A stretch of 64,000 nucleotides of DNA from positions 3,094,348 through 3,158,347 of the forward strand of contig NZ_AP012331.1 in assembly GCF_001042635.1 (NCBI RefSeq). Reading direction: 5' to 3'. This DNA comes from Bifidobacterium scardovii JCM 12489 = DSM 13734 (lineage in GTDB: Bacteria; Actinomycetota; Actinomycetes; Actinomycetales; Bifidobacteriaceae). Positions 1-64,000 of the stretch are shown in pieces. Made by a program: the position numbers and the translations under genes. How positions within the stretch are numbered: the first letter of the stretch is position 1; the number at the start of each line of letters is the position of its first letter. The notes beneath the pieces are model-generated. The model was not told the origin of the DNA. It worked only from the letters and a program-made list of their open reading frames with translations, and made no database searches.

Positions 1-435
1 GCACTCCTCCTCGCGCACGCCGCCGACGATTTCGGGCGTGTGGCCGACATGCGGGTCGCGCGGGATGTCCCATACCGATCCGCAGGCGCCGAGTTTCGCG
101 TCCCACGCCCCGAACGCGATGCGCCCGACATGGGTCTGCAGGCAGGCGCCGGCGCACATCGGGCACGGTTCCAGCGTCACGACCAGCGTGCAGTCGGCGA
201 GGTTCCACGTACCCAGCCGCTCGGCGGCGTCACGCATCGCCAGCACCTCCGCGTGAGCGAGCGGGTCGGCGTGGATTTCCCGGGCGTTGCGCCCGGTGCC
301 GATGATCGTTCCGTCGCGGTCGAATACCACCGCGCCGACCGGCACCTCCCCTTCGGCCGCGGCCTCGCCGGCCAGCGCGAGGGCGCGTGCCATAGCGCCG
401 CCGACCGCACCGTCAAACACCCTGCCAATCGTCAT
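1..435 (-). CDS. tadA: tRNA-specific adenosine deaminase TadA, 3' end cut by window edge
   Basis: A zinc-dependent nucleoside deaminase, most likely the enzyme that converts A34 to inosine in the tRNA anticodon. The reading frame is open from an ATG at 435 to the window edge (145 codons), so the C-terminus is missing. The deaminase signature is complete: the HAE motif gives zinc ligand H61 and proton shuttle E63, and EPCPMCAGAC gives zinc ligands C91 and C94. PCxxC spacing with a nearby aromatic GAWD segment favours TadA over free cytidine deaminases, though a guanine-deaminase-like relative cannot be excluded without the C-terminus. It is divergent from the antiporter gene, with about 120 bp between them. 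Confidence 0.85.
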   Translation of the reverse strand, partial: MTIGRVFDGAVGGAMARALALAGEAAAEGEVPVGAVVFDRDGTIIGTGRNAREIHADPLAHAEVLAMRDAAERLGTWNLADCTLVVTLEPCPMCAGACLQTHVGRIAFGAWDAKLGACGSVWDIPRDPHVGHTPEIVGGVREEEC

Positions 436-555
436 GCGATTCAGTGTAGCGGCCGGGCCACCGAACGGTCGCTGAGCGAGAAACGTTACATGTCGGCGCG
501 ACGGGGGCTGATAGTCTGGGCATGTCGAGGGAGGACGCACCACAAGGGAGGAACC

Positions 556-2631
556 GTGGCGGTACTTGAGCTCATCCTATGCGTGGTGGCGGCGGTGGTG
601 CTCTCCTCGTTCATCAGCCGGTTCATCCCCAAGGTGTCCACGCCTCTCGTGCAGATCGTGCTGGGCATCATCGTGGCCGAACTGCCGTTTTTCCCGAGCA
701 CGGACCTCGATCCTGAACTGTTCATGGTGCTGTTCATCGCACCGCTGCTCTATCTTGAAGCGCATGAGATCGATAAATCCGGACTGCTGAAAACTCTGAA
801 CCTGTCACTGTCCCTGGCCATAGGGCTGGCCATCGCGACCATGATCGCGGTCGGCTTCATCCTGCACGCGATATGGCCGGTGGTGCCGCTGGCTGCGGCG
901 CTGGCGCTCGGCGCGGCGCTCGGCCCGACCGACGCGGTGGCGGTCAGCTCGCTGGGCAAGGAGGCGTCGCTGACCCAACGCCAGCTGAGCGTGCTCAAAG
1001 GCGAATCCCTGTTCAACGACGCCTCCGGCATCGTCGGCTTCCAGTTTGCGATCGCGGCGGCCATCACCGGCCAGTTCGAGGTCGGCGAGGCCGCGGGGGA
1101 TTTCGTCGCCTCGTTCATCGGCGGCGCGGTGCTCGGCATCGTCATCGGCCTCATCGCCAACTGGGTGTTCGAATCCATCCGGTCGCTCGGCTGGGAGACC
1201 ACCACGTCGCGCATTCTGATGGAGCTGTTCCTGCCGTTCCTGCTGTATCTGGCAGCCGAGGACATCGGCCACGTCTCCGGCATCCTCGCCGTGGTGGCGT
1301 CCGGCCTGTTCATCCAATTCGACCGGACCGGCGTCGGGCCGAACGTGGCGCGGACCAACATCGTGTCCACCAGCGTGTGGGGCGTGCTGTCGTTCACGCT
1401 CAACGGCGCGGTGTTCATCCTGCTCGGCATGCTGCTGCCCGACGCGATGCGCACCAGCTGGGACGATCCGGGCGTGAGCAATCCGCTGCTGATCGGCGTC
1501 ATTCTGCTGGTGTCCTTCGTGGTCGTCGCGCTGCGGTTCCTGTGGGTGTGCGGCATGCTGCGCATCGCCCGCGACCAGTCCACGCACAAGCGGCGCAAGA
1601 TGACGCCGGAACGCCTGCGCTCGGCCGCGGTCATGACCTTCGGCGGGGCCAAGGGAACCATCACGCTGTCGCTGATGTTCACCGTGCCGTACACGGTGTC
1701 CGGCGGAAGCCCCTTCCCCATGCGCGACGAGCTGATCTTCGTGGCGAGCGGCGTGATCATCGTCACCCTGCTGCTGGCGAACTTCCTGCTGCCCCTGATC
1801 GCGCCGAACCGCCGCCATGACACCTCCGAGGAGATGACCGAGGTCACGATCGACGTGCTGCGCCGCACCGTGGAGGAGCTGACCGGGCGCGTCACCCCGG
1901 AGAACCGCCGGGCCATCATGATGGTGATCGACTCCTACACCAAGCGCATCACCAGGCTGAAGCAGCGCACCGGCGAAATCGACCCGCAGGCGTACGCGCA
2001 GCTGCAGATCGACGCGCTCGGCTGGGAGAAGGACTATGTCAAGCAGCGGCTGGCCGACGCGAAGCAGCATCCCGCGCCGAACAAGTCCCAGCAGGAGCTG
2101 GAGATCGAGGCCTGCGAGCGGCTGCTCGACCAGATCATGAACTCGCTGCGCCACATCGACACCGATCGCAAGACCGGCAATGTGGCATGGCAGATCAAGG
2201 GCCGCTTCCGCGCGCTGCAGCGCCGCACGGTCACGCTCGCCAGGCGCCTGAGCAGCAGGATCCGCCGTACCACGCCGCTGATGAGCGACGACGAGATCTT
2301 CGCCTCGACCAGGAAACTGCAGCTGGACGCCATCGAGCACGTGATCGACCGGCTGTATGAGGAGATGCGGCGGAGCCGCTACAACACCGAGCACTGCTCG
2401 GCGCTGCTGCTCGACTACCGACGGGGCGAGGCCGCCCTGCGCGCCCGCCCGAACATGGGCGGCAGCGCGCAGACCATCGTGCAGGCCGAGGACGTGAAGC
2501 GCGAGAGCTACGGCATCGAGCTCGGCGTGATCCAGGACATGGTCGAGTCCGGCGACATCACGCGCGCGCAGGCGAAGGCCCTGCGCCGCAACGTGTACGT
2601 GATGAGCGTGGACGCGGACAGCAGCCTGTAG
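556..2631 (+). CDS. CPA1-family Na+/H+ antiporter (NhaP/NHE type)
   Basis: An integral membrane monovalent cation/proton antiporter of 691 residues. About twelve hydrophobic segments fill residues 1-420. The CPA1 hallmarks are GPTDAVAVSSL near residue 124 and KGESLFNDASGIV near 150, where the FND aspartate is the expected ion-binding residue. A basic cytosolic tail of about 270 residues follows, with predicted helical segments, as in actinobacterial members. The frame is open far upstream, but GTG at 556 is chosen because AAGGGAGG sits just upstream and the hydrophobic protein begins there. An ATG at 490 is the alternative. It likely serves pH and Na+ homeostasis. No operon partner is seen; the next genes lie on the other strand. 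Confidence 0.88.
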   Translation: MAVLELILCVVAAVVLSSFISRFIPKVSTPLVQIVLGIIVAELPFFPSTDLDPELFMVLFIAPLLYLEAHEIDKSGLLKTLNLSLSLAIGLAIATMIAVGFILHAIWPVVPLAAALALGAALGPTDAVAVSSLGKEASLTQRQLSVLKGESLFNDASGIVGFQFAIAAAITGQFEVGEAAGDFVASFIGGAVLGIVIGLIANWVFESIRSLGWETTTSRILMELFLPFLLYLAAEDIGHVSGILAVVASGLFIQFDRTGVGPNVARTNIVSTSVWGVLSFTLNGAVFILLGMLLPDAMRTSWDDPGVSNPLLIGVILLVSFVVVALRFLWVCGMLRIARDQSTHKRRKMTPERLRSAAVMTFGGAKGTITLSLMFTVPYTVSGGSPFPMRDELIFVASGVIIVTLLLANFLLPLIAPNRRHDTSEEMTEVTIDVLRRTVEELTGRVTPENRRAIMMVIDSYTKRITRLKQRTGEIDPQAYAQLQIDALGWEKDYVKQRLADAKQHPAPNKSQQELEIEACERLLDQIMNSLRHIDTDRKTGNVAWQIKGRFRALQRRTVTLARRLSSRIRRTTPLMSDDEIFASTRKLQLDAIEHVIDRLYEEMRRSRYNTEHCSALLLDYRRGEAALRARPNMGGSAQTIVQAEDVKRESYGIELGVIQDMVESGDITRAQAKALRRNVYVMSVDADSSL

Positions 2632-2639
2632 GCCGGGCG

Positions 2640-3263
2640 TCAGCTGTTCTTCATGACGATGCCGTCGACCACGTCGGCCACCCGCTCGCAGTCGTCAGTG
2701 CACCGCTCCAGGTGCATGTAGATCTCATGCCAGGCGAACACCTGCAGCGGGTCGTCGCAGGTGGTATGCAGGGTGCGCATCGCCTTCACGAACAGGTGAT
2801 CCGCGTCCTCCTCGATCTTGTTGATGGAGAACACATGCTCGCGCAGGGTCTTGGACCGCTTGAAGCGCGGCAGCTCCTCGATGAGGCCGCCCATCCGCTC
2901 GCACGAATGCACCATCATGTCCACCATCTGCAGGGCGTCGGGGCGCATGTCGAGCACGTTGTCGTAGTAGAGGCGGGACAGCACGCCCTCGATGCGGTCC
3001 GTCACGTCGTCGAGGGTGCTGCTGAGACTGGCGATGTCCTCGCGCTCGAAAGGGGTGATGAAGGCCGTGACCAGCTCGTCCATCATGTGGTGGCGGATCT
3101 CGTCGGCCGACTGCTCGATGCGGTGCATCTGCTCCATCCGCTCGCGCAGATGCGCGGGATCGTAGTCGTGCATGACGTCGCTCAGCAGACGCGCGGCCTC
3201 CAGGGCCTTGCCGGCGCTGTCGCGGAAACCGTCGAAATAGAACGCGTCGTTTTTTCTCGCCAT
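2640..3263 (-). CDS. DUF47 / PhoU-like phosphate transport accessory protein
   Basis: A 207-residue, mostly helical acidic protein with PhoU-like repeats of spaced acidic residues: EQSADEIRHHMMDE near the middle and CERVADVVDGIV at the C-terminus. DUF47 proteins are encoded beside PiT transporters and are thought to modulate them or bind metal. Here it lies 17 bp behind pit on the same strand, so the two form an operon with pit first. The start is the ATG at 3263, preceded by AGAAAGGAACC. A longer upstream frame only shadows the pit gene. The function is inferred from family and context; no catalytic motif is visible. Confidence 0.85.
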   Translation of the reverse strand: MARKNDAFYFDGFRDSAGKALEAARLLSDVMHDYDPAHLRERMEQMHRIEQSADEIRHHMMDELVTAFITPFEREDIASLSSTLDDVTDRIEGVLSRLYYDNVLDMRPDALQMVDMMVHSCERMGGLIEELPRFKRSKTLREHVFSINKIEEDADHLFVKAMRTLHTTCDDPLQVFAWHEIYMHLERCTDDCERVADVVDGIVMKNS

Positions 3264-3280
3264 ATGAATGAGGTTCCTTT

Positions 3281-4333
3281 CTAGAACACGAACATGAACA
3301 GCTTGGCCATGGCGTAGCTGATGATGCCGCACCCGGGGAAGGTGAACACCCAGGTGAGCATCATGTCGCGGACCACGCCGAAGTTGATCGCGGAGAGGCG
3401 CCGCACCGCGCCGACGCCCATGATGGCGCTGGTCTTGGTATGCGTCGTGGAAACGGGGATGCCAAGCACGGTCATGACCAGCAGGCACAGCGCGCTCGAC
3501 AGGTCGGCGGAGAATCCCTGGTACTTTTCCAGCCGGACCATGTCCTGCCCCACGGATTTGATGATCCGCTCCCCGCCGACGCTGGTGCCGACGCCCATGA
3601 TGACGCTGCACAGCGCCATCAGCCACAGGGGGATGACCACGCCGGCCACGCTCGACTGGCCGTTGCAGAAGGCCACGCCGAGAAACAGCACGCCGATGAA
3701 CTTCTGCCCGTCCTGCGCGCCATGCATGAAACTCATCGCCGCCGCGCCGACGATCTGCGCATACGTGAAGACCCCGTTGGTCCGACGGCGATCCATGCCG
3801 GCGCAGATCAGGGTCACGATCCTGCAGACCAGCCAGCCGATGCCGAAGCCCAGCAGCAGGCTCGCCACCAAGCCGTAGATCACCTTGACCCACTCCCCCA
3901 TGTTGATGCCGCCGATGCCGCCCTGAATGGCGATCGCGGCGCCGGACAGACCGGCGATCAGGCTGTGGCTTTCCGAAGTCGGGATGCCCAGCAGCGACGC
4001 GCCGACGCTGTAGACGACGATGGAGAACAGCGCCGCGCACAATGCGATGAGCGCCGCATGCGCGTCACCGCCGAAATCGACCATGTTGCTGATGGTGGAC
4101 GCGACGGACGCGTTGAACTGGGTCATGAGAAACACGCCCAGGAAGTTGAAGATCGCGGCCATGATCACGGCCGAACGCACGCGCATGCATCGCGTGGTCA
4201 CGCAGGTGGCGATGGCGTTGGGCGCGTCGGTCCATCCGTTGACGAAGATCACTCCCAGCGTCAATAACGTTGTGACGGCCAAGGCCGGGTTCGACAACAC
4301 CTGTTGGATAAAATGCGCTAGGGACACGTCCAA
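3281..4333 (-). CDS. pit: PiT-family inorganic phosphate transporter
   Basis: A low-affinity phosphate permease (cation- or proton-coupled) of 350 residues with about ten membrane segments. The two inverted PiT signature repeats are visible: NGWTDAPNAIA near residue 32 and GIPVSTTHTKTSAIMG near 290. GIPTSESHSLIAGLSG and the FMHGAQDGQKF motif of the family lie between them. The start is a TTG at 4333, because an in-frame TGA lies just upstream; AAGAAGGTGA provides the ribosome site. The gene leads an operon with the DUF47 gene. Its promoter has a good -10 but a poor -35, with tandem decamers upstream, suggesting phosphate-responsive activation. Confidence 0.9.
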   Translation of the reverse strand: MDVSLAHFIQQVLSNPALAVTTLLTLGVIFVNGWTDAPNAIATCVTTRCMRVRSAVIMAAIFNFLGVFLMTQFNASVASTISNMVDFGGDAHAALIALCAALFSIVVYSVGASLLGIPTSESHSLIAGLSGAAIAIQGGIGGINMGEWVKVIYGLVASLLLGFGIGWLVCRIVTLICAGMDRRRTNGVFTYAQIVGAAAMSFMHGAQDGQKFIGVLFLGVAFCNGQSSVAGVVIPLWLMALCSVIMGVGTSVGGERIIKSVGQDMVRLEKYQGFSADLSSALCLLVMTVLGIPVSTTHTKTSAIMGVGAVRRLSAINFGVVRDMMLTWVFTFPGCGIISYAMAKLFMFVF

Positions 4334-4380
4334 GTGAAATCATCACCTTCTTCTTCGAGGGGCGAAAGGATGCCACATCG

Positions 4381-4458
4381 ATTGTATCCGATGAATAGCT
4401 ACGTAGCTTTCATCATGGCATAGCGCGTGTTCGAGGACGTTCGGGGATGTTCGGAGGT
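4381..4458 (-). promoter_or_regulatory. pit promoter with three tandem 10-bp repeats (candidate PHO box)
   Basis: On the minus strand a TACAAT -10 (4381-4386) has only AAGCTA at the -35 position (4404-4409). That position overlaps the palindrome AGCTACGTAGCT (4397-4408). About 20 bp further upstream are three head-to-tail decamers, read on the plus strand as GTTCGAGGAC (4429), GTTCGGGGAT (4439) and GTTCGGAGGT (4449). A weak -35 with tandem direct repeats at helical periodicity is the usual form of a response-regulator-activated promoter. PhoP binding is an inference from the target gene. Confidence 0.5.
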
Positions 4459-4511
4459 TCCTGCGATGTTTTTCGGGGGTGTGTGGCTGCCTGGGCCGCC
4501 GGTGCGGACGG

Positions 4512-5252
4512 TCAGAGCACGCCGGACGCCAGATCGTTGACCAGCATCCACTGGCGCAGATCGGCGAACTCGTCCATACTCACCGAATGGTCGAGGCCAC
4601 GGTAGCTCTTCGCGGTCAGCCACGTGTGCTCCTCCATCCAGGCGGACGCGGCGTACAGCTCGTATTTGGGAATCACCGTATCGTTCTGGCCGTAGCCGAA
4701 GAATACGGGGATCTGCCCGTCGAGCCGGTCATCGGCGGGGGCGGTCCCAGCTACGTTCCCGGACGCCACGAATCCGGACAGCGACACCGCCGCGCGGTAC
4801 CGTTCGGGATGCACGCGCAGCAGATGCACGGCCAGCAGGCCGCCTTGGGAGAACCCCAGCGGCACCACATCGCGGTCCTCGGGAATATTGTCCATGACCC
4901 AGCGGTCGATGGCGCTTGCCGCGGCAAACGCGTCGCGATCCAGATCATCGCCGGAGGGCACCGCATCATGGAACCACGAGTAGGCTCCCGGCATGAATCC
5001 GCCTTCCTGCAGCACCAACGGCGCACGCAACGCGGCATAGTCGTTGTACGGCGCGATGTAGCGCATCATGCCGCCGAGATCCTCCTCATTGGAGCCCCAG
5101 CCGTGCAGGCACAGGAACATCGGGCGCGTGGGATTGGCCTTGCCGCCGCCCCTCGAATACTCGGCGTGGGTGACGGTCAGTGGCTCGCCGAATCGCCCCG
5201 GTACCACCGTGGACTCGCGGCCGATGAGATCATTCGTTGCGTCTTCGCTCAT
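4512..5252 (-). CDS. Alpha/beta-hydrolase, predicted carboxylesterase/phospholipase
   Basis: A 246-residue cytosolic hydrolase of the dienelactone hydrolase/carboxylesterase type. The catalytic triad can be placed: S135 in GFSQGG (nucleophile elbow), D191 in GQNDTVIP and H222 in GLDHSVSM. LHGWGSNEEDL near residue 50 is the oxyanion-hole strand. The substrate is unknown; short acyl esters or lysophospholipids are typical for the family. ATG at 5252 is preferred; a TTG three codons upstream is possible, and neither has a strong ribosome site. It stands alone between the pit promoter and the small-RNA region. No signal peptide is seen. Confidence 0.8.
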   Translation of the reverse strand: MSEDATNDLIGRESTVVPGRFGEPLTVTHAEYSRGGGKANPTRPMFLCLHGWGSNEEDLGGMMRYIAPYNDYAALRAPLVLQEGGFMPGAYSWFHDAVPSGDDLDRDAFAAASAIDRWVMDNIPEDRDVVPLGFSQGGLLAVHLLRVHPERYRAAVSLSGFVASGNVAGTAPADDRLDGQIPVFFGYGQNDTVIPKYELYAASAWMEEHTWLTAKSYRGLDHSVSMDEFADLRQWMLVNDLASGVL

Positions 5253-5477
5253 ACCGCCCAATATACGTCAGCCACGGCACCGCGCGCATCGGATCGACCA
5301 TGATGTGCGTCACACCATCCCGGGTTTGCGAAACGCATGTCGCACGCCATGGAGCCGGCGGCGGCGCCAACGTCACCGCATGCCGCCCTCGGTCCCGGGT
5401 CTCGCTGCGCGAGCCAGCTCCCGCCGGCGGGAGCATGCCAATCCCGACGCGGCAGAGCCGTGCACAGCGAAGCCGGG

Positions 5478-5583
5478 CAAAAAAGAACCCCGGCGGGGTC
5501 ACCGCCGGGGAGAGAAAGGAGAGAGAAGAAGAAAGGGTTCAATTGTCGGGAACTGCTGCGGTTCCTGTTCAGCTCTTGCTGAC
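5478..5583 (-). ncRNA. Candidate small RNA with 27-nt C/U-only segment
   Basis: This otherwise gene-free interval holds a complete small transcription unit on the minus strand. A TTGCGT-17-CATAAT promoter is followed by two small hairpins: TCAGC/GCTGA with a 4-nt loop (5569-5582) and GGAAC/GTTCC with a 7-nt loop (5549-5565). Next comes an unbroken 27-nt pyrimidine stretch (5511-5537), then a strong GC hairpin and U-run. The predicted length is about 105 nt. The single-stranded CUCUCCUUUCUCU portion is complementary to AGAAAGGAG-type ribosome sites, the usual design of a trans-acting repressor RNA. No matching known family is recognised. The rest of 5253-5868 shows no gene. Confidence 0.5.
5479..5510 (-). 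terminator. Intrinsic terminator of the candidate small RNA
   Basis: Nine-bp GC stem (5488-5496 with 5502-5510, 5-nt loop) followed on the minus strand by UUC and then six U residues (5479-5484). No minus-strand coding gene ends here, so it must serve a non-coding transcript. Confidence 0.8.
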
Positions 5584-5587
5584 AGTT

Positions 5588-5616
5588 ATTATGTAACCAT
5601 CCCATCCTTGACGCAA
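5588..5616 (-). promoter_or_regulatory. Promoter of the candidate small RNA
   Basis: Minus-strand TTGCGT (5611-5616) and CATAAT (5588-5593) are separated by 17 bp. Initiation is predicted at about 5582, right at the base of the first hairpin. Confidence 0.5.
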
Positions 5617-5784
5617 TGCTGGTTTTCTCTGAGAACTTCCTGAGAATTATGGCGCTGTTGTGTGCATCCGCCGGAGGGAGCCGCGATTCCGGCCGGCAGG
5701 GCCGACCGATCCCCGCACCGCCGCGTACGGGGCAGCCCCTACGACCCACCCCCGCCACACGTATACGCCACCCCACCGCGCGTG

Positions 5785-5819
5785 CGATGCATATGCAAAT
5801 AGGCATGCATCGGTAGACT
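5785..5819 (+). promoter_or_regulatory. Inverted repeat and -10 element upstream of dcd
   Basis: CGATGCAT (5785-5792) and ATGCATCG (5805-5812) form an 8-bp inverted repeat with a 12-bp spacer. It abuts a TAGACT -10-like hexamer (5814-5819), 50 bp before dcd. It may be an operator; no known regulator is recognised. Confidence 0.35.
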
Positions 5820-5868
5820 GGAGCACAGATACATGGAAGCGCACATCGCGCATACGTAAGGAGTCGTT

Positions 5869-6450
5869 ATGCTGCTGTCTGATCGCGACATTCTCGCCGC
5901 CAAACGCGACGGCCATATCTCGCTTGACCCGTGGACCCCGGAAATGGTGCAGCCGGCCTCGATCGATGTGAGGCTCGACCGGTTCTTCCGCCTGTTCAAC
6001 AATCATGCGTACACGTACGTCGATCCGGCCGAGAATCAGGGCGCGCTGACCGAACAGTTCGAAGTGGCCCCGAATGAGCCGTGGATCCTGCATCCCGGCG
6101 AGTTCGCCCTCGGATCGACCTGGGAGTACGTCAAGCTCGACGCGACGGTGGCCGCCCGTCTGGAGGGCAAGAGCTCGCTGGGGCGCCTCGGCATTCTGAC
6201 CCACTCGACCGCCGGCTTCATCGATCCGGGATTCGAGGGGCACATCACGCTGGAGCTGTCGAATGTCTCGACGCTGCCGGTCAAGCTGTGGCCGGGCATG
6301 AAGATCGGGCAGATGTGCTTCTTCCAGCTCAGCTCCCCCGCCGAGCACCCCTACGGGTCCAAGGGGACCGGATCGCATTATCAGGGCCAGCGCGGCCCGA
6401 CCCCGAGCCGTTCATACGTGAACTTCTACCGTGCCGAGGTCAACGACTGA
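5869..6450 (+). CDS. dcd: dCTP deaminase (possibly dUMP-forming)
   Basis: A 193-residue trimeric dUTPase-fold enzyme that deaminates dCTP on the route to dTTP. Visible signatures are MLLSDRDI at the N-terminus, [10 protein letters not shown] near residue 28, and [13 protein letters not shown] near 98, which contains the nucleotide-binding and catalytic residues. [17 protein letters not shown] follows near 115. Length and motifs match the family end to end. Actinobacterial homologues such as the mycobacterial enzyme are bifunctional and release dUMP; that is possible here but not decidable by eye. ATG at 5869 follows AAGGAG. The gene converges on the Ca2+-ATPase gene through a shared hairpin. 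Confidence 0.92.
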
Positions 6451-6493
6451 TCGACGCCGGGTAAACAAGTACAGCAAGCACTGAACCCATAGC

Positions 6494-6526
6494 AATCCGG
6501 CTCCCCTCAGGGAGGGGAGCCGGATT
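6494..6526. terminator. Bidirectional terminator hairpin between dcd and the Ca2+-ATPase gene
   Basis: A 15-bp perfect stem with a 3-nt loop (6494-6508 with 6512-6526) sits between convergent genes. Its core CTCCCCTC/GAGGGGAG matches the ends of the repeat family seen at 55.9-57.8 kb, so it may be a minimal copy used as a terminator. Confidence 0.75.
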
Positions 6527-6545
6527 CATTTCGCATGGCGTGCCG

Positions 6546-9527
6546 TTAGGCGACCACGCCATTCTTCTTGTCGATCGCGCGCATGATCGCCTTGTAGATT
6601 TCCGAGGCGATGAGCACCACCGCGGCAAGGCAGATGCACTCGACCCAAGCCCACGGGCCGAGCGGCGTGGTGCCGAACGCGGAGTTGAGGAACGGCACGT
6701 AGATCACCACGAGCTGCAGCACGACGGACAGGCCGATCGCACCCCACAGCCACTTGTTGGAGAACAGGCCGACGAATGCGGACTGACGGGACGAGCGCGA
6801 GGCGATCGCGTTGAACAGCTGCGCGAACACGAGGATCGTGAAGCCCATCGTGCGGGCCTCGGTCATCTGGAATTCGTGGCTTCCGCCGATCGAGCGATCG
6901 GTGAACAGGCCGCCTTCCAGGTGCATGTCCATGCCGATCAGCGTGACGGCGGCCATGATGATGCCGATGAAGGCGATGTCGATCCACATGTCCCTGTCGA
7001 TCACGCGATCGGTGAGCTTGCGCGGCTTACGGGCCATCACGTCGTCGGTCTGCGGGTCGACGCCCATCGCGAGCGCGGGGGCCGCGTCGGTGAGCAGGTT
7101 GATCCACAGCAGCTGCGTGGCGAGCAGCGGCACGGTGACGCCTTCGGAGCCGGGCTGGGTGATGCCCATCACGCCGGCGAGCATGACGCCGCCGAACACG
7201 GTGAACACCTCGCCCACGTTGGAGCTGAGCAGGTAGCGCAGGAACTTGCGGATGTTGTCGAAGATCACGCGGCCTTCACGCACGGCGGCGACGATGGTGG
7301 AGAAGTTGTCGTCCGCGAGGATCATCTTCGCGGATTCCTTGGTCACCTCGGTGCCGGTGATGCCCATGGCCACGCCGATGTCGGCGGACTTGACCGCCGG
7401 GGCGTCGTTCACGCCGTCGCCGGTCATGGCGGCGATGTTGCCCTGGCGCTGCAGCGACTCCACGATCTTGAGCTTGTGCTCGGGGGCCACGCGCGCGTAC
7501 ACGGACACTTCGGAGGTGGCCTTGTCGAAGGCGGCCTCGTCGGGCAGGGCGTCGAGCTGGTCGCCGGTCAGGGCCTTGCCGCCCTTGGCGATGATGCCCA
7601 GATCGGAGGCGATGCGGGCCGCGGTCAGCGGGTGGTCGCCGGTGATCATCACCGTGCGGATGCCGGCGCGGTGCGCCTCGGCGACGGAGTCGCGCACCTC
7701 GGTGCGCGGCGGGTCGATGATGCCGACCATGCCGTCCCAGATCAGGTCGCGTTCGATGACGTCGCTCTGCTCGGAGATATCGGTCACCTCGCCGGCGGCG
7801 TTGGTCTTGATGCCGGGGATGTCGGCGAGCGACGCGGTGCCGAGCGGACGATACGCCTGGCCAAGCGTACGGTACGCCTCGCCGGACAGCTTCTCGACGG
7901 TGGCGAGGATCGTCTGACGGTCGCCTTCGGTGAGCGGGCGGACCGCACCGCCGACCGCGATGCGCGTGCAGTAGCCGAGCAGCACGTCGGGGGCGCCCTT
8001 CGCGAACACGGTCAGGTTGCCGTTGTCGCTGCTGTCCTTGCCGACGACCGACATGCGCTTGCGCTCGGAAGTGAAGGGGACCTCGGCCACGCGGGTGAGC
8101 TTGCCGAGCGAACGCTCCGCCTTGATCTTGCGCGCGGCGACGACCAGCGAGACCTCGGTCGGATCGCCGACGATCTCCCACTGCCCGTTCGATCCCTCAC
8201 GCAGATCGCCGTCGTTCGCGAACGCGCCGACCGCGATGGTATGGGCCGCTTCGAGCGCGACCGGGGACCCGTCGGCGACAGCGGCGCCGTCGAGGCCCAG
8301 CATCTGGCCCTTCGGGGCGTAGCCGGTGCCGGTGAGCTGCACTTCACCGCTCGGGGTGACGATGCGCTCGACGGTCATCTCGTTGCGGGTGAGCGTACCG
8401 GTCTTGTCGGAGCAGATCACGGAAGCGGAGCCCAGCGTCTCGACGGAGCTCAGCTTCTTGACGATGGCGTTGTGCTTGGCCATGCGCTGCACGCCGAGCG
8501 CAAGCACGACGGTCAGGATCGTCGCCAGGCCTTCCGGCACGGCGGCGACGGCCAGAGACACGGCCAGCAGCAGGGAATCGATGATGTCGTGGACGGACTG
8601 GAAGCCCTGCGTGAAGAACAGCGCGACCAGCACGAACGCCGCGATGATGCACACGGCGATGCCGAGGATCTTGGAGACATGGGTCATCTCCTTCTGCAGC
8701 GGCGTATCCTCGTCGTCGGTCTGGGCAAGCATGTCGGCGATCTTGCCGACCTGCGTGTTCATGCCGGTGCCGGTGATGATCGCACGGCCGGTGCCCTGCG
8801 TGACGGACGTGCCGTTGAAGATCATGTTGGCACGATCGCCGAGCGCCTTGGCGCTTTCCAGCGTATCGGGCTTCTTGCCGACCGGCACGGATTCGCCGGT
8901 CAGGCTCGCCTCGGCGATGCGCAGCGACGCGGCGGCGAACAGTCGTCCATCGGCGGAGACGGTGTCGCCCTCGCCGAGCACGACGATGTCGCCGGGCACG
9001 ACATCGGCCGTATTGATGTGAATGAGCTTGCCGTCGCGCAGCACCGGAGTCTGCGGCGCGGTCATCTGGGCGAGCGCCTCGACCGCCTGCTCGGCGCGGG
9101 CTTCCTGAATGTACCCCAGTACCGCGTTGACGATCAGGATCAGGATGATGACAATCGCATCGAACGGCAGCACTTCGCCGCCTTCCGCGCCGGGCGCGGC
9201 GTTGGCCTTTTCAATGAACCACGCGATCAGCGAGATGACGGTGGCCGCCAGCAGCAGGTATACCAGCGGATCTTGGAACTGGGCCAGGAACTTCTTCCAC
9301 TTGGGCACCGGAGGCGCGCTGGCCAGCTGGTTCGGACCGAATTTCTCAAGTCGCCGCTTGGCCTCGGATTCGCTCAGGCCGACGGACGGATCGACATCAA
9401 GCGCTGTGGCGACGTCGTTCGCATCGGTCAGGCTGGGATCCATATTGTTCAACAGCGCCATCTGGGCGCGTGTTTCTTCGGACTGCGCGTCCGTTGCAGT
9501 GGATTGATCTGTAACACGATCAACCAT
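6546..9527 (-). CDS. P2A-type calcium-transporting ATPase
   Basis: A 993-residue P-type ATPase that exports Ca2+ (or a related cation) from the cytosol. The phosphorylated aspartate is D374 in CSDKTGTLT. MITGDHPLTA and MTGDGVNDAPA (near residue 700) are the nucleotide and hinge motifs. Ca2+-site residues known from SERCA are conserved: PEGL in segment 4, SSNVGE in segment 5 and NLLTDAAP in segment 6. An N-terminal cation_ATPase_N region (SESEAKRRLEKFGPN) and the C-terminal membrane domain are present, so it is full length. ATG at 9527 follows AAGGAGAG. Large open frames on the opposite strand are GC-driven shadows. Confidence 0.92.
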   Translation of the reverse strand: MVDRVTDQSTATDAQSEETRAQMALLNNMDPSLTDANDVATALDVDPSVGLSESEAKRRLEKFGPNQLASAPPVPKWKKFLAQFQDPLVYLLLAATVISLIAWFIEKANAAPGAEGGEVLPFDAIVIILILIVNAVLGYIQEARAEQAVEALAQMTAPQTPVLRDGKLIHINTADVVPGDIVVLGEGDTVSADGRLFAAASLRIAEASLTGESVPVGKKPDTLESAKALGDRANMIFNGTSVTQGTGRAIITGTGMNTQVGKIADMLAQTDDEDTPLQKEMTHVSKILGIAVCIIAAFVLVALFFTQGFQSVHDIIDSLLLAVSLAVAAVPEGLATILTVVLALGVQRMAKHNAIVKKLSSVETLGSASVICSDKTGTLTRNEMTVERIVTPSGEVQLTGTGYAPKGQMLGLDGAAVADGSPVALEAAHTIAVGAFANDGDLREGSNGQWEIVGDPTEVSLVVAARKIKAERSLGKLTRVAEVPFTSERKRMSVVGKDSSDNGNLTVFAKGAPDVLLGYCTRIAVGGAVRPLTEGDRQTILATVEKLSGEAYRTLGQAYRPLGTASLADIPGIKTNAAGEVTDISEQSDVIERDLIWDGMVGIIDPPRTEVRDSVAEAHRAGIRTVMITGDHPLTAARIASDLGIIAKGGKALTGDQLDALPDEAAFDKATSEVSVYARVAPEHKLKIVESLQRQGNIAAMTGDGVNDAPAVKSADIGVAMGITGTEVTKESAKMILADDNFSTIVAAVREGRVIFDNIRKFLRYLLSSNVGEVFTVFGGVMLAGVMGITQPGSEGVTVPLLATQLLWINLLTDAAPALAMGVDPQTDDVMARKPRKLTDRVIDRDMWIDIAFIGIIMAAVTLIGMDMHLEGGLFTDRSIGGSHEFQMTEARTMGFTILVFAQLFNAIASRSSRQSAFVGLFSNKWLWGAIGLSVVLQLVVIYVPFLNSAFGTTPLGPWAWVECICLAAVVLIASEIYKAIMRAIDKKNGVVA

Positions 9528-9797
9528 GTTGCTCTCCTTGATATAGCCGCGGAGTTGTCAGCCCTCGCAACGGCCGGCCCATCGGGGGCTCCGGACGCCG
9601 CGGTAAGGCTGCGCGGTTATGGGCACCGACGCATCTGCTGCCGGTACATACCTTGCCATTATTCCATAACTCTTTTTCGGCGTGTGCGTACAGCGTAACG
9701 GCGTTTTGTTCGAATATTGCGGATTTTGGGGTGAATGCGCCGCATGAGCACCGGCGGAATCGGGTATCCGGCGCTTTCGACTACCCACCGCGCCCGG

Positions 9798-9858
9798 TTA
9801 TCCACCGCACCCGTGTCTATCCACATATATTGTGGACAGACACGCCGGATGTGGATAA
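9798..9858. promoter_or_regulatory. DnaA-box-like cluster with near-perfect inverted repeat
   Basis: The 440-bp gap between the ATPase gene and the toxin-antitoxin patch contains TTATCCACC (9798-9806), CTATCCACA (9817-9825), a reverse CTGTCCACA (9831-9839) and a perfect reverse TTATCCACA (9850-9858). Two of them lie in a dyad with 13-bp arms, one mismatch and a 5-bp spacer (9813-9825 with 9831-9843). It could bind DnaA, far from the origin in this window. Nothing else coding is seen in the gap. Confidence 0.45.
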
Positions 9859-9866
9859 CCATGCAG

Positions 9867-9900
9867 CCTTCGACCACATCGCCCGGTTCGGGTTGCGCGG
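9867..9900 (+). repeat. 34-bp direct repeat, left copy, flanking the abiE module
   Basis: It begins CCTTCGACCACATCGC and ends CGGTTCGGGTTGC-G-CGG. It matches 11611-11644 at 32 of 34 positions in the same orientation, 1,744 bp apart, bracketing abiEi-abiEii. This looks like an attachment-site or recombination scar; no integrase is present. Confidence 0.75.
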
Positions 9901-10004
9901 ATCGCAATCCCACACCCATACTTGCGCCATCGATATTTACGCTTCAATCACTAAGGGATAGATAGCATGACAAACCTTGATATTCCGGCCGTCAATAAAT
10001 CCAA

Positions 10005-10030
10005 GTTTGTAACATTTAAATGTTACAAAC
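10005..10030. promoter_or_regulatory. 26-bp perfect palindrome, candidate AbiEi operator
   Basis: GTTTGTAACATTT is followed directly by its exact reverse complement, ending 5 bp before the ATG at 10036. AbiEi-type antitoxins are known to repress their own operon through inverted repeats. The palindrome argues that translation starts after it, not at the in-frame ATG at 9967. Confidence 0.6.
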
Positions 10031-10035
10031 GGGGT

Positions 10036-10698
10036 ATGCGAATGAATGAAGTGCGACGTCGCCTAATACCGATCACCTCGAGTCAATGGGGCATGGTTAC
10101 CACGGCCCAGGCGAAGCATGCCGGAGTGAACAGAATGACCCTCACCCGCCTTGTACAACACGAACTTTTTAGCCGCATGATGCAAGGCGTGTACCGCGAC
10201 GAAGCGGTCCCGACAAACCGCTTTGATTACATTCATGCCGCATGGCTGGCCCTGCAACCGGAACAGACCGCCGAAGTCCGGCTGACAAACAATCAATTCG
10301 ACGCCGTGGTATGTCTGGAGACCGCCGCATGGCTATACGGATTCGGCGATTTCGTACCGGAACCTTATCACTTTGCCGTTCCTTGGCGGCAGCGCACGAA
10401 ACACCCCGATACCGTTATACACCGCAAATCGTATGCGCTCGGGAATGTTGACATCCGCGAGGGAATTCCCGTTACCTCCGTCAAGCAAACCTTTGCCGAC
10501 CTATTAGGCGCTGGGGTCGACCGATCCCTCATCGCCGATGCACTACGATCGGCCCTTGGGCAACGGCTGATCAGCCCTCGCGAAGCGAGGAATCTCCTCA
10601 CCGGCCATTCCTCTTTGCAAGGCATGCTCAATGCATTCGAGACTCCCGACGCGGATCATTCCACCCTTCCAGACCGTACCCAAGATACGTCCCGGTGA
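10036..10698 (+). CDS. abiEi: AbiEi-type antitoxin / HTH autorepressor
   Basis: A 220-residue protein of the type IV toxin-antitoxin family AbiEi. The N-terminal winged-helix region, with MVTTAQAKHAGVNRMTLTRL and then RMMQGVYRDEAVP, is the usual AbiEi_4/KorA-like DNA-binding module. The C-terminal part (TAAWLYGFGDFVPEPYHFAVP, then GIPVTSVKQTFADLL) matches the antitoxin domain. ATG 10036 (or 10042) is preferred over ATG 9967 because a 26-bp palindrome, likely the operator, fills the interval. It overlaps the toxin gene at its stop codon, implying coupled expression. It is less GC-rich than its surroundings and flanked by direct repeats, both signs of acquisition. Confidence 0.8.
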   Translation: MRMNEVRRRLIPITSSQWGMVTTAQAKHAGVNRMTLTRLVQHELFSRMMQGVYRDEAVPTNRFDYIHAAWLALQPEQTAEVRLTNNQFDAVVCLETAAWLYGFGDFVPEPYHFAVPWRQRTKHPDTVIHRKSYALGNVDIREGIPVTSVKQTFADLLGAGVDRSLIADALRSALGQRLISPREARNLLTGHSSLQGMLNAFETPDADHSTLPDRTQDTSR

Positions 10699-11657
10699 TC
10701 ATCATGCCCATTTCAGCCAAATCTTACGCCGACGCTCGTGCGGTAGAACAGGCGATCAAAGCCGCCGCCATCAATGAGCACCAGCGGAATCCATCTCGCC
10801 ACGTCAATGATCTGATTCGGCAAACCCACTACGACAGATTTCTCTGCCGAGTTTTCAGCGGCGATGTCTCAAACGAGTGGGTTCTCAAAGGCGGCAGCGC
10901 CATGCTGGCACGAATACCCTCCACACGGCGCACGCTTGACGTAGATCTTGTACGGTCGGGATTCGACAAAGAGCAGTCGCTCGAGGAACTCAAACACTTG
11001 GCCGCCATTGATCTTCACGATCATTTTCGCTTTATTTTTCGTTGCGCCATAACGATCGGGCAAGGCGACAATCAACCGTATGTGAACGGATATCGGGTAT
11101 CTTTCCGAACACTACTCGGCGTCAAGGAATATGAACCAATTCACGTCGATATGACCACGCCGCCTTGCCTTGCCCAAGAAGGTGAGATCCGCGAACCCGC
11201 AAACCGACTTCATATTGACCGGCTGCAAACAGTGCCATACCGCTTATATCCGGTGGAATCGCAATGCGCGGACAAGATATGCGCAATCATGGAGATCGTC
11301 GGGAATCAGCCTTCCACTCGGGTGAAGGATCTCGTGGATCTCGTCATTCTTGTGGAAACACAGCCGATCGATATGCACTCTCTCCGCGAGGGCCTGCGGA
11401 GAGAATGCGCACTGCGCAAGATCCCATTCCCTTTTACCTTTGCCATTCCCAAGCAATGGGCACAAACCTCTTACCGCCGTCTGGCTGCAGGGACCGCCGC
11501 AGAGCCAATGACTTTTGACCAAGCAGAGGCGCGCATTCATCGGCTTGTCACAGCGTGCTGCCGAGATAACGAAATCCCTATCCGCTCCTCCGGCGTCAAT
11601 TACAGCGCCCCCTTCGACCACATCGCTCGGTTCGGGTTGCACGGGGTTCGGGAGTGA
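10695..11657 (+). CDS. abiEii: AbiEii-type nucleotidyltransferase toxin
   Basis: A 320-residue nucleotidyltransferase-fold toxin of the AbiEii/AbiGii family. The signature LKGGSAMLARIPSTRRTLDVDLV near residue 65 carries the GGS and DxD-type catalytic residues. KICAIMEIVGNQPSTRVKDLVDLVIL near 195 is the second conserved block (family KxxR.KD.D pattern). AbiEii proteins are known to modify tRNA 3' ends or otherwise block growth during phage infection. The GTG at 10695 overlaps the antitoxin stop; ATG 10704 is the alternative. The last 15 or so codons lie inside the right-hand 34-bp repeat, so the C-terminus may have been fixed by the recombination that placed the module here. Confidence 0.82.
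   Translation: MIIMPISAKSYADARAVEQAIKAAAINEHQRNPSRHVNDLIRQTHYDRFLCRVFSGDVSNEWVLKGGSAMLARIPSTRRTLDVDLVRSGFDKEQSLEELKHLAAIDLHDHFRFIFRCAITIGQGDNQPYVNGYRVSFRTLLGVKEYEPIHVDMTTPPCLAQEGEIREPANRLHIDRLQTVPYRLYPVESQCADKICAIMEIVGNQPSTRVKDLVDLVILVETQPIDMHSLREGLRRECALRKIPFPFTFAIPKQWAQTSYRRLAAGTAAEPMTFDQAEARIHRLVTACCRDNEIPIRSSGVNYSAPFDHIARFGLHGVRE
11611..11644 (+). repeat. 34-bp direct repeat, right copy, flanking the abiE module
   Basis: Partner of 9867-9900 with 2 mismatches. It lies in the 3' end of abiEii, encoding its final residues. Confidence 0.75.
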
Positions 11658-11770
11658 CCGCATACTCGACGCATCCCAGTTACGGAACTGGTATGCAAAA
11701 CCGCAGCGAAACCGCAGAAAGGAACATCATGGGCGACTCGACAGCGGCACCGCCGCGACCCACTTGGCGT

Positions 11771-11787
11771 GATATACTTTGTATATC
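11771..11787. promoter_or_regulatory. mazEF operator-promoter inverted repeat
   Basis: GATATAC-TTT-GTATATC is a perfect 7-bp inverted repeat that contains a TATACT -10-like hexamer. It ends 6 bp before the AAGGAGG ribosome site of mazE. This is the expected position for MazE/MazEF autorepression. Confidence 0.6.
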
Positions 11788-11803
11788 CCGCTAAGGAGGC
11801 GAC

Positions 11804-12049
11804 ATGGTCAAAGCGACGATCAACAAATGGGGGAATGCCCTCGCGGTGCGCATCCCCAAGGAATTCTGCGAACAGCTCAGTCTGCATGCCAGCGATGAGG
11901 TGCGGATCACCCTTGAGGAGGATCGTATCGTCATCGAGCCGATGGACAGCCCATATACGCTGGAGAATCGGCTCAAGAACTGGAAGGGCGGACGTTACCA
12001 CTCCCCCGAAATCGATTGGGGTCCGCCCGTCGGAAAGGAGATGTGGTGA
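11804..12049 (+). CDS. mazE: MazE-type antitoxin (AbrB/SpoVT fold)
   Basis: An 81-residue antitoxin. The N-terminal swapped-hairpin DNA-binding domain shows the MazE pattern KATINKWGNALAVRIPKEF, followed by DEVRITLEEDRIVIEP. The acidic and aromatic tail (YTLENRLKNWKGG) should wrap the toxin. The ribosome site AAGGAGG is strong. It overlaps the toxin gene by one base. It also acts as the operon repressor through the adjacent inverted repeat. Confidence 0.88.
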   Translation: MVKATINKWGNALAVRIPKEFCEQLSLHASDEVRITLEEDRIVIEPMDSPYTLENRLKNWKGGRYHSPEIDWGPPVGKEMW

Positions 12050-12372
12050 TGTATTTCAACCAGGGAGACATCGTCCGCGTCGATTTTGACCCGACACTTG
12101 GCCATGAGCCACAGAAAATCAGGCCGGCGCTAGTTGTCAGCAATGACCTGTTCAACCGATCCACGAGCATGACCATCGTATGTCCGATCACCAGTCAGGA
12201 CAATGGCTTTCATCTCCATGACCGGCTTCCTGACCGATGCCAGACCAGTGGATGGATCGTCATCGAACAAGCTCGTGCCATGGATCTCAATATTCGCAAT
12301 GCCCGATTCATCGAACGACTCGGAGAACCGGAGCTGACGCGCGTCTTGGATTGCTTACGCACGTTCTTCTAG
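12049..12372 (+). CDS. mazF: MazF-type endoribonuclease toxin
   Basis: A 107-residue mRNA interferase. The family motifs are present: GDIVRVDFDPTLGHEPQKIRPALVVSND, with the catalytic arginine and the GHEQ-like loop, then MTIVCPITSQDNGF, the strand carrying the conserved threonine/serine. The ATG at 12049 shares its A with the mazE TGA; a GTG lies one codon upstream. It is full length. The cleavage motif cannot be deduced. It sits directly behind the abiE module, so two toxin-antitoxin systems lie in tandem. Confidence 0.88.
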   Translation: MYFNQGDIVRVDFDPTLGHEPQKIRPALVVSNDLFNRSTSMTIVCPITSQDNGFHLHDRLPDRCQTSGWIVIEQARAMDLNIRNARFIERLGEPELTRVLDCLRTFF

Positions 12373-12442
12373 CCTAACGGCATATGCCGATGGCGGAGCG
12401 CTCTTGTCTCTCCGCAATCAGGAGACGCCCCAATCATCACCA

Positions 12443-13732
12443 TCACGGCTCCACCGCGTGCCGGCGCAGATTGCGGACCACGGCACGCTCGCGGGCGCCA
12501 CGGGTGGCCCACAGGCCGAACGCGACCAGCACGAACATCGCGGTGCACGCCTCCCACAGGAATCGGCTGCCGAAACTGCTGATGACCCAACCTCCGACCA
12601 ATGGCGCCACACCGTGCGACATCGACCAGACAAGGTTGTACACGCCCTGATAGGTGCCGCGGCAGTCGTCCGGCGCAAGGTTCGCCACCGTGGTGGCGGC
12701 GATCGGGAACGTGCCGAGCTCGCCAAGAGACCACAGCACGGTCGCGGCCGCAAAACCGACCCACGAGGTCGCACCGATCTGGAACGCGTATCCCACGGCG
12801 GTCATGAGCATGCCGAGCACCAGCACGCGCGTGTTGCTCATGCGTTTGAACACGGCGATGACCGGAATCTGCAGTACACAGAGAATGCCTCCGTTGATGG
12901 TGAGCAGCATCGAGTATTCGTCCGTGCCGAGTCCCAGCTGGGTCATGGCGATCGGCAGACCGCTCGTCGACTGGAAATAGGCGATCGTGTAGCCGAACAT
13001 GAGCAGCACCATCGACATGAGCGGCCAGTCGGCAAGCGCGCGGCGATAGTTATCGACCAAGGACACGCGGGAAGCTCCCGCAACCTCTGGATCGGTCTCC
13101 GCAACAGTACCAACGACCGCATCCGCATCCGCGGATGCCGTGCCGTCCATCCGGATCGGTACATGCATCGTGCGGAAGAAGACGATCAGCATGACGGTGA
13201 CGGCGACCAGGACGGCCGCCTCCGTGTAGAACATCAGCGCATACGACACCTTGACCAGCTGGTTGGCGATGATCGGCCCGGTCGCGAACCCGAAGTTGAT
13301 CGCCCACGTCTGCAGGGTATAGGCGCGCTTCTGGTCGCGGATCGGCACGACATCCGCGATGTAGGCGGCGACGGCCGGCGTCGGGATCGAGGAGATCGCG
13401 CCGTAGACGAGCAGCGTCGCGCCCATGACGGTCGGATCGTCGATGAAGGACAGTATCACCAGCATGGCCGCCGCGCCGATCTCGCCGATGACGATCATCG
13501 GCTGTCTGCCGAACCGATCGGACAACGCCCCTCCGAACAGGCACCCGAAAATGCCGCCGAATCCGTACATCGACACGACCATGCCGGCGACGCCCGCATC
13601 GACATGCAGCTGCGACACCAGGTACATCGACATGAACGAGATGACGAACCGACCCATCCACAGGATCAGGATGGCCAGCCACAGCCCCCAATACAGCAGG
13701 GGCAATCCGAAAATCCTACGCTGCTTCTCCAC
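12443..13732 (-). CDS. Major facilitator superfamily transporter
   Basis: A 429-residue permease with twelve hydrophobic segments and the MFS loop motif GALSDRFGRQPMIVIGE between segments 2 and 3. A long central loop (about residues 195-235) is rich in Ala, Asp and Val. Segments around QKRAYTLQTWAINFGFATGP resemble the DHA1 drug-exporter group, but the substrate is unknown. The start is taken as GTG 13732 with AAGG eight bases upstream; no in-frame ATG exists nearby. It is divergent from the rlmB-like gene with 70 bp between them and convergent with mazF. Confidence 0.8.
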   Translation of the reverse strand: MEKQRRIFGLPLLYWGLWLAILILWMGRFVISFMSMYLVSQLHVDAGVAGMVVSMYGFGGIFGCLFGGALSDRFGRQPMIVIGEIGAAAMLVILSFIDDPTVMGATLLVYGAISSIPTPAVAAYIADVVPIRDQKRAYTLQTWAINFGFATGPIIANQLVKVSYALMFYTEAAVLVAVTVMLIVFFRTMHVPIRMDGTASADADAVVGTVAETDPEVAGASRVSLVDNYRRALADWPLMSMVLLMFGYTIAYFQSTSGLPIAMTQLGLGTDEYSMLLTINGGILCVLQIPVIAVFKRMSNTRVLVLGMLMTAVGYAFQIGATSWVGFAAATVLWSLGELGTFPIAATTVANLAPDDCRGTYQGVYNLVWSMSHGVAPLVGGWVISSFGSRFLWEACTAMFVLVAFGLWATRGARERAVVRNLRRHAVEP

Positions 13733-13802
13733 GAGACATACCTTAACAAAACAGTCGCCGCGCAATGGTCCGCACGACGATTTGGCGCGGGGTGCTGGGA
13801 CA

Positions 13803-14807
13803 ATGAAACCTATGGTTATCAAGAAAGGACCGACCAAGGGGTCGGGTGGAAAGCATCGCAACGCGCTTCGCGGCAAGGGGGCGACTCCCAAGGCCGAGGA
13901 TCGCGTGTACCACAAGGCATACAAGGAAAAGAAGGTCGCCGATCGGCGCAAGATGGCCGATCCTCGTCTGGCGGCCCGCCGCCGCGCGGCCAAGTTCACG
14001 TCGGATTCGGACGATCTGGTCATCGGCCGCAACGCGGTGCTCGAGGCGCTGCGCGTGAATGTGCCCAGCTCGCAGCTGTACATCGCCGCGCGCATCGAGC
14101 ATGACGACCGCACGCGCGAAATCGTGCGTCTCGCCGGCGTGCAGGGGCTGCACCTGCTGGAGGCGGATCGGCTGGAGATGGACCGCATCGCGCGTTCGTC
14201 CAACCACCAGGGCGTGGTGCTCAAGGTGCAGCCGTACCAGTACTCGTCGCTGGCCGATCTGGCCGACCGTGCGGAAAAGAAGGCCCGCGCGATGGAGGCC
14301 GCCAATTCGGCCGCGGCCCGCATCAACGCGCGCCCGCTGTTCATCGCCCTCGACGGCGTGACCGATCCGCAGAACCTCGGCGCGGTGATCCGCTCGGCGG
14401 CCGCGTTCGGAGCCAACGGCGTGATTCTGCCGGAACGCCGATCCGCATCGGTGACCGCGGCCGCATGGAAGGTGTCGGCCGGCGCGGCCGCGCACATGCC
14501 GGTGGCCCGCGTGGTGAACCTGACCAAGGCGATCGAGAGCCTGCGCGAGCGCGGCTACTACACGGTCGGCCTTGACGGCGGCGGCGACAAACTGGTCGGA
14601 GAGACCGGGTTCGAAGCCGACCCGCTGGTCGTGGTGCTCGGTTCGGAAGGCAAGGGGCTGAGCCGTCTCGTGCGCGAGGCGTGCGACGCCATCGCCGGCA
14701 TCCCGATCACGAACATGGTCGAATCGCTCAACGCCTCGGTGGCGGCCGGCATCAGCCTGTATGCGGTCGCGCGCGCAAGGCGCGACGCCGCCGCGGCTCA
14801 GCAATAA
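13803..14807 (+). CDS. rlmB: SpoU/TrmH-family 2'-O-ribose RNA methyltransferase (RlmB-like)
   Basis: A 334-residue methyltransferase with a very basic N-terminal tail (residues 1-70) seen in actinobacterial RlmB. An L30e-like substrate domain follows (IGRNAVLEALR, residues 75-150), then the C-terminal SPOUT knot. SPOUT motifs are DPQNLGAVIRSAAAFG near residue 187, VVLGSEGKGLS near 279 and MVESLNASVAAGISLY near 305. The likely target is G2251 of 23S rRNA, but other SpoU targets cannot be excluded. ATG 13803 or ATG 13812 is possible; neither has a strong ribosome site. Confidence 0.85.
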   Translation: MKPMVIKKGPTKGSGGKHRNALRGKGATPKAEDRVYHKAYKEKKVADRRKMADPRLAARRRAAKFTSDSDDLVIGRNAVLEALRVNVPSSQLYIAARIEHDDRTREIVRLAGVQGLHLLEADRLEMDRIARSSNHQGVVLKVQPYQYSSLADLADRAEKKARAMEAANSAAARINARPLFIALDGVTDPQNLGAVIRSAAAFGANGVILPERRSASVTAAAWKVSAGAAAHMPVARVVNLTKAIESLRERGYYTVGLDGGGDKLVGETGFEADPLVVVLGSEGKGLSRLVREACDAIAGIPITNMVESLNASVAAGISLYAVARARRDAAAAQQ

Positions 14808-14878
14808 CCACTGGATTCGCGGCTGGAGTTGGCCGACCAGAGCTGGCCAAAGCGCGCAGTCCGCTCCTTACCATCAGT

Positions 14879-14944
14879 ATGAAAAGAGCTGCATCGTAAT
14901 AAACTTTCTTATAAGAAAGTTTATTACGATGCAGCTCTTTTCAT
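14879..14944. repeat. Perfect 66-bp palindrome without spacer
   Basis: The two 33-bp arms (14879-14911 and 14912-14944) are exact reverse complements with no loop. The centre is AT-rich (CTTTCTTATAAGAAAG) in a GC-rich region. It lies between the convergent rlmB-like and DUF4032 genes and could terminate transcription in both directions, with TTTTC at the outer edge. No other copy is seen in the window. Most of the rest of 14808-15027 is a second hairpin. Confidence 0.9.
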
Positions 14945-14986
14945 GCTATGCAGGCACGAGCCAACGGCCGCATTTTACGTCTGTCT

Positions 14987-15014
14987 TGGCGGCGGCCCAT
15001 CGGGGCCGCCGCCA
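14987..15014 (-). terminator. GC-rich hairpin after the DUF4032 gene
   Basis: Twelve-bp stem TGGCGGCGGCCC (14987-14998) pairs with 15003-15014 around a 4-nt loop, 14 nt past the minus-strand stop codon. It lacks a clear U-run. Confidence 0.55.
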
Positions 15015-15027
15015 GCGATTCCGGGGC

Positions 15028-16446
15028 TCAGTGGCTCCACACCGCCGCGTCCGGGTCGTCGTCCGGGTTGTAGCCGTCGCCGTCATCACCGTAGGTGTAC
15101 TCGTCGTCGACCACGCCGGAATCGGCTTCGGCGTTGAGCGCGTCCACATCCTTCTTGTCGAGCTTGTACTGCGGCAGCACATTTTCGACGTAGCTCTTCA
15201 CCGCCTCGGCCATGGGCACGTCGTGGCCGGCCTTTTCGGCGAGGAACCAGCGGTGGTCGAGCACCTCGTGGAAGAACTGCGCGGGCTGGATCTGCGAGCG
15301 GTATTCGCGCGGAATCATGCGCACGGTGGGCTCGAACACCTCGCGCATCCAATCGGTCGCGACGATTTCCAGTTCCTCGCCCTCACGCCACGTGGACGCG
15401 CGGTAGGCGTCCAGATCGTTGAGCAGGCGGCGGGCCTGGTTCTCCTGCACATCCAGACCGGTCAGGCGCAGCAGCTTGCGCGACGCGTATCCGGCATCGA
15501 CCACGCGCGGGCGCACCAGCACGCGCTTGCCGTCCTCGGCGGTCTTCATCTCCAGCTCGTCCACGTCGAAGCCGAGATCGTTGAGCTTGTTGACGCGCTT
15601 CTCGATCTTCCACATCTCGTCCGGGTTGAACTTGTCGGTGTCGGTGAGCGCGCTCCACAGCGAATGGTATCGGTCGGCGAGCCGGTTTCCCGTCTCGATC
15701 TCGTCCACATCGCCGGGCAGCAGCATGCCGGAGCTCAGATCCATGAGTTCGCCGATGATGTTCGTTCGCGCCAGATCGATGTCGTATTCGCGCTGGCCCT
15801 CGGTCAGGCTCACATGCAGATCACCGGTCTCGGCGTCGACCAAGAACGCGGAGAACGCGTCGGCGTCACGCAGGAACAGCACGTTCGACAGGGACACGTC
15901 GCCCCAGTAGAAGCCGGCCAGGTGCAGGCGCACCATAAGCACCGCCAGGGCGTCGATCAGGCGCTCCGCGGTGTCCGGGCGCAGGTTGCGGGCGAACAGC
16001 GCGCGGTACGGCAGCGAGAACTTCAGATGCTTGGTGACGAGGATCGCCTCCAGAGGTTCGCCGTCACGGGTGTGGCGGCCGGTGACCACGGCGATCGGCT
16101 GCACGGTCGGCAGATCGAGCTTCTGCAGCCGGCGCAGCAGCTCGTACTCCCGCTCCGCCACCTGGCGGGTGATCTCCTTCATGGCGTAGACCTCGTCGCC
16201 GACGTGCACGAAACGCACGACATGCCGGGAAATGCCTCGCGGCAGATTGGCAAGCAGGTCCGCGGGCCACGTCGCCAGCGGCTTCTCCCAGGGAAGCGTG
16301 AACATTTTGGGATTCGAGCTCGCCGCGGTGATCTTCAGAGCCTGCGGCTCGGGGGTCTCGGCCGAGGCATCCTCCGCTTTGACGGATGTGGCCTTGAGCG
16401 CGCGCGGATCCAGCTGGGGCAAATCATTCAATTCCATGGGTTCCAT
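15028..16446 (-). CDS. DUF4032 domain protein with kinase-like N-terminal region
   Basis: A 472-residue cytosolic protein widespread in actinobacteria, function unknown. The N-terminal half resembles lipopolysaccharide-kinase/aminoglycoside-kinase folds: YAMKEITRQVAEREYELL carries the strand-lysine and helix-glutamate, and MVRLHLAGFYWGDVSLSNVLF is a catalytic-loop-like HxxGxxxGDxxxxN motif. AFLVDAETGD follows as the metal-binding DAE/DFG counterpart. The C-terminal half is DUF4032, ending in a run of acidic residues. Retained key residues suggest an active phosphotransferase. ATG 16446 or 16437 fits; no strong ribosome site is seen. It is separated from msmK by a terminator. Confidence 0.72.
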   Translation of the reverse strand: MEPMELNDLPQLDPRALKATSVKAEDASAETPEPQALKITAASSNPKMFTLPWEKPLATWPADLLANLPRGISRHVVRFVHVGDEVYAMKEITRQVAEREYELLRRLQKLDLPTVQPIAVVTGRHTRDGEPLEAILVTKHLKFSLPYRALFARNLRPDTAERLIDALAVLMVRLHLAGFYWGDVSLSNVLFLRDADAFSAFLVDAETGDLHVSLTEGQREYDIDLARTNIIGELMDLSSGMLLPGDVDEIETGNRLADRYHSLWSALTDTDKFNPDEMWKIEKRVNKLNDLGFDVDELEMKTAEDGKRVLVRPRVVDAGYASRKLLRLTGLDVQENQARRLLNDLDAYRASTWREGEELEIVATDWMREVFEPTVRMIPREYRSQIQPAQFFHEVLDHRWFLAEKAGHDVPMAEAVKSYVENVLPQYKLDKKDVDALNAEADSGVVDDEYTYGDDGDGYNPDDDPDAAVWSH

Positions 16447-16520
16447 GGTACTGGGGAACGTGGTCACGCAACGCGGCGATGGACCGCCCGCCACGCGGAA
16501 ACGGAACGGGAACCGGCCCG

Positions 16521-16556
16521 CAAAAAAGAAAAGCCCCGCAACTACGCGGGGCTTTT
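16521..16556 (-). terminator. Intrinsic terminator of msmK
   Basis: Eleven-bp stem AAAAGCCCCGC (16529-16539) pairs with 16546-16556 around a 6-nt loop. On the minus strand it is followed by a T-rich run (TTTTCTTTTTT), 75 bp past the msmK stop. Confidence 0.8.
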
Positions 16557-16630
16557 CCAACGAGGCTTAAGAGAGGAAGAGAACGCCTCGTTTAATGGTT
16601 GGCATGATCAATGACCATACCAAGTATCTA

Positions 16631-17758
16631 CTAGTTCAGACGCAGCTCGGTCGACGGAGAGAACAGGTGCATCTTGGACGGATCGATCTTGATCTTGACG
16701 GTCTCGCCGACCTTCGGCAGCGCACGCGGATTCACACGAATCGTGGTGAGCTTGTTCTGGTCGGACATGACCTGCGAGGCCTCAGCCGCGGAACCATCGG
16801 TGATGATGTTGCCGTAGATGTAGCCGTCGGAGCCCAGATCCTCGACGTTGACGACCTTCAGGGAGAAGGCGTTCGGATCGTCCGGGGTCGCCAAGCCGGC
16901 GTCCTCGGGACGGAAGCCGACGACGATCTGGCCGTTGTCCTCAGCGGTCAGCTTGTCAACAGCTTCCTTCGGCAGCTCAACGGTATCCTCACCGATCTTC
17001 GCCTTGCCGTTCACCACCGGGTGGGTGTTGATGTTCATCGACGGGGAGCCGATGAAGCCGGCGACGAAGACGTTGGCCGGACGATCGTACAGCTCGGTCG
17101 GAGCGCCGACCTGCTGCAGGATGCCGAGCTTGATGACGGCGATGCGATCGCCCATCGTCAGAGCCTCGGTCTGATCGTGGGTCACGTACAGGGTGGTGAC
17201 GCCGAGCTGACGCTGCAGGGCAGCGATCTGCGTACGGGTCTGCACACGGAGCTTCGCGTCGAGGTTCGACAGCGGCTCATCCATGAGGAAGACCTTCGGC
17301 TCACGAACGATTGCACGGCCCATGGCCACACGCTGACGCTGACCACCGGACAGAGCCTTCGGCTTGCGATCGAGGTACTCGGTCAGGTCGAGGATCTCAG
17401 CGGCCTTCTCGACGCGCTTGCGGATCTCGTCCTTCGGGGTGCCGGCGATCTTCAGAGCGAAGCCCATGTTGTCGGCGACGGTCATGTGCGGGTACAGAGC
17501 GTAGTTCTGGAACACCATGGCGATGTCGCGGTCCTTCGGCTGCATCGTGGTGACATCCTTGCCACCGATGAGGATGCGGCCCTTGTTGACCTCTTCCAGG
17601 CCAGCGAGCATGCGCAGGGTGGTCGACTTACCACAGCCAGACGGGCCAACCAGAACCAGGAACTCGCCGTCCTTGATATCCAGATTCAGATCATCCACAG
17701 AGGGCTTGTCATTGCCCGGGTAGATACGAGTGACATGGTCAAAAACGACTTCTGCCAT
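16631..17758 (-). CDS. msmK: MsmK/UgpC-type sugar ABC transporter ATP-binding subunit
   Basis: A 375-residue ATPase that powers carbohydrate ABC importers. No permease or solute-binding gene is adjacent, which fits a shared ATPase serving several importers, as known for MsmK. Walker A GPSGCGKST lies at 38-46, the ABC signature LSGGQ at 136-140, Walker B VFLMDEP at 156-162, and the H-loop VTHDQTEAL near 192. The C-terminal OB/TOBE regulatory domain (residues 235-375) is present. ATG 17758 follows AAAGGATG. A strong promoter with palindromic elements lies about 160 bp upstream. Codon use is strongly biased to C/G-ending highly expressed codons. Confidence 0.93.
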   Translation of the reverse strand: MAEVVFDHVTRIYPGNDKPSVDDLNLDIKDGEFLVLVGPSGCGKSTTLRMLAGLEEVNKGRILIGGKDVTTMQPKDRDIAMVFQNYALYPHMTVADNMGFALKIAGTPKDEIRKRVEKAAEILDLTEYLDRKPKALSGGQRQRVAMGRAIVREPKVFLMDEPLSNLDAKLRVQTRTQIAALQRQLGVTTLYVTHDQTEALTMGDRIAVIKLGILQQVGAPTELYDRPANVFVAGFIGSPSMNINTHPVVNGKAKIGEDTVELPKEAVDKLTAEDNGQIVVGFRPEDAGLATPDDPNAFSLKVVNVEDLGSDGYIYGNIITDGSAAEASQVMSDQNKLTTIRVNPRALPKVGETVKIKIDPSKMHLFSPSTELRLN

Positions 17759-17915
17759 AATGTTTCATCCTTTCAGAGGCAGGTACGTGCCTCACGATCC
17801 GTTGTGGAAGGTTTCGGTGCTTCAGTTCACAGCTCACAACTTCGACGAAGCCATAAACATCGGCGTTTTTATTTTCTTCGGTTCGTTGAAGACTCTCTTC
17901 GCTGAGCCATATTCC

Positions 17916-17957
17916 ACTATACACGCCAAAATCGTTTCGTCAACGCGTTTCGCGAAA
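17916..17957 (-). promoter_or_regulatory. msmK promoter with overlapping palindromes
   Basis: Minus-strand TTGACG (17938-17943) and TATAGT (17916-17921) are spaced by 16 bp. The palindromes AACGCGTT (17942-17949) and TTTCGCGAAA (17948-17957) lie on and upstream of the -35, as LacI-type operators often do. The long 5' leader (about 150 nt) holds no recognised riboswitch. The interval 17759-18057 has no gene. Confidence 0.6.
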
Positions 17958-18057
17958 TATGTGTCGCGATCCGGACGCATCGCCGCCGCATGCCGAACCG
18001 TCCATCGCACCCATCGACGCGGCCACCCGGCGACGCGGCCACCCGGCGATGCACCGC

Positions 18058-18819
18058 TCAGGACTGAACCGGCCCGGCGTCCCTCTGCGAATGGATGATG
18101 AATGATATCTCGCTGTCATCCGGAGCATGCAGCGTCGTGCTGAACGCGATCGTCGAACCGAACTCGTCGATCACGGTGGAATCGATCTCCAGCACCGGAG
18201 CGCCGTCCGCCACGCCGAAATGCCACGCCATCCGCCCGTCCAGCACGCGCACGCGGGCAGTCACATCGTTCTCCACCAACCTGATCGCGTACGTGGATTC
18301 AAGGTACTCGTACAACGAATCGAAGGCGAAGCCCTCGTCATGCAGTCTGGGGAACCGGGCCGCGGCCACGTAGATGACCGAATGCTGGCGCACGCCGTCG
18401 TCCACGTACCGCAGTCGCTCGATCCGGATCAGCTCCGTCTCCTTATCGAGCCCCAGCTGCGCGGCCGCCCCGCCGTTGCGCACGATGCTGTTGTCGAGCA
18501 CTTTGGTCTTTACCGTGCCGCCCGGATCGGCCGACCGGGGGGAGAAGCCGAAAATGAAATCATCGAGCGAACGCCGCCGGCTCCCCGACGGCGAATCGGC
18601 GGGGCCGACATCGGTGCGGAAGGTGCCGCGGCCCTGTTCGCGGACCAGCAGCCCCTCATAGATAAGGTCGCCGATGGCGTGGCGCAAGGTGATGCGGCTG
18701 ACCCCGTACTGATCGCACAGCTCGGGCTCCGCGGGCAGCTTTTCGCCGGGTTGCATGGCCTGGATACGCTGCCGCAGGTTATCCCTGACCGCCACGTATT
18801 TCGGAACGCCCTCCGCCAT
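18058..18819 (-). CDS. GntR-family (HutC/UTRA) transcriptional regulator
   Basis: A 253-residue repressor. The N-terminal winged helix (residues 8-75) shows LRQRIQAMQPGEKLPAEPELCDQYGVSRITLRHAIGDL split over the HTH, followed by GLLVREQGRGTF, the GntR wing. The C-terminal UTRA ligand domain covers residues 95-250. Such regulators usually sense a phosphorylated sugar. It lies directly behind the ulaCBA-like PTS on the same strand, about 200 bp away with a hairpin between, so it may control that PTS. ATG 18819 is chosen for the GAGGAGGTAACC ribosome site; the longer frame is spurious. Confidence 0.88.
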   Translation of the reverse strand: MAEGVPKYVAVRDNLRQRIQAMQPGEKLPAEPELCDQYGVSRITLRHAIGDLIYEGLLVREQGRGTFRTDVGPADSPSGSRRRSLDDFIFGFSPRSADPGGTVKTKVLDNSIVRNGGAAAQLGLDKETELIRIERLRYVDDGVRQHSVIYVAAARFPRLHDEGFAFDSLYEYLESTYAIRLVENDVTARVRVLDGRMAWHFGVADGAPVLEIDSTVIDEFGSTIAFSTTLHAPDDSEISFIIHSQRDAGPVQS

Positions 18820-18911
18820 GGTTACCTCCTCGGTACGACTGTACTGCCCTCGACGTTGCGACGCACAAGGGCCCCGAACATCCGGCATGATTCCCTGACG
18901 TCAAGTATGCC

Positions 18912-18948
18912 ATTGCCGGGAGCGGCACTTCGGCGCACTCCCGGCAAT
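18912..18948 (-). terminator. Hairpin between PTS operon and gntR
   Basis: Eleven-bp stem ATTGCCGGGAG (18912-18922) pairs with 18938-18948 around a 15-nt loop. No U-run is seen. It may end or attenuate PTS transcripts before gntR. Confidence 0.45.
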
Positions 18949-19024
18949 AGGCCAATGATATCGGGACCATGGTCCACCCGTACTGGGCACACGCCCATCA
19001 TCATAGACGGGCGATCACCGACCG

Positions 19025-20407
19025 TCACTGCGTGTCGGCGGCGGCCTTCCTGGCATCCCGGCGGCCCATCAGCGCCGAGGCAATATAGAAGATCACCACC
19101 GCGGCGACGATGCCGACGATCAGCGCGATCTGCCCGCCTGCGCGGTTCATGTATCCGAGCAGGATGCCGGCGACGCCGAAGTCGGCATCGGAGTACGTGG
19201 CGTTCGCCAGGCCCGTGTCGCCGAGCACCGGCAGCAGGAACAGCGGCAGGAACGTGATCGCCAGGCCGTTGACGAACGAGCCGATCACCGCGCCGCGCAC
19301 GCCTCCCTGGCCGTTGCCGATCACGCCGGTCGCGCCGCCGGTCATGAAGTGCGCCACGATGCCGGGAATGATGATCGTGGAGCCGGCCAACGCCATGATG
19401 CCCATGCCGACGATGCCGCCGACGAAGCTGGAGATGAAGCCGATGAGCACGGCGTTCGGGGCGAAGGTGAAGATCATCGGCACATCGAGCGCGGGCTTGG
19501 AGTTCTTCACGAGCTTCTCGCTGATGCCCTTGAAGGCGGGGACGATCTCGCCGAGCACCACGCGCACGCCGGCGAGGATGATGAACACGCCGGCGGAGAA
19601 CGTCGCGGCCTGCAGCACGGCGAAGACGATGAAGTTCTGGCCATTGCTCAGCTTGGACTCGATGTAGGGGCCGCCGGCGAACAGGGCGACGATCACGTAG
19701 ATAACGGCCATCGACAGGGCGATGATCACGGTGGTGTCGCGCAGGAAGCCCAGCCCGGAGGGGAACTTGATGTCCTCGGTGGACTTGGACGGGTGCTTCC
19801 TGGAACGGGTCAGGCGCGCGACCAGGCCGCCCAGCGCGATGCCGGCGCCGCCGGTGTGGCCGAGCGCCACGTCGTTCGTGCCGGCCGCATCCTTCATGAA
19901 CGGCTGCACGAGCGCCGGGGAGATCGTGACGATCAGGCCCTGCGCGATGGAGCCCCACAGGATCACGCCCCAGGTCGGCATGCCGGCGACCTCGAGGATC
20001 ACCGCGACCATCGTGGCCATGTAGAACGCCACATGCCCCGACAGGTAGATGTACTTGAAGCGGGACGTCATCGACAGCAGGATGTTCACGATCATGCCGA
20101 AGAAGAAGATCAGGGCCGCCTCGGAGCCGTACTTCACGAGTACGGGACCGACGATGGCCTCATTGTTCGGCACGACGCCCTGCACGTTGAACGCGTGCTG
20201 GAACATGCTGCCGAAGGGGTCGAGCGCGCCGGAGACGACCGACGCTCCGGCGGCGAGCACCAGGAATCCGACGAGCGTGCAGATGGTGCCCTTCATGATG
20301 TCGGTGGCCTTCTTGCGCTGCACGGCCAGGCCGATCAGCGAAATCAGGGCCACGATGATGGACGGTTGACGGAAAATGTCAAGCAGAACCGATAATGCGC
20401 CGTTCAT
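19025..20407 (-). CDS. ulaA: PTS EIIC permease, ascorbate/L-Asc (UlaA/SgaT) family
   Basis: A 460-residue membrane transporter subunit of the L-Asc PTS family with about eleven hydrophobic segments. The conserved GHTGGAGIALGGLVARL segment (near residue 183) and the FPSGLGFLRDTT loop identify it. It imports and phosphorylates ascorbate or another sugar acid or pentitol; the substrate is not decidable by sequence. The gene is third in a minus-strand operon EIIA-EIIB-EIIC, with a separate 98-residue EIIB and 146-residue EIIA as in UlaABC. ATG 20407 follows AAAGGAGAG. Confidence 0.88.
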   Translation of the reverse strand: MNGALSVLLDIFRQPSIIVALISLIGLAVQRKKATDIMKGTICTLVGFLVLAAGASVVSGALDPFGSMFQHAFNVQGVVPNNEAIVGPVLVKYGSEAALIFFFGMIVNILLSMTSRFKYIYLSGHVAFYMATMVAVILEVAGMPTWGVILWGSIAQGLIVTISPALVQPFMKDAAGTNDVALGHTGGAGIALGGLVARLTRSRKHPSKSTEDIKFPSGLGFLRDTTVIIALSMAVIYVIVALFAGGPYIESKLSNGQNFIVFAVLQAATFSAGVFIILAGVRVVLGEIVPAFKGISEKLVKNSKPALDVPMIFTFAPNAVLIGFISSFVGGIVGMGIMALAGSTIIIPGIVAHFMTGGATGVIGNGQGGVRGAVIGSFVNGLAITFLPLFLLPVLGDTGLANATYSDADFGVAGILLGYMNRAGGQIALIVGIVAAVVIFYIASALMGRRDARKAAADTQ

Positions 20408-20447
20408 ATTCTCTCCTTTGAGTCGAATGCTCTATCCGCCGGTCCGA

Positions 20448-20744
20448 TTACTTGTTCGGCGCTTCGACGCCGTGACGCTCCAGGGCGGCGGCCACCTGCT
20501 TGGTGATGTTGTCCATATCGATCAGGCTGTCGAGCACGACCACATCGGGCATCAGGCCGACCGCCGCCTCGGCGATGTCGCGGCCGACGAACAGCACGTC
20601 GGCGGAGGTCGGCGTCACGGATGCGATGTCCATGTGGTCGGTCTCGACGCCGTCGACGCCGAGATTCTTCAGCGCCTTCTCGATGTTGAGCTGGGTCATG
20701 AAGCTGGAGCCGAGGCCGGAGCTGCACGCGGTGATGATCTTCAT
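20448..20744 (-). CDS. ulaB: PTS EIIB, L-Asc family
   Basis: A 98-residue cytosolic phosphotransfer subunit. The phosphorylated cysteine is C7 in MKIITACSSGLGSSF, the normal P-loop-like EIIB motif. The small alpha/beta fold (DVLFVGRDIAEA, PDVVVLDSLID) is complete. ATG 20744 is chosen because AGAAAGGCAAC lies upstream and the family starts there. It passes phosphate from EIIA to the sugar bound by EIIC. It lies 40 bp upstream of the EIIC gene. Confidence 0.9.
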   Translation of the reverse strand: MKIITACSSGLGSSFMTQLNIEKALKNLGVDGVETDHMDIASVTPTSADVLFVGRDIAEAAVGLMPDVVVLDSLIDMDNITKQVAAALERHGVEAPNK

Positions 20745-20877
20745 GGGAGTTGCCTTTCTCTGTGCGTTCGGACGCATCCGAACGACTTGGTGATTGTTGA
20801 TGGAGGTTATTGATTGGAGGGGGTGACGTGCGTAAGACCGGCGCCAGGCCGGTGCGGTCAGGCCAGTTCAGGCCGGT

Positions 20878-21318
20878 TCAGGCCAGCGCGGCGGCCAACT
20901 CGTCGGCGTCGCCGGCCGCGTTCATCGCGGCGAGCCTGCCGGCATCGGTGAGCAGGCTGGCCAGCGCCTGCATGAGATCGATATGCGCATTGGCGTCCTG
21001 CGCGGCAAGGCAGAACATGGTGACGATCGGATGGGCCTCGTCATCGGCCAGCAGGAACGGCTCGCCGACATGCAGCACGGACAGCGAGGTGGCGACCACG
21101 CCGGTCTCCGGACGCGCGTGGGCCAACGCCGCTCCCCCTCCCAAATCGATATACGTGCCGCCTGGGGCGCTGATCGACGCCTTGATCGCATCGACGTATC
21201 CATCGGTGATGGTGCCCGCATCAAGCAGCGGACGTGCGACCATATCGACGGCCTCGCTCCATCCCGAAACATGATCGGCGTACAGCATGCCGCCCGGCTG
21301 GAAATACGACGTAAGCAC
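20878..21318 (-). CDS. ulaC: PTS EIIA, L-Asc/mannitol-fructose type
   Basis: A 146-residue EIIA of the fructose/mannitol/ascorbate fold. H67 in AALAHARPETGV is the expected phosphorylation site. The GTG start at 21318 has a clear AAGGAGG site 5 bases upstream. First gene of the PTS operon; about 130 bp separate it from EIIB, more than usual, and that gap contains nothing recognised. Four tandem octamers lie upstream, between it and the divergent LytTR regulator gene, suggesting control by that regulator. Confidence 0.85.
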   Translation of the reverse strand: MLTSYFQPGGMLYADHVSGWSEAVDMVARPLLDAGTITDGYVDAIKASISAPGGTYIDLGGGAALAHARPETGVVATSLSVLHVGEPFLLADDEAHPIVTMFCLAAQDANAHIDLMQALASLLTDAGRLAAMNAAGDADELAAALA

Positions 21319-21387
21319 GGTGCCTCCTTGCAGCTTGTCCGTTATGGAAGATTCGGCGCGGCCCGTTCCGCAACCAAATTCGTAATG

Positions 21388-21419
21388 TCATCATATCGTC
21401 ATAACGTCATACTGTCATA
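21388..21419 (-). promoter_or_regulatory. Four tandem octamers (TATGAYNN) upstream of ulaC
   Basis: Read on the minus strand: TATGACAG, TATGACGT, TATGACGA, TATGATGA, head to tail with no gap. They lie 70-100 bp upstream of the ulaC start and about 200 bp before the divergent response-regulator gene. This looks like a multi-site operator. The rest of 21319-21614 holds no gene. Confidence 0.55.
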
Positions 21420-21614
21420 CCGGCGTGTCGCACATGCCCATTGGCCCGATCCACCCCCAGCCCATGGCTGCGCGCAAGCACCGGCGCCGTGGCCCTCGGG
21501 CCCCTGACCCCCTTCGGTTTTTTGACGGATGCGCCCGCGCTGCGCGGCGATGCCGCATTGCGGCGCCTACGGGATAGAATCAAGACAAGGTCGTGGAGGC
21601 AGGGAGGTATCGCC

Positions 21615-22400
21615 ATGCGCAGTATTCGGATCGGCGTGGTCGAGGACGATCCAGCAGCCTGCCAGCGCGTGCTCGACTACCTCAACCGATACCAGTCGGA
21701 ATTCGGCGAGCAGTTCACGGTATCCGTGTTCGACGATGGCGCGAAGATCGTGGAGCGGTACACGCCGGCATACGACATCCTGCTGCTCGACATCGAAATG
21801 AAGGACATGGACGGCATGGAGGCCGCACGCCGCATCCGTGAGCGCGACGACTCGGTCGTGATCATCTTCATCACCGCGGCGCCGCAATACGCGATCAACG
21901 GCTATGAGGTGCAGGCGCTGTCGTATCTGCTCAAGCCGGTGCCCTGGTTCGCGTTCAGCCAGGAGATCAAACGGTCGATCGCCATGGTGCGCCGCCGTTC
22001 CGACGAATCGATGCTGGTCGACACCGGTTCCCGGCAGATGCGCCTGGAGCTCGCCGACGTGCTTTACATCGAATCGATCCGCCACACGATCATCATCCAT
22101 ACGTTCGGCGGCAAACTGTCGATCACCGGAACGCTCAAGGACCTAGAGACGCGGCTGTCAGGCCACGACTTCTTCCGCTCCAACTCCTGCTACCTGGTGA
22201 ACCTGCGCCATGTGACCGGCGTGGAGGACCAGGACTGCCTGATGCCGAACGGCGAGCGCCTGCGCGTCAGCAGGCCTCGCAAGAAGGCGTTCCTCGCGGC
22301 CCTGACCGATTACATGGCCGCCGGCCCGCGCTCCGGCGCGACACCCGGCACGGCTCCCTCCGGCACTTCCCCAACCGCTTCCGCGGGGGCGGCGCAGTGA
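21615..22400 (+). CDS. LytTR-type response regulator (AgrA/ComE-like)
   Basis: A 261-residue regulator. The receiver domain covers residues 4-120, with acidic pocket EDD near 10-12, phospho-acceptor D59 in DILLLDIEMKDMDG and conserved lysine in YLLKPVPWF near 107. The LytTR DNA-binding domain (residues 140-240) includes LADVLYIESIRHTIIIHT and SNSCYLVNLRHVTGV. A Pro/Ala/Ser/Gly-rich tail ends the protein. ATG 21615 follows AGGGAGGT. Its stop overlaps the kinase GTG by four bases. The divergent PTS genes are the obvious target. Confidence 0.9.
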   Translation: MRSIRIGVVEDDPAACQRVLDYLNRYQSEFGEQFTVSVFDDGAKIVERYTPAYDILLLDIEMKDMDGMEAARRIRERDDSVVIIFITAAPQYAINGYEVQALSYLLKPVPWFAFSQEIKRSIAMVRRRSDESMLVDTGSRQMRLELADVLYIESIRHTIIIHTFGGKLSITGTLKDLETRLSGHDFFRSNSCYLVNLRHVTGVEDQDCLMPNGERLRVSRPRKKAFLAALTDYMAAGPRSGATPGTAPSGTSPTASAGAAQ

Positions 22401-23737
22401 GCATCGCATACGCCGCCGGCAGCGCCATCGCCTACGCACTGCCCGATATTCCCCGCGCATACACCGCCATCTGCGAGTGGCTCGCCTGCATCGTGTATCT
22501 CGCCGTGATCTACCGGCGCGTGCCGAGGCATCGCACGGTCGCGGCATCGGCCATCGGCCTGTTCGCCATGATCGGCATCCAGTACCTCGCCGGCATGATG
22601 CCCCTGTGGCTGTGGACCTTCGGCATGCTACTCGCATTCCTTGTCATGTATCTGATCGTGCTGTTCGGCGCGGGAACCGGCAAAAGGGAGGGGCTCTACA
22701 TCGCGGCCCGCGCGTTCGTGCTCGCCGAGCTGGTGGCGTCGCTGCACTGGCAGCTGGCGACGTTCATGGGCGTGCGCGACAGCCTCTCGCAGTTCGAGTG
22801 GCAGTCGGTGGTGACGCTTGCCCTTACCTATGCGGCGTGCTTTGCGCTGGCATGGATGGCGGAGCGAGGCAATTTCAGCTCGGAGGAGCCCACCGGCGTC
22901 ACCGCGCAGCTGGCGGTCGCCACCGTGGCGATCACCATCGTGACCTTTGCGATGAGCAATCTGAGCTTTGTCTCGACCAACACCCCGTTCTCCGGCAGCG
23001 TCGGTCAGGAGGTGTTCTATATCCGCACGCTGGTGGACCTGTGCGGCTTCGTGCTGCTGTACGCGCAGCAGGAGCAGGCGCGCCGCCTGGAGGCGAGCGC
23101 CGAACTCGCCTCGATCAACGCCCAGTTGAAAAGCCAGCACCAGGAATATCTCGCCTCGAAGGAGAACATCGAATCGATCGGGCGTCTCGCGCACGACCTC
23201 AAGCATCAGATCGCCGCGCTGCGCGCCGAGGTCGACCCGGAGCACGCGGCGGCGGGATTCGAGCAGCTGGAGGCGTCGGTCGCCGAGTACAGCGCCCAGC
23301 AGCATTCCGGCAACCCCGTACTCGACGTGATCCTGACCGCCAAGACCCGCACCTGCGCGGACCACGGCATCACCTTCACCGCGGTGGCGAACGGCAAGCT
23401 GCTGTCCGGCATGTCGTCGATGGACATCGCCTCGCTGTTCGGCAACGCGCTCGACAACGCCATCGAAGCGACCGGCAAGCTGCCCGACCCGCAGCAGCGG
23501 CTGATCCGTCTGGCGCTGTACGCGCAGGACAGGTTCACGGTGATACGCGTCGAGAACTACTACGATGCCACGCTGCGCACGGACAATGCCGGCAACCTGC
23601 GCACCACCAAGCGGGATTCCTCACGACACGGATTCGGCGTCAAGTCGATCCGGCACATCGCCGCGCAGTATGGCGGCGAGGTCACGATCCGAACCGAAGA
23701 CCATTGGTTCGTGCTGACCGTGCTGCTGCCGCGGTAA
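22397..23737 (+). CDS. AgrC-type sensor histidine kinase (GHKL)
   Basis: A 446-residue membrane kinase. Six or seven hydrophobic segments (residues 5-215) form the sensor, then a coiled coil (QARRLEASAELASINAQLKSQ) and H266 in RLAHDLKHQIAAL. The GHKL ATP-binding domain follows, with N-box SLFGNALDNAIEA and G-box RHGFGVKSIRHIA. This class often senses peptides, but the neighbouring PTS may indicate another cue. No peptide precursor gene is seen nearby. Translationally coupled to the response regulator through a GTGA overlap. Confidence 0.88.
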   Translation: MSIAYAAGSAIAYALPDIPRAYTAICEWLACIVYLAVIYRRVPRHRTVAASAIGLFAMIGIQYLAGMMPLWLWTFGMLLAFLVMYLIVLFGAGTGKREGLYIAARAFVLAELVASLHWQLATFMGVRDSLSQFEWQSVVTLALTYAACFALAWMAERGNFSSEEPTGVTAQLAVATVAITIVTFAMSNLSFVSTNTPFSGSVGQEVFYIRTLVDLCGFVLLYAQQEQARRLEASAELASINAQLKSQHQEYLASKENIESIGRLAHDLKHQIAALRAEVDPEHAAAGFEQLEASVAEYSAQQHSGNPVLDVILTAKTRTCADHGITFTAVANGKLLSGMSSMDIASLFGNALDNAIEATGKLPDPQQRLIRLALYAQDRFTVIRVENYYDATLRTDNAGNLRTTKRDSSRHGFGVKSIRHIAAQYGGEVTIRTEDHWFVLTVLLPR

Positions 23738-23882
23738 TTATTCGGCGCCGATAACGGCATGCCTTGGGATTCCGGGATTCCGACATTCCGCATCCGTTCG
23801 CTCTCGCCGCGGCCGACATCGGGCGCGACCGTGAAAGAAGACCGAATATCCGGATCACGCGGACCATATTGCATCGTACCCT

Positions 23883-23989
23883 CGAGTTGTCGGTGCGCAC
23901 CTTGGCAGCACAGGCGCTTTTGAACGTTACAACCCATAGGTAAAACGTTAAAGCCGACGCCTTCGCAGGAGCCACGCACCGACAACTCG
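23883..23989. other. 107-bp element with 15-bp perfect terminal inverted repeats (structured RNA or MITE)
   Basis: CGAGTTGTCGGTGCG (23883-23897) is the exact reverse complement of 23975-23989. The enclosed 77 nt can fold further: CTTT-AACGTT and AACGTT-AAAG halves pair around a 15-nt loop, flanked by GGCG and CGCC. It lies between the kinase stop (23737) and a terminator hairpin. It could be a non-coding RNA or a small inserted repeat. No target duplication is visible. The rest of 23738-24073 shows no gene. Confidence 0.5.
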
Positions 23990-24004
23990 CACCCGCACGA
24001 CAAC

Positions 24005-24044
24005 GGGGCCTTTCCGCATGCGAAAAACCATGCGGAAAGGCCCC
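24005..24044 (-). terminator. 16-bp hairpin after the GH3/GtrA-like operon
   Basis: A perfect 16-bp stem GGGGCCTTTCCGCATG (24005-24020) pairs with 24029-24044 around an 8-nt loop, 30 nt beyond the minus-strand stop. It may also stop the plus-strand kinase transcript. Confidence 0.7.
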
Positions 24045-24073
24045 GGCCATCATGAACGCATTGCCGCGGGAAC

Positions 24074-24646
24074 CTACTTGTTCTTGGGCATGATCCAGAA
24101 CTTGAGCAGCGGGTAGCTCACGATCACGGCGAGCACGGTGTTGACCACGGAGGCGATGGTGCCGGCCACGCCGGCGCCCATGCCCCAGCCCTGGCACAGG
24201 GAGGTGACGTACCCCGGCAGCACGAGGTTCACGACCACGATCACCACGGCGAGGATCGCATACTTCCACGCGGCGTCCTTGAAGCTGGAATCGGACTTGA
24301 ACACCCACTTCATCTGCACGAAGAAGTTCACGACCTGCGCGATGGCCTCGGCGCACAGGAAGGTGAGGAATCCGCCAAGGCCGTTGCCGCTTTCCGGATA
24401 GTTGAAGATCAGGAAGTGGAACGGGGTGGTGATGCCTATCGCGGAGACGAACACCGCCGTGCCGATCCAGGTGACCGCGAAGCGGGCGATCGTCGACACG
24501 TTCGACAGGATGTTGAACAGGATGAACTCCCAGATGTTCGGGTGCGCGTTGATCCAGCGGCGGATCGGCCCGGCCTTCCTGGCACCGGGAGTACCGGGGG
24601 TGCCGGGCGTGCCCGGGGTATCGGGGGTGTTGGCGGCGTCAGTCAT
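24074..24646 (-). CDS. GtrA-like four-segment membrane protein
   Basis: A 190-residue protein. The N-terminus has a run of PGT triplets (residues 9-21), then four hydrophobic segments. The pattern EAIAQVVNFFVQMKWVFK between segments 2 and 3 resembles the NFxxxxxWVF motif of GtrA-family proteins, which help move lipid-linked sugars across membranes. The first segment begins WEFILFNILSNVSTIARF, also GtrA-like. It overlaps the 3' end of the GH3 gene by 8 bases, with its AAAGGAG site inside that gene, so the two are co-translated. The specific role is unknown. Confidence 0.65.
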   Translation of the reverse strand: MTDAANTPDTPGTPGTPGTPGARKAGPIRRWINAHPNIWEFILFNILSNVSTIARFAVTWIGTAVFVSAIGITTPFHFLIFNYPESGNGLGGFLTFLCAEAIAQVVNFFVQMKWVFKSDSSFKDAAWKYAILAVVIVVVNLVLPGYVTSLCQGWGMGAGVAGTIASVVNTVLAVIVSYPLLKFWIMPKNK

Positions 24647-27092
24647 GATTCAGCTCCTTTTCAGTGCGCTTGTTTGCCGATTGGTTGCGGAAGTAGCCCG
24701 CGATGATGCCTCCGAGGCCGCGGAAGGTGTGTCCGTTCGCGATCTTGACGATCGCATCGACCATGGCCGCGTCGACCATGCCCTGCGTCATCTTGCTCAT
24801 GGCCCGCGGCGGCATGTTCAGGATGAACAGCGTGTTGAGGTCCGGGGCCCCGGTCTTCTGGCGGGTCTTCGCCTCGTTCTTGATAAGCGTCTTGGCGACC
24901 GTCCTGGCCACGAAGCCCTTCGAATCGACCCAGCTGGAGATCGGATCGTTCACGCCGAAGGTCGTCGGCTTGCCCGGGGCGATGACGTCGCGCCTGAACA
25001 GCACGGTCATCTCGGCGTCGGTCACGTTCTTCACGTCACCGGTCAGGTAGTGGCCGAGCGCCGGATCGGCGGGGACGGCATCCACGTCGCCGGCGACGGC
25101 GAACGGCGTGCTGAGCGGCAGATCGGCGGCATTGCCGCCGACCATCAGCGTCCATACGCCGGATTCGGTCTTCCAGCCGTTGGCGGCCACGTCGAAGTGT
25201 CGGAACGTGTACCGGTCGAACGCGATGCGCACGGTTGCGGTCTCATGGGCGGCAAGCGCGACCTTCGCGAATCCCTTGAGCTCGCGGTCCGGGCGCAGCA
25301 CGCCGCCCTCCGGCCCGCGCACGTACAGCTGGGCCACGGTGGCTCCGGCGACGTCGGAACCATTGGTGACGGTGAAGCTCACGCCGGTCTCGTCGGCCGT
25401 CAGCCCGCCGTAAGCGAACGAGCTGTAGCTCAGACCGTAGCCGAACGGGAATCGGACCGGCACCTGCACGGTCCCGTAGTAGCGGTACCCGACGAACGGC
25501 CCCTCGCGGTAGATCGCATCGCGGCCGACGGCCGGATACCAGCCGGAGGACGGGCAGTCGTCGTAGCGCATCGGCCAGGTTTCGGCCAGATGCCCGGACG
25601 GATTGACCGCGCCGGTCAGCACGCGCGCCGCGGCGGAGGCCCCGGCCTGACCGGACAGGCCGATGTACAGCACGGCTTCCACGTCGTCGAACCACGGCAG
25701 CTCGACCGGCGAGCCGGCGACCAGCACGGCGATGACCGGCTTCCCGGTCTTCGCCAGCGCGGCCATCAGATCGTTCTGCACCTTCGGGATCGCCATCGTG
25801 GAGCGGTCGAGCCCTTCGGATTCGCTGCGCTCGTCAAGGCCGACGACGGCAAGGATCGCGTCGACGTCGCCATGCGCGGCGAGAGCGACCGCATCCTCAA
25901 TGAGCACGCGGTTCTCGGCGCCATGGCGGTCGTATCCCTGCTGATACCCGGCAACGGTGATTCCGCCCATGGCCGTGAGCTCGTCAAGCAGGTTCTCGTC
26001 CCTCGTGGCGTTCACCTTGGACGATCCGGAACCTTGGAAGCGTGCGGTCTTGGCCATGTCACCGACCACCGCGACGCGGGCGCCGGCCTTGAGCGGCAGC
26101 GTGGCGGACGCGTTGTCGCCTTCGCCGACGATGGCGTTCTTGAGCAGCACCGACGAGTTTTCGGCCACCTTGCGGGCCACCTCGTGGTGCGCCGCGGCGA
26201 CGCCGTCCTTGAGCAGATCGTCGCGGCCGACGCCGGCAAGCCTGGTCGCCGCGGCGATTTTCGCTACCTCGGCGGCACGGGCATTGAGATCCGCCTCGGA
26301 CAGGGTGCCGGCCCTGACGGCCCCCTCCAGCTCGCGCACGGAAGTGAAACCGGGCGAGGGCATTTCAAGGGATCCGCCGGCCTTGACCGCGGCGACCGCG
26401 GAGTTCGATCCGCCCCAGTCGGAGACGACCATGCCGTCGAAGCCCCATTCGTCGCGCAGGATGTCCTGCAGCAGGTGCTTGTTCTCGTGCGCGTACACGC
26501 CGTTGATCTCGTTGTAGGAGGTCATGATCGTCATCGGCGCGGCCTCGCGCACGGCTATCTCGAACGCGGTGAGATAGATCTCGCGCATCGTGCGTTCGTC
26601 GATCACGGAATTGGAGGCCTGCCGGCACAGTTCCTGGCTGTTGACCGCGAAGTGCTTCGGGCAGGCGGAGACGCCGTTGGACTGGATGCCGCGGATCAGG
26701 CCGGACGCCATGCGCCCCGCGACGATCGGATCCTCGGAATAGTACTCGAAGTTGCGGCCGCACAGTGGATTGCGCTTGATGTTCATGCCCGGTCCGAGCA
26801 GCACGTTCACGTCGAGATCGTGGGCTTCCTGGCCGAGCGCCTCGCCCATCTCCTCGGCGAGCGCCGGATCCCACGAATTGGCGACCGTGCCGGCCGTGGG
26901 GAAGCAGGTTGCGGGTTTGGACGCGCCGAGACCCAGATGGTCGCCCTCGCCGAGCTGGCGGCGCACGCCGTGGGGACCGTCGCTCATCACGAAGCTGGGG
27001 ATGCCGGCACGGTCGTTGCCGCGCGAGTCCCATTCGGACCCGCCGGACAGCATCGCGGCTTTCTCGGCGACCGACAGTTCTTCAAGTTCCAT
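24639..27092 (-). CDS. GH3 beta-glucosidase-type enzyme, cytosolic
   Basis: An 817-residue glycoside hydrolase of family 3 in standard domain order. The (beta/alpha)8 domain (1-290) has nucleophile D225 in VVSDWGGSNSAV and the substrate-binding CPKHFAVNSQE motif. The alpha/beta sandwich (300-560) and a fibronectin-III-like domain (580-680) follow. An extra C-terminal segment of about 120 residues is not typical of the family. There is no signal peptide, so it acts on imported oligosaccharides. Beta-glucosidase is the commonest activity for this architecture, but others occur. ATG 27092 follows GGGAGAACG. First gene of an operon with the GtrA-like gene. Confidence 0.9.
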   Translation of the reverse strand: MELEELSVAEKAAMLSGGSEWDSRGNDRAGIPSFVMSDGPHGVRRQLGEGDHLGLGASKPATCFPTAGTVANSWDPALAEEMGEALGQEAHDLDVNVLLGPGMNIKRNPLCGRNFEYYSEDPIVAGRMASGLIRGIQSNGVSACPKHFAVNSQELCRQASNSVIDERTMREIYLTAFEIAVREAAPMTIMTSYNEINGVYAHENKHLLQDILRDEWGFDGMVVSDWGGSNSAVAAVKAGGSLEMPSPGFTSVRELEGAVRAGTLSEADLNARAAEVAKIAAATRLAGVGRDDLLKDGVAAAHHEVARKVAENSSVLLKNAIVGEGDNASATLPLKAGARVAVVGDMAKTARFQGSGSSKVNATRDENLLDELTAMGGITVAGYQQGYDRHGAENRVLIEDAVALAAHGDVDAILAVVGLDERSESEGLDRSTMAIPKVQNDLMAALAKTGKPVIAVLVAGSPVELPWFDDVEAVLYIGLSGQAGASAAARVLTGAVNPSGHLAETWPMRYDDCPSSGWYPAVGRDAIYREGPFVGYRYYGTVQVPVRFPFGYGLSYSSFAYGGLTADETGVSFTVTNGSDVAGATVAQLYVRGPEGGVLRPDRELKGFAKVALAAHETATVRIAFDRYTFRHFDVAANGWKTESGVWTLMVGGNAADLPLSTPFAVAGDVDAVPADPALGHYLTGDVKNVTDAEMTVLFRRDVIAPGKPTTFGVNDPISSWVDSKGFVARTVAKTLIKNEAKTRQKTGAPDLNTLFILNMPPRAMSKMTQGMVDAAMVDAIVKIANGHTFRGLGGIIAGYFRNQSANKRTEKELNHD

Positions 27093-27209
27093 ATCGTTCT
27101 CCCTTGCACTGACTTACCTTGACGAATCCGTGGCGCCGGACCGCCGGCACCGCGTCTGTGCAGTGGTGCGGCCGGTGCGGGAACCCGCGGCGTACGATTC
27201 ATCGCTAGT

Positions 27210-27369
27210 CTGATTGAATCAGGTCCCGGGGGGCTTCAACCCCCGGATTACACAACCTGTCGTTTCACGCGCACGATTGGTCGGAAGGATGCGGTCAACG
27301 GCAAGTAACATCGCCGCTCGCTCCCCGACAGACAGTTCCAAATAACTTCTCAAATTTTTTTGAGAAGTT
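27210..27369. promoter_or_regulatory. Inverted repeats upstream of the GH3 gene
   Basis: Three dyads lie in the 374-bp gap. CTGATT-G-AATCAG is at 27210-27222. A 7-bp GC stem (27226-27232 with 27240-27246) is next. AACTTCTCAAA with its mirror spans 27344-27369 around a TTTT loop. The last may terminate the upstream XRE gene or act as an operator; the first sits where a GH3 regulator could bind. No gene is seen in 27093-27466. Confidence 0.4.
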
Positions 27370-27466
27370 GCAGGCCACCTACGCCGGCACCATCCGTGTT
27401 CTGCCCGGCTGGAAGTGGGCGTTGCGGACGCAATCACCCGCAAACGGATGATTCAATACGGCCGCT

Positions 27467-28117
27467 CTATGGCTCCAGCAGATCTTCTATGCGGCAGCCG
27501 AGCGTGCGGGCCAATGCGAGCACGGTGGAGACGGCGGCTCTACTGAGGTCTTTGCGGCGCTGCTCGTACATTTGGATGGAGCGCAGGGTAACGCCGGAGC
27601 GGCGGGCCAGTTCGGATTGGCTGAGTCCGGCGCGCACGCGGATCGCGTGCAGCCGGGCGCTGCCCTCGGTGCGATTACCGGCGGCCCGTTCGTCGTACAC
27701 GTCGACGAATCGGCTTTCATCGGCTTCGTGCAAAGCCGGGTAAAGTCGCACGATATCGCCGAACGGCAGCACGTCGAGAATGTCCGAGAACCGCACCCCC
27801 CTGGCCCATTGGCAGTATGCGAGCACCCAGCCGGCCCAGTATTCGGGGGTTGCGCCAGCGCGCAGTGCGGCTGGCGGCATATCGACAATGCAGGTCCAGC
27901 CGGTTTGCCGCATGATTTCGACCACCAGTTCTTCGCCGGACATGCCGCACACGTATTTGGGCGCACCCCACCCGAAGAGCTCGGCCGCATCGGAGGCGAC
28001 GAAGAAGTCCATGAACAGGCCGGCCGGCAACCCGCAATCGTTCAGCGCATAATCGAACGCGCCGGCCAAGTTGGCCATGGCGTCCGGCAGGTACGTCTCA
28101 TCGTAGGCGGGGATCAT
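27467..28117 (-). CDS. XRE-type HTH protein, putative antitoxin of the DUF3990 partner
   Basis: A 216-residue protein with an uncharacterised N-terminal domain (1-145) and a C-terminal XRE helix-turn-helix (152-210: LHAIRVRAGLSQSELARRSG, then VTLRSIQMYEQRRKDLSRA). The N-terminal part is acidic and is a likely toxin-neutralising region. Its ATG (28117) lies inside the upstream DUF3990 gene, giving a 20-bp overlap, so the two proteins are made together with the enzyme first. It probably represses the operon through the inverted repeat upstream of the DUF3990 gene. The antitoxin role is inferred from gene pairing, not shown. Confidence 0.7.
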   Translation of the reverse strand: MIPAYDETYLPDAMANLAGAFDYALNDCGLPAGLFMDFFVASDAAELFGWGAPKYVCGMSGEELVVEIMRQTGWTCIVDMPPAALRAGATPEYWAGWVLAYCQWARGVRFSDILDVLPFGDIVRLYPALHEADESRFVDVYDERAAGNRTEGSARLHAIRVRAGLSQSELARRSGVTLRSIQMYEQRRKDLSRAAVSTVLALARTLGCRIEDLLEP

Positions 28118-28781
28118 CGTTGGTCACTTTCTCGCGGATGATGTCGCGCATGAACAGGCCGTCGAGATCGGCTTCAGCGCTGTTGCGACGGTAGGCTTCA
28201 CGAGCCGTGCGGTCGCGTTCGTTGCGCAATACGTGGTAGGTCGAAGCGCGGGCGATTTCGCAGCCTTGGAACCGCAGCGCCGCGAACGCCCGAGGACTGG
28301 TGAGTACGATCTGCTTGCCGAGCTCGCCCAATCGCATCGCCTCGGCGAGTTGGTCGAGGGAAATCGCGTTATTGACGAAGGCGCGGGCGAACGAAAAATA
28401 CGAATCGTCGGCGCGGTAGCCAATGATGGTGTCGGCTTGACTGGTATCCGGCAGAAACACTTGCTTCAGGTACTCGATGCCTTGCGCGGCGACGGCGGTG
28501 GTTGGCTGGAAACGACGGTTTTCGACCAGCATGGCCAGCCAGTTCAGGATGGTGTAGGGCGGCTGGGACAGGTCCAGGAAGAGGAGCCCGTCCGTGGTCA
28601 ACGTGTACCGATTCGCGAAATCGTCATCCAGCCCCACGCATGCCCATTCCTTGGCCAGCTCGATGCTGCGCGTGCAATAGAATCCGCGGCCATAGTCGTT
28701 GTTCGGCTTGCCCATCCCGTATTCGGGATGTTTGATGACATGCGAAGAGCCATGCCACAGTTCGATCGATGAGGTCTCCAT
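28098..28781 (-). CDS. DUF3990 protein, putative ADP-ribosyltransferase-fold toxin
   Basis: A 227-residue protein matching the DUF3990 pattern. LWHGSSHVIKHPEYG at residues 8-22 gives the H of an ART/Tpt1-like NAD site. NDYGRGFYCTRSIELAKEWA near 28-47 is the [D]xGxGFYxT block typical of PARP-like folds. PPYTILNWLAMLVENRRF near 95 is also a family feature. The fold suggests NAD-dependent modification of a cellular target, but no third catalytic residue can be assigned by eye. ATG 28781 follows AAGGAG. The overlapping downstream XRE gene makes a two-gene toxin-antitoxin-like module with its own operator-like promoter. Confidence 0.65.
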   Translation of the reverse strand: METSSIELWHGSSHVIKHPEYGMGKPNNDYGRGFYCTRSIELAKEWACVGLDDDFANRYTLTTDGLLFLDLSQPPYTILNWLAMLVENRRFQPTTAVAAQGIEYLKQVFLPDTSQADTIIGYRADDSYFSFARAFVNNAISLDQLAEAMRLGELGKQIVLTSPRAFAALRFQGCEIARASTYHVLRNERDRTAREAYRRNSAEADLDGLFMRDIIREKVTNDDPRLR

Positions 28782-28817
28782 TGGCCGGCTCCTTATCTCT
28801 CGCCTTACATGTTTTCG

Positions 28818-28844
28818 ATCATATCACTACAGTGATAGTCGCAA
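28818..28844 (-). promoter_or_regulatory. Promoter with operator dyad for the DUF3990/XRE pair
   Basis: Minus-strand TTGCGA (28839-28844) and TATGAT (28818-28823) are separated by 15 bp. TATCACT-AC-AGTGATA (28822-28837) fills the spacer, where a bound XRE protein would block polymerase. Confidence 0.55.
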
Positions 28845-28975
28845 GGGAGATGAGGAATGAACGACACCGTTGTATACGTTCGCACACAACGCGAAATGCA
28901 TACGAACGCACACAACACTGACGTCCGGAGTCATATTCCGCAATGGCGCAGCGAACCCGCCACTACAATCGGAAT

Positions 28976-29788
28976 ATGGGACTGAAGACGTGGAAGAAGT
29001 GGACGGACTGGCCGCTGATGGTGCTGTCTGTGGTGTTCCTGGTGGTGTATTCGTGGGAGATTCTCTCCCGCACGCATATCGCGCTGTGTGAGACCGTCAT
29101 CAACGCGATCTGGGTGGCGTGCGTCGTCGACTACGTGGTCTCGCTGTGGCTGACCGACGACCGCTGGCAGTGGTTTAAGCACAACCTGTTCACGCTGCTG
29201 ACCATCGCGCTGCCGATGCTCAGGCCCTTGCGGCTACTGCGTTTGCTGACCGTGCTGCATGTGTTGAACCGCACCTCCGGCATGGCGGTGCGCGGGCGCA
29301 TCACCGTGTATGCGGTCGGTGCCGGAATGCTCATGTACGTGGGCGCTCTGGCCGTGTATTCCGTGGAACGCGGGGCGTCCGGATCCACGATCACCGATTT
29401 CGGCACGGCGTTGTGGTGGGCGTTCGTGACCGTGACGACGGTTGGGTACGGCGATTTCTCGCCGGTCACCTTCCAGGGCAAGATCATCGCGGTGGTGCTC
29501 ATGTTCACCGGCATCGCGTTGATCGGTATCGTGACGGCCACGCTGGCCTCGTGGATCGTGGATCAGGTCAATCTGGAAGCCGACCGCCGGGAGGATGAAC
29601 GGGAGAAGGAAGTGGCCAAGGAGGCCGCGCAGGCGACTGTTGCGGCAATCGTGGCGGATGCGGCCGCCCCGAATTCAGCCGCCCCCGCCGCCGTTCCGTC
29701 AAGTCCTGAAATCGAGCTATTGCGTGAGGAAATACGCCAGTTGACCGACACCGTGGCCGGCCTGCGCGATGAGCTTGAACGACGCTGA
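28976..29788 (+). CDS. Voltage-gated-like potassium channel
   Basis: A 270-residue channel subunit with S1-S4-like hydrophobic segments. An arginine-bearing S4-like stretch (RPLRLLRLLTVLHVLNR) is near residue 80, then a pore helix and the selectivity filter TVTTVGYGDFSP near 155. The S6 helix is followed by a cytosolic coiled-coil tail (residues 205-270) of charged heptads. There is no RCK domain. Two starts fit: ATG 28976, with TACAAT seven bases upstream suggesting a leaderless transcript, and ATG 28943 with GGAG upstream. It likely sets membrane potential or K+ conductance. Confidence 0.85.
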   Translation: MGLKTWKKWTDWPLMVLSVVFLVVYSWEILSRTHIALCETVINAIWVACVVDYVVSLWLTDDRWQWFKHNLFTLLTIALPMLRPLRLLRLLTVLHVLNRTSGMAVRGRITVYAVGAGMLMYVGALAVYSVERGASGSTITDFGTALWWAFVTVTTVGYGDFSPVTFQGKIIAVVLMFTGIALIGIVTATLASWIVDQVNLEADRREDEREKEVAKEAAQATVAAIVADAAAPNSAAPAAVPSSPEIELLREEIRQLTDTVAGLRDELERR

Positions 29789-29913
29789 CTGGCCGATCGG
29801 AAATGGCGGTTCCGGCAGGCGGCCCCGGTGCCGACCGCCACCACCACAGACCGCGGCAGAATCGTTGTTGCCGAAGTCTTCCGCCACGCCCTGCAAGCCA
29901 TTCCCAGCACTGC

Positions 29914-29957
29914 TTTTGATTTTTTTTGATAATTTTTATTTTTTTTGATTTTGGCCA
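29914..29957. other. T-rich tract in a GC-rich region
   Basis: Runs of 4, 8, 5, 8 and 4 T residues separated by GA or GATAA lie within 44 bp downstream of the channel gene. It could be intrinsically bent DNA or the U-run of channel transcripts. No coding sequence is seen in 29789-30139. Confidence 0.5.
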
Positions 29958-29968
29958 GAAGACGAACA

Positions 29969-30023
29969 AACGCATCCGCCTGGAACCATCGATAGGGCAG
30001 TGATGGTTCCAGGCGGATGCGTT
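29969..30023 (-). terminator. 22-bp perfect hairpin downstream of the permuted GH3 gene
   Basis: A 22-bp stem (29969-29990 with 30002-30023) with an 11-nt loop. It lies about 115 bp past the GH3 stop on the minus strand and also ends the plus-strand channel transcript region. No strong U-run is present on the minus strand. Confidence 0.5.
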
Positions 30024-30091
30024 GATTACTCAGGCTGGCCGGGAAGACGGAGGAACGATCCCGGCCGGGTAGTCCGATGAGCGTAGCCGCG

Positions 30092-30133
30092 CCCCCAGTC
30101 GACTTCGCCGACAGCCCCACCAGCGGGGGGCTG
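30092..30133 (-). repeat. Diverged short copy of the CTCCCCTC repeat family
   Basis: CCCCCAGTCGACTTCGCCGAC, then a CAGCCCC/GGGGCTG hairpin, parallels the short repeat copies at 56.2 and 57.5 kb. It lies 7 bp past the GH3 stop and probably acts as its terminator. Confidence 0.5.
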
Positions 30134-30139
30134 GCCCGG

Positions 30140-33100
30140 TCAGGCCTTCACGGAGCTCTTGCGCTTACGCGGCTTCGGCTTGCGGTACGACTCGGGATGG
30201 CGCTTTTCGTCGCGGGACCGCAACACCATGCACGCGATCATCAGCACCACCACCAACGCCACGATCGCATCCGCGCCGATCAGCAACTTCTTCCAAGAGC
30301 TCAGCGTAAGACGCAGCGTGGAGCCCGGAGTAATACCGTTCATGGCATTCGAGTTGACGGTCATATACGCGATGTTGTGGATGGCGGTGCGCATGGCCGA
30401 CCGGGCGGTCGCGCTGTCATAATCCGAAGCGTTGTATCCGGGCGCCTGAATCATGTACATATCGGACCCTGCACGCATGATCATATCGCGTTCGGTCTTC
30501 GACTTCGACATGAACAGATCAGTCACCACCGCACCATGGAAATTCCACTCGCCGCGCAGCACGTCCGTCAGCAGACCTCGATGGGCAAAGCCCATCACGC
30601 CGCCGATGAAGTTCTGCGCCGACATCATGGCCGTCGCGGAGCGAATCGTCTTGGTCTGCCGCTTGCCGTTGCCATCCAGATACGTTTCGGTGCTGCGAGC
30701 CTCGGAGACGGCGATCTGGAAAGGCTTGAGGAACAGTTCGCGCACCGCCTGCTCGTTGGCCCATGTGACAAGGCCTTCGGAACGGTAGCTCTCCTGATCG
30801 TTGAGCGCAAAGTGTTTGAGATAGCTGAACACGCCCTTGTCGCCGGCGCCACCGATCGCTGCTGCGGCCAGCTTGCCCGACAGCAGGCCATCCTCCGAAT
30901 AATACTCGTAGACACGGCCGGAGAACGGCGAGCGATGCAGGTTCACCGCAGGGGCGTACCAACCGTTGAGCCCGGCCTGCAGCGCCTCTTCACCCAGGCA
31001 TTCGCCGACCTGGTGCAGCAGATCCACGTTCCAAGTCGCCGCCATCACATTCGCTCCAGCCCACGAGGAGGCACCATCGATGCTCCAGCCCATGGCGCCA
31101 TCCTTGTCGACGGTGGCGGGCTTGCCGATCGACAGCACATCCTTGGTCTGATAGGCGGCCATGTACAGCAGCGACTGGATATCGCTCTTATCGCCATTCC
31201 AGTCGATTTGGTCGAGCAGCTGATCCCATTTCGGGTCGTCGTAGCTCAAGCCGCGAAGATCAATCAAAGACAGTCCGTTATCGGCGTTGGACGTCGGCTG
31301 CTCGGCAGCATAGACCTCGCTGCCTTCCACATTGCCCAGTTTGGAGTCGGTCTGCGGGTCGTAGTTATCCCACCACTCGAACTCGTCAAGCGCCACCTGC
31401 GGAGCCTCACCCTTGCGATCCACCGGCGCCGTCGGGAAGGTGCCGGTCCAGTCGGAACGGCTGAGCTGGGTCACCGAATCGTCATCCATATAGGCGTTCA
31501 GGGTATTGAATTCGTTGCTTGCCGCCACGTATTCGCCGGATTCGGGCTCATCCGCAAGAGCGCCGTCATCGTCCATGGCGGACTGCGCCTGCTTGTCGGC
31601 AGTGGTCGGGTCGTCGCCTTCGAACCACTTGGTCTTCGTAACGGACACGTTGCGCGAGTCGATGACGTCATGCGAATTGTTCTTCAGTTCGACCGCATAG
31701 TCGCCGGCTTCCAGCACGTATGCGCCGGTGGTGCCATCCTCATTGGCGTGATGGTAGTCGTAGGATGCCATGTCGTCCTTGTGGAACGTCAGGGTCAGCG
31801 TGGCGGATTCACCGGGCTGCAGCTCGTCGGTCTTATCAAATGCGGCAAGCACGGTGGCCGACTTTTCGATCCCGTTGTCACGGTCATAGTCAGTGTAAGA
31901 TGCGGTGTAATACAGCTGCACCACATCCTTGCCGGCCATATCTCCGGTGTTCGTAACCGTGACCTGCGACTCGATATCGCCATCCCGTTCCGTGAGGGAG
32001 TCGAGCGTCTGGCCGAAGGTCGTGTAGCTCAGGCCATAGCCGAACGGGTATGCGACCGCTCCGGCGGTTTTGACGCCGCCTTTGCCATCCAGTTCTCCGT
32101 ACACGAACCGCGGATCCTCCACGGCTGCGGTCTCGTAATAGCGGTATCCGACGTAAATGCCTTCCTCGTACTCAACGTACGGGCGGTCGATGGTGCCGAA
32201 GCCGGCGCCGGGGATGATGTCGCCAAACAACTGGTTGTCGACGAACTGCGCGTTGGTGTACCGGTACTCGCCGAAATTCGCATAGGTCGGATCTTTGGTG
32301 AAGTCCGTAGCGTAGATATCGGTCAGTCGGCCGGACGGATTCACCGCACCGCTGAGCACCTTGCCCAGAGAAGCAAAGCCGCGCGACCCTGCGGTTCCCA
32401 TCCAAACGACGGCATCGGCTTCGAATTCACCGCTCATCAGCGGCGAGACCTCCATCGGATTAGCGGCGTTCAGCACCACGACAACCTTGCCGCACTGTTC
32501 CTTGGCGGCACGGATGGTATTCTTCTCGTTCGCGGTCAAGGCCAGATAGTGCGGCGTCCCATCGTCGTAGGCATAGGTGCGCTTGTCAATGCCTTCGGAA
32601 CCGTTGCGGCGAATGAACACAAGTCCGGTTGTGCCTTCGGCTCCAGCGATCTTCTGATAGATCGATGGATCGTATTCGCGGATACGGGCGGATTCGCCTT
32701 TATCCATAACCGCCTGCAGGGAGTTCTTGTCCGCGTCCAACGCGGGTGTGCCGGCTGCGGCATCCGGCGCGGTCGCTTCAGCGGCCTTCATGGCCTCGAC
32801 GGAGGAGTCGTTGATCGTGAAATGGTCGGACAGGCCCTGTTCGATGGTGACCATATCCTTGTCGGTGGTCGCGGCCGCACCGGTCCCCGAATAGACCGGA
32901 TTGAGATATCCGTAACCGAACGGCGTCACCATGCTCTTTTCGGCCAATGGAAGCGTGTCATTGTTCTTCAATAGCACGATGCCCTCATCCGCCACTTGCT
33001 CGGAGACCTTGTCGCTGGCATCTTTGGCTTCGCTCAGCGAGCCGGTCTCTTTGGCGTTATAGGTCGCATCCCACGATTCGGTGCCGTTTGCCCGGTTCAC

Positions 33101-33265
33101 TTGGATGGTGCCGCCACCGAGGTAGCTGTCCAGCACGCTGGAAAACATGCTGCCCGCCACCGAAAGCGCCACGGCGATCACCGTCAGTACCGAGATAATC
33201 GGTATCCATATCCTGCGAAATGTCCGATTGCTCATCCTGAGCTTCGGGGCCTTCTGCGAGGTCAT
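30140..33265 (-). CDS. Membrane-anchored GH3 with permuted domain order
   Basis: A 1,041-residue glycoside hydrolase of family 3 with a membrane segment at each end (residues 18-40 and about 1,000-1,022) and a basic C-terminal tail. The alpha/beta-sandwich domain (about 60-350) and fibronectin-III-like domain (380-520) come first. The (beta/alpha)8 domain comes last, with KHFALNDQESYRSEG near 800 and nucleophile D916 in AVVTDLFMSK. The catalytic part therefore faces outside and is tethered. The activity is uncertain; beta-glucosidase is the usual annotation. ATG 33265 follows GACAGGAGA. It is preceded by the AgrC/LytTR pair on the same strand. Confidence 0.85.
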   Translation of the reverse strand: MTSQKAPKLRMSNRTFRRIWIPIISVLTVIAVALSVAGSMFSSVLDSYLGGGTIQVNRANGTESWDATYNAKETGSLSEAKDASDKVSEQVADEGIVLLKNNDTLPLAEKSMVTPFGYGYLNPVYSGTGAAATTDKDMVTIEQGLSDHFTINDSSVEAMKAAEATAPDAAAGTPALDADKNSLQAVMDKGESARIREYDPSIYQKIAGAEGTTGLVFIRRNGSEGIDKRTYAYDDGTPHYLALTANEKNTIRAAKEQCGKVVVVLNAANPMEVSPLMSGEFEADAVVWMGTAGSRGFASLGKVLSGAVNPSGRLTDIYATDFTKDPTYANFGEYRYTNAQFVDNQLFGDIIPGAGFGTIDRPYVEYEEGIYVGYRYYETAAVEDPRFVYGELDGKGGVKTAGAVAYPFGYGLSYTTFGQTLDSLTERDGDIESQVTVTNTGDMAGKDVVQLYYTASYTDYDRDNGIEKSATVLAAFDKTDELQPGESATLTLTFHKDDMASYDYHHANEDGTTGAYVLEAGDYAVELKNNSHDVIDSRNVSVTKTKWFEGDDPTTADKQAQSAMDDDGALADEPESGEYVAASNEFNTLNAYMDDDSVTQLSRSDWTGTFPTAPVDRKGEAPQVALDEFEWWDNYDPQTDSKLGNVEGSEVYAAEQPTSNADNGLSLIDLRGLSYDDPKWDQLLDQIDWNGDKSDIQSLLYMAAYQTKDVLSIGKPATVDKDGAMGWSIDGASSWAGANVMAATWNVDLLHQVGECLGEEALQAGLNGWYAPAVNLHRSPFSGRVYEYYSEDGLLSGKLAAAAIGGAGDKGVFSYLKHFALNDQESYRSEGLVTWANEQAVRELFLKPFQIAVSEARSTETYLDGNGKRQTKTIRSATAMMSAQNFIGGVMGFAHRGLLTDVLRGEWNFHGAVVTDLFMSKSKTERDMIMRAGSDMYMIQAPGYNASDYDSATARSAMRTAIHNIAYMTVNSNAMNGITPGSTLRLTLSSWKKLLIGADAIVALVVVLMIACMVLRSRDEKRHPESYRKPKPRKRKSSVKA

Positions 33266-33448
33266 GCTCTTCTCCTGTCTGCAAGGCGACAAGCCGCACA
33301 GCCACTATGCCGTGCATGTGTCGCTCCGATCTATCCGACATCACACACGGTATGAAAAGTCGGGTGCAGGCACGGCGGGAAACGCATGGAAGGTCGCGCT
33401 CATTGCACGAAATGCATCGGCCCCTCATTCATATGGCAGACTCAGGAA

Positions 33449-34753
33449 TCATTCGGGAAGCGGGAGAATCACCGTCATGGAAAACACGCCATCCTTGCCG
33501 GTGATTCGCAGTTCGCCTTGGTATTTGCGCACCTGGTAGGCGATGGAGCGCATGCCGAAACCATGGAATCTCGTGTCGCTTTTGGTGGTGACGGGCAACC
33601 CGTCACGCATGGTCAGCTCACCGGCATAATAGTTCTGCTCCTCGCAAATCAGCAGTTTGCCGATCGTCCTGACGGTCAGGCTGATCGTGCGCCGGCCAGG
33701 GTCATCAAGCTTGACGGCGCTTTCAATCGCATTGTCGAGTATGTTGCTGAACAATGCGTACAAGTCCGACGCTTCCATGAAATCCAAGGCGTTCCCGTCC
33801 ACCATGCAGGTCAGCGTGACGGCATTCGCGGAACAGTACAGGCTCTTTTCCGTCAGCAACACATCCATGGCCTCGTTACCGGTGCGGAAGATGGAATCAT
33901 AGATGCGAATGGAATCCTCCACCTGGCGTATCGATGCATCCGATGGACGTCCATTCGTATCCCGATACAGCGTGGCGATATTCTTGCGGATATCGTGGCA
34001 TTTGATGTTGATGAGATCAATGTTTTCTTTGGTCAATTCGTAATGTTTCTCCTGCAACCGGTTGATCTGGCGCATCATGCGCAAGTCGTTCTGCAGCCGG
34101 TCGTTCGATGACGCAAAGGTCAGCGTCAGCAGACCCAGTACCGTACAAATCGCATCATATACAAAGCACACCATCTGGGAGGAAATAGGCAGCGTCAACA
34201 CAAAGAACAGGTTGAACGCGATGACCAGCACCAGCAATGCCATGCCACCGCCAACCCACGCGGCGGCATGCCGGACCTTGTCGTCGTCGATATCGAATCG
34301 ACGCGCGAAACATAGCCATATCACGCCATATACCGCGGCATACACCGCAATGTACATCGCATAATAAGGCGGCGTGAAATAAAACGACGAATCGCCATGA
34401 CCGCTGCCGATCATCACGAGTTTCATCATGTCATAAGCGATGTGCTGGGTGGCATACCCAGCCGCCACAACCACCAAGGACTCCAGCCATGAGGCTCTCG
34501 TCACGATCCTCAACAGCAGAACAACGACCACCACGTGGATGAGGTAATACAGCAGACTCGATGCATAGTCAAAGGCCGTGAATCCGACCAGTCGCTGCGG
34601 CATATCCGATGTCGAAAGGCAAGCCAGCACCACGACAAGAGGCAACACCAGCAGACGCCAACTCCTGCGCCAGCCGCAATGGCGCGAGAACAGCACCGTT
34701 CCCGCCAACAGTTCGATCATGAAGAAGCCAAAGCGAATATCAAAGTGCAGCAT
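33449..34753 (-). CDS. AgrC-type sensor histidine kinase (GHKL)
   Basis: A 434-residue kinase with six or seven hydrophobic segments (1-225), a coiled coil (RQINRLQEKHYELTKENIDL), H253 in IKCHDIRKNIATLY and a GHKL ATPase domain. The N-box is ALFSNILDNAIESAV and the G-box HGFGMRSIAYQVRKY. It is 10 bp behind the response-regulator gene, in the same operon. It has the same family architecture as the kinase at 22.4 kb but with a different sensor half, so it probably perceives another ligand. No peptide pheromone gene is recognised nearby. The flanking GH3 genes suggest a carbohydrate link. Confidence 0.87.
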   Translation of the reverse strand: MLHFDIRFGFFMIELLAGTVLFSRHCGWRRSWRLLVLPLVVVLACLSTSDMPQRLVGFTAFDYASSLLYYLIHVVVVVLLLRIVTRASWLESLVVVAAGYATQHIAYDMMKLVMIGSGHGDSSFYFTPPYYAMYIAVYAAVYGVIWLCFARRFDIDDDKVRHAAAWVGGGMALLVLVIAFNLFFVLTLPISSQMVCFVYDAICTVLGLLTLTFASSNDRLQNDLRMMRQINRLQEKHYELTKENIDLINIKCHDIRKNIATLYRDTNGRPSDASIRQVEDSIRIYDSIFRTGNEAMDVLLTEKSLYCSANAVTLTCMVDGNALDFMEASDLYALFSNILDNAIESAVKLDDPGRRTISLTVRTIGKLLICEEQNYYAGELTMRDGLPVTTKSDTRFHGFGMRSIAYQVRKYQGELRITGKDGVFSMTVILPLPE

Positions 34754-34763
34754 AATCGACTCT

Positions 34764-35465
34764 TCACCCTCCGTAGTATTCGGCGAGCGCCTGCATGAGG
34801 GGCTTGCGCTTGGAGCGGGAGACGGGCAGGGTCTGGCCGTCCACCACGACCGTGTCGCCGGTCACGGCTTTGACCCATTCGAGGTTGACCAGGCAGTAGC
34901 GGCTGGCGGCGGCGAAATGCACGGGTTCCAGCAGCGCCGCGGCCTCCTTGAGGCTGCTCCAGACCTTGTAGGCGGTGTCAGCCGTGTGATAGATGACCTC
35001 GTGGCCGAGCACTTCGACGTACCGCACGTCGTGCGAGGAGAGGAACTGCGTGCCGGTGCCCACGGTGAGCGGGATGGTGACGCCCTGGCGCTTGGCCACC
35101 AAGTCCTCCACCCTGCGCATCTTGAGTGCGAAACCGAAATAATCGATGGGCTTGACGAGGTACCCGATGGCGTCCACGTCATAGCCCACGGCCGCATACT
35201 GGGTCATTTTGGTGGTGAAGACGAGCACCACATGATCGTCGATTTCGCGCAGGCGGTGGGCGGTTTCCAGCCCGTCGATGCCGGGCATCTCGACGTCGAG
35301 GAACAGGGCGTCGAACCCGGCCTTGTACTCGCCGAGAAAGGTGCCGCCGTCCGCAAAACGGGTGATGCGGTAGGCGTTGCGGTCGGACTGGTAATAGCGG
35401 TCGACCATGTTCGCGGTATTGGCGGCATCGGTGTCGTCATCATCCACGATGGCGATGTGGATCAT
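34764..35465 (-). CDS. LytTR-type response regulator
   Basis: A 233-residue regulator with a receiver domain (acidic pocket VDDDD at 7-11, D57 in DALFLDVEMPGIDG, lysine in YLVKPIDYF near 107). The LytTR domain covers residues 125-230 (VRYVEVLGHEVIYHT, ASRYCLVNLEWVKAV). ATG 35465 follows GGGGAGGATC. First gene of the operon with the GHKL kinase. Direct repeats occur just upstream of it and in the GH3 promoter at 38.85 kb, both plausible binding sites. Confidence 0.88.
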   Translation of the reverse strand: MIHIAIVDDDDTDAANTANMVDRYYQSDRNAYRITRFADGGTFLGEYKAGFDALFLDVEMPGIDGLETAHRLREIDDHVVLVFTTKMTQYAAVGYDVDAIGYLVKPIDYFGFALKMRRVEDLVAKRQGVTIPLTVGTGTQFLSSHDVRYVEVLGHEVIYHTADTAYKVWSSLKEAAALLEPVHFAAASRYCLVNLEWVKAVTGDTVVVDGQTLPVSRSKRKPLMQALAEYYGG

Positions 35466-35481
35466 CGGATCCTCCCCTCTT

Positions 35482-35504
35482 CGCTACGGGACTACGCTAC
35501 GGGA
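35482..35504. repeat. Two 10-bp direct repeats just upstream of the LytTR gene
   Basis: CGCTACGGGA occurs at 35482-35491 and 35495-35504 (13-bp period), 17-39 bp before the minus-strand start codon. It could be an autoregulatory site or part of the transcript leader. Confidence 0.4.
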
Positions 35505-35517
35505 AGCCGGATAGCCG

Positions 35518-35566
35518 CTCCCCCTCAGTCACCTTCGGCGACAGCTCCCCTCGCAGAGGGGCGCCA
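35518..35566 (+). repeat. Short copy of the CTCCCCTC repeat family
   Basis: CCCCTCAGTCACCTTCGGCG is followed by ACAGCTCCCCTCGCAGAGGGGCG. It has the same two-hairpin layout as copies at 56.16 and 57.51 kb, with the first hairpin altered. Confidence 0.7.
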
Positions 35567-35597
35567 AGGTCTTCTCCACCCAGTTTCGCATATGCGA

Positions 35598-35628
35598 AGT
35601 GGCTCGCCCGGGTCAGGGGCGAGCCACT
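35598..35628 (-). terminator. Terminator-like hairpin after the second permuted GH3 gene
   Basis: Twelve-bp stem (35598-35609 with 35617-35628), adjoining the palindrome TTCGCATATGCGAA (35585-35598). It lies about 85 bp past the GH3 stop on the minus strand. Confidence 0.6.
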
Positions 35629-35713
35629 CGACTATTCGGTTATCGCGGGCCACGGCCGCGCCTCAAGCCAGCAGTCACCGGCCCGCCTTGGAGCGGCTCG
35701 GCCCCGCCTTTGC

Positions 35714-38578
35714 TCAGCCCTTGCGGCGCTTGAGGTAGCGCTGGATGGCGAGGACCTCGAGACCGACAAACAGCACGCCTGCCACGCCCCAGACCACATA
35801 GGTGATGGTCTTCCAGATCGGGGTGGCGACCTCGGGCTCGCCCTTCTCGTACAGCCAGCTGTTGGCGGCCGTGTAGAGGATGTTGTGCGAGGCCGTGCGC
35901 ATCGCCTGCAGCGAAGTGGCGGACTTGTCGGTGATGTGGTTGGACACGTCGGTGGTGGCCAGCATCAGGTCGTTGCCGCCGCGGATGGCGCGGTCGCCGC
36001 TCTGGTAGCCGTAGCCGCCGAAGTAATCGGTCAGGACCATGCCGCGGAAGCCCCACTCGTCGCGCAGGACGGTGTTGAGCAGCCCGGAGTGCGATCCGGC
36101 CCATTCGATGCCGATGTAGTTGAACGCGCTCATCACCGCTCCGGCACCGCCCTCCTTGACGCTCATCTCGAAGGGCTTCAGGTAGATCTCGCGGATCGAC
36201 TGCTCGTTGGCCCAGGTGGCGAGCTCGCTCAGTCGGTTGGTCTCCTGGTCGTTGAGCGCGAAGTGCTTCATGAAGGCGTACACACCCTTGGCCTGCGCGC
36301 CGGCGACCTGCTGGGAGGCCATGACGCCGGACAGGTAGCCGTCCTCCGAGAAGTACTCGAAGGTGCGGCCGGCGAAGGCGTTGCGGTGGATGTTCATGGC
36401 GGGGGCGTACCAGCCGGCGACGTGCATGTCATGGGCCATGTCGCCGATGCCGTCGCCGAACTGGCGGGCCAGATCCTTGTTCCACGTGCAGGCCACGGAT
36501 GTGGACGACGGGAAGCCGATCGAACCGACGCCGGTGAAGTTGTTGTTGAGCGAGGCGGGGCCGTCCACGTCGGTCAGCGCGATCTTGCCGATGGAGTTCA
36601 CGGCCTGGGTGCCGTAGCCGCCGAACGCGATCAGCTTGTCCATCTGGTCGAAGGTGAGCTGGTCGAGCAGCTTGTCCCACAGTTCGTCGTCGTAGTCCTT
36701 GCCGGTCAGATCGGCCAGACGCACGCCGTTCTTGGCGCCGGTGGTCGGCATCTTGTCGGAGTCGTTGTTCGTCTCGGCGGGATCATAGTTCGACAGGTTG
36801 CGGAACTTCGCCTTGTACTCGTCGGGCAGCGTGTAGTTGGTCGGCGCGGCGGTGGCCTCGGCGTAGTTGGCGAACTTGTCGGCGCGGGACAGGTAGGTCA
36901 CGTTGCCGGCCGTATCGTCGAACGCGTTGGTGGCCACGACGGCGTCGCCGTTGTGCGTGTTGTCCTTGGAGTCGTAGGTGATGGTGTCCTTCACGGTGAT
37001 CGTCTTCTCGGCGATCGTCGTGTGCGAGTCGGACCGGACGGAGATGCCGTAGTCGCCCTGCTCCAGCACGTACGCCTTGGCGTTCTTGGAATCGTAGGAG
37101 GCCATGTCATCGTCGTCGAACTTGATGGACACGGTGGCCGAGGCGCCCGGGTCGAGCAGGTCGGTCTTCTCGAAGGCGACCAGGTTGGCGGAGGCCTTTT
37201 CGATGCCGCCGTTGGTGTACGGCGGGTTGTAGTAGACCTCGACGACGTCCTTGCCGGCCTTGTCGCCGGTGTTGGTCACGGTCACGTCGAAGCTCACCTT
37301 GCCGCCCGAATAGGTCACGTCGCCCATCTTCTGGTCGAAGGTGGTGTAGCTCAGGCCGTAGCCGAACGGGTACTGCACGTAGTCGGAGTAGTTGATCGAA
37401 CCCTCGTCGGCCGCGGTCTCCCAGTACTTGTAGCCGACGTAGATGCCCTCGGCATAGTTGACGAACGCCGGGGAGGTCTTGCCCTCCTCGAAGTTCTCGG
37501 TGCCGAACTCGCTCATGTTGTCGTACTTGAAGTCGCCGGCGTTGTTGTAGCTCGGCTGGGTGGTCAGGTCCTTGACGAAGGTGTCGGAGGTCTTGCCGGA
37601 CGGGTTGGTCTCGCCGGCGAGCACGTCGCCGAGCGCCGAGAAACCGGTCTGGCCGGCCGGCGGGCACCACAGCACGGACTTGATCTGCGGGTGCTCGTCG
37701 ACGAATCCGAGCTCGAAGGTGTTCGCGCCGTTGTAGACCACGGTGACCTTGTCGAAGTTCCTGGTGACCAGATCGACCATGTCCTTCTCGGTCTGGCTCA
37801 GCTCCAGGAAGCTCTCGCCGTCCTTGAAGTCCTCATAGGAGTCGGAGTTGTTGGTGTAGGTGATGCCCTTGGCCTTCATGTTCTTCGGCAGGTCGGCGCC
37901 CTCGCCGCCCACGCGGGTGATCACGATCATGGCCTCGTCGGAGAACGCCTTGGCCTCGGAGATCAGGGAATCGGAATAATCCGCGGCCGGAACCTCGGGC
38001 AGCGTCCAGTCCTGTTTGGCCATCGCCACGACCGGGCGGTCGGAGCGGTAGTCGGTGTACAGCTTGCTCAGGGCGGTGTTGGTCTCGATGCCGGCCTCCT
38101 TGAGACCGTCGAGGAGCGATGTGGTCTTGTAGGACTGGTTCATCGATCCGGAGCCGGTGCCGCCGTAGACCGGATTGGTGGATCCCCAGCCGAACACGTT
38201 GATCTTCTTGTTGGCCAGCGGCAGGTTGGAATCCTCGTTCTTGAGCATGGTGATCGCCTCGGACTGGATCTCCTTGGCGAGCTTGTTGGCGTTGGAAATG
38301 GTGGTTTCGGACAGCGTGTACTTGGTGGCGGTAGCGCTGTTGAGCAGCGAGGCCAGCGGCCCGAACAGCATCATCGACACGGCCACGACGACGGCGACCA
38401 TGAAGACGAGCCAGGACTCGGAATGGATAAGCTTGCGGGTGCCGACGTTCTTCACCGTCTTCTTGTTGACCCCGATCGTCAACGCCAACGCCAGTACCAG
38501 CACAACGCCGATCGCGATCAGCTGCGGCGCTATGGATGCAACGACGTTCCACACGTCGCTCCAATTGATGCTCAGCAT
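35714..38578 (-). CDS. Membrane-anchored GH3 with permuted domain order
   Basis: A 954-residue glycoside hydrolase of family 3 with two N-terminal hydrophobic segments (residues 12-35 and 53-75) and one at the C-terminus (about 922-944). The order is alpha/beta-sandwich (90-370), fibronectin-III-like (400-520), then the (beta/alpha)8 domain with KHFALNDQETNRLSE and nucleophile D851 in GMVLTDYFGGYG. The layout is the same as the enzyme at 30.1 kb but the sequence is clearly diverged, so they are old paralogues. The catalytic region probably lies outside the cell. ATG 38578 follows AGGAGGAGAAC, a very strong site. Confidence 0.85.
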   Translation of the reverse strand: MLSINWSDVWNVVASIAPQLIAIGVVLVLALALTIGVNKKTVKNVGTRKLIHSESWLVFMVAVVVAVSMMLFGPLASLLNSATATKYTLSETTISNANKLAKEIQSEAITMLKNEDSNLPLANKKINVFGWGSTNPVYGGTGSGSMNQSYKTTSLLDGLKEAGIETNTALSKLYTDYRSDRPVVAMAKQDWTLPEVPAADYSDSLISEAKAFSDEAMIVITRVGGEGADLPKNMKAKGITYTNNSDSYEDFKDGESFLELSQTEKDMVDLVTRNFDKVTVVYNGANTFELGFVDEHPQIKSVLWCPPAGQTGFSALGDVLAGETNPSGKTSDTFVKDLTTQPSYNNAGDFKYDNMSEFGTENFEEGKTSPAFVNYAEGIYVGYKYWETAADEGSINYSDYVQYPFGYGLSYTTFDQKMGDVTYSGGKVSFDVTVTNTGDKAGKDVVEVYYNPPYTNGGIEKASANLVAFEKTDLLDPGASATVSIKFDDDDMASYDSKNAKAYVLEQGDYGISVRSDSHTTIAEKTITVKDTITYDSKDNTHNGDAVVATNAFDDTAGNVTYLSRADKFANYAEATAAPTNYTLPDEYKAKFRNLSNYDPAETNNDSDKMPTTGAKNGVRLADLTGKDYDDELWDKLLDQLTFDQMDKLIAFGGYGTQAVNSIGKIALTDVDGPASLNNNFTGVGSIGFPSSTSVACTWNKDLARQFGDGIGDMAHDMHVAGWYAPAMNIHRNAFAGRTFEYFSEDGYLSGVMASQQVAGAQAKGVYAFMKHFALNDQETNRLSELATWANEQSIREIYLKPFEMSVKEGGAGAVMSAFNYIGIEWAGSHSGLLNTVLRDEWGFRGMVLTDYFGGYGYQSGDRAIRGGNDLMLATTDVSNHITDKSATSLQAMRTASHNILYTAANSWLYEKGEPEVATPIWKTITYVVWGVAGVLFVGLEVLAIQRYLKRRKG

Positions 38579-38843
38579 CGTTCTCCTCCTTATTGATAAC
38601 CGCGACATGTGGGGCCGATACCGCATACCGGCCTCGCACCGCGGACACCCGGTACTGCCCTTGCACCGTGTGTCAGCAGGGAATGCATCCGCGAGCTCTC
38701 CGTTGGGTCGCCGCGACGGCACATCCTCATGTCGATGATTCAAGACTCCCAGATTTGATGCCGGCCCGTTCCCGGTTGCACTCATCCTGTCATTTCGGAC
38801 GCATAATCTGCTACCACAGCGGCATGGAACAATCCAGCTCGAT

Positions 38844-38884
38844 TACGCGAACGGCGCTTTTCCGTACGCGAACGGCATGCCGTT
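38844..38884. promoter_or_regulatory. Direct repeats with 21-bp period plus palindrome, GH3/kinase divergent promoter region
   Basis: TACGCGAACGGC occurs exactly at 38844-38855 and 38865-38876. The second copy overlaps the palindrome AACGGCATGCCGTT (38871-38884). A 21-bp period (two helical turns) is the spacing known for LytTR-family binding sites. The 400-bp gap 38579-38980 has no gene; a CATAAT hexamer lies at 38802. Confidence 0.5.
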
Positions 38885-38980
38885 CCTCACGCGCCGTCCA
38901 GCCGCCATCCCATACATCACGCACATGATCCTCACCTGCTTCCCCGTACGGCATGGCCGCCCGACGCTAGGATGGTGGGT

Positions 38981-41176
38981 ATGAGCGATCTGAACGCGTT
39001 GAATCTGGAGCCGGGCAATATCGTTGGCGGATACACGCTGGTTTCGCGCCTGGGGGCCGGCGCGATGGGTTCCGTGTGGCGCGTGCGCGATGACGGCGGC
39101 CAGGTGTACGCCATGAAGATCCTGCGCGACTCGCTGGCCGACGACAATGCCACCGCCCAGAACGGCGCGGATGGCGCCGGTGCCGAAATGGACGAGGACG
39201 CGCGCGAGCGCCTCACCGCCCGGGAACGGCTGCGCCGCGAGGCCATGGCCCTGAAGAAGGTCAACCATCCGGGCGTGTGCGGCATCGTGGATATGGAGCT
39301 GGACGACTCGCTCGCGTTCATCGTTACCGAGCTGATCGAGGGCAAGAATCTGCGCGACGACGTCAAGGCGAACGGCCGGTACACCGGCGACGATCTGGAA
39401 CGGCTGGCCCGCAAGCTGATCGAGGCGGTGAAGGCCGTGCACGCGGCGGGCATCGTGCACCGCGACATCAAGCCGACGAACGTGATGGTGTCGGCGTCCG
39501 GCCCGGTATTGGTGGACTTCGGCATCGCGATGTCCGGCGGGGAAAGCCATGTGACGCGCACCGGACTGGTGATGGGCACTCCGGGGTTCATCGCGCCGGA
39601 GATCATCGAAGGCGAGGAGTCCGACGAGACGACCGACTGGTGGTCGACCGCTTCGGTGCTGGCCTTCGCCGCCACCGGGACGCCGGTGTTCGGCACGAAG
39701 CCGATGATGGCGGTGCTGGAGCGCGCGGCCGCGGGCAATGCGAACCTGACTGGATTGCCGGCCCGCACCATGGCGGCGTTCCGGGCGGCGCTCGACCCGG
39801 ATCGGCGCAAGCGGTGCACGCCGGACCAGCTGCTGCACGCGATCGCATTGGACGCGTTGAATCCCTTCGCCTGGCAGGATGCGGAGACGGAGAGCGGCGA
39901 AACGGAGGTGGTGCGCCCTTTTGACGATGCCGACCCGGACAACCCCCGGGTCCTGTGGCGGCACGAACCGATCGTGCTCGACCCGCGCATCGCGGACGAG
40001 TTGGCCACGCAGACCTTTCCCGAGGCGGGGAACACGGCCGCCATGGCACCGATAGCCCCGACACAGCGGATCGATCCGGGCCAGCCGACGGCATCGCTCC
40101 AACGGACCCGGCCCATGTCCACGGCCGACCAGAACAACGCGCCTGCGAATGACGGACCGACGAATGACGAGCCAGCGAACCGCGACCTGCAGGAGACGAT
40201 GGCGAATCCCGATCTGCGGCCAGCCGTGCAGCGTCTCGCCGGCGGCGATGACGGTACGGCGCCGCCGCCGGCATCGGCACCCACGGCATCCGAAACCGCC
40301 GTGCTGCCGGAGGCCACGTCGCCCATGCCCACGGGCACCGCGACATCGGCGCTCCCGACCGCCGCCGCGCCCCTGCCCCCGGCGATTCCGCCCGGAAGCG
40401 CGCCTGCGGGGATGCCGGTCATGGGCATCACCCCCGGTGGAGCGCAGGTGGCGGCGCCGTTCATCAACATGGCGGATCTCAAGCGCGGACTGTACCGTTC
40501 ACGCGGCATGCTGCCGCTCTGGCTGGCCACCGTGCCGCTGGCGGTGCTGGCGGCAGCCAAGCCGGCCGCGGCGGCGCTGGCCGCCATCGCAGTCATGTGG
40601 GCGACGCTGTCCGTCGGCTACTCCGTCGAGGCGCAGCTCGAACGCGAGGGCAGGCGCGGCGGCGAGCGCAAGCGCAGCGACGGGCTGCTGCTCGCGGCAA
40701 GCCTTCCCTGGCACCTGATCAAGGCGCTGCTCGCCGCCGTATTGCGCGGCGTGCTGATGACGGCCGTGATGGCGCTGATCATCCTGCTGGCAGGCTGGGC
40801 CCTCGGCCTGCCGCTGATGCATGTGGACGCCGCGGTCGGACGATGGACGCTGCCGTTGACGCTGGTCGACGACGTGCCGCTGTCGGCCAGCGGTCTGGCG
40901 CTGGGATGCGGCGCCGCGATCGGCTGGATACTGGCCGCATTCGCGCCCAACGCCTTGATCATGCGCGTCGGGGCAGGCGCCTTGCGCGGATTGCGACCCG
41001 ATGCGATGTCGGCCGCGATCCCCCCGGCCGGCGGAGGCGTCTCGCGCCGCGGCGCCGTGCTTCTGATCGTATGGGCCGCATGCACGGTCGCCGCATGTTT
41101 CCACGCCGGATTCGCCCCCGTGATAGATTGGTGGCCACTGGCCGGAGATACGCTGCGCAATATCGCGCTACTGTGA
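38981..41176 (+). CDS. Ser/Thr protein kinase with C-terminal multi-segment membrane domain
   Basis: A 731-residue PknB-family-like kinase. The glycine loop GAGAMGSV is at 25-32, ATP-binding K46 in VYAMKIL, catalytic H160-R161-D162 in IVHRDIKPTN, VDFG near 180, and an activation loop with TRTGLVMGTPGFIAPE. It is therefore probably active. A Pro/Ala/Thr linker (residues 310-490) follows, then about five hydrophobic segments to the end. There are no PASTA repeats, unlike PknB, so it does not sense muropeptides in that way. ATG 38981 is preferred (AGGA eight bases upstream); ATG 38972 is possible. Confidence 0.85.
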   Translation: MSDLNALNLEPGNIVGGYTLVSRLGAGAMGSVWRVRDDGGQVYAMKILRDSLADDNATAQNGADGAGAEMDEDARERLTARERLRREAMALKKVNHPGVCGIVDMELDDSLAFIVTELIEGKNLRDDVKANGRYTGDDLERLARKLIEAVKAVHAAGIVHRDIKPTNVMVSASGPVLVDFGIAMSGGESHVTRTGLVMGTPGFIAPEIIEGEESDETTDWWSTASVLAFAATGTPVFGTKPMMAVLERAAAGNANLTGLPARTMAAFRAALDPDRRKRCTPDQLLHAIALDALNPFAWQDAETESGETEVVRPFDDADPDNPRVLWRHEPIVLDPRIADELATQTFPEAGNTAAMAPIAPTQRIDPGQPTASLQRTRPMSTADQNNAPANDGPTNDEPANRDLQETMANPDLRPAVQRLAGGDDGTAPPPASAPTASETAVLPEATSPMPTGTATSALPTAAAPLPPAIPPGSAPAGMPVMGITPGGAQVAAPFINMADLKRGLYRSRGMLPLWLATVPLAVLAAAKPAAAALAAIAVMWATLSVGYSVEAQLEREGRRGGERKRSDGLLLAASLPWHLIKALLAAVLRGVLMTAVMALIILLAGWALGLPLMHVDAAVGRWTLPLTLVDDVPLSASGLALGCGAAIGWILAAFAPNALIMRVGAGALRGLRPDAMSAAIPPAGGGVSRRGAVLLIVWAACTVAACFHAGFAPVIDWWPLAGDTLRNIALL

Positions 41177-41436
41177 TCTGCATAACAGGAGTCGCGACTC
41201 CCCCGTTCATGGTCACGGCACAAACGATCCGCCCGTCGCGGCTCTCTCGCGACAAGCGATCGCCGGCATACCGCGCAATGACTGGCGACCACCCCGATAT
41301 CCGGTTCCGCCCGGCGCACGCCCGATACCGGCCGTGTGCGGGAACACCCTGTTCACATACCGTTATGCCCTGAGTGATGCACGCAGCCCCGTCGGTTATC
41401 ATGGGCGAGATTGTTGGGTGAAAGGACTGTATTCAG

Positions 41437-42414
41437 ATGGCACAGAACCTGAAAAAACAGGCGAAACAGCGGAACCGGGCCGCGCGGCGCGCGGCCGAGG
41501 CGGCGGCCGAGCAGGCTGCCGCGGAGCAGGCGGCGAAGGAACGCCGGCAGCAGACCATCATCGGCGGCATCGCCGTGGCGGTGGTGGTCGTGCTGATCGC
41601 ACTGATCGCGGTCGTTTTCTGGAATTCGCGCCGCGACGCGAACGCCAATGCGAACATGTCGGTCGACGAGGCCTACTCCAAGGTTCAGGCGGTGGAGAAC
41701 AAGCCGGCTCGCGCCGACAAGCAGGGCGGCATCCTCCTCTCCAACAAGGGGTACGGCCAGAAGGTCGACGGCGTGCCCACGGTCGGCATCTATATGGACT
41801 TCATCTGCCCCGGATGCGGCAGCGTCAACCAGCAGCTCGACCCGACGCTGATCAAGCTGGTCAACGCCGGACAGCTCAATCTCGAACTGCACTTCCTGTC
41901 GTTCATGGACAGCTATTCGACCGACGAGTACTCCAGCCGCGCCGCGAACGCCGCGCTGTACATCGCCGATCACGACGACGACCCGGACCATCTGCTGTCG
42001 TTCGTCTCGAACCTGTACGCCAAGGACTTCCAGCCTTCGGAAGGCAGCGGCTACAAGTCGGTCAGCGACGACAAGCTCAAGGAGCAGGCCACGAAGGCCG
42101 GCGTATCCCAGACCGTCGCCGACAAGGCGTTCGGCCGCGACTATCAGGACTGGCTGGACGCGATGAACGTGTACACGCCGAAGCGTTCCGAACTGCTGAA
42201 CACCTCCGGCACCTACGAGGGCTCGTTCACCACGCCGACCCTGACGATCAACGGCAAGCGCTGGAACCTGAGCGACGTCACCGCGGCCAACATGACGCTC
42301 GTCGACGGCTTCCTCGAGTCGGTGGGCCTGAGTTCCGATCAGGTCGGCGTGGAGGGAGCACTGCCGTCGATCGGCGCCGACAAGGACCCGATTTCGGTGA
42401 TGACTGGCGAGTGA
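41437..42414 (+). CDS. Membrane-anchored DsbA-like thiol oxidoreductase
   Basis: A 325-residue protein with a charged Ala/Gln/Arg-rich cytosolic start, one membrane segment (residues 42-66) and an extracytoplasmic thioredoxin-fold domain. The redox motif is C124-PG-C127 in MDFICPGCGSVNQQL. The cis-proline region is likely SFTTPTLTING near 270. This fits the DsbA/DSBA-like family used in actinobacteria for disulfide formation in exported proteins. AAAGG lies 11 bases before the ATG. It stands alone, downstream of the kinase gene, and ends at a terminator before tRNA-Thr. Confidence 0.85.
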   Translation: MAQNLKKQAKQRNRAARRAAEAAAEQAAAEQAAKERRQQTIIGGIAVAVVVVLIALIAVVFWNSRRDANANANMSVDEAYSKVQAVENKPARADKQGGILLSNKGYGQKVDGVPTVGIYMDFICPGCGSVNQQLDPTLIKLVNAGQLNLELHFLSFMDSYSTDEYSSRAANAALYIADHDDDPDHLLSFVSNLYAKDFQPSEGSGYKSVSDDKLKEQATKAGVSQTVADKAFGRDYQDWLDAMNVYTPKRSELLNTSGTYEGSFTTPTLTINGKRWNLSDVTAANMTLVDGFLESVGLSSDQVGVEGALPSIGADKDPISVMTGE

Positions 42415-42450
42415 TGACCGGCGAGTGACGGCAGGCCCGGCGGAACCGCT

Positions 42451-42501
42451 GTGAGGCGGGTGCCGGGCCCCGTCTCCCCGCCTCACGGCGTGAGGGTTTT
42501 T
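42451..42501 (+). terminator. Terminator with competing upstream stem
   Basis: CCTCAC-GGC-GTGAGG followed by GTTTTT (42481-42500) is a short intrinsic terminator. Upstream GTGAGGCGGG (42451-42460) can pair with 42477-42486 instead, which would disrupt it. Confidence 0.65.
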
Positions 42502-42689
42502 CGGATTGGCCATCTTGCCGGATACCCCATCATCCCCGGCATAACGGCACGTCGCTCCCCCGATATACGGCGTCAGCGGGGCGCATAGGGGCGCGATCGG
42601 GCGGCCGGCGCCACGGCCGTATCGAACGTTCTACATGTGCTGGTATGCTAGTCATTCGTCCGTGGTTCATCATCGTTGACCCACGGTCC

Positions 42690-42763
42690 GCCTCCTTAGC
42701 TCAGATGGCCAGAGCGGCCGCCTTGTAAGCGGCAGGTCGTCGGTTCGATCCCGACAGGAGGCT
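42690..42763 (+). tRNA. tRNA-Thr (anticodon TGT)
   Basis: A 74-nt cloverleaf. The acceptor stem GCCTCCT pairs with AGGAGGC, with T as discriminator base. The D arm holds AGCTCAGATGG, the anticodon loop is CTTGTAA, and the T arm GTCGGTTCGATCCCGAC. CCA is not encoded. A TATGCT -10-like hexamer lies about 40 bp upstream. Confidence 0.97.
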
Positions 42764-42842
42764 CGTCGTGCGGAAAAACGGTGTACAGTGTAGGTGTACG
42801 TGGTTTGTCTGCGTAACAATAAATGAGACTTACCCTGTGTAA

Positions 42843-42959
42843 GTGGTCCAGAAGCCTTCCCCCAACTTATGGCTTCTGGCGAGTGGGCAGAGCGTTCCCC
42901 CAACCGGCTCTGCCCCTACAAGGGGGCGGGAACATCCCCTTCTCTCCCGCCCCCTTTTT
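42843..42959 (+). ncRNA. 6C-type actinobacterial small RNA
   Basis: Two consecutive 9-bp hairpins carry the same loop core TTCCCCCAAC. The first is CCAGAAGCC/GGCTTCTGG (42848-42879) and the second GGGCAGAGC/GCTCTGCCC (42885-42915). An 11-bp intrinsic terminator (42921-42955, then TTTTC) follows at once. Tandem C-rich loops plus a terminator define the 6C RNA class of actinobacteria, whose mycobacterial member is reported to repress targets through the C loops; here each loop has five Cs. A TACCCT hexamer (42831-42836) fits a TANNNT -10. Length about 115 nt. No protein gene is seen in 42764-43148. Confidence 0.75.
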
Positions 42960-43148
42960 CTTACCCTGATACGCCCCGAACACGGGGCCCTCACTTCCGG
43001 GGTTCGGCATCGGATCCTTTCATGGTAGACCGCAAATGTGGGGGTATGGGTGACGGTGGGCCATGCACGGCCTTCGATCCGGCCCTAACCGATACAATGC
43101 AACCCGTAGCCCCGTAGCAGCAGCCCGTAGCACGGAAATGAGGAATCG

Positions 43149-44699
43149 ATGATCAGGCGTTGGACCCCGCAGCGATTGGTCATGCTGCGCCGTATTCGCG
43201 TCAGCATCTGTGTGGCGACCGTAACGGCGGTCGCGGTCGCCTGCTTCGCGTTTACGGCCCGCAAAACCGTGGCGCTGACCGTCAACGGCGAAACGACGAC
43301 CGTGACCACATACGCCATGAGCGTCGACCGGCTGCTCGAATCGCAGGGCATCGACGTCAAAACCCATGATCTGGTCGAGTCGACGGCCGGAGGCAACAAG
43401 CTCGCCGACCATGCCGTGGTGACCGTGCAGAGCGCCTATCAGACGACCATCACCATCGACGGTCAGAAGGTTCCGTTCTGGACCACGGCCACCAGCGCCG
43501 ACCAGCTGCTCGGATTCTTCGCGGCGAACGAAGCCGCGGCCGCCAAGGTCACGGTCAACATCAGCAACGTCTACAACAAGCTCACCGGCGGCCTGGTCAT
43601 CAACGAATCCGGCCCGGTGACCGTGATCGCCGACGGCACCAGTTCGGAGGCGCCGAACGGCAAGCTGCCCGCGGCCTCGATCCTCGACTCCAAGGGCATC
43701 ACGCTGAACAAGGAGGACCGAGTCAGCGTCGAAAAGGACGGCGACCGGACGATCCTGCGCGTGCAGCGCGTCACGCACGGTCAGGAGACCCGCACGGTGG
43801 CGGTGCCGCACGGCACGCAGACGGTCATCGACTCGTCGCTGCAGCCCGGCGAGGCCGTGATCCGCCAGCAGGGCGAGGACGGCGAAACCCAGCAGGTGTA
43901 CGACGTCACCTATGTGGATGGCGCGGCCGAATCGGAGAACCTGATTTCCGAAACCACGACGAAGATCGCGCTCGACACGGTCGTCGCCGTCGGCCCGGAA
44001 CAGACGGAATCGGGCAAAGACACCGGAAACGGCAACGCCAGCGCCGGCGACAACACCGACGGCAAGGGCGATGACGGCGCCAACGGCAGCAGCACCGACA
44101 GCAAGAAGGACACCGGCAAGACCGACGGCAAGGACACCGGCAAGGACACCGGCAAGGACGCTGCCGGCACGAATACCGGCAACGGCTCGAAGGGCGACGC
44201 CGGCAACGACTCCGGGTCGTCATCGGGCAACACCAACGGCGGCAATGCCAGCGGCAACACCGGCAGCGGGTCCACGGGCGATGCGAACGCATCGAACGGA
44301 ACCGTCAACGATTCGTCCGCCAACGATTCATCCGCCAGCGGCAACACCGGCAGCGGAACATCCGACGGCAGCGCGTCCGCGCGTCTGTGGCGCCCGACCG
44401 CGGCCCAAGCCCAGACCTACGCCGCCGGAGCCGCGGCACAGCGGGGCTGGACCGGCAACGAGTGGAACTGCCTGGTCAAGCTGTGGAACCGCGAATCCCG
44501 CTGGCTGTGGTACGCGGAAAACCCCTCCGGGGCCTACGGCATCCCGCAGTCCCTGCCCGGCAGCAAAATGGCAGCATTCGGCGCGGATTGGCGCAACGAC
44601 GCGGCCGTCCAGATCGATTGGGGCCTGTCGTACATCGCGCAGCGCTACGGCAGCCCTTCACAGGCATGGGCGCATTCCGAATCGGCCGGCTGGTATTAG
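43149..44699 (+). CDS. Resuscitation-promoting-factor-like secreted wall hydrolase (DUF348-G5-transglycosylase)
   Basis: A 516-residue exported or anchored protein. A basic start and one hydrophobic segment (residues 16-36) are followed by three DUF348 ubiquitin-like repeats (TVNGETTTVTTYAMSVDRLL at 45-64; next near 95 and 155). A G5 domain lies near 205-285. A Gly/Asn/Ser/Asp/Lys-rich linker with TDGKDTGKD repeats covers 285-415. The C-terminal lysozyme-like domain (425-516) has WNCLVKLWNRESRW, where E is the expected catalytic acid, and NPSGAYGIPQSLPGSKM. Architecture and position before ksgA-ispE match actinobacterial RpfB. ATG follows GAGGAA. Confidence 0.88.
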   Translation: MIRRWTPQRLVMLRRIRVSICVATVTAVAVACFAFTARKTVALTVNGETTTVTTYAMSVDRLLESQGIDVKTHDLVESTAGGNKLADHAVVTVQSAYQTTITIDGQKVPFWTTATSADQLLGFFAANEAAAAKVTVNISNVYNKLTGGLVINESGPVTVIADGTSSEAPNGKLPAASILDSKGITLNKEDRVSVEKDGDRTILRVQRVTHGQETRTVAVPHGTQTVIDSSLQPGEAVIRQQGEDGETQQVYDVTYVDGAAESENLISETTTKIALDTVVAVGPEQTESGKDTGNGNASAGDNTDGKGDDGANGSSTDSKKDTGKTDGKDTGKDTGKDAAGTNTGNGSKGDAGNDSGSSSGNTNGGNASGNTGSGSTGDANASNGTVNDSSANDSSASGNTGSGTSDGSASARLWRPTAAQAQTYAAGAAAQRGWTGNEWNCLVKLWNRESRWLWYAENPSGAYGIPQSLPGSKMAAFGADWRNDAAVQIDWGLSYIAQRYGSPSQAWAHSESAGWY

Positions 44700-44758
44700 T
44701 CGATGATCGGGGAACTCCCTCAGGGAACATCACAGCAGCCAGAGAAGAGAGCAGGAAT

Positions 44759-45724
44759 ATGAGCGAGAACACCACCGGCGGGCAGGGACCCGATCCGCGA
44801 TACACGGCGCCGCAGGGCGGCGCCGCACCGGCGCATGAGTCCGGGCGGCTGCTGGGAGCCTCGGATATCCGGCGCATCGCCGCCGACGCCGGCATCAGCC
44901 CAACCAAGAAGTTCGGCCAGAATTTCGTGATCGACCCAGGTACCGTGCGCCGCATCGTGCGCGAGGCCGACGTGACCGCCGACACGCATGTGATGGAGGT
45001 CGGCCCGGGGCTCGGCTCGCTCACGCTGGCGATTCTGGAAACCGGCGCGACGATGACCGCCGTGGAGATCGACCCTCCCGTGGCCAAGCGTCTGCCGCGC
45101 ACCATCGCCGAGTTCATGCCCGAGGCGGCCGAGCGCCTTACCGTCGTCAACCGCGACGCGCTGGCGGTGACCCCCGGCAACGTGCCCGATTTCAATGGGG
45201 ACGAACGCTTCACGCTGGTGGCGAATCTGCCGTACAATGTGGCGACCCCGATCATCCTGACCCTGCTGGAGCGATTCGACAATCTCAGCTCGTTCCTGGT
45301 CATGGTGCAGAAGGAGGTGGCGGACCGCCTGGCGGCGGCCCCCGGCAGCAAGATCTACGGCACGCCAAGCGTGAAGCTCGCCTGGTACGGCACCGCGAAG
45401 CGCGTCGGCAACATCGGGCGCAACGTGTTTTGGCCCGCGCCGAACGTCGATTCCGCGCTGGTGCGCTTCGACCGGTATTCGCCGGCCGAACAGGCCGCCG
45501 TGGTCGGTTCCGCGGACCGCGAGTCGACGTTCCGCCTGATCGACGCGGCATTCGGCCAGCGCCGCAAGACGCTGCACGCCGCGCTGAAGCGCATGGTGCC
45601 GGCGGAAGCGTTCGACGCCGCGCGCATCGACCCGACCCGTCGAGGCGAGACGCTGACGATCGCCGAATTCGCCGCGTTGGCGACGGCCGCGGACGCAGAC
45701 CACGCTCAGGAGGCCTCGCGATGA
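44759..45724 (+). CDS. rsmA: 16S rRNA dimethyladenosine transferase RsmA/KsgA
   Basis: A 321-residue SAM-dependent enzyme that dimethylates two adjacent adenosines in the 3' hairpin of 16S rRNA. Motifs are KKFGQNFVIDPGTV near residue 50, VMEVGPGLGSLTLAIL near 80 (SAM-binding), EIDPPVAKRL near 105 and NLPYNVATPIIL near 165, the catalytic NLPY. The C-terminal domain is complete. The start ATG 44759 is selected for AGCAGGAAT and because the upstream frame is within the wall-hydrolase gene. It overlaps ispE by four bases, so it is coupled to isoprenoid synthesis, a common actinobacterial order. Confidence 0.94.
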   Translation: MSENTTGGQGPDPRYTAPQGGAAPAHESGRLLGASDIRRIAADAGISPTKKFGQNFVIDPGTVRRIVREADVTADTHVMEVGPGLGSLTLAILETGATMTAVEIDPPVAKRLPRTIAEFMPEAAERLTVVNRDALAVTPGNVPDFNGDERFTLVANLPYNVATPIILTLLERFDNLSSFLVMVQKEVADRLAAAPGSKIYGTPSVKLAWYGTAKRVGNIGRNVFWPAPNVDSALVRFDRYSPAEQAAVVGSADRESTFRLIDAAFGQRRKTLHAALKRMVPAEAFDAARIDPTRRGETLTIAEFAALATAADADHAQEASR

Positions 45725-46698
45725 CCGCGACGCTGCCGATGCCCACCACGATGCCTTCCCGCCACGCGATCGCCCGTCCCGGCGACCCGGCAACGGCAAC
45801 GGACGCTTCCGGGCGCATGGTCAGCGTCGACGTGCCGGCGAAAACCAACCTGATCCTGCACGTCGGCGCCGCGCACGAGGAATGGGGCGGGCGCCACGAG
45901 CTCGACACGGTGTACTGCGGCATCGGCGTCTACGATACGGTCACGCTCACCGCCAAGGAGCCCGGGGCCGGGTTCTCCCTGGATCTCAGTGGAGCGCATC
46001 TGGGCAATCTGGCCGCCTCGGCCAGCGATATGCGCCGCAACCATGCGGTTCTGGCGCTGTTCGCCCTAGCCGAGGCCTGCGGGCATGCGCCGGATGTGGC
46101 GATCAGTCTGGAAAAACGCATTCCCGTGGCGGCCGGGCTCGGCGGCGGATCGGCGGATGCGGCCGGCACCCTGCTGGGGCTCAATGAGCTGTGGGGGCTG
46201 CACTGGCCCCTCGGGCGCCTGCGCCAGGTGGCGGCCGGTCTGGGCGCCGACATGCCGTTCTGCCTGAGTGGCGGGTACGCGCGTGGCCGCGGATTCGGTG
46301 AAAGGATCGAGGAGATCACGGAGGGTGACCGGCAGGGGCTGGTCAGCCGCGGATTCGCCGGCATGGCGCTGATCGGCGCGTATCGCGACGAACTGAGCAC
46401 GCCGCAGGTGTATGCCGAGTTCGACCGTCTTGGCGCCTCGCCCGACAGCGACAATCACCTGCAGCGCGCCGCGATCGCGCTGCATCCGCGTTCCGGTCAG
46501 GCCATTCACGAGGCCCGGTTGGCCGGGGCATCTCAGGCGTTGGTATCCGGATCCGGGCCGTCCGTCGTGGCGTTCGTGCCGGATGATCGGGTGGCGGCGG
46601 CCGTGCGGCGGGCATGGACCGAGTCGGGGGCGGTCGACCGCATCATCGCCGCGCAAACCCCTGCAACGCCGGCCATCCGCGTCAGCCAGTGCCGGTAA
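45721..46698 (+). CDS. ispE: 4-diphosphocytidyl-2-C-methyl-D-erythritol kinase
   Basis: A 325-residue GHMP-family kinase of the methylerythritol-phosphate isoprenoid pathway. The GHMP ATP motif PVAAGLGGGSADAAG is near residue 136; N-terminal VPAKTNLILHVG near 36 and C-terminal LVSGSGPSVVAF near 280 are the other family motifs. Its N-terminal 30 residues are an extra Pro/Thr-rich stretch. ATG 45721 overlaps the rsmA TGA, the strongest evidence for the start. It supplies precursors for undecaprenyl phosphate, used by the cell-wall genes nearby. Confidence 0.92.
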   Translation: MTATLPMPTTMPSRHAIARPGDPATATDASGRMVSVDVPAKTNLILHVGAAHEEWGGRHELDTVYCGIGVYDTVTLTAKEPGAGFSLDLSGAHLGNLAASASDMRRNHAVLALFALAEACGHAPDVAISLEKRIPVAAGLGGGSADAAGTLLGLNELWGLHWPLGRLRQVAAGLGADMPFCLSGGYARGRGFGERIEEITEGDRQGLVSRGFAGMALIGAYRDELSTPQVYAEFDRLGASPDSDNHLQRAAIALHPRSGQAIHEARLAGASQALVSGSGPSVVAFVPDDRVAAAVRRAWTESGAVDRIIAAQTPATPAIRVSQCR

Positions 46699-46729
46699 GG
46701 TTATAGCAGTCGAAATCGGAGGAACAGGG

Positions 46730-47380
46730 ATGGCGGAATCTTACGACGAACGGGCGGCACGCAAGGCCTATATGCGCAGGCGTCAGCGGCTGGTGTTCTC
46801 CATCACCGGCATGGTGATGGCTGTGGCGCTGGTGATCTCGCTGCTGTTCTACTACAACGTGTTCGGCCTCGGTCTGGTCAAAACCGCCACCGTGCTGCCG
46901 AATTACGGCGTCACCGCACCGTGCGCCCCGACGGATGCCGACGGCAAGACCATCAAGTACACGGACAACAAGAGCGTCAGCATCCGCGTGCTCAACGGCA
47001 CCCCCTCCTTCGGCTTCGCCAGCGCCGTGGCCGAAGCGCTGGAGAACCGCAACTTCCCCCAGCCGCAGGTCGACAACTACTCCAGCAAGAAGGTGGAGCG
47101 CACCACCATCTACTTCGGCAAGAACGCCATCGCGCAGGCCTACACGCTGAACTCGAACTTCACCGACACGATGATGGTGATGGACGACCGTGAGGACATG
47201 CTCATCGACGTCGTGCTGGGCGCCACGTTCAACGATCTCGCGGACAAGAAGGACGTGCCCGGCACCAACGACACAATCGTCAACATCAAAGGCTGCGTGC
47301 CCGCCGACAAGATGATCAACCTGCCGAAGGCGATCAAGCACACGCCGGTGAACAACACGGATCCAAACGCCCAGCAGTAA
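46730..47380 (+). CDS. Membrane-anchored LytR_C-domain protein
   Basis: A 216-residue protein with a basic cytosolic start, one membrane segment (residues 22-45) and an extracytoplasmic LytR_C domain (NKSVSIRVLNGTPSFGFASAVAEALENR near 80-107, then TTIYFGKNAIAQA). The LytR C-terminal domain usually accompanies LytR-CpsA-Psr ligases; here it stands alone. Two cysteines (CAPT and GCVP) might form a disulfide, which the DsbA-like protein could make. ATG follows CGGAGGAAC. It may be co-transcribed with ispE (31-bp gap). Precise role unknown. Confidence 0.75.
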   Translation: MAESYDERAARKAYMRRRQRLVFSITGMVMAVALVISLLFYYNVFGLGLVKTATVLPNYGVTAPCAPTDADGKTIKYTDNKSVSIRVLNGTPSFGFASAVAEALENRNFPQPQVDNYSSKKVERTTIYFGKNAIAQAYTLNSNFTDTMMVMDDREDMLIDVVLGATFNDLADKKDVPGTNDTIVNIKGCVPADKMINLPKAIKHTPVNNTDPNAQQ

Positions 47381-47410
47381 GGCTGCAAGCAGGATTCAGG
47401 AATTCGCAAT

Positions 47411-47439
47411 GCGTCGGCGCCGAATCGCGGCGCCGACGC
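47411..47439. terminator. Hairpin between convergent LytR_C and cca genes
   Basis: An 11-bp GC stem (47411-47421 with 47429-47439) abuts the cca stop codon and could stop transcription both ways. Confidence 0.6.
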
Positions 47440-48855
47440 TCACCGCTGCCCCGCGTACCAGCGCTTCAGCTCGGCCACCGCGACGTCATGATCGACCGGC
47501 CCGTTGTCAAGCCGGTATTCAAGCATGTGCTTGTAGGCGCGCCCGACCATCGGCCCGGGTTCCAAGCCGAGCAGCTCCATGATCTCGTTGCCGTCCACAT
47601 CGGGGCGGATCGCGTCGAAATCCTCCTTCTGCTTGAGGTCGCGCACGCGCTGTTCCATCTCGTCCATCGCCGAGGCGAACACCATGGCCTTGCGGCGGTT
47701 CTGCGTGGTCGCGTCGGCGCGCGTCAGCCGGTTCAGGCGCTCGTAGAGCGGCCCCGCATCCTTGACATAGCGCCGCACCGCGGAATCGGTCCACGGCTCG
47801 TCCACATAGCCGTGGAACCGCAGATGCAGATTGACCAGCTCGCTCACGTCCTCGACCATATGGTGGTCAAAGTGCAGCGCCTTGAGCCGCTTGCGCGTCA
47901 TCTTCGCCCCGACCGCGTCGTGGTGGTGGAAGCTCACCTTGCCGCCCGGCTCGAAGCGGCGCGTGCGCGGCTTGCCGATATCGTGCATGATCGCGGCGAG
48001 GCGCAAGGTCAGGTCCGGCGCCGGCACCGGGCCGTCCGGGCCGGTCTCCAGCGCCACCGCGCGGTCCAGCACGGTCATCGTGTGCTCGAACACGTCCTTG
48101 TGGCGGTGGTGCTCGTCGATCTCCAGCTGCAGAGCCGGAATCTCCGGGAACACGATGTCGGCAAGACCCGATTCGACCAACTCCTCGATGCCGGCGCGCG
48201 GGCGGTCGGACAGCATGAGCTTGACCAGCTCGTCGCGCACGCGCTCGGCGGATACGATGTCGATGCGATCGGCCATGTCGGAGATCGCCTCGGCGGTGTC
48301 CGGAGCGATGCGGAACCCCAGCTGCGCGACGAAACGCACGGCACGCATCATGCGCAGCGGATCGTCGTCGAAGGACTGCCTCGGGTCGACCGGCGTGCGC
48401 AGCACGCCTTTGGCGAGATCGTTCGCCCCGCCGAACGGATCGACGAATTCGAGGTCGGGCACGCGCAACGCCATCGCGTTGACGGTGAAATCGCGGCGCG
48501 ACAGGTCGCCCTCCAGCGTGTCGCCGTAGTTCACCTCGGGCTTGCGCGAATCGGGATCATACGTGTCGGACCGGTATGTGGTGATCTCCACCTGCACCTC
48601 GGTGCCGTCGGCGCGCCGGCGCATGGCCCCGAGCGTGCCGAACTTGCGGCCCATATCCCAGAACCCGTCATGGCCCCACCGCTTGAGGATCGGTTCGAAC
48701 TCGTCGGGACGCGCCGATGTGCAGAAATCCAGATCGTGCGATTTTCTGTGCAGCAGCAAATCGCGCACCGGTCCTCCGACCAATGCCAGTTCATACCCTC
48801 GTTCGGCGAACAAACGCCCCAATTCAATGGCCTCAGGCCACACCTCGAAGTCCAC
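47440..48855 (-). CDS. cca: CCA tRNA nucleotidyltransferase with HD domain
   Basis: A 471-residue class II nucleotidyltransferase that builds or repairs the CCA end of tRNAs; needed here since the tRNA-Thr gene lacks CCA. The head domain shows LALVGGPVRDLLLHRKSHDLDFCT with the DxD metal ligands, then RRDFTVNAMAL and DPLRMMRAVRF. The HD domain shows HDIGKPRTR near 290, suggesting phosphatase/phosphodiesterase activity. A PcnA-type role is less likely. GTG 48855 has AAAGGG at good spacing; GTG 48861 is the alternative. Divergent from the NUDIX gene, as in other actinobacteria (pcnA/NUDIX/DUF6049/murJ order). Confidence 0.9.
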   Translation of the reverse strand: MDFEVWPEAIELGRLFAERGYELALVGGPVRDLLLHRKSHDLDFCTSARPDEFEPILKRWGHDGFWDMGRKFGTLGAMRRRADGTEVQVEITTYRSDTYDPDSRKPEVNYGDTLEGDLSRRDFTVNAMALRVPDLEFVDPFGGANDLAKGVLRTPVDPRQSFDDDPLRMMRAVRFVAQLGFRIAPDTAEAISDMADRIDIVSAERVRDELVKLMLSDRPRAGIEELVESGLADIVFPEIPALQLEIDEHHRHKDVFEHTMTVLDRAVALETGPDGPVPAPDLTLRLAAIMHDIGKPRTRRFEPGGKVSFHHHDAVGAKMTRKRLKALHFDHHMVEDVSELVNLHLRFHGYVDEPWTDSAVRRYVKDAGPLYERLNRLTRADATTQNRRKAMVFASAMDEMEQRVRDLKQKEDFDAIRPDVDGNEIMELLGLEPGPMVGRAYKHMLEYRLDNGPVDHDVAVAELKRWYAGQR

Positions 48856-48941
48856 TGCCACCCTTTCAAGGCCAAGAAGTTTTCTATCGATATCAGCATA
48901 CCGTTACCCCACCTGCACAAGATTTGAGTAAGGTGGGAATC

Positions 48942-49643
48942 ATGATTACGCCAGCGGACCTCGCGCGCATGCTCGCCCATGCGCCGAATCGTCATGCCTT
49001 GGATCCGCTGGCGCCGGACGAACTGCTCTACACTTCCGAGTCCGTGACGCGCGTGCGCATCTCCGACACGCCGATGCCGTCCATCGATTCGCCGGACGAC
49101 GCCGACGACCTGCAGCCACCCGTTCCCGGCACCCCCACGCCGGCGATCATGCCGCAACGGCGCTCTTCGGACGGACCGACCACGTTCGCCTCGCTGGACG
49201 CCCAGGAACTTCCCGTGGTGCGCGAGTACTCCGCGGGAGGTTTGGTCTTCGACGAGCGGGGCCGGGTCGCGATCATCGCGCGGCACTCGCGCAGCGGCCA
49301 TCTGGAATGGTGCCTGCCCAAGGGGCACATCGAAAAAGGGGAAACCCCGCAGCAGACCGCCGTGCGCGAGGTGCACGAGGAGACCGGCATTCTGGGCGAG
49401 GTCGTCGACTCGATCGCCACCATCGACTACTGGTTCACCGGCACCAGCCAGCGCGTGCACAAGCTCGTGCACCATTTCGCGCTGCGCCAGATCGGCGGCG
49501 AACTGACCGTCGAAGGCGACCCGGATCATGAGGCCGAAGACGCGATCTGGGTGAATTTCGACGATTTGGACGGCGTGCTCAGCTATCCTAATGAACGCAA
49601 GATCGCATGGCTTTATGCAAGGAAACTGAATAGGCAGGCATAA
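48942..49643 (+). CDS. NUDIX hydrolase
   Basis: A 233-residue pyrophosphohydrolase. The Nudix box GHIEKGETPQQTAVREVHEE continues to TGI at about residues 128-150 and is intact (GX5EX7REVXEEXGI). An N-terminal extension of about 85 residues, Pro/Asp/Ser-rich, is poorly conserved. The substrate is unknown; a mutT- or diadenosine-polyphosphate-type hydrolase is plausible. First gene of the row NUDIX-DUF6049-murJ, the stops and starts nearly touching, so probably one operon. AAGGTGGG precedes the ATG. Confidence 0.88.
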   Translation: MITPADLARMLAHAPNRHALDPLAPDELLYTSESVTRVRISDTPMPSIDSPDDADDLQPPVPGTPTPAIMPQRRSSDGPTTFASLDAQELPVVREYSAGGLVFDERGRVAIIARHSRSGHLEWCLPKGHIEKGETPQQTAVREVHEETGILGEVVDSIATIDYWFTGTSQRVHKLVHHFALRQIGGELTVEGDPDHEAEDAIWVNFDDLDGVLSYPNERKIAWLYARKLNRQA

Positions 49644-49645
49644 CG

Positions 49646-51979
49646 TTGACTCCCCCTCCAGCCCCAGATCCGCATCGTCGGCATGCGGCCTCGGCCACTG
49701 TGATCGGCACGCTGCACCGCGCGACAGGCGCCCTGCTGGCGCTGCTGATGACCGTGGCGATGTGCATGGCGACCGTCCGGCCCGCCCTGGCGGACGACAA
49801 TGCCGGCGACGGCGGCGCGTCTGACGGCGTCACGATCGCCATGACCGCGGCGACCCCCGTGGTCACCGCGTCGTCCGGCTACCACTTCAAGGCGACGATC
49901 ACCAACCACGCCGACAGCGCGGTCGCCGCCGGTACGCTGACCCTGTCGACCAACGTCTTCCACATCTTCGTGTCGCGCACCGATATGCAGGATTGGGCCC
50001 AAGGGCAGGCGAACATCCCGGTGCCCAACCAGCTGGGAACCGCCACGGTGCCGGCGCTGCAGCCCGGGGCCAGCGCCAACGTATCGATAGACGTCGCCGC
50101 CGATCAGGACGCGCTCAAATCGATCGTCACCTGGGGCCCCAAGCCGCTGCTGATCGATTACGCGTCCAACGGCGGGGCGAACGGCGGCAACGATGGCCCA
50201 AGCGGCACCGACGGCACCGGAACGCACGAGCAGTCGCACACCTTCCTCACCCGGTCCAACGACGGACTGGCGGGGGCGAACACGCCGGCCATGAGCCTTA
50301 CCGTCGCCATGCCGCTGACCAGCGACAAGTGGCAGATCGACGACACCGCCATGAATGCGCTGCTCGACAACAAACTCGATAGCAAGGAGGGATCGGCCGC
50401 CGATATCGTGTCCCTGGGGGAAAGCGCGCAGCTCAAGGAGGCACAGGAACAGCTCATCGCCAAGCACGGCGATTTGCAGGTGATCGCCGACCCCCTGGCG
50501 CTGGATGCGCTGGACAGCGACGTTCCCGTCAGCGGCATCATGCAGCCGGCCGATTTCGACATCACCACATACGCGGCGACCGACAACGCCTCCGCCTACA
50601 CGGCGACGGGCGTCACCGCCCAGGATTGGAACGCCGACGCCTCGCAGCGTCTCTATCGCAGCGCCGTGGGCGACGACAACGCGCAGCCGGCCGTCTACGC
50701 ATGGCAGGGCAACGGCACCTGGACGATGCAATCCCTGACCGAGGCGCGCCGGCAGGGATATACCACCGTGATCGCCGACCATGAATTCGACGAAAGCGAC
50801 AACTCGACCGTGCACACGGGCAATCTGGTCGTATCCACCGATGCCGGCGACATCACCGTGCTGGCGCAGCAGAAGGAACTGGCGCAGCTTGCGCAGGGCA
50901 CGCCGACCAGCGACACCGCCGACAGCGAGAACAGCGATGCCGGCCGCCTCTCGAGATTCATCGCGCAGAGCGCCTTCTACCAGATGGAACAGCCGTACAC
51001 CGCGCGCAACCTGCTGGTCTGCCTGTCCGCCGACAACACCACCGCCAACGACGCCCTGATGAATGCGCTGGAGCAGGCGCCGTGGCTGGAGCTCACCAGC
51101 CTGGACACGCTGCAACAGGCCGACGCCTACGCCACCGGCGACGACGCGCAGCAGCTCGTCCACGACAAGGACGCGCTCGACGACGGCGAAAACGCCAGTC
51201 TGAACCAGACCCTGTCGGCGCTGTCCGGCGCCCGTGGCGATATCTCCCGATTCTCGGAGAACGTGATGGCCGCGGATCAGGGCGCGTCCGCGCAGGCCAA
51301 GACCGGCGACGCGGCCGAAGGCACCGGCAACGGCACCGGTAACGGGGACGGTTCAGGGAGCACGGGCGGCACCGATACGAACGCCGGCGCCGCGTCGGGC
51401 GATGCCGCCGGATCGGGCGCCGCCAACGGCTCCGAAGCCGCGCAGGCCAAAGCGTGGATCGCGTCCCTGCTCGACGTGCAGCACACCATCGCGCTGCACG
51501 CGCTCGGCAACGACGCGCAGGTCAGCAGCCGCATGACCAACGGGGCGACCACCCTGGCCTCGCGGCTGATGGGGTCGGTCACCATCACCCGGATCGAGTC
51601 GATCACCGTGGTGAGCGAAACAGCCAAAATGCCCGTGACCATCAGTAATGCCAGCCCGTTCCCGGTCCATGTGCGGGTGTCCTCGATCACCGATTCGATG
51701 GAAATCGTCACATCGCGCTTCACCGACGTGGAAGTGCCTCCCCGCAGCGAGGCACAGGTCACGTTCACGATCCGCGTGTCTACGTCAGGCTCCACCAACG
51801 CCACCGTCACACTGCAGGATCGCGGGGGCATACCGTTCGGAGCCCCCCAGATCACGGCCATCACCAGCGTGCTGCAGATCAGCGACATGAGCGGATTCGT
51901 GATCATCGGATCCGCCGTCGTGCTGGGGCTGCTCGGCTTGTGGCGCCAGTTCCATCGTAAGAAGGATCCGGACGAATGA
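49646..51979 (+). CDS. DUF6049-like exported membrane protein
   Basis: A 777-residue protein with a signal peptide (basic region, then ALLALLMTVAMCMATVRPALA ending near residue 49). A large extracytoplasmic region follows, with Gly/Thr/Asn/Ala-rich stretches near 560-600. A C-terminal membrane segment (FVIIGSAVVLGLLGLW) with basic tail anchors it. It lies between the NUDIX gene and murJ, where actinobacteria carry the DUF6049 gene. Function unknown, possibly linked to MurJ or envelope assembly. The start is a TTG at 49646, two bases after the NUDIX stop, with AGGCAGG upstream; a later start inside the signal region is possible. It overlaps murJ by four bases. Confidence 0.75.
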   Translation: MTPPPAPDPHRRHAASATVIGTLHRATGALLALLMTVAMCMATVRPALADDNAGDGGASDGVTIAMTAATPVVTASSGYHFKATITNHADSAVAAGTLTLSTNVFHIFVSRTDMQDWAQGQANIPVPNQLGTATVPALQPGASANVSIDVAADQDALKSIVTWGPKPLLIDYASNGGANGGNDGPSGTDGTGTHEQSHTFLTRSNDGLAGANTPAMSLTVAMPLTSDKWQIDDTAMNALLDNKLDSKEGSAADIVSLGESAQLKEAQEQLIAKHGDLQVIADPLALDALDSDVPVSGIMQPADFDITTYAATDNASAYTATGVTAQDWNADASQRLYRSAVGDDNAQPAVYAWQGNGTWTMQSLTEARRQGYTTVIADHEFDESDNSTVHTGNLVVSTDAGDITVLAQQKELAQLAQGTPTSDTADSENSDAGRLSRFIAQSAFYQMEQPYTARNLLVCLSADNTTANDALMNALEQAPWLELTSLDTLQQADAYATGDDAQQLVHDKDALDDGENASLNQTLSALSGARGDISRFSENVMAADQGASAQAKTGDAAEGTGNGTGNGDGSGSTGGTDTNAGAASGDAAGSGAANGSEAAQAKAWIASLLDVQHTIALHALGNDAQVSSRMTNGATTLASRLMGSVTITRIESITVVSETAKMPVTISNASPFPVHVRVSSITDSMEIVTSRFTDVEVPPRSEAQVTFTIRVSTSGSTNATVTLQDRGGIPFGAPQITAITSVLQISDMSGFVIIGSAVVLGLLGLWRQFHRKKDPDE

Positions 51980-54900
51980 GTTCATCGGTAGGACGCAATT
52001 CACTGATCATGGCCGCCGGCACGGCCGCGTCCCGCGTGACCGGGCAGGTGCGCACCATCCTGCTTGCGGCCGCGTTGGGCACCACCGGCATCGCGGCGAA
52101 CGCCTATCAGGCCGGCGCGATGATCCCGCAGGCCGTCTTCGCCCTCGTTTCCGGAGGCATCTTCAACGCGGTGCTGGTGCCGCAGATCGTGCGCACGCTC
52201 AAGGAGAAGGACGCCGAGGAACGGCTGAACAAGCTCATCTCGCTCGCCATCGCGCTGCTGCTGGCGATCACCGCGCTGATGACGGTCGCCACCCCGTTGC
52301 TGACCCGGCTGTACGTCGGGCAGGACACCGGCCCCGAGATGCAGGCGCTGACCAACGCGTTCACCCTGTGGTGCATGCCGCAGATCTTTTTTTACGGCCT
52401 GTATACGGTACTCGGCCAGATTCTGGCCGCGAAGAACCACTTCGGCATGTATGCGTGGAGTTCCGTCGGCGCGAACGTCATCAGCTGCGCCGGCTTCACC
52501 GCGTTCATCCTGCTCTTCGGCAAGGCGAACGAGCAGCCGCTGGAGTTCTGGACGCCCGCCAGAATCACGCTGATAGCCGGCTCCTGGACGCTTGGCGTGG
52601 CGTTCCAGGCACTTATCCTGTTCCTGCCGCTGATGCGCTGTGGGCTGCGTTACCGGCCGAAATGGGGCATCTCCGGCATCGGCCTGCGCGCGATGGGTTC
52701 GGTCGCCGGCTGGAGCATCGGCATCGTCGTCGTCGACCAGCTGGCCAGCATCATCAGCACGCGCATCACGACCAGCGCCCCGGCGACCGCCGAGCGGCTG
52801 CTCGGCATCGCGCAGATCGACGTCGCCGGCAACGCGACCTACCAGAACGCCTTCACGCTGTATGTGCTGCCGTACTCGCTGATCGCCGTGTCGGTCGCCA
52901 CCGCGATGTTCCCCCGCATCTCGCAGGCGATCGGCGATCGCGACATCGACGATGCCCGGGGGCTGTTCAGCCAATCGCTGCGCAATGTCGGCGTGCTCAT
53001 GATCTTCTTCACGGTCGCGTTCATCGTGATGCCGGTGCCGGTCATCCTCGCGCTGCTGCCGTCGGTCAGCGTCAAGGAGGCGATCATGATCGCCGCCCCG
53101 CTGATGACGCAGGGCATAGGCCTGCCCCTGTCCAGCGCCTATCTGATCATCCAGCGCACGTTCTACGCCTTCGAGGACGGCAAGAACCCGTTCCTCTTCA
53201 TGCTGCTGTTCAACATCCTGTATGTGGGCATCCTGCTCGGGTCCACGCATGTGCTGTCGCCGGTGTACTGGGTCACCATGCTGGGCATCTCCTCGACGAT
53301 AGGCCACCTGCTGGCGTTCCCGTTCCTGGTCAAACCGCTGCGCGCGCGATTCGGCGGGCATTTGGACGGCAAGCGCATCACCATCGCCTATCTCAAGGCG
53401 GTGGTGGCCGGCGTCGCCGCCGTGGTGTGCGGCCTGGCGCTGCAGCATCCGGTGTATCGTCTGGTCGGCGCGCAAATCGGCCGAGACGACGGATCGATGA
53501 ATTGGTTCCAGGCGGTGGCCGTCTGCGTGATCCTCACGGTGGTGTCAGTCGCGGTCTATGCCGCGGTGCTGTGGCTGATGCGGTCGGATGAGCTGGTCAG
53601 CGCGACGCGCATGGTCGCGGCTCGGCTGGGGATGGGCAGGGCCGGTGCAAAGACCGGAGCCGTGGCCGACGGCGATGCGGCGGATCACGGTGCCGCGCAC
53701 GACGCCGCACAGGGTACCGACACCGCTTCCGCGGTCGGTCGGCCGGCCGCCGATCCGGCCGACCGACCCCGCCTGTCCGGCGACGCTCAACCCCCTGTTC
53801 CGGCGGTGTCCGCGAATGCGGCCAGCCCGCTTGCCTCGACCACACCGACGGCTAGAATGGCACAGCAACCGCAGTCATCGGAACATACGCATTACGGAGT
53901 CGGAAAAAGCATGAAGCCTCAGCTGGGAGATACCATCGCCAACCGCTATACGCTGGTGGCACTGTTGCGCGACGAGACCGGCTTGGAGGCGTGGAAGGCA
54001 AGCGACCGAGTGCTCACCCGAGACTGCCAGCTGTTCCTGATCACCGACAGGCGGGTGCTGGACCAGGTGACGGCGATCGCCTCGGCGCTGGCGCTTATCA
54101 AGAACCGCCAGTTCACCCAGGTGCTGCAGATGCAGCGGCACGGCGACGCGGCGCTCATCATCACCCAGCTTGACGCCGGCCTGTCCCTGACCCATTATCT
54201 GAAGAGCTCCACGGGCCGCATTCTCAGCTTCAATGCGATGCGCTCGATCATGGGCGAGACCACGCAGGCCGTGCGCACCCTGCTGTCGCAGGGCTTGACG
54301 CATCAGGCGATCGGCACCGACACCGTGCGCGTCAGCGTGGAAGGCGTGCAGCTGGCTGATACTCCGCTCAGCTCGATGCTGCAGGACGTGTCAGGCAGCG
54401 CGAGCCAGAATCTTCCGGCGGAAGTGACGGCGGTGCGCCAACTGGCCGCGCTGCTGTACGCGATGCTCACCCGCACGCCTTCAAGCCCGGACGCCCGATT
54501 CGATCTGTCCCGTATCGGCGCCGACGTTCCCGGCGAGTTCAAGCTGATCTGCAAGCGCGGGCTTGGATTGCCCGGCAACGGCACCGATCTGCCGATGTCG
54601 TCTCTGGCGGAGTTGGACGCATTGCTGGGCGACTGGACGCCGCTCGGCCGGCTGCTCGACCGGGATATCGCCCTGCCCGGGATCAGCGGCGACGCCTCCA
54701 TCAGCAGCGTCACGCTGCTGCCTCGCGATGGCGCCGACCTGGCCGATATCCCCGGCGATATCATCAATTCGAACCCGATGCCGGCCCTGACGCTGAATAT
54801 GCCGAAGTACTCCACGGCGTTGGATTCCGATGACGTGGTCGATGTGACCCCGATGACCGGCGATCTGTTCTCCGCGTTTGACGGCCAGACGGGAACCCCC

Positions 54901-55947
54901 AATAAATCAACACTTTCTCTCGATGTGTCTAGTATTCGTCATCCGTCCGAGGAATCGGAAGCCGCTCCCGAGACGGTCGCGATCCAGCCGCCGCAGCCGG
55001 TGGTTCCGATCGATCCGTCAATGGAGGAGACGCAGATCATTCCCCCGATCGGCAGCGAGCCCATCCCCCACGGTGGAGACGCGCCTACGGACGATGCATA
55101 CGAACCAGATCAGCAGTCGAAGTTCACGCTGAACATCCCGGCCGACGAAACCGTCGCCGATCAGAAGCTCTTCGGCGGGCTGCCCACCAAGATCATCTCC
55201 GTGATCGTCGGCGTGATCGTATTGATCGTGGCCGGCACGCTGGCGGTGAATTCGCTGATAGACGATACGCAGGGCAACATCGGCGGCAGTGGCGCTTCCT
55301 CCGATCCGTTCTCCGACGAGAATCTGGATGCCGTGCCATTCGGCAAATCCACCAACGGATCGCAGTCCGACAACACCGATTCGGCCGACTCTGCAGATAA
55401 GAAGGATGGCAACGGCACGGACCAGTCGAAGGATTCGGCCGACACCGCCAACAAGGACGCCAATAAGAACCAGTCCTCGGACAACGCGAATGACTCCAAG
55501 AAGCAGTCGTCCGACAGCAACAAGTCCGATAGCAACAAGAAGGACGATTCGTCCAAGCAGACCGTGGAGACGAAGGACAAGAACGTGCAGAGCGTGCCGG
55601 CACCGCGGTACGAGAACAACACGCCGCTGTCCATCGCCAGCCAGCAGTTCGTGACCGACCCGGGCGGGCAGCGCGGATACGCCTATCATCTGCACCTCAA
55701 TGAGGCGCATGATACGTACCGCCTCGTCGTGCACATCACCACATCCGGCGGCAAGGGATACATCTACGCGAACACGACCGGCGATCCCAACCAGGGCGAT
55801 CAGGTCGGGGAATTCACCTTCGCCGAGGGCGGCACCACCGAGGTCAAGTTCACGAAGGTGACCAAGACGCAGGATATCGTCATGTGGGTTCCGGCCGACA
55901 GCATGCCGAACAACCAGCTCTACATCCAAAAGGTCGAACTGTTCTAG
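51976..55947 (+). CDS. murJ: MurJ lipid II flippase fused to an extracytoplasmic-linked pseudokinase
   Basis: A 1,323-residue protein. Residues 1-545 are the MurJ/MviN flippase with about fourteen membrane segments (AAGTAASRVTGQVRTILLAAALG at the start). It moves lipid II across the membrane. Residues 640-870 resemble a protein kinase domain (LGDTIANRYTLVALLRDETG) but lack the ATP lysine and HRD/DFG residues, so it is a pseudokinase. A further membrane segment lies near 1,075-1,095, then a Ser/Asp/Lys/Asn-rich linker and a C-terminal beta domain outside. The same layout is known for mycobacterial MviN, where phosphorylation recruits an FHA protein. ATG overlaps the previous TGA. The active kinase at 39 kb is a candidate partner. 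Confidence 0.9.
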   Translation: MSSSVGRNSLIMAAGTAASRVTGQVRTILLAAALGTTGIAANAYQAGAMIPQAVFALVSGGIFNAVLVPQIVRTLKEKDAEERLNKLISLAIALLLAITALMTVATPLLTRLYVGQDTGPEMQALTNAFTLWCMPQIFFYGLYTVLGQILAAKNHFGMYAWSSVGANVISCAGFTAFILLFGKANEQPLEFWTPARITLIAGSWTLGVAFQALILFLPLMRCGLRYRPKWGISGIGLRAMGSVAGWSIGIVVVDQLASIISTRITTSAPATAERLLGIAQIDVAGNATYQNAFTLYVLPYSLIAVSVATAMFPRISQAIGDRDIDDARGLFSQSLRNVGVLMIFFTVAFIVMPVPVILALLPSVSVKEAIMIAAPLMTQGIGLPLSSAYLIIQRTFYAFEDGKNPFLFMLLFNILYVGILLGSTHVLSPVYWVTMLGISSTIGHLLAFPFLVKPLRARFGGHLDGKRITIAYLKAVVAGVAAVVCGLALQHPVYRLVGAQIGRDDGSMNWFQAVAVCVILTVVSVAVYAAVLWLMRSDELVSATRMVAARLGMGRAGAKTGAVADGDAADHGAAHDAAQGTDTASAVGRPAADPADRPRLSGDAQPPVPAVSANAASPLASTTPTARMAQQPQSSEHTHYGVGKSMKPQLGDTIANRYTLVALLRDETGLEAWKASDRVLTRDCQLFLITDRRVLDQVTAIASALALIKNRQFTQVLQMQRHGDAALIITQLDAGLSLTHYLKSSTGRILSFNAMRSIMGETTQAVRTLLSQGLTHQAIGTDTVRVSVEGVQLADTPLSSMLQDVSGSASQNLPAEVTAVRQLAALLYAMLTRTPSSPDARFDLSRIGADVPGEFKLICKRGLGLPGNGTDLPMSSLAELDALLGDWTPLGRLLDRDIALPGISGDASISSVTLLPRDGADLADIPGDIINSNPMPALTLNMPKYSTALDSDDVVDVTPMTGDLFSAFDGQTGTPNKSTLSLDVSSIRHPSEESEAAPETVAIQPPQPVVPIDPSMEETQIIPPIGSEPIPHGGDAPTDDAYEPDQQSKFTLNIPADETVADQKLFGGLPTKIISVIVGVIVLIVAGTLAVNSLIDDTQGNIGGSGASSDPFSDENLDAVPFGKSTNGSQSDNTDSADSADKKDGNGTDQSKDSADTANKDANKNQSSDNANDSKKQSSDSNKSDSNKKDDSSKQTVETKDKNVQSVPAPRYENNTPLSIASQQFVTDPGGQRGYAYHLHLNEAHDTYRLVVHITTSGGKGYIYANTTGDPNQGDQVGEFTFAEGGTTEVKFTKVTKTQDIVMWVPADSMPNNQLYIQKVELF

Positions 55948-55979
55948 TATCCCACGCCGTGAGTTCGTTTCCTATGTCT

Positions 55980-56113
55980 GGCTCCCCTCGCTGAAGCTGA
56001 GCCGTGAAGCAAACAGCGGAGCTGTTTGTAGGCGAAGGCGAACGACAGTGAGCAGATAGGACCGCGGCCGTAAGGCCGTCCTTGATTGCGGATGAGCTGG
56101 CCGCGAAGCGGAC
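55980..56113 (-). repeat. Long copy of the CTCCCCTC repeat family
   Basis: About 134 bp, inverted relative to the neighbouring short copy. It shares with 57597-57738 long identical blocks such as GTTTGTAGGCGAAGGCGAAC and GGCCGTCCTTGAT, and ends CGGACTGAGGGA. It starts 32 bp after the murJ stop. Confidence 0.85.
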
Positions 56114-56160
56114 TGAGGGAAGCATTACCACGAGTGCCTGAATTAAGCTAATTCGCATGG

Positions 56161-56209
56161 TCTCCCCTCAGTCGGCTACGCCGACAGCTCCCCTCAGCGA
56201 GGGGAGCCA
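56161..56209 (+). repeat. Short copy of the CTCCCCTC repeat family
   Basis: Two hairpins: GTCGGC/GCCGAC and GCTCCCCT/AGGGGAGC. Nearly identical to 57505-57552. Confidence 0.85.
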
Positions 56210-56242
56210 TAGTCGTGAGCCGCTTCACGGGCAACTTGTCCT

Positions 56243-56345
56243 GCAATCGAGGACGACCTTTGGTCGCAGCCTGTCAGTCCGATCGTCAGCTTGCCTTCGT
56301 CTACAAACAACTCCGTCTCCTCACGGAGGAACTGCCCCCTGCGTC
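56243..56345 (+). repeat. Degenerate long copy of the repeat family
   Basis: GCAATCGAGGACGACC...CAGCTTGCCTTCG...CTACAAACAACTCCG aligns with the interior of the long copies read in reverse, with many substitutions. It fills most of the gap up to trxB. No gene is seen in 55948-56396. Confidence 0.6.
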
Positions 56346-56383
56346 GTTCGGTATTCGCACGCAGCGCAATAGCGTGCTCTTGG

Positions 56384-56389
56384 TACAGT
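56384..56389 (+). promoter_or_regulatory. trxB -10 element implying a leaderless transcript
   Basis: TACAGT ends 7 bp before the trxB ATG and no ribosome site is present, so transcription probably starts at or next to the start codon. A matching -35 is not evident. Confidence 0.4.
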
Positions 56390-56396
56390 TGGACGC

Positions 56397-57329
56397 ATGA
56401 GTAACGATATACATGATGCCGTCATTATCGGCTCCGGCCCGGCCGGGTACACTGCCGCCATCTATCTGGGACGCGCCGGCTACCATCCCACGGTTATCGC
56501 CGGTGCCTTGACGCCAGGCGGACAGCTGGTCAACACCACGGAAGTGGAGAATTTCCCCGGATTCCCGGATGGCGTGATGGGCCCGGATCTGATGGATGCC
56601 ATGCAGCAGCAGGCCGAAAAGTTCGGTGCCGAGCTGATCTACGACGATGTGGCATCCGTCGACTTCTCCAAGCCGGTCAAGACGCTGACGCTGGATGGCG
56701 GCGACGTTCTGTCGGCGCGTGCGGTGATCATCACCACGGGTTCCAGTTACCGCAAGCTTGGCGTCCCCGGCGAAGAGCAGTACTCCGGACGCGGCGTCTC
56801 CTACTGCGCGACATGCGATGGCTTCTTCTTCCGGGATAAGCCGATCGTCGTGGTCGGCGGCGGCGATAGCGCATTCGAAGAGGCACAATTCCTGTCTCGT
56901 TTTGGTTCTTCGGTGACACTGGTACACCGGCGTGATACATTCCGCGCTTCAAAGATCATGGTGGATCGGGCCAAGGAGAACGAAAAGATCCGTATCATCA
57001 CCAACGCGGTCGTGGAATCTGTCAACGGTGACGATACCGGTGCGACTTCGGTGACGCTTCGCGATGTTGTTTCACATGAAACATCCGTGTTGGAAGCCAG
57101 CGGCATTTTCGTCGCCATCGGTCACACGCCGTCTACGTCGTTCCTGGGTGACGCCGTGGCTCTCGACGATGACGGATACATCGTCGTGGACGGCGCATCC
57201 ACACGCACGTCCGTGAACGGAGTGTTCGCTGCCGGAGATGTGGTGGATCGTACCTATCGCCAGGCCATCAGCGCAGCCGGCATGGGATGCCGCGCGGCCC
57301 TGGACGCCCAATCGTATCTGGTAGGCTGA
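56397..57329 (+). CDS. trxB: Thioredoxin reductase
   Basis: A 310-residue FAD/NADPH flavoenzyme that reduces thioredoxin. The FAD motif GSGPAGYTAAIYLGRAG is near residue 13, the redox CATC in SYCATCDGFFF near 140, the NADPH motif VVGGGDSAFEEAQ near 160, and FAD-binding GVFAAGDVVDRTYRQ near 277. Low-molecular-weight TrxB type, full length. No ribosome site; probably leaderless. It contains a parS site (57068-57083). Thioredoxin itself is not encoded next to it, unlike many actinobacteria; repeat elements occupy the space before parB. Confidence 0.93.
   Translation: MSNDIHDAVIIGSGPAGYTAAIYLGRAGYHPTVIAGALTPGGQLVNTTEVENFPGFPDGVMGPDLMDAMQQQAEKFGAELIYDDVASVDFSKPVKTLTLDGGDVLSARAVIITTGSSYRKLGVPGEEQYSGRGVSYCATCDGFFFRDKPIVVVGGGDSAFEEAQFLSRFGSSVTLVHRRDTFRASKIMVDRAKENEKIRIITNAVVESVNGDDTGATSVTLRDVVSHETSVLEASGIFVAIGHTPSTSFLGDAVALDDDGYIVVDGASTRTSVNGVFAAGDVVDRTYRQAISAAGMGCRAALDAQSYLVG
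57068..57083 (-). promoter_or_regulatory. parS site 1 (within trxB)
   Basis: TGTTTCACATGAAACA, the exact reverse complement of the three sites at 58791, 61115 and 61172. One central base differs from the common bacterial consensus TGTTTCACGTGAAACA. Bound by ParB. Confidence 0.88.
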
Positions 57330-57345
57330 TTCGCTTCTCTCGCTG

Positions 57346-57375
57346 CAGTGGATCGAACGGTCCACTGTGTTTTTT
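57346..57375 (+). terminator. trxB terminator
   Basis: CAGTGGA pairs with TCCACTG (57346-57352 with 57361-57367), then TG and six Ts (57370-57375), 17 bp past the trxB stop. Confidence 0.85.
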
Positions 57376-57380
57376 GCTGT

Positions 57381-57422
57381 GTCCGGTTATACACCCCTCC
57401 ACTGATAGGGGTATAACCGGAC
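57381..57422. terminator. Second hairpin downstream of trxB
   Basis: GTCCGGTTATA (57381-57391) pairs with 57412-57422; an inner CCCCT/AGGGG pair is offset by a small bulge. It is followed by ATTTT. It may be a backup terminator. Confidence 0.55.
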
Positions 57423-57504
57423 ATTTTGCATTAATAGCCGTGCTTCATTGGCGCTATTACACCGAAACCAATGAACTAGCCGCAAAGCGGTTACCACCAC
57501 CTGT

Positions 57505-57552
57505 GCTCCCCTCAGTCGGCTGCGCCGACAGCTCCCCTCATGGAGGGGAGCC
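57505..57552 (+). repeat. Short copy of the CTCCCCTC repeat family
   Basis: CTCCCCTCAGTCGGCTGCGC then CGACAGCTCCCCTCATGGAGGGGAGCC in two hairpins; the head is the inverse of the tail of the long copy at 57597-57738. Confidence 0.88.
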
Positions 57553-57596
57553 AACATCCCCGACGAATAGCCTATCTATTCATATTACGTTTTTGA

Positions 57597-57738
57597 GGCT
57601 CCCCTCTCTGAGGCTGAGCCGTTAAGCAAACGCCGGAGGCGTTTGTAGGCGAAGGCGAACGACAGCGAGCAGATAAGACTGCGGCCGCAAGGCCGTCCTT
57701 GATCGCGGATGAGCTGTCGGCGCAGCCGACTGAGAGGA
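57597..57738 (-). repeat. Long copy of the CTCCCCTC repeat family
   Basis: A 142-bp element starting GGCTCCCCTCTCTGAGGCTG and ending GCAGCCGACTGAGAGGAG. It contains GC hairpins such as GCGGCC-GCAA-GGCCG. Open frames read across it are artefacts. Confidence 0.88.
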
Positions 57739-57778
57739 GAATATGCGGATCAGCTTGATATCGGGCGATTTGCGGTAT

Positions 57779-57820
57779 GCTCCCCTCAGGCCGCTGCGCG
57801 GCCAGCTCCCCTCTATGAAG
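57779..57820 (+). repeat. Diverged short copy of the repeat family
   Basis: GCTCCCCTCAGGCCGCTGCG then CGGCCAGCTCCCCTC, ending in a decayed right half (TATGAAGCTGATCCCCC). It lies 35 bp before the parB stop. No gene is seen in 57330-57854. Confidence 0.7.
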
Positions 57821-57854
57821 CTGATCCCCCATCACCTATTGGTAATGAGGCGGG

Positions 57855-59219
57855 TTACTTCCATTCGCCTTCGGGAGCGGGAGCGGTGGTTGTGCTGTGC
57901 ATGAGCAGTGACAGGATGCGATCCATGTCCTCGGGGGAGGAAAAGACGATTTCGATGCGACCGTGCTTTTGCGATCCCTTGATCGTCACTTTCGTATCGA
58001 AGCGGTTTTCCAGATTCTGCTGGATCGGCGAATTGGCCCACGGATTGTTCCTGTTGGCGCGGGCATTTCTGGGCTGCTCCCCCTGTGCGATCTTCATCGA
58101 CACGATCTCTTCGGTGGATCGCACCGACAGTCCTTCGGCGATGATGCGCGCGGCCAGCTTGTCCATCTCCGACTCATCCGTCAAAGCGAGCAGCGCACGC
58201 GCGTGCCCCGCCGACAAAATACCTGCAGCAACCTTCTTCTGCACCACGGCAGGAAGATTCAGCAGACGCAAAGTGTTGGCGATCTGCGGCCGTGATTTGG
58301 ACACCGACTTGGACAACTCCGCCTGCGTCAGACCAAACTCGTCGATCATCTGCTGATATGCGGCGGCTTCTTCCAGCGGATTCAACGCCACACGATGCAG
58401 GTTTTCCAGCAACGCATCACGCAGCATGTCATCGTCGGCGGTGGTCTTCACGATCGCGGGAATCGTGCTCAATCCCGCCAACTGCGACGCACGCCAACGC
58501 CGTTCACCCATAATCAATTCATACGGGGTGTTGCTGCTCGCATCCTTGCCGGCATCATGCGCGGACGCTTCACCACTGGTCGGTGCGGCGCCAACGGATT
58601 TCACCGGACGCTTGCGCACCACGATAGGCTGCAGCACACCGACTTCGGTGATGGACGCCGCCAACTCGTTCAGCTCATCCTCGTCGAAGATGGTACGAGG
58701 CTGATGCTCGTTGGGGCCGATATCCGAAATATTGAGCTCATCGAGGTATCCGCCCAATACCGGCTTCAACTTCGGTTTTTCCTCGGTCTTTGTTTCATGT
58801 GAAACACTGCCATGCGCTTTGCCGGAACGCGGTGCGCTATCCAAAGACGTAGCGCTGACGTTCCCCGAAAGATTCTCGGTCAGATCGCCAAAGAACAAGT
58901 CGCTGGGATGCGCGATATCATCCAAGGCCGGCATGGACGCACGCTTGCCCTTGGCTTTGCCGGACCCAGCATGCGTATTCTGATGCCCCTGACGCTCGGC
59001 CGTCTCGGCCTTGGCTCCGCTGGCCGGGGATCCATCGCGCACGACATCGGCAGCGGGCTGCTGCTGGGTCTTCTTGGACTGGGTCTCCCCCGCCGGCGTA
59101 TTGCCGGTAACGGGTCGGGCGGCAACGACCGATGGCTTGGTTGTCTTCGCCGACTGCTCCCCAGGCAGATCGGGGAACAACGCTCCAAGGCCTTTGCCAA
59201 GACGTGACTTCGTTGCCAT
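57855..59219 (-). CDS. parB: Chromosome-partitioning protein ParB
   Basis: A 454-residue CTPase clamp that loads at parS and organises the origin. The N-terminal ~150 residues are a variable Ala/Lys/Gly/Ser-rich extension after MATKSRLGKGLGALFPD, the ParA-contacting motif. The CTP domain (165-260) has EHQPRTIFDEDELNELAASI and the GERRWRASQLAG catalytic loop. The HTH (270-330: LTQAELSKSVSKSRPQIANTLRLL) reads parS, and a C-terminal dimer domain follows. ATG 59219 lies one base from the parA stop with GAGGAGAA. A parS site (58791-58806) is inside its own gene. Confidence 0.94.
   Translation of the reverse strand: MATKSRLGKGLGALFPDLPGEQSAKTTKPSVVAARPVTGNTPAGETQSKKTQQQPAADVVRDGSPASGAKAETAERQGHQNTHAGSGKAKGKRASMPALDDIAHPSDLFFGDLTENLSGNVSATSLDSAPRSGKAHGSVSHETKTEEKPKLKPVLGGYLDELNISDIGPNEHQPRTIFDEDELNELAASITEVGVLQPIVVRKRPVKSVGAAPTSGEASAHDAGKDASSNTPYELIMGERRWRASQLAGLSTIPAIVKTTADDDMLRDALLENLHRVALNPLEEAAAYQQMIDEFGLTQAELSKSVSKSRPQIANTLRLLNLPAVVQKKVAAGILSAGHARALLALTDESEMDKLAARIIAEGLSVRSTEEIVSMKIAQGEQPRNARANRNNPWANSPIQQNLENRFDTKVTIKGSQKHGRIEIVFSSPEDMDRILSLLMHSTTTAPAPEGEWK
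58791..58806 (+). promoter_or_regulatory. parS site 2 (within parB)
   Basis: TGTTTCATGTGAAACA, 16 of 16 identical to sites 4 and 5. Confidence 0.9.
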
Positions 59220-59220
59220 A

Positions 59221-60207
59221 TCAGTGTTCTCCTCGTTTATTAGCGATTGCTTCCAGTACTTGCTTGGATCGCCGCGCTATTTCCAAAGCGGCTTCTCGAT
59301 ATGCAGTGGCTCCCATGCCTCGCCGATCATAGGCGATCACACTCTGGCCAAAACTTGGCGCCTCGGAGATCTTTACCGTACGTGGGATGGTGGTATCCAG
59401 CACAATGGAGGGATAATGCTGCTTGACCTCGTCAAAGACCTCCCGGCTGAGCAGGGTGCGTTTGTCGAACATGGTGACGAGCATGGTCGACACCAGCAGC
59501 GACGAATTAAAGTGCTCCTGCACCAACCCTATGGTGTGCAGCAGCTGGCCCAATCCTTCCAAGGCGTAATACTCGGCCTGGATCGGGATAAGCATCTCCT
59601 CCGCCGCGCACATGGCATTGATCACCAGCAATCCAAGGCTGGGAGGGCAGTCGATGAAGATGTACTCGTAATGGTCATCGGTCGCCGACAAAAAAGCGTG
59701 CACGGCGTCATGCAACAGATCATTGCGATTGGGGGCATCGGCAACTTCCAGCTCGGCGCCGCTGAGATCAATCGAAGCGGGCACCACGTCAAGAGTGGTG
59801 AAGTCCGGGCACTGCTGCCGGATCTCATCGATCGAGGAACGGCCTTCCAGAACGTCATACACTGACGGGATACCGCTGCCATGCTGGATTCCCAATGCGG
59901 TCGATGCGTTGCCCTGAGGGTCCATGTCAATGACCATCACGCGCGCTCCCCCGAGCGCCAGCGCAGCCGCAATGTTGACCGTGGTGGTGGTCTTGCCGAC
60001 GCCACCTTTCTGATTGGCTACGGCGATGATACGAGTCCGATCCGGCTTGGGGAACACCGCCGCTTCAATCGCGGCGAATCGACTCGATTCATGGGCGATT
60101 TCCATACCCAATGAGGAATCAGAGCCCGAAAAAATACGATTGATCGTATCTTCCACTGATTCAGCGCCAGACATCGAGCCCACAGCATTCGTATTCGTCG
60201 TGGTCAC
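59221..60207 (-). CDS. parA: Chromosome-partitioning ATPase ParA
   Basis: A 328-residue Walker ATPase (deviant Walker A NQKGGVGKTTTTVN near residue 70) that binds nucleoid DNA and pulls ParB-parS complexes apart. VMVIDMDPQGNAST near 100 and YIFIDCPPSLGLL near 180 are the A' and B motifs. A ~50-residue N-terminal extension precedes the ATPase core. The GTG at 60207 has AAGGAGG; a later ATG (MSGAESVED) is possible. It forms an operon with parB. The upstream gap holds a DnaA-box cluster, so initiation factor could also affect its expression. Confidence 0.94.
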   Translation of the reverse strand: MTTTNTNAVGSMSGAESVEDTINRIFSGSDSSLGMEIAHESSRFAAIEAAVFPKPDRTRIIAVANQKGGVGKTTTTVNIAAALALGGARVMVIDMDPQGNASTALGIQHGSGIPSVYDVLEGRSSIDEIRQQCPDFTTLDVVPASIDLSGAELEVADAPNRNDLLHDAVHAFLSATDDHYEYIFIDCPPSLGLLVINAMCAAEEMLIPIQAEYYALEGLGQLLHTIGLVQEHFNSSLLVSTMLVTMFDKRTLLSREVFDEVKQHYPSIVLDTTIPRTVKISEAPSFGQSVIAYDRRGMGATAYREAALEIARRSKQVLEAIANKRGEH

Positions 60208-60267
60208 AGCCCCTCCTTACACAAGACAATATGATCAAGTTTTACCAGCTGCATGGACATGCTCAAG

Positions 60268-60431
60268 TTGTCCACATGGATGTGGATAACTGTGGATAAA
60301 AGTTGTAGACAAGTCTGCATCCGTTCAACAAACAACGCCAGAAATCGCTGAATTCCAAGGAAAACCGCGATATCACGGCAATCAGTGCAGAAATGTGGAT
60401 AACTTTGTGCATGACCTAAAAATGTGGATAA
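60268..60431. promoter_or_regulatory. DnaA-box cluster between parA and rsmG
   Basis: Four perfect reverse TTATCCACA boxes (60281-60289, 60291-60299, 60394-60402, 60423-60431) and one forward TTGTCCACA (60268-60276) lie within 165 bp. The first pair are 10 bp apart. This is either part of the origin or a DnaA-titrating or regulatory site. Confidence 0.75.
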
Positions 60432-60436
60432 GTCAG

Positions 60437-61198
60437 TCAGCGTCGGTCGATAAGCACAACATGCGTGGGTTCCAAGTCAGGACCGACGGGAGCCTCGACC
60501 ACACGAGGTCTGAGGCCACCAGCCTTAGCGATGATCTTGCTGGCTTTATCGATTTCCGCCTGCGCAGACCGTCCCTTCAATGCAACGAATCGACCTTGGG
60601 ACTTCAACAACGGTAGCGTCAATCCGGTCAATTTGGTCATCGGAGCCACGGCTCGACACGTCACCACAGCAAAAGAATGCATGCCGGAATCACGACGACG
60701 AATTTGGGCAATGGCTTCTTCCGCGCGGGCACGCAGTACGGAAACATTGGTCAATCCCATTTCCGCCACGCATTCATTGAGCCACTCCACGCGCCTCTCC
60801 ATAGGCTCGATCAGAGTGAACTGATGATCGGGAAGACAGGCTGCGGCAACAAGGCCGGGAAAGCCGCCACCGGAGCCAATATCGGCAACGGTCTTGTACC
60901 GTTCCCGGTGGGTCGCTTCCCGGATAAAAGGGACCACCGCAGCGGAGTTGAGAATATGCCGTTCCCAGATGATACCCACATCTCGCGGACCGATGATGCC
61001 TCGCGGCTCGCCTTCACGCATAAGTTTCATGTGAAACATTTCCAAGGCAGGCAGAGCCGGCCCGAGCACCTGGCGAAGAATCGGCGACCCGTCGAGCGAG
61101 TCGACTGTGGTCGATGTTTCATGTGAAACATCGACCACCTTGACTACCGATGACAGCGAGTCATCCGAATGTGTTTCATGTGAAACATGTTCGGACAC
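60437..61198 (-). CDS. rsmG: 16S rRNA 7-methylguanosine methyltransferase RsmG
   Basis: A 253-residue SAM enzyme that methylates G527 of 16S rRNA. The SAM motif [16 protein letters not shown] is near residue 103, and [15 protein letters not shown] near 71 and [13 protein letters not shown] near 185 are family motifs. The first ~45 residues are an extension encoded across parS sites (VSHET appears twice). The GTG at 61198 follows GAGGG, two bases after the jag stop; a later start near residue 53-59 (MFHMKLM) could also be used. The protein is otherwise full length. Confidence 0.9.
61023..61038 (+). promoter_or_regulatory. parS site 3 (within rsmG)
   Basis: AGTTTCATGTGAAACA; only the first base differs from sites 2, 4 and 5. 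Confidence 0.85.
61115..61130 (+). promoter_or_regulatory. parS site 4 (within rsmG)
   Basis: TGTTTCATGTGAAACA flanked by GGTCGA and TCGACC, so the dyad extends to 28 bp (61109-61136) apart from the two central positions. Confidence 0.9.
61172..61187 (+). promoter_or_regulatory. parS site 5 (within rsmG)
   Basis: TGTTTCATGTGAAACA, 57 bp from site 4 and 11 bp inside the rsmG start. Confidence 0.9.
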
Positions 61199-61200
61199 GA

Positions 61201-61734
61201 TCAGCCCTCGACTTCATCGACATCGTCGGCCGCCTCATCGGAGCTGGCCTTCATATATACCGTCACATAGCGATGCGGTTCTTCGCCGTGGGAACGAGAC
61301 TTCATACCCTCCTCGCGCACCACATCGTGGATGACCTTGCGCTCGAAGGAATTCATCGGCTTGAGATCGACCGGCTCGCCGCTCTCCTTGACCTCGTCGA
61401 TGGCGTCGAGCGCGATGTCATGCAGCCGCTGACGCTTGCGCTTCAGGAACCCGTCGACATCGACGATCAGATGCGAGCGTTCGCCGGTTTTCTGCTGCAC
61501 GGCCAAGCGGGTGAGCTGCTGAAGCGCGTCGACCACTTCCCCATTGCGCCCGATCAGATGCTTGATATCGGTGTCGTCATCCGCAACAATCTGAACCATG
61601 GGCCGGCCGTTGCGCACACCCATCTCGATATCGCCTTCGTAATCGGCAATGTCGAGCAAGCCTTCCAGATAGTCGGCAGCGATATCAGCTTCCTCGTTGA
61701 GCTGATCGATTGTCTTATCTTCATCCTGCGCCAT
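61201..61734 (-). CDS. jag: KH-R3H RNA-binding protein Jag/KhpB
   Basis: A 177-residue RNA-binding protein. The KH domain has [21 protein letters not shown] with the GRNG loop, and the R3H domain has [16 protein letters not shown]. The N-terminal Jag domain found in some species is absent, as usual in actinobacteria. It is thought to act with KhpA in post-transcriptional control of cell division and envelope genes. It lies behind yidC, separated by a 16-bp hairpin, and just before rsmG. An acidic C-terminus ends the protein. Confidence 0.9.
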
Positions 61735-61779
61735 ATGTCCATTACTCCTTATCCAGCGAGGTTCTGTCCCAAGTGTAAA

Positions 61780-61819
61780 TCAGGAACCCGCAAAAATTAT
61801 GAATTTTGCGGGTTCCTGA
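61780..61819 (-). terminator. 16-bp hairpin between yidC and jag
   Basis: TCAGGAACCCGCAAAA (61780-61795) pairs with 61804-61819 around an 8-nt loop, 12 nt after the yidC stop, followed by TTT on the minus strand. It may partly terminate or stabilise yidC mRNA. Confidence 0.7.
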
Positions 61820-61831
61820 GATAATCAATGG

Positions 61832-62839
61832 TTATTTCTTTTTGCGGTTCTTCCGCTGCGGCTGCACACGCTGATAGCCCTGATTCAGCTTGCGTTCCGC
61901 TTCCTCCTTGGCCTTGGCCAACGCCTCTTCTTCGAGGGACATCTGGCCGGCCTTTGCGCGGCGCTCGTTCTCGCGCTTGTGATCACGGACTCTCTTGGCC
62001 TCGGCGGCCGGCGTGCCCGGGGTCGGGAAGGCATAGACCTGCCACATCGAACGCAGTAAGTTGCACACATTGTTGGTGAGCCAGTACACCAGCACGGCGA
62101 ACGGCATGACCCCGCCGGAGAAGACGTACATGATCGGGAAGATCCACAGCATGGCCTTCTGCATCATGGCGTTCTGCCCGGTCATGGTCTCGGGGGCCAC
62201 GTTCTTCTTCATGTTGTTGTACTGCATGAGCCACATGCAGCCGCACATGAGCACGACGAAGATGCCGATGACGATCTTGCCCTGCGTGCCGGAATTATTG
62301 AAGGTGTCGGTCACGTTCACGCCGAACACGGTGGTCTTGGAGAATTGCTGTGCCGTGGCCACATCGAACGCACCGAGCGCGGCTCGCTTGCCCTTGGCGA
62401 TATAGGGAATCGCGGACAGCGTGTAGAACATGCACATGAACACAGGGCCCTGGATGAGCATCGGCAGGCACGAGCCGGCAGGATTGGCGTCGTTGTCCTG
62501 GTACAGCTTCATCATCTCGCGCTGCTGCGCTTCTTTGCTGGCCTGATCGGTTTTGCCCTTGTACTTGTTCTGGATGTGCTGCATCTTGGGCTGCAATGCC
62601 TGCATCTTGCGCATCGACTTCATCTGCTTGACGTAGATCGGCAGAATACATGCATGCACCACAAGCACCAGGAAGATGATCGACAGAACCCACGAGAAGC
62701 CGATGGGCGACATGCCGAGCATGGTCAGGAACTTGTGGAACAGCGCCATGATCTGGGTCATCAGCCATTCGACCGGCGTGAGGATCTTATACAGCCATCC
62801 CCAGAAGCCGCTGTCCAGTAGGAATTGATCGGTGTTCAT
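61832..62839 (-). CDS. yidC: Membrane protein insertase YidC
   Basis: A 335-residue insertase of the Oxa1/YidC family. It has an N-terminal membrane segment (13-35 or so) and the conserved five-segment core starting near residue 42 (WVLSIIFLVLVVHACILPIYVKQMKSMRKMQALQPKM split over helix and charged loop). It ends in a strongly basic tail (QPQRKNRKKK) that binds ribosomes. There is no large periplasmic domain, as in Gram-positives. ATG 62839 follows AAGGAGATGG. It lies 3 bp from yidD in the rpmH-rnpA-yidD-yidC row. It inserts membrane proteins alone or with SecYEG. Confidence 0.94.
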   Translation of the reverse strand: MNTDQFLLDSGFWGWLYKILTPVEWLMTQIMALFHKFLTMLGMSPIGFSWVLSIIFLVLVVHACILPIYVKQMKSMRKMQALQPKMQHIQNKYKGKTDQASKEAQQREMMKLYQDNDANPAGSCLPMLIQGPVFMCMFYTLSAIPYIAKGKRAALGAFDVATAQQFSKTTVFGVNVTDTFNNSGTQGKIVIGIFVVLMCGCMWLMQYNNMKKNVAPETMTGQNAMMQKAMLWIFPIMYVFSGGVMPFAVLVYWLTNNVCNLLRSMWQVYAFPTPGTPAAEAKRVRDHKRENERRAKAGQMSLEEEALAKAKEEAERKLNQGYQRVQPQRKNRKKK

Positions 62840-62842
62840 CGC

Positions 62843-63163
62843 TTAGGCCATCTCCTTATGTTCGCCATATTCGGCATCGGCCAGTGGTGTCAGTCGAGGC
62901 TCTTCATGCGCCTTCGACCAGGAAAATCGGTAAAACACGGAATAGCGCTGCGGAACATCGTCAATGCCGCCACGGCTCCAAGGTCGGCAGCGCAACAGGC
63001 GCAGTGCGGCAAGCACACCGCCACGGAACGCGCCATATCGTTGCAACGCTTCAATTGCATAATGCGAGCAAGTGGGATAGTACCGGCAACACGCTGGTCG
63101 GTTGGCGGAAATCACCCGCTGATACCAACGGATGGCACGAATCATCCCACCGGCGACACTCAT
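62843..63163 (-). CDS. yidD: Membrane protein insertion efficiency factor YidD
   Basis: A 106-residue small protein with the YidD signature [20 protein letters not shown] followed by [15 protein letters not shown] and RPWSRGG. Its amphipathic helix associates with the inner membrane and supports YidC. The ATG at 63163 overlaps the rnpA TGA; a second ATG (MIRAIRWYQ) could be used. Conserved cysteines are intact. Confidence 0.93.
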
Positions 63164-63531
63164 CGTCGATCACGCTTAGCGGCTTTACGGCTGACGGCAT
63201 CGAACAGTGAAGCCATCTGCCCATCCAATGATCGGAAGTCCGCACGAGCGGCACTGGGCTTGGCCCGCAACACGATATCGCACCGCTCGGGAAGCCGAGA
63301 TTCATATTGGCGCGCCAATACGCGAAACCTGCGTTTCATGGTATTGCGCGTCACCGCATTACCCACCGCTTTGGAAACAGCCAGACCAAGCCGTCGCCCA
63401 TCTATCGCCGCATCGCCCAAAATCGAGGAATCGTCGCGCACCAGATAGTGCACGACGATATCCTTATCGCTGACTTTGCGACGGCATTTGAGCACGGTGA
63501 CAAAGTCACGATGGCTCTTCAGCCGTTCCAC
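63160..63531 (-). CDS. rnpA: Ribonuclease P protein component
   Basis: A 123-residue basic protein that assists the RNase P RNA in tRNA 5' maturation. The family signature [20 protein letters not shown] lies near residue 62 and the N-terminal [15 protein letters not shown] is typical. The start is a GTG at 63531, 23 bp after the rpmH stop, with a weak ribosome site. It overlaps yidD by four bases. Confidence 0.93.
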
Positions 63532-63554
63532 GTCGGTTACGCCGCTGATATGGT

Positions 63555-63689
63555 TCAGGCGGACAGGGACTTGCGGCCCTTGGCGCGACGACGGTTGATG
63601 ACGGCGCGGCCGGAACGAGTGCGCAGGCGCAGGCGGAAGCCGTGCTTCATGTGACGGCGGCGGTTATTCGGCTGGAATGTCCTCTTCAT
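63555..63689 (-). CDS. rpmH: Ribosomal protein L34
   Basis: A 44-residue very basic ribosomal protein: [20 protein letters not shown] and then [20 protein letters not shown], ending SLSA, the canonical L34 sequence. GGGAG lies nine bases upstream of the ATG. First gene of the rpmH-rnpA-yidD-yidC transcript, and divergent from dnaA, which must start right after the window. Confidence 0.97.
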
Positions 63690-63750
63690 AATTAATGCTC
63701 CCGGTTTTTAGCCATGCGAACGCACGGCTCCTCATGAGTCAAGCTATACC

Positions 63751-63780
63751 AAAGTACTCTCACCCCTGCCCACAAGTCAA
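63751..63780 (-). promoter_or_regulatory. rpmH promoter
   Basis: Minus-strand TTGACT (63775-63780) and TACTTT (63751-63756) with an 18-bp spacer, about 60 bp upstream of rpmH. Confidence 0.45.
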
Positions 63781-63839
63781 AACGCCGAGCGGGTTTTCAC
63801 ATCTCGGTCGTGTCGGGAGCTTTCGGCGTGTCGCGTGAA

Positions 63840-64000
63840 ACGTTGGAAAATCAGGCAAGAGCGGTCAAAAGTTATCCACAAATTACATGGATGTTATTCA
63901 CAATCCAGTAATTTCAACACGCAAGCCTGTGGATAACTTCTAGGTTTCGGAGTAAAAATTGACTGTTGTTATTTTAATCGTCTGAGTCAAGGAGGGCCGC
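63840..64000. other. Replication-origin (oriC) flank upstream of dnaA
   Basis: Three DnaA boxes (TTATCCACA 63872-63880, TTATTCACA 63894-63902, reverse TTATCCACA 63928-63936) are followed by an AT-rich stretch (AAAAATTGACTGTTGTTATT at 63954 onward) that could unwind. AAGGAGG at the window end is the expected dnaA ribosome site. Synteny rpmH/dnaA supports oriC. The interval 63690-64000 has no gene. Confidence 0.8.

Follow-up and report, generated by a model that had tools for sequence, protein, structure and literature searches.

A stretch of about 105 nucleotides on the minus strand (~5584-5480), lying between an esterase gene (4512-5261) and dcd (5869-6450), looks like a genuine small RNA (sRNA) gene. 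We rate it as belonging to a new RNA family of the Bifidobacteriaceae that has a regulator-type box of its own and that would probably work in the manner of the csRNAs of streptococci and LhrC of Listeria. Positions are those of the window, the whole stretch of 64,000 nucleotides of Bifidobacterium scardovii DNA that was analysed. The gene, its family, its structure, the periodic box and the co-occurrence with a regulator were all established computationally. Read 5' to 3' on the minus strand, the elements follow in the order repeats, -10, two hairpins, linker, pyrimidine run and terminator:

5607..5646, minus strand: regulator-type box, read directly as TTCTCAG (5646-5640), a 4-bp spacer and TTCTCAG (5635-5629)
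5588..5595, minus strand: -10 element TACATAAT, which aligns with the TATATA of the family
5480..5584, minus strand: inferred small RNA of about 105 nt, from the fold and the covariance-model match
5566..5584, minus strand: hairpin 1 (UGUCAGC...GCUGAACA), seen in the fold; helix 1 of the covariation analyses
5549..5565, minus strand: hairpin 2 (GGAAC...GUUCC), seen in the fold; helix 2 of the covariation analyses
5538..5548, minus strand: conserved linker CGACAAUUGAA; the corresponding linker of 47 metG-type members has a mean top-base frequency of 0.95
5511..5537, minus strand: unpaired pyrimidine arm of 27 nt, mean unpaired probability 0.91
5479..5510, minus strand: intrinsic terminator, with its stem at 5510-5488 and its T run at 5487-5479
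5869..6450, plus strand: dcd (dCTP deaminase; Pfam DCD), the divergent neighbour, which marks the sRNA lineage of the window

The 5' end of the RNA was placed from the -10 element and its 3' end from the terminator. An earlier note on this DNA had described a compact minus-strand sRNA gene free of coding sequence, with a pyrimidine-only arm of 27 nt, two hairpins and an intrinsic terminator, and this description stands: the gene is intergenic and conserved in bifidobacteria, and the arm (5537-5511) is the part preceding the terminator stem of a 31-nt pyrimidine run (5537-5507). Counting both strands, this is the sole pyrimidine run of at least 18 nt in the 64 kb, and the longest in 100 Markov-simulated windows was 21 nt. 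The fold of 5587-5480 (-32.4 kcal/mol) consists of two 5' hairpins, the open arm and the terminator, whose 9-bp stem is all G+C and is directly followed by TTCTTTTTT; its energy has a z of -2.08, with 6 of 200 shuffles equally good. The covariance model described below matches positions 5478-5595 with 141.6 bits, the window copy being itself among the 42 copies from which the model was built. A search of Rfam 15 at the gathering score found no family at the window gene, nor at siblings in 12 loci, in agreement with the earlier note, which had recognised none; the best sub-threshold match at the window gene reaches 17.4 bits against a cut-off of 49.5. Elsewhere in the window (17761-17819, minus strand), the Rfam msiK RNA (RF01747) is found with 61.4 bits, above its gathering score.

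The gene has many relatives, a sibling family that had escaped the earlier note, as had the regulator-type box. BLAST with the window gene gave matches in 76 of 112 Bifidobacterium genomes, and the exact invariant core of the arm occurs in 42 of them (reversed-pattern control, 0). A collection of 84,980 species contains this core in 33 stretches, each of them titled Bifidobacterium. A covariance model based on 42 copies detects members in 111 of the 112 genus genomes, including 105 of 105 of good quality, and in 165 of 189 genomes of the family Bifidobacteriaceae, spread over 8 of its 16 genera. When 396 sampled genomes of the order were searched with it, 31 had a match, all inside the family, and none was found in the ~361 genomes outside (a number deduced from listing order); these also serve as a control for the low complexity of the arm. 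The conservation on which the earlier note had staked its reading is thus borne out, since promoter, hairpins and arm are all conserved in relatives. Positive genomes carry from 1 to 9 members, mostly at least two; in the present one, four matches reach E <= 0.001 and one more has an E of 0.107.

We read 86 members (80 loci, 62 genomes), chosen for spread among the matches listed, and 12 more. All 86 have a pyrimidine run, of 19-37 nt. The lineage of the window, adjoining dcd, accounts for 26 of the 34 loci of one locus set and for 18 of the 80 of another. A second lineage adjoins metG (29 of the 80 loci with an explicit match, two more likely), and a third sibling type is marked by a short CACGGCCGC hairpin. 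In a copy whose genome has a far lower G+C content (L272, 0.446, compared with 0.648 at L219), linker and arm are kept and, by eye, the first stem is altered on both sides. Three loci of genus g5 (L268, L269, L271) have another first hairpin (CUGUCGGUUGAAGUACU...) next to an unchanged linker and arm. Local multiplication is seen in several places: two siblings lie ~3.8 kb apart around dcd (L168, L174, L177), two dcd-linked copies 2.1 kb apart (L232) and two metG-type copies 0.8 kb apart (L160). The bifidobacterial literature surveyed describes neither an RNA beside dcd or metG nor an sRNA whose target is proven; in the available parts of the B. animalis and B. breve studies, the sRNA tables hold no RNA beside these two genes, and an entry in a supplement is possible.

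Compensatory changes support the hairpins. They were counted in two alignments: A2, of 42 dcd-type rows selected by the exact arm pattern, and A3, of 47 metG-type rows from 46 loci, found with an A2-trained model that favours the arm (43 of the 52 members assigned to the type by a regular expression, plus 4 added, 9 near-duplicates or divergent sequences being left out by eye). Among the metG-type rows, both partners have changed in 14 of 21 pairs, with 55 such cells versus 14.0 in shuffles; slid structures give 6-11. Further pair types give a less distinct signal (28 versus 24.5, with 17 of 500 shuffles as high). In the less diverged dcd-type rows, both-side changes occur in 4 of 18 pairs (a count reached by 13 of 500 shuffles) and in 21 cells versus 7.8, further pair types being no better than in shuffles; at one pair of the terminator stem, 17 of 40 distinct rows have both bases altered. 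Because the dcd-type rows were chosen through the exact arm pattern, the conservation of their arm is by construction. In A3, whose rows were found with an arm-containing model, conservation is highest in linker and arm: the mean top-base frequency is 0.95 in the linker, 0.946 in the arm, about 0.8 in the stems, 0.84 in the terminator and 0.5 in the loop.

These data bear on the idea that the locus encodes no trans-acting RNA at all, and is instead a leader or attenuator of the genes downstream or a short peptide gene, which we consider very improbable. The sRNA is indeed followed on the same strand by the esterase, a PHO4 transporter and a PhoU_div protein, as a leader of esterase or phosphate-transport genes would be, but a strong terminator intervenes, the esterase is absent or kilobases off in several loci, and what the siblings have in common is the RNA, not the neighbours. 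As for a peptide, an ATG stands near the likely transcript start in 30 of the 47 metG-type members and opens a frame of 4-39 codons (14-16 in 20 of them), so that a leaderless mini-peptide may, from the sequence, exist in such members; however, the ATG is absent from 17 of the 47 and from the window copy, and the stems change on both sides. This short metG-type frame (ATG at A3 columns 5-7) often ends in EPHN or similar.

The promoter proposed in the earlier note was upheld in its -10, of TACATAAT type at 5595-5588, but a sigma-70 scan of the gene found no promoter and there is no consensus -35. The place of the -35 is occupied by activator-type repeats: TTCNCAG motifs with 11-bp spacing run up to the -10, the two TTCTCAG copies of the window being followed at the same step by weaker positions at 5620 (AGC) and 5609 (AAG). 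When 86 members were anchored on their -10, CAG was found at -47 in 67 and at -36 in 50, ATC or ATT at -25 in 55, and AAG or CAG at -14 in 77; the autocorrelation of their upstream regions peaks at lag 11. As a sequence pattern, half-sites every 11 bp at a fixed distance from the -10 are the layout of an OmpR-family response-regulator box placed for activation. Under a box matrix trained without this genome, the window box scores 38.1 bits, whereas the runner-up reaches 6.1 within the window and 16.1 within 864 kb of this genome; with the own genome left out in each case, 76 of the 86 members score above 6.1, the best chance site of the window, although the training set consists of related sequences and kinship raises such scores. 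The pattern TTCNCAG-N4-TTCNCAG with one mismatch occurs in 10 places versus 3 in the control, and 3 of the 10 are sRNA promoters. A looser box pattern, with up to three mismatches, gives 221 places versus 277 in the control, its sole exact match being the window gene. At least four of the members read (L217, L264, L266, L270) lack such repeats. In three of these, from three genomes (L264, L266, L270), a TGTGAGC/GCTCACA inverted repeat stands upstream in place of the CAG repeats, as if the control of that sibling had been swapped.

Which regulator could recognise the box? This genome (G000) encodes eight PF00486 regulators. One of them (C1:1198636-1199379), with a HAMP/HisKA kinase gene following it, has M. 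tuberculosis PhoP as its closest solved relative (282 bits; next, 160). At a cut of E < 1e-100, which is our own choice, an ortholog of this PhoP-like regulator is present in all 165 sRNA-positive genomes of the family and, among the 24 sRNA-negative ones (four of them assigned by elimination, one of these also appearing in the order-wide sample), is absent in 18 and present in 6. This co-occurrence, for which the PhoP-like and MtrA-like regulators only were profiled, is confounded by kinship and genome reduction. The PhoP-like protein is thus the best candidate for driving the sRNAs, not a proven one. In M. tuberculosis, PhoP recognises TCACAGC repeats whose spacer is strictly 4 bp, and its binding is tighter when three or four motifs are present (PMC4832192). 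The 4-bp spacing is matched here, and the motif TTCTCAG is similar to TCACAGC, though not identical; nor are the recognition helices (DAAIVESYISY here, DVNVVESYVSY in M. tuberculosis PhoP).

Two other possibilities were set aside. MtrA (the query protein being MtrA by its closest solved structure) has a clear ortholog in only 37 of 189 family genomes by a count made by hand at our own cut of E < 1e-80, four more orthologs looking split. Control by the phosphate regulon had been suggested by the phosphate-transport neighbours, but upstream of pstS in this genome (L031, ~1245-1290) stand GTTCA repeats rather than CTCAG, which suggests another regulator for the sRNA box. The GTTCA motifs recur every 11 bp and form a phosphate-type box unlike that of the sRNA.

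The molecule probably acts through its linker and arm, which are open and conserved, and pairing with purine-rich start regions would be the simplest use of such an arm. The earlier note had gone further, seeing in it a possible broad translational regulator with several AGAAAGGAG sites in the window. Such a number of sites is not borne out: the sole exact match is the antisense of the gene itself (5513-5521), and with at most one mismatch there are 9 matches, this antisense included, where 5.7 are expected and 10 of 100 shuffles give as many. A broad anti-Shine-Dalgarno RNA would mimic the tail of 16S rRNA and dampen many mRNAs at once. The window arm does contain CUCCUUUCU, which we take to resemble the 16S 3' end, and across the window's 33 called genes the real arms favour start regions over gene interiors in their pairing. 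Yet C/U arms shuffled at the same composition are as good or better at these start regions in 76 of 100 and 94 of 100 cases, and also, by mean energy, in 31 of 40 and 39 of 40 for 529 genes in 864 kb of this genome, gene starts being called by a crude script that uses the SD match. Moreover, the CUCCUUU block of the window arm is absent from 45 of 47 metG-type siblings, and AGAAAGGAG is without significant enrichment in the window. We therefore regard such broad action as unlikely and keep, of the earlier interpretation, the conserved sRNA gene.

In the target prediction, both arm types have the same gene as their best match (L289, 11738-12484; -29.0 and -33.3 kcal/mol), whose product is presumably LysE-like, but shuffled linker and arm attain these energies in 22 and 6 of 24 trials, respectively. 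Since shuffled arms pair equally well, no target is supported or claimed. The same equality also speaks for a rival reading, a decoy whose arm would capture an RNA-binding protein, the siblings titrating that protein under stress. The several copies per genome fit this idea, as does a conservation of arm and linker that exceeds the need of simple complementarity to purine tracts; we nevertheless give it a low probability, like that of broad anti-Shine-Dalgarno action. Of the 47 metG-type members, 42 carry a CAU eight bases away from the arm, and no dcd-type row among the 42 has one there; in sequence it resembles an anti-start codon, which the type found in the window is without.

Our preferred reading, which we hold to be probable, is that of sibling sRNAs under two-component control, whose arms pair with purine-rich translation starts and block the loading of ribosomes. 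Transcription, regulator binding, and mRNA pairing with its effect are what we infer here. An OmpR/PhoP-type response regulator, the PhoP-like protein being the best candidate, would bind the tandem 7-bp motifs with their 4-bp spacers and recruit RNA polymerase to a -10 that has no -35. The RNA would end at its own terminator and be capped and stabilised by its hairpins; its open linker and pyrimidine arm would pair with purine-rich stretches where translation of a set of mRNAs begins, preventing ribosome loading there, and several siblings would act jointly. A more tentative extension, to which we lean somewhat less than to its negation, is that the PhoP-type system of the Bifidobacteriaceae acts largely via this sRNA arm: its strongest sites would drive pyrimidine-armed siblings rather than protein genes, the siblings would throttle purine-rich leaders, and the metG-type CCCAUAAYUGAACCCUUCUU would be antisense to an entire start region, from SD through spacer to AUG. 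With members in 105 of 105 good-quality genus genomes, a box of its own and a near-invariant arm, the family would be a conserved layer of control in bifidobacteria, which are major gut commensals, and it offers a direct handle on the role of their widely kept PhoP-like system.

Three known systems invite comparison. The streptococcal csRNAs, driven by the response regulator of CiaRH, occur as several siblings per genome; their promoters have direct repeats with an 11-bp period adjoining the -10, and the RNAs combine hairpins with an unpaired stretch whose sequence complements start regions (PMC3091779; PMC4507080). The siblings within one genome (four at E <= 0.001 here) and the 11-bp period of the box are common to both families. 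In contrast, the CiaR box TTTAAG-N5-TTTAAG is absent here, where TTCTCAG-N4-TTCTCAG (TTCNCAG-N4 in the family) takes its place; the arm is made of pyrimidines only, over 19-37 nt; a conserved anti-start CAU is found in the metG type only; and the phylum is another. LhrC1-5 of Listeria monocytogenes is likewise multicopy, requires the two-component system LisRK and blocks translation through CU-rich sites (PMC4132741). The bifidobacterial family resembles it in copy number, CU-richness and a two-component system, putative here, but has one long arm where LhrC has three UCCC sites in two loops and a linker. Finally, Mcr7 of Mycobacterium tuberculosis is an sRNA controlled by PhoPR, with predicted pairing to the tatC ribosome-binding site (PMC4038636). 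Compared by description, Mcr7 is a single RNA that pairs through a 33-nt loop, unlike the sibling family with its open arm; what the two would share is an actinobacterial sRNA placed under a PhoP-type regulator, for which the PhoP-like protein is the candidate in bifidobacteria.
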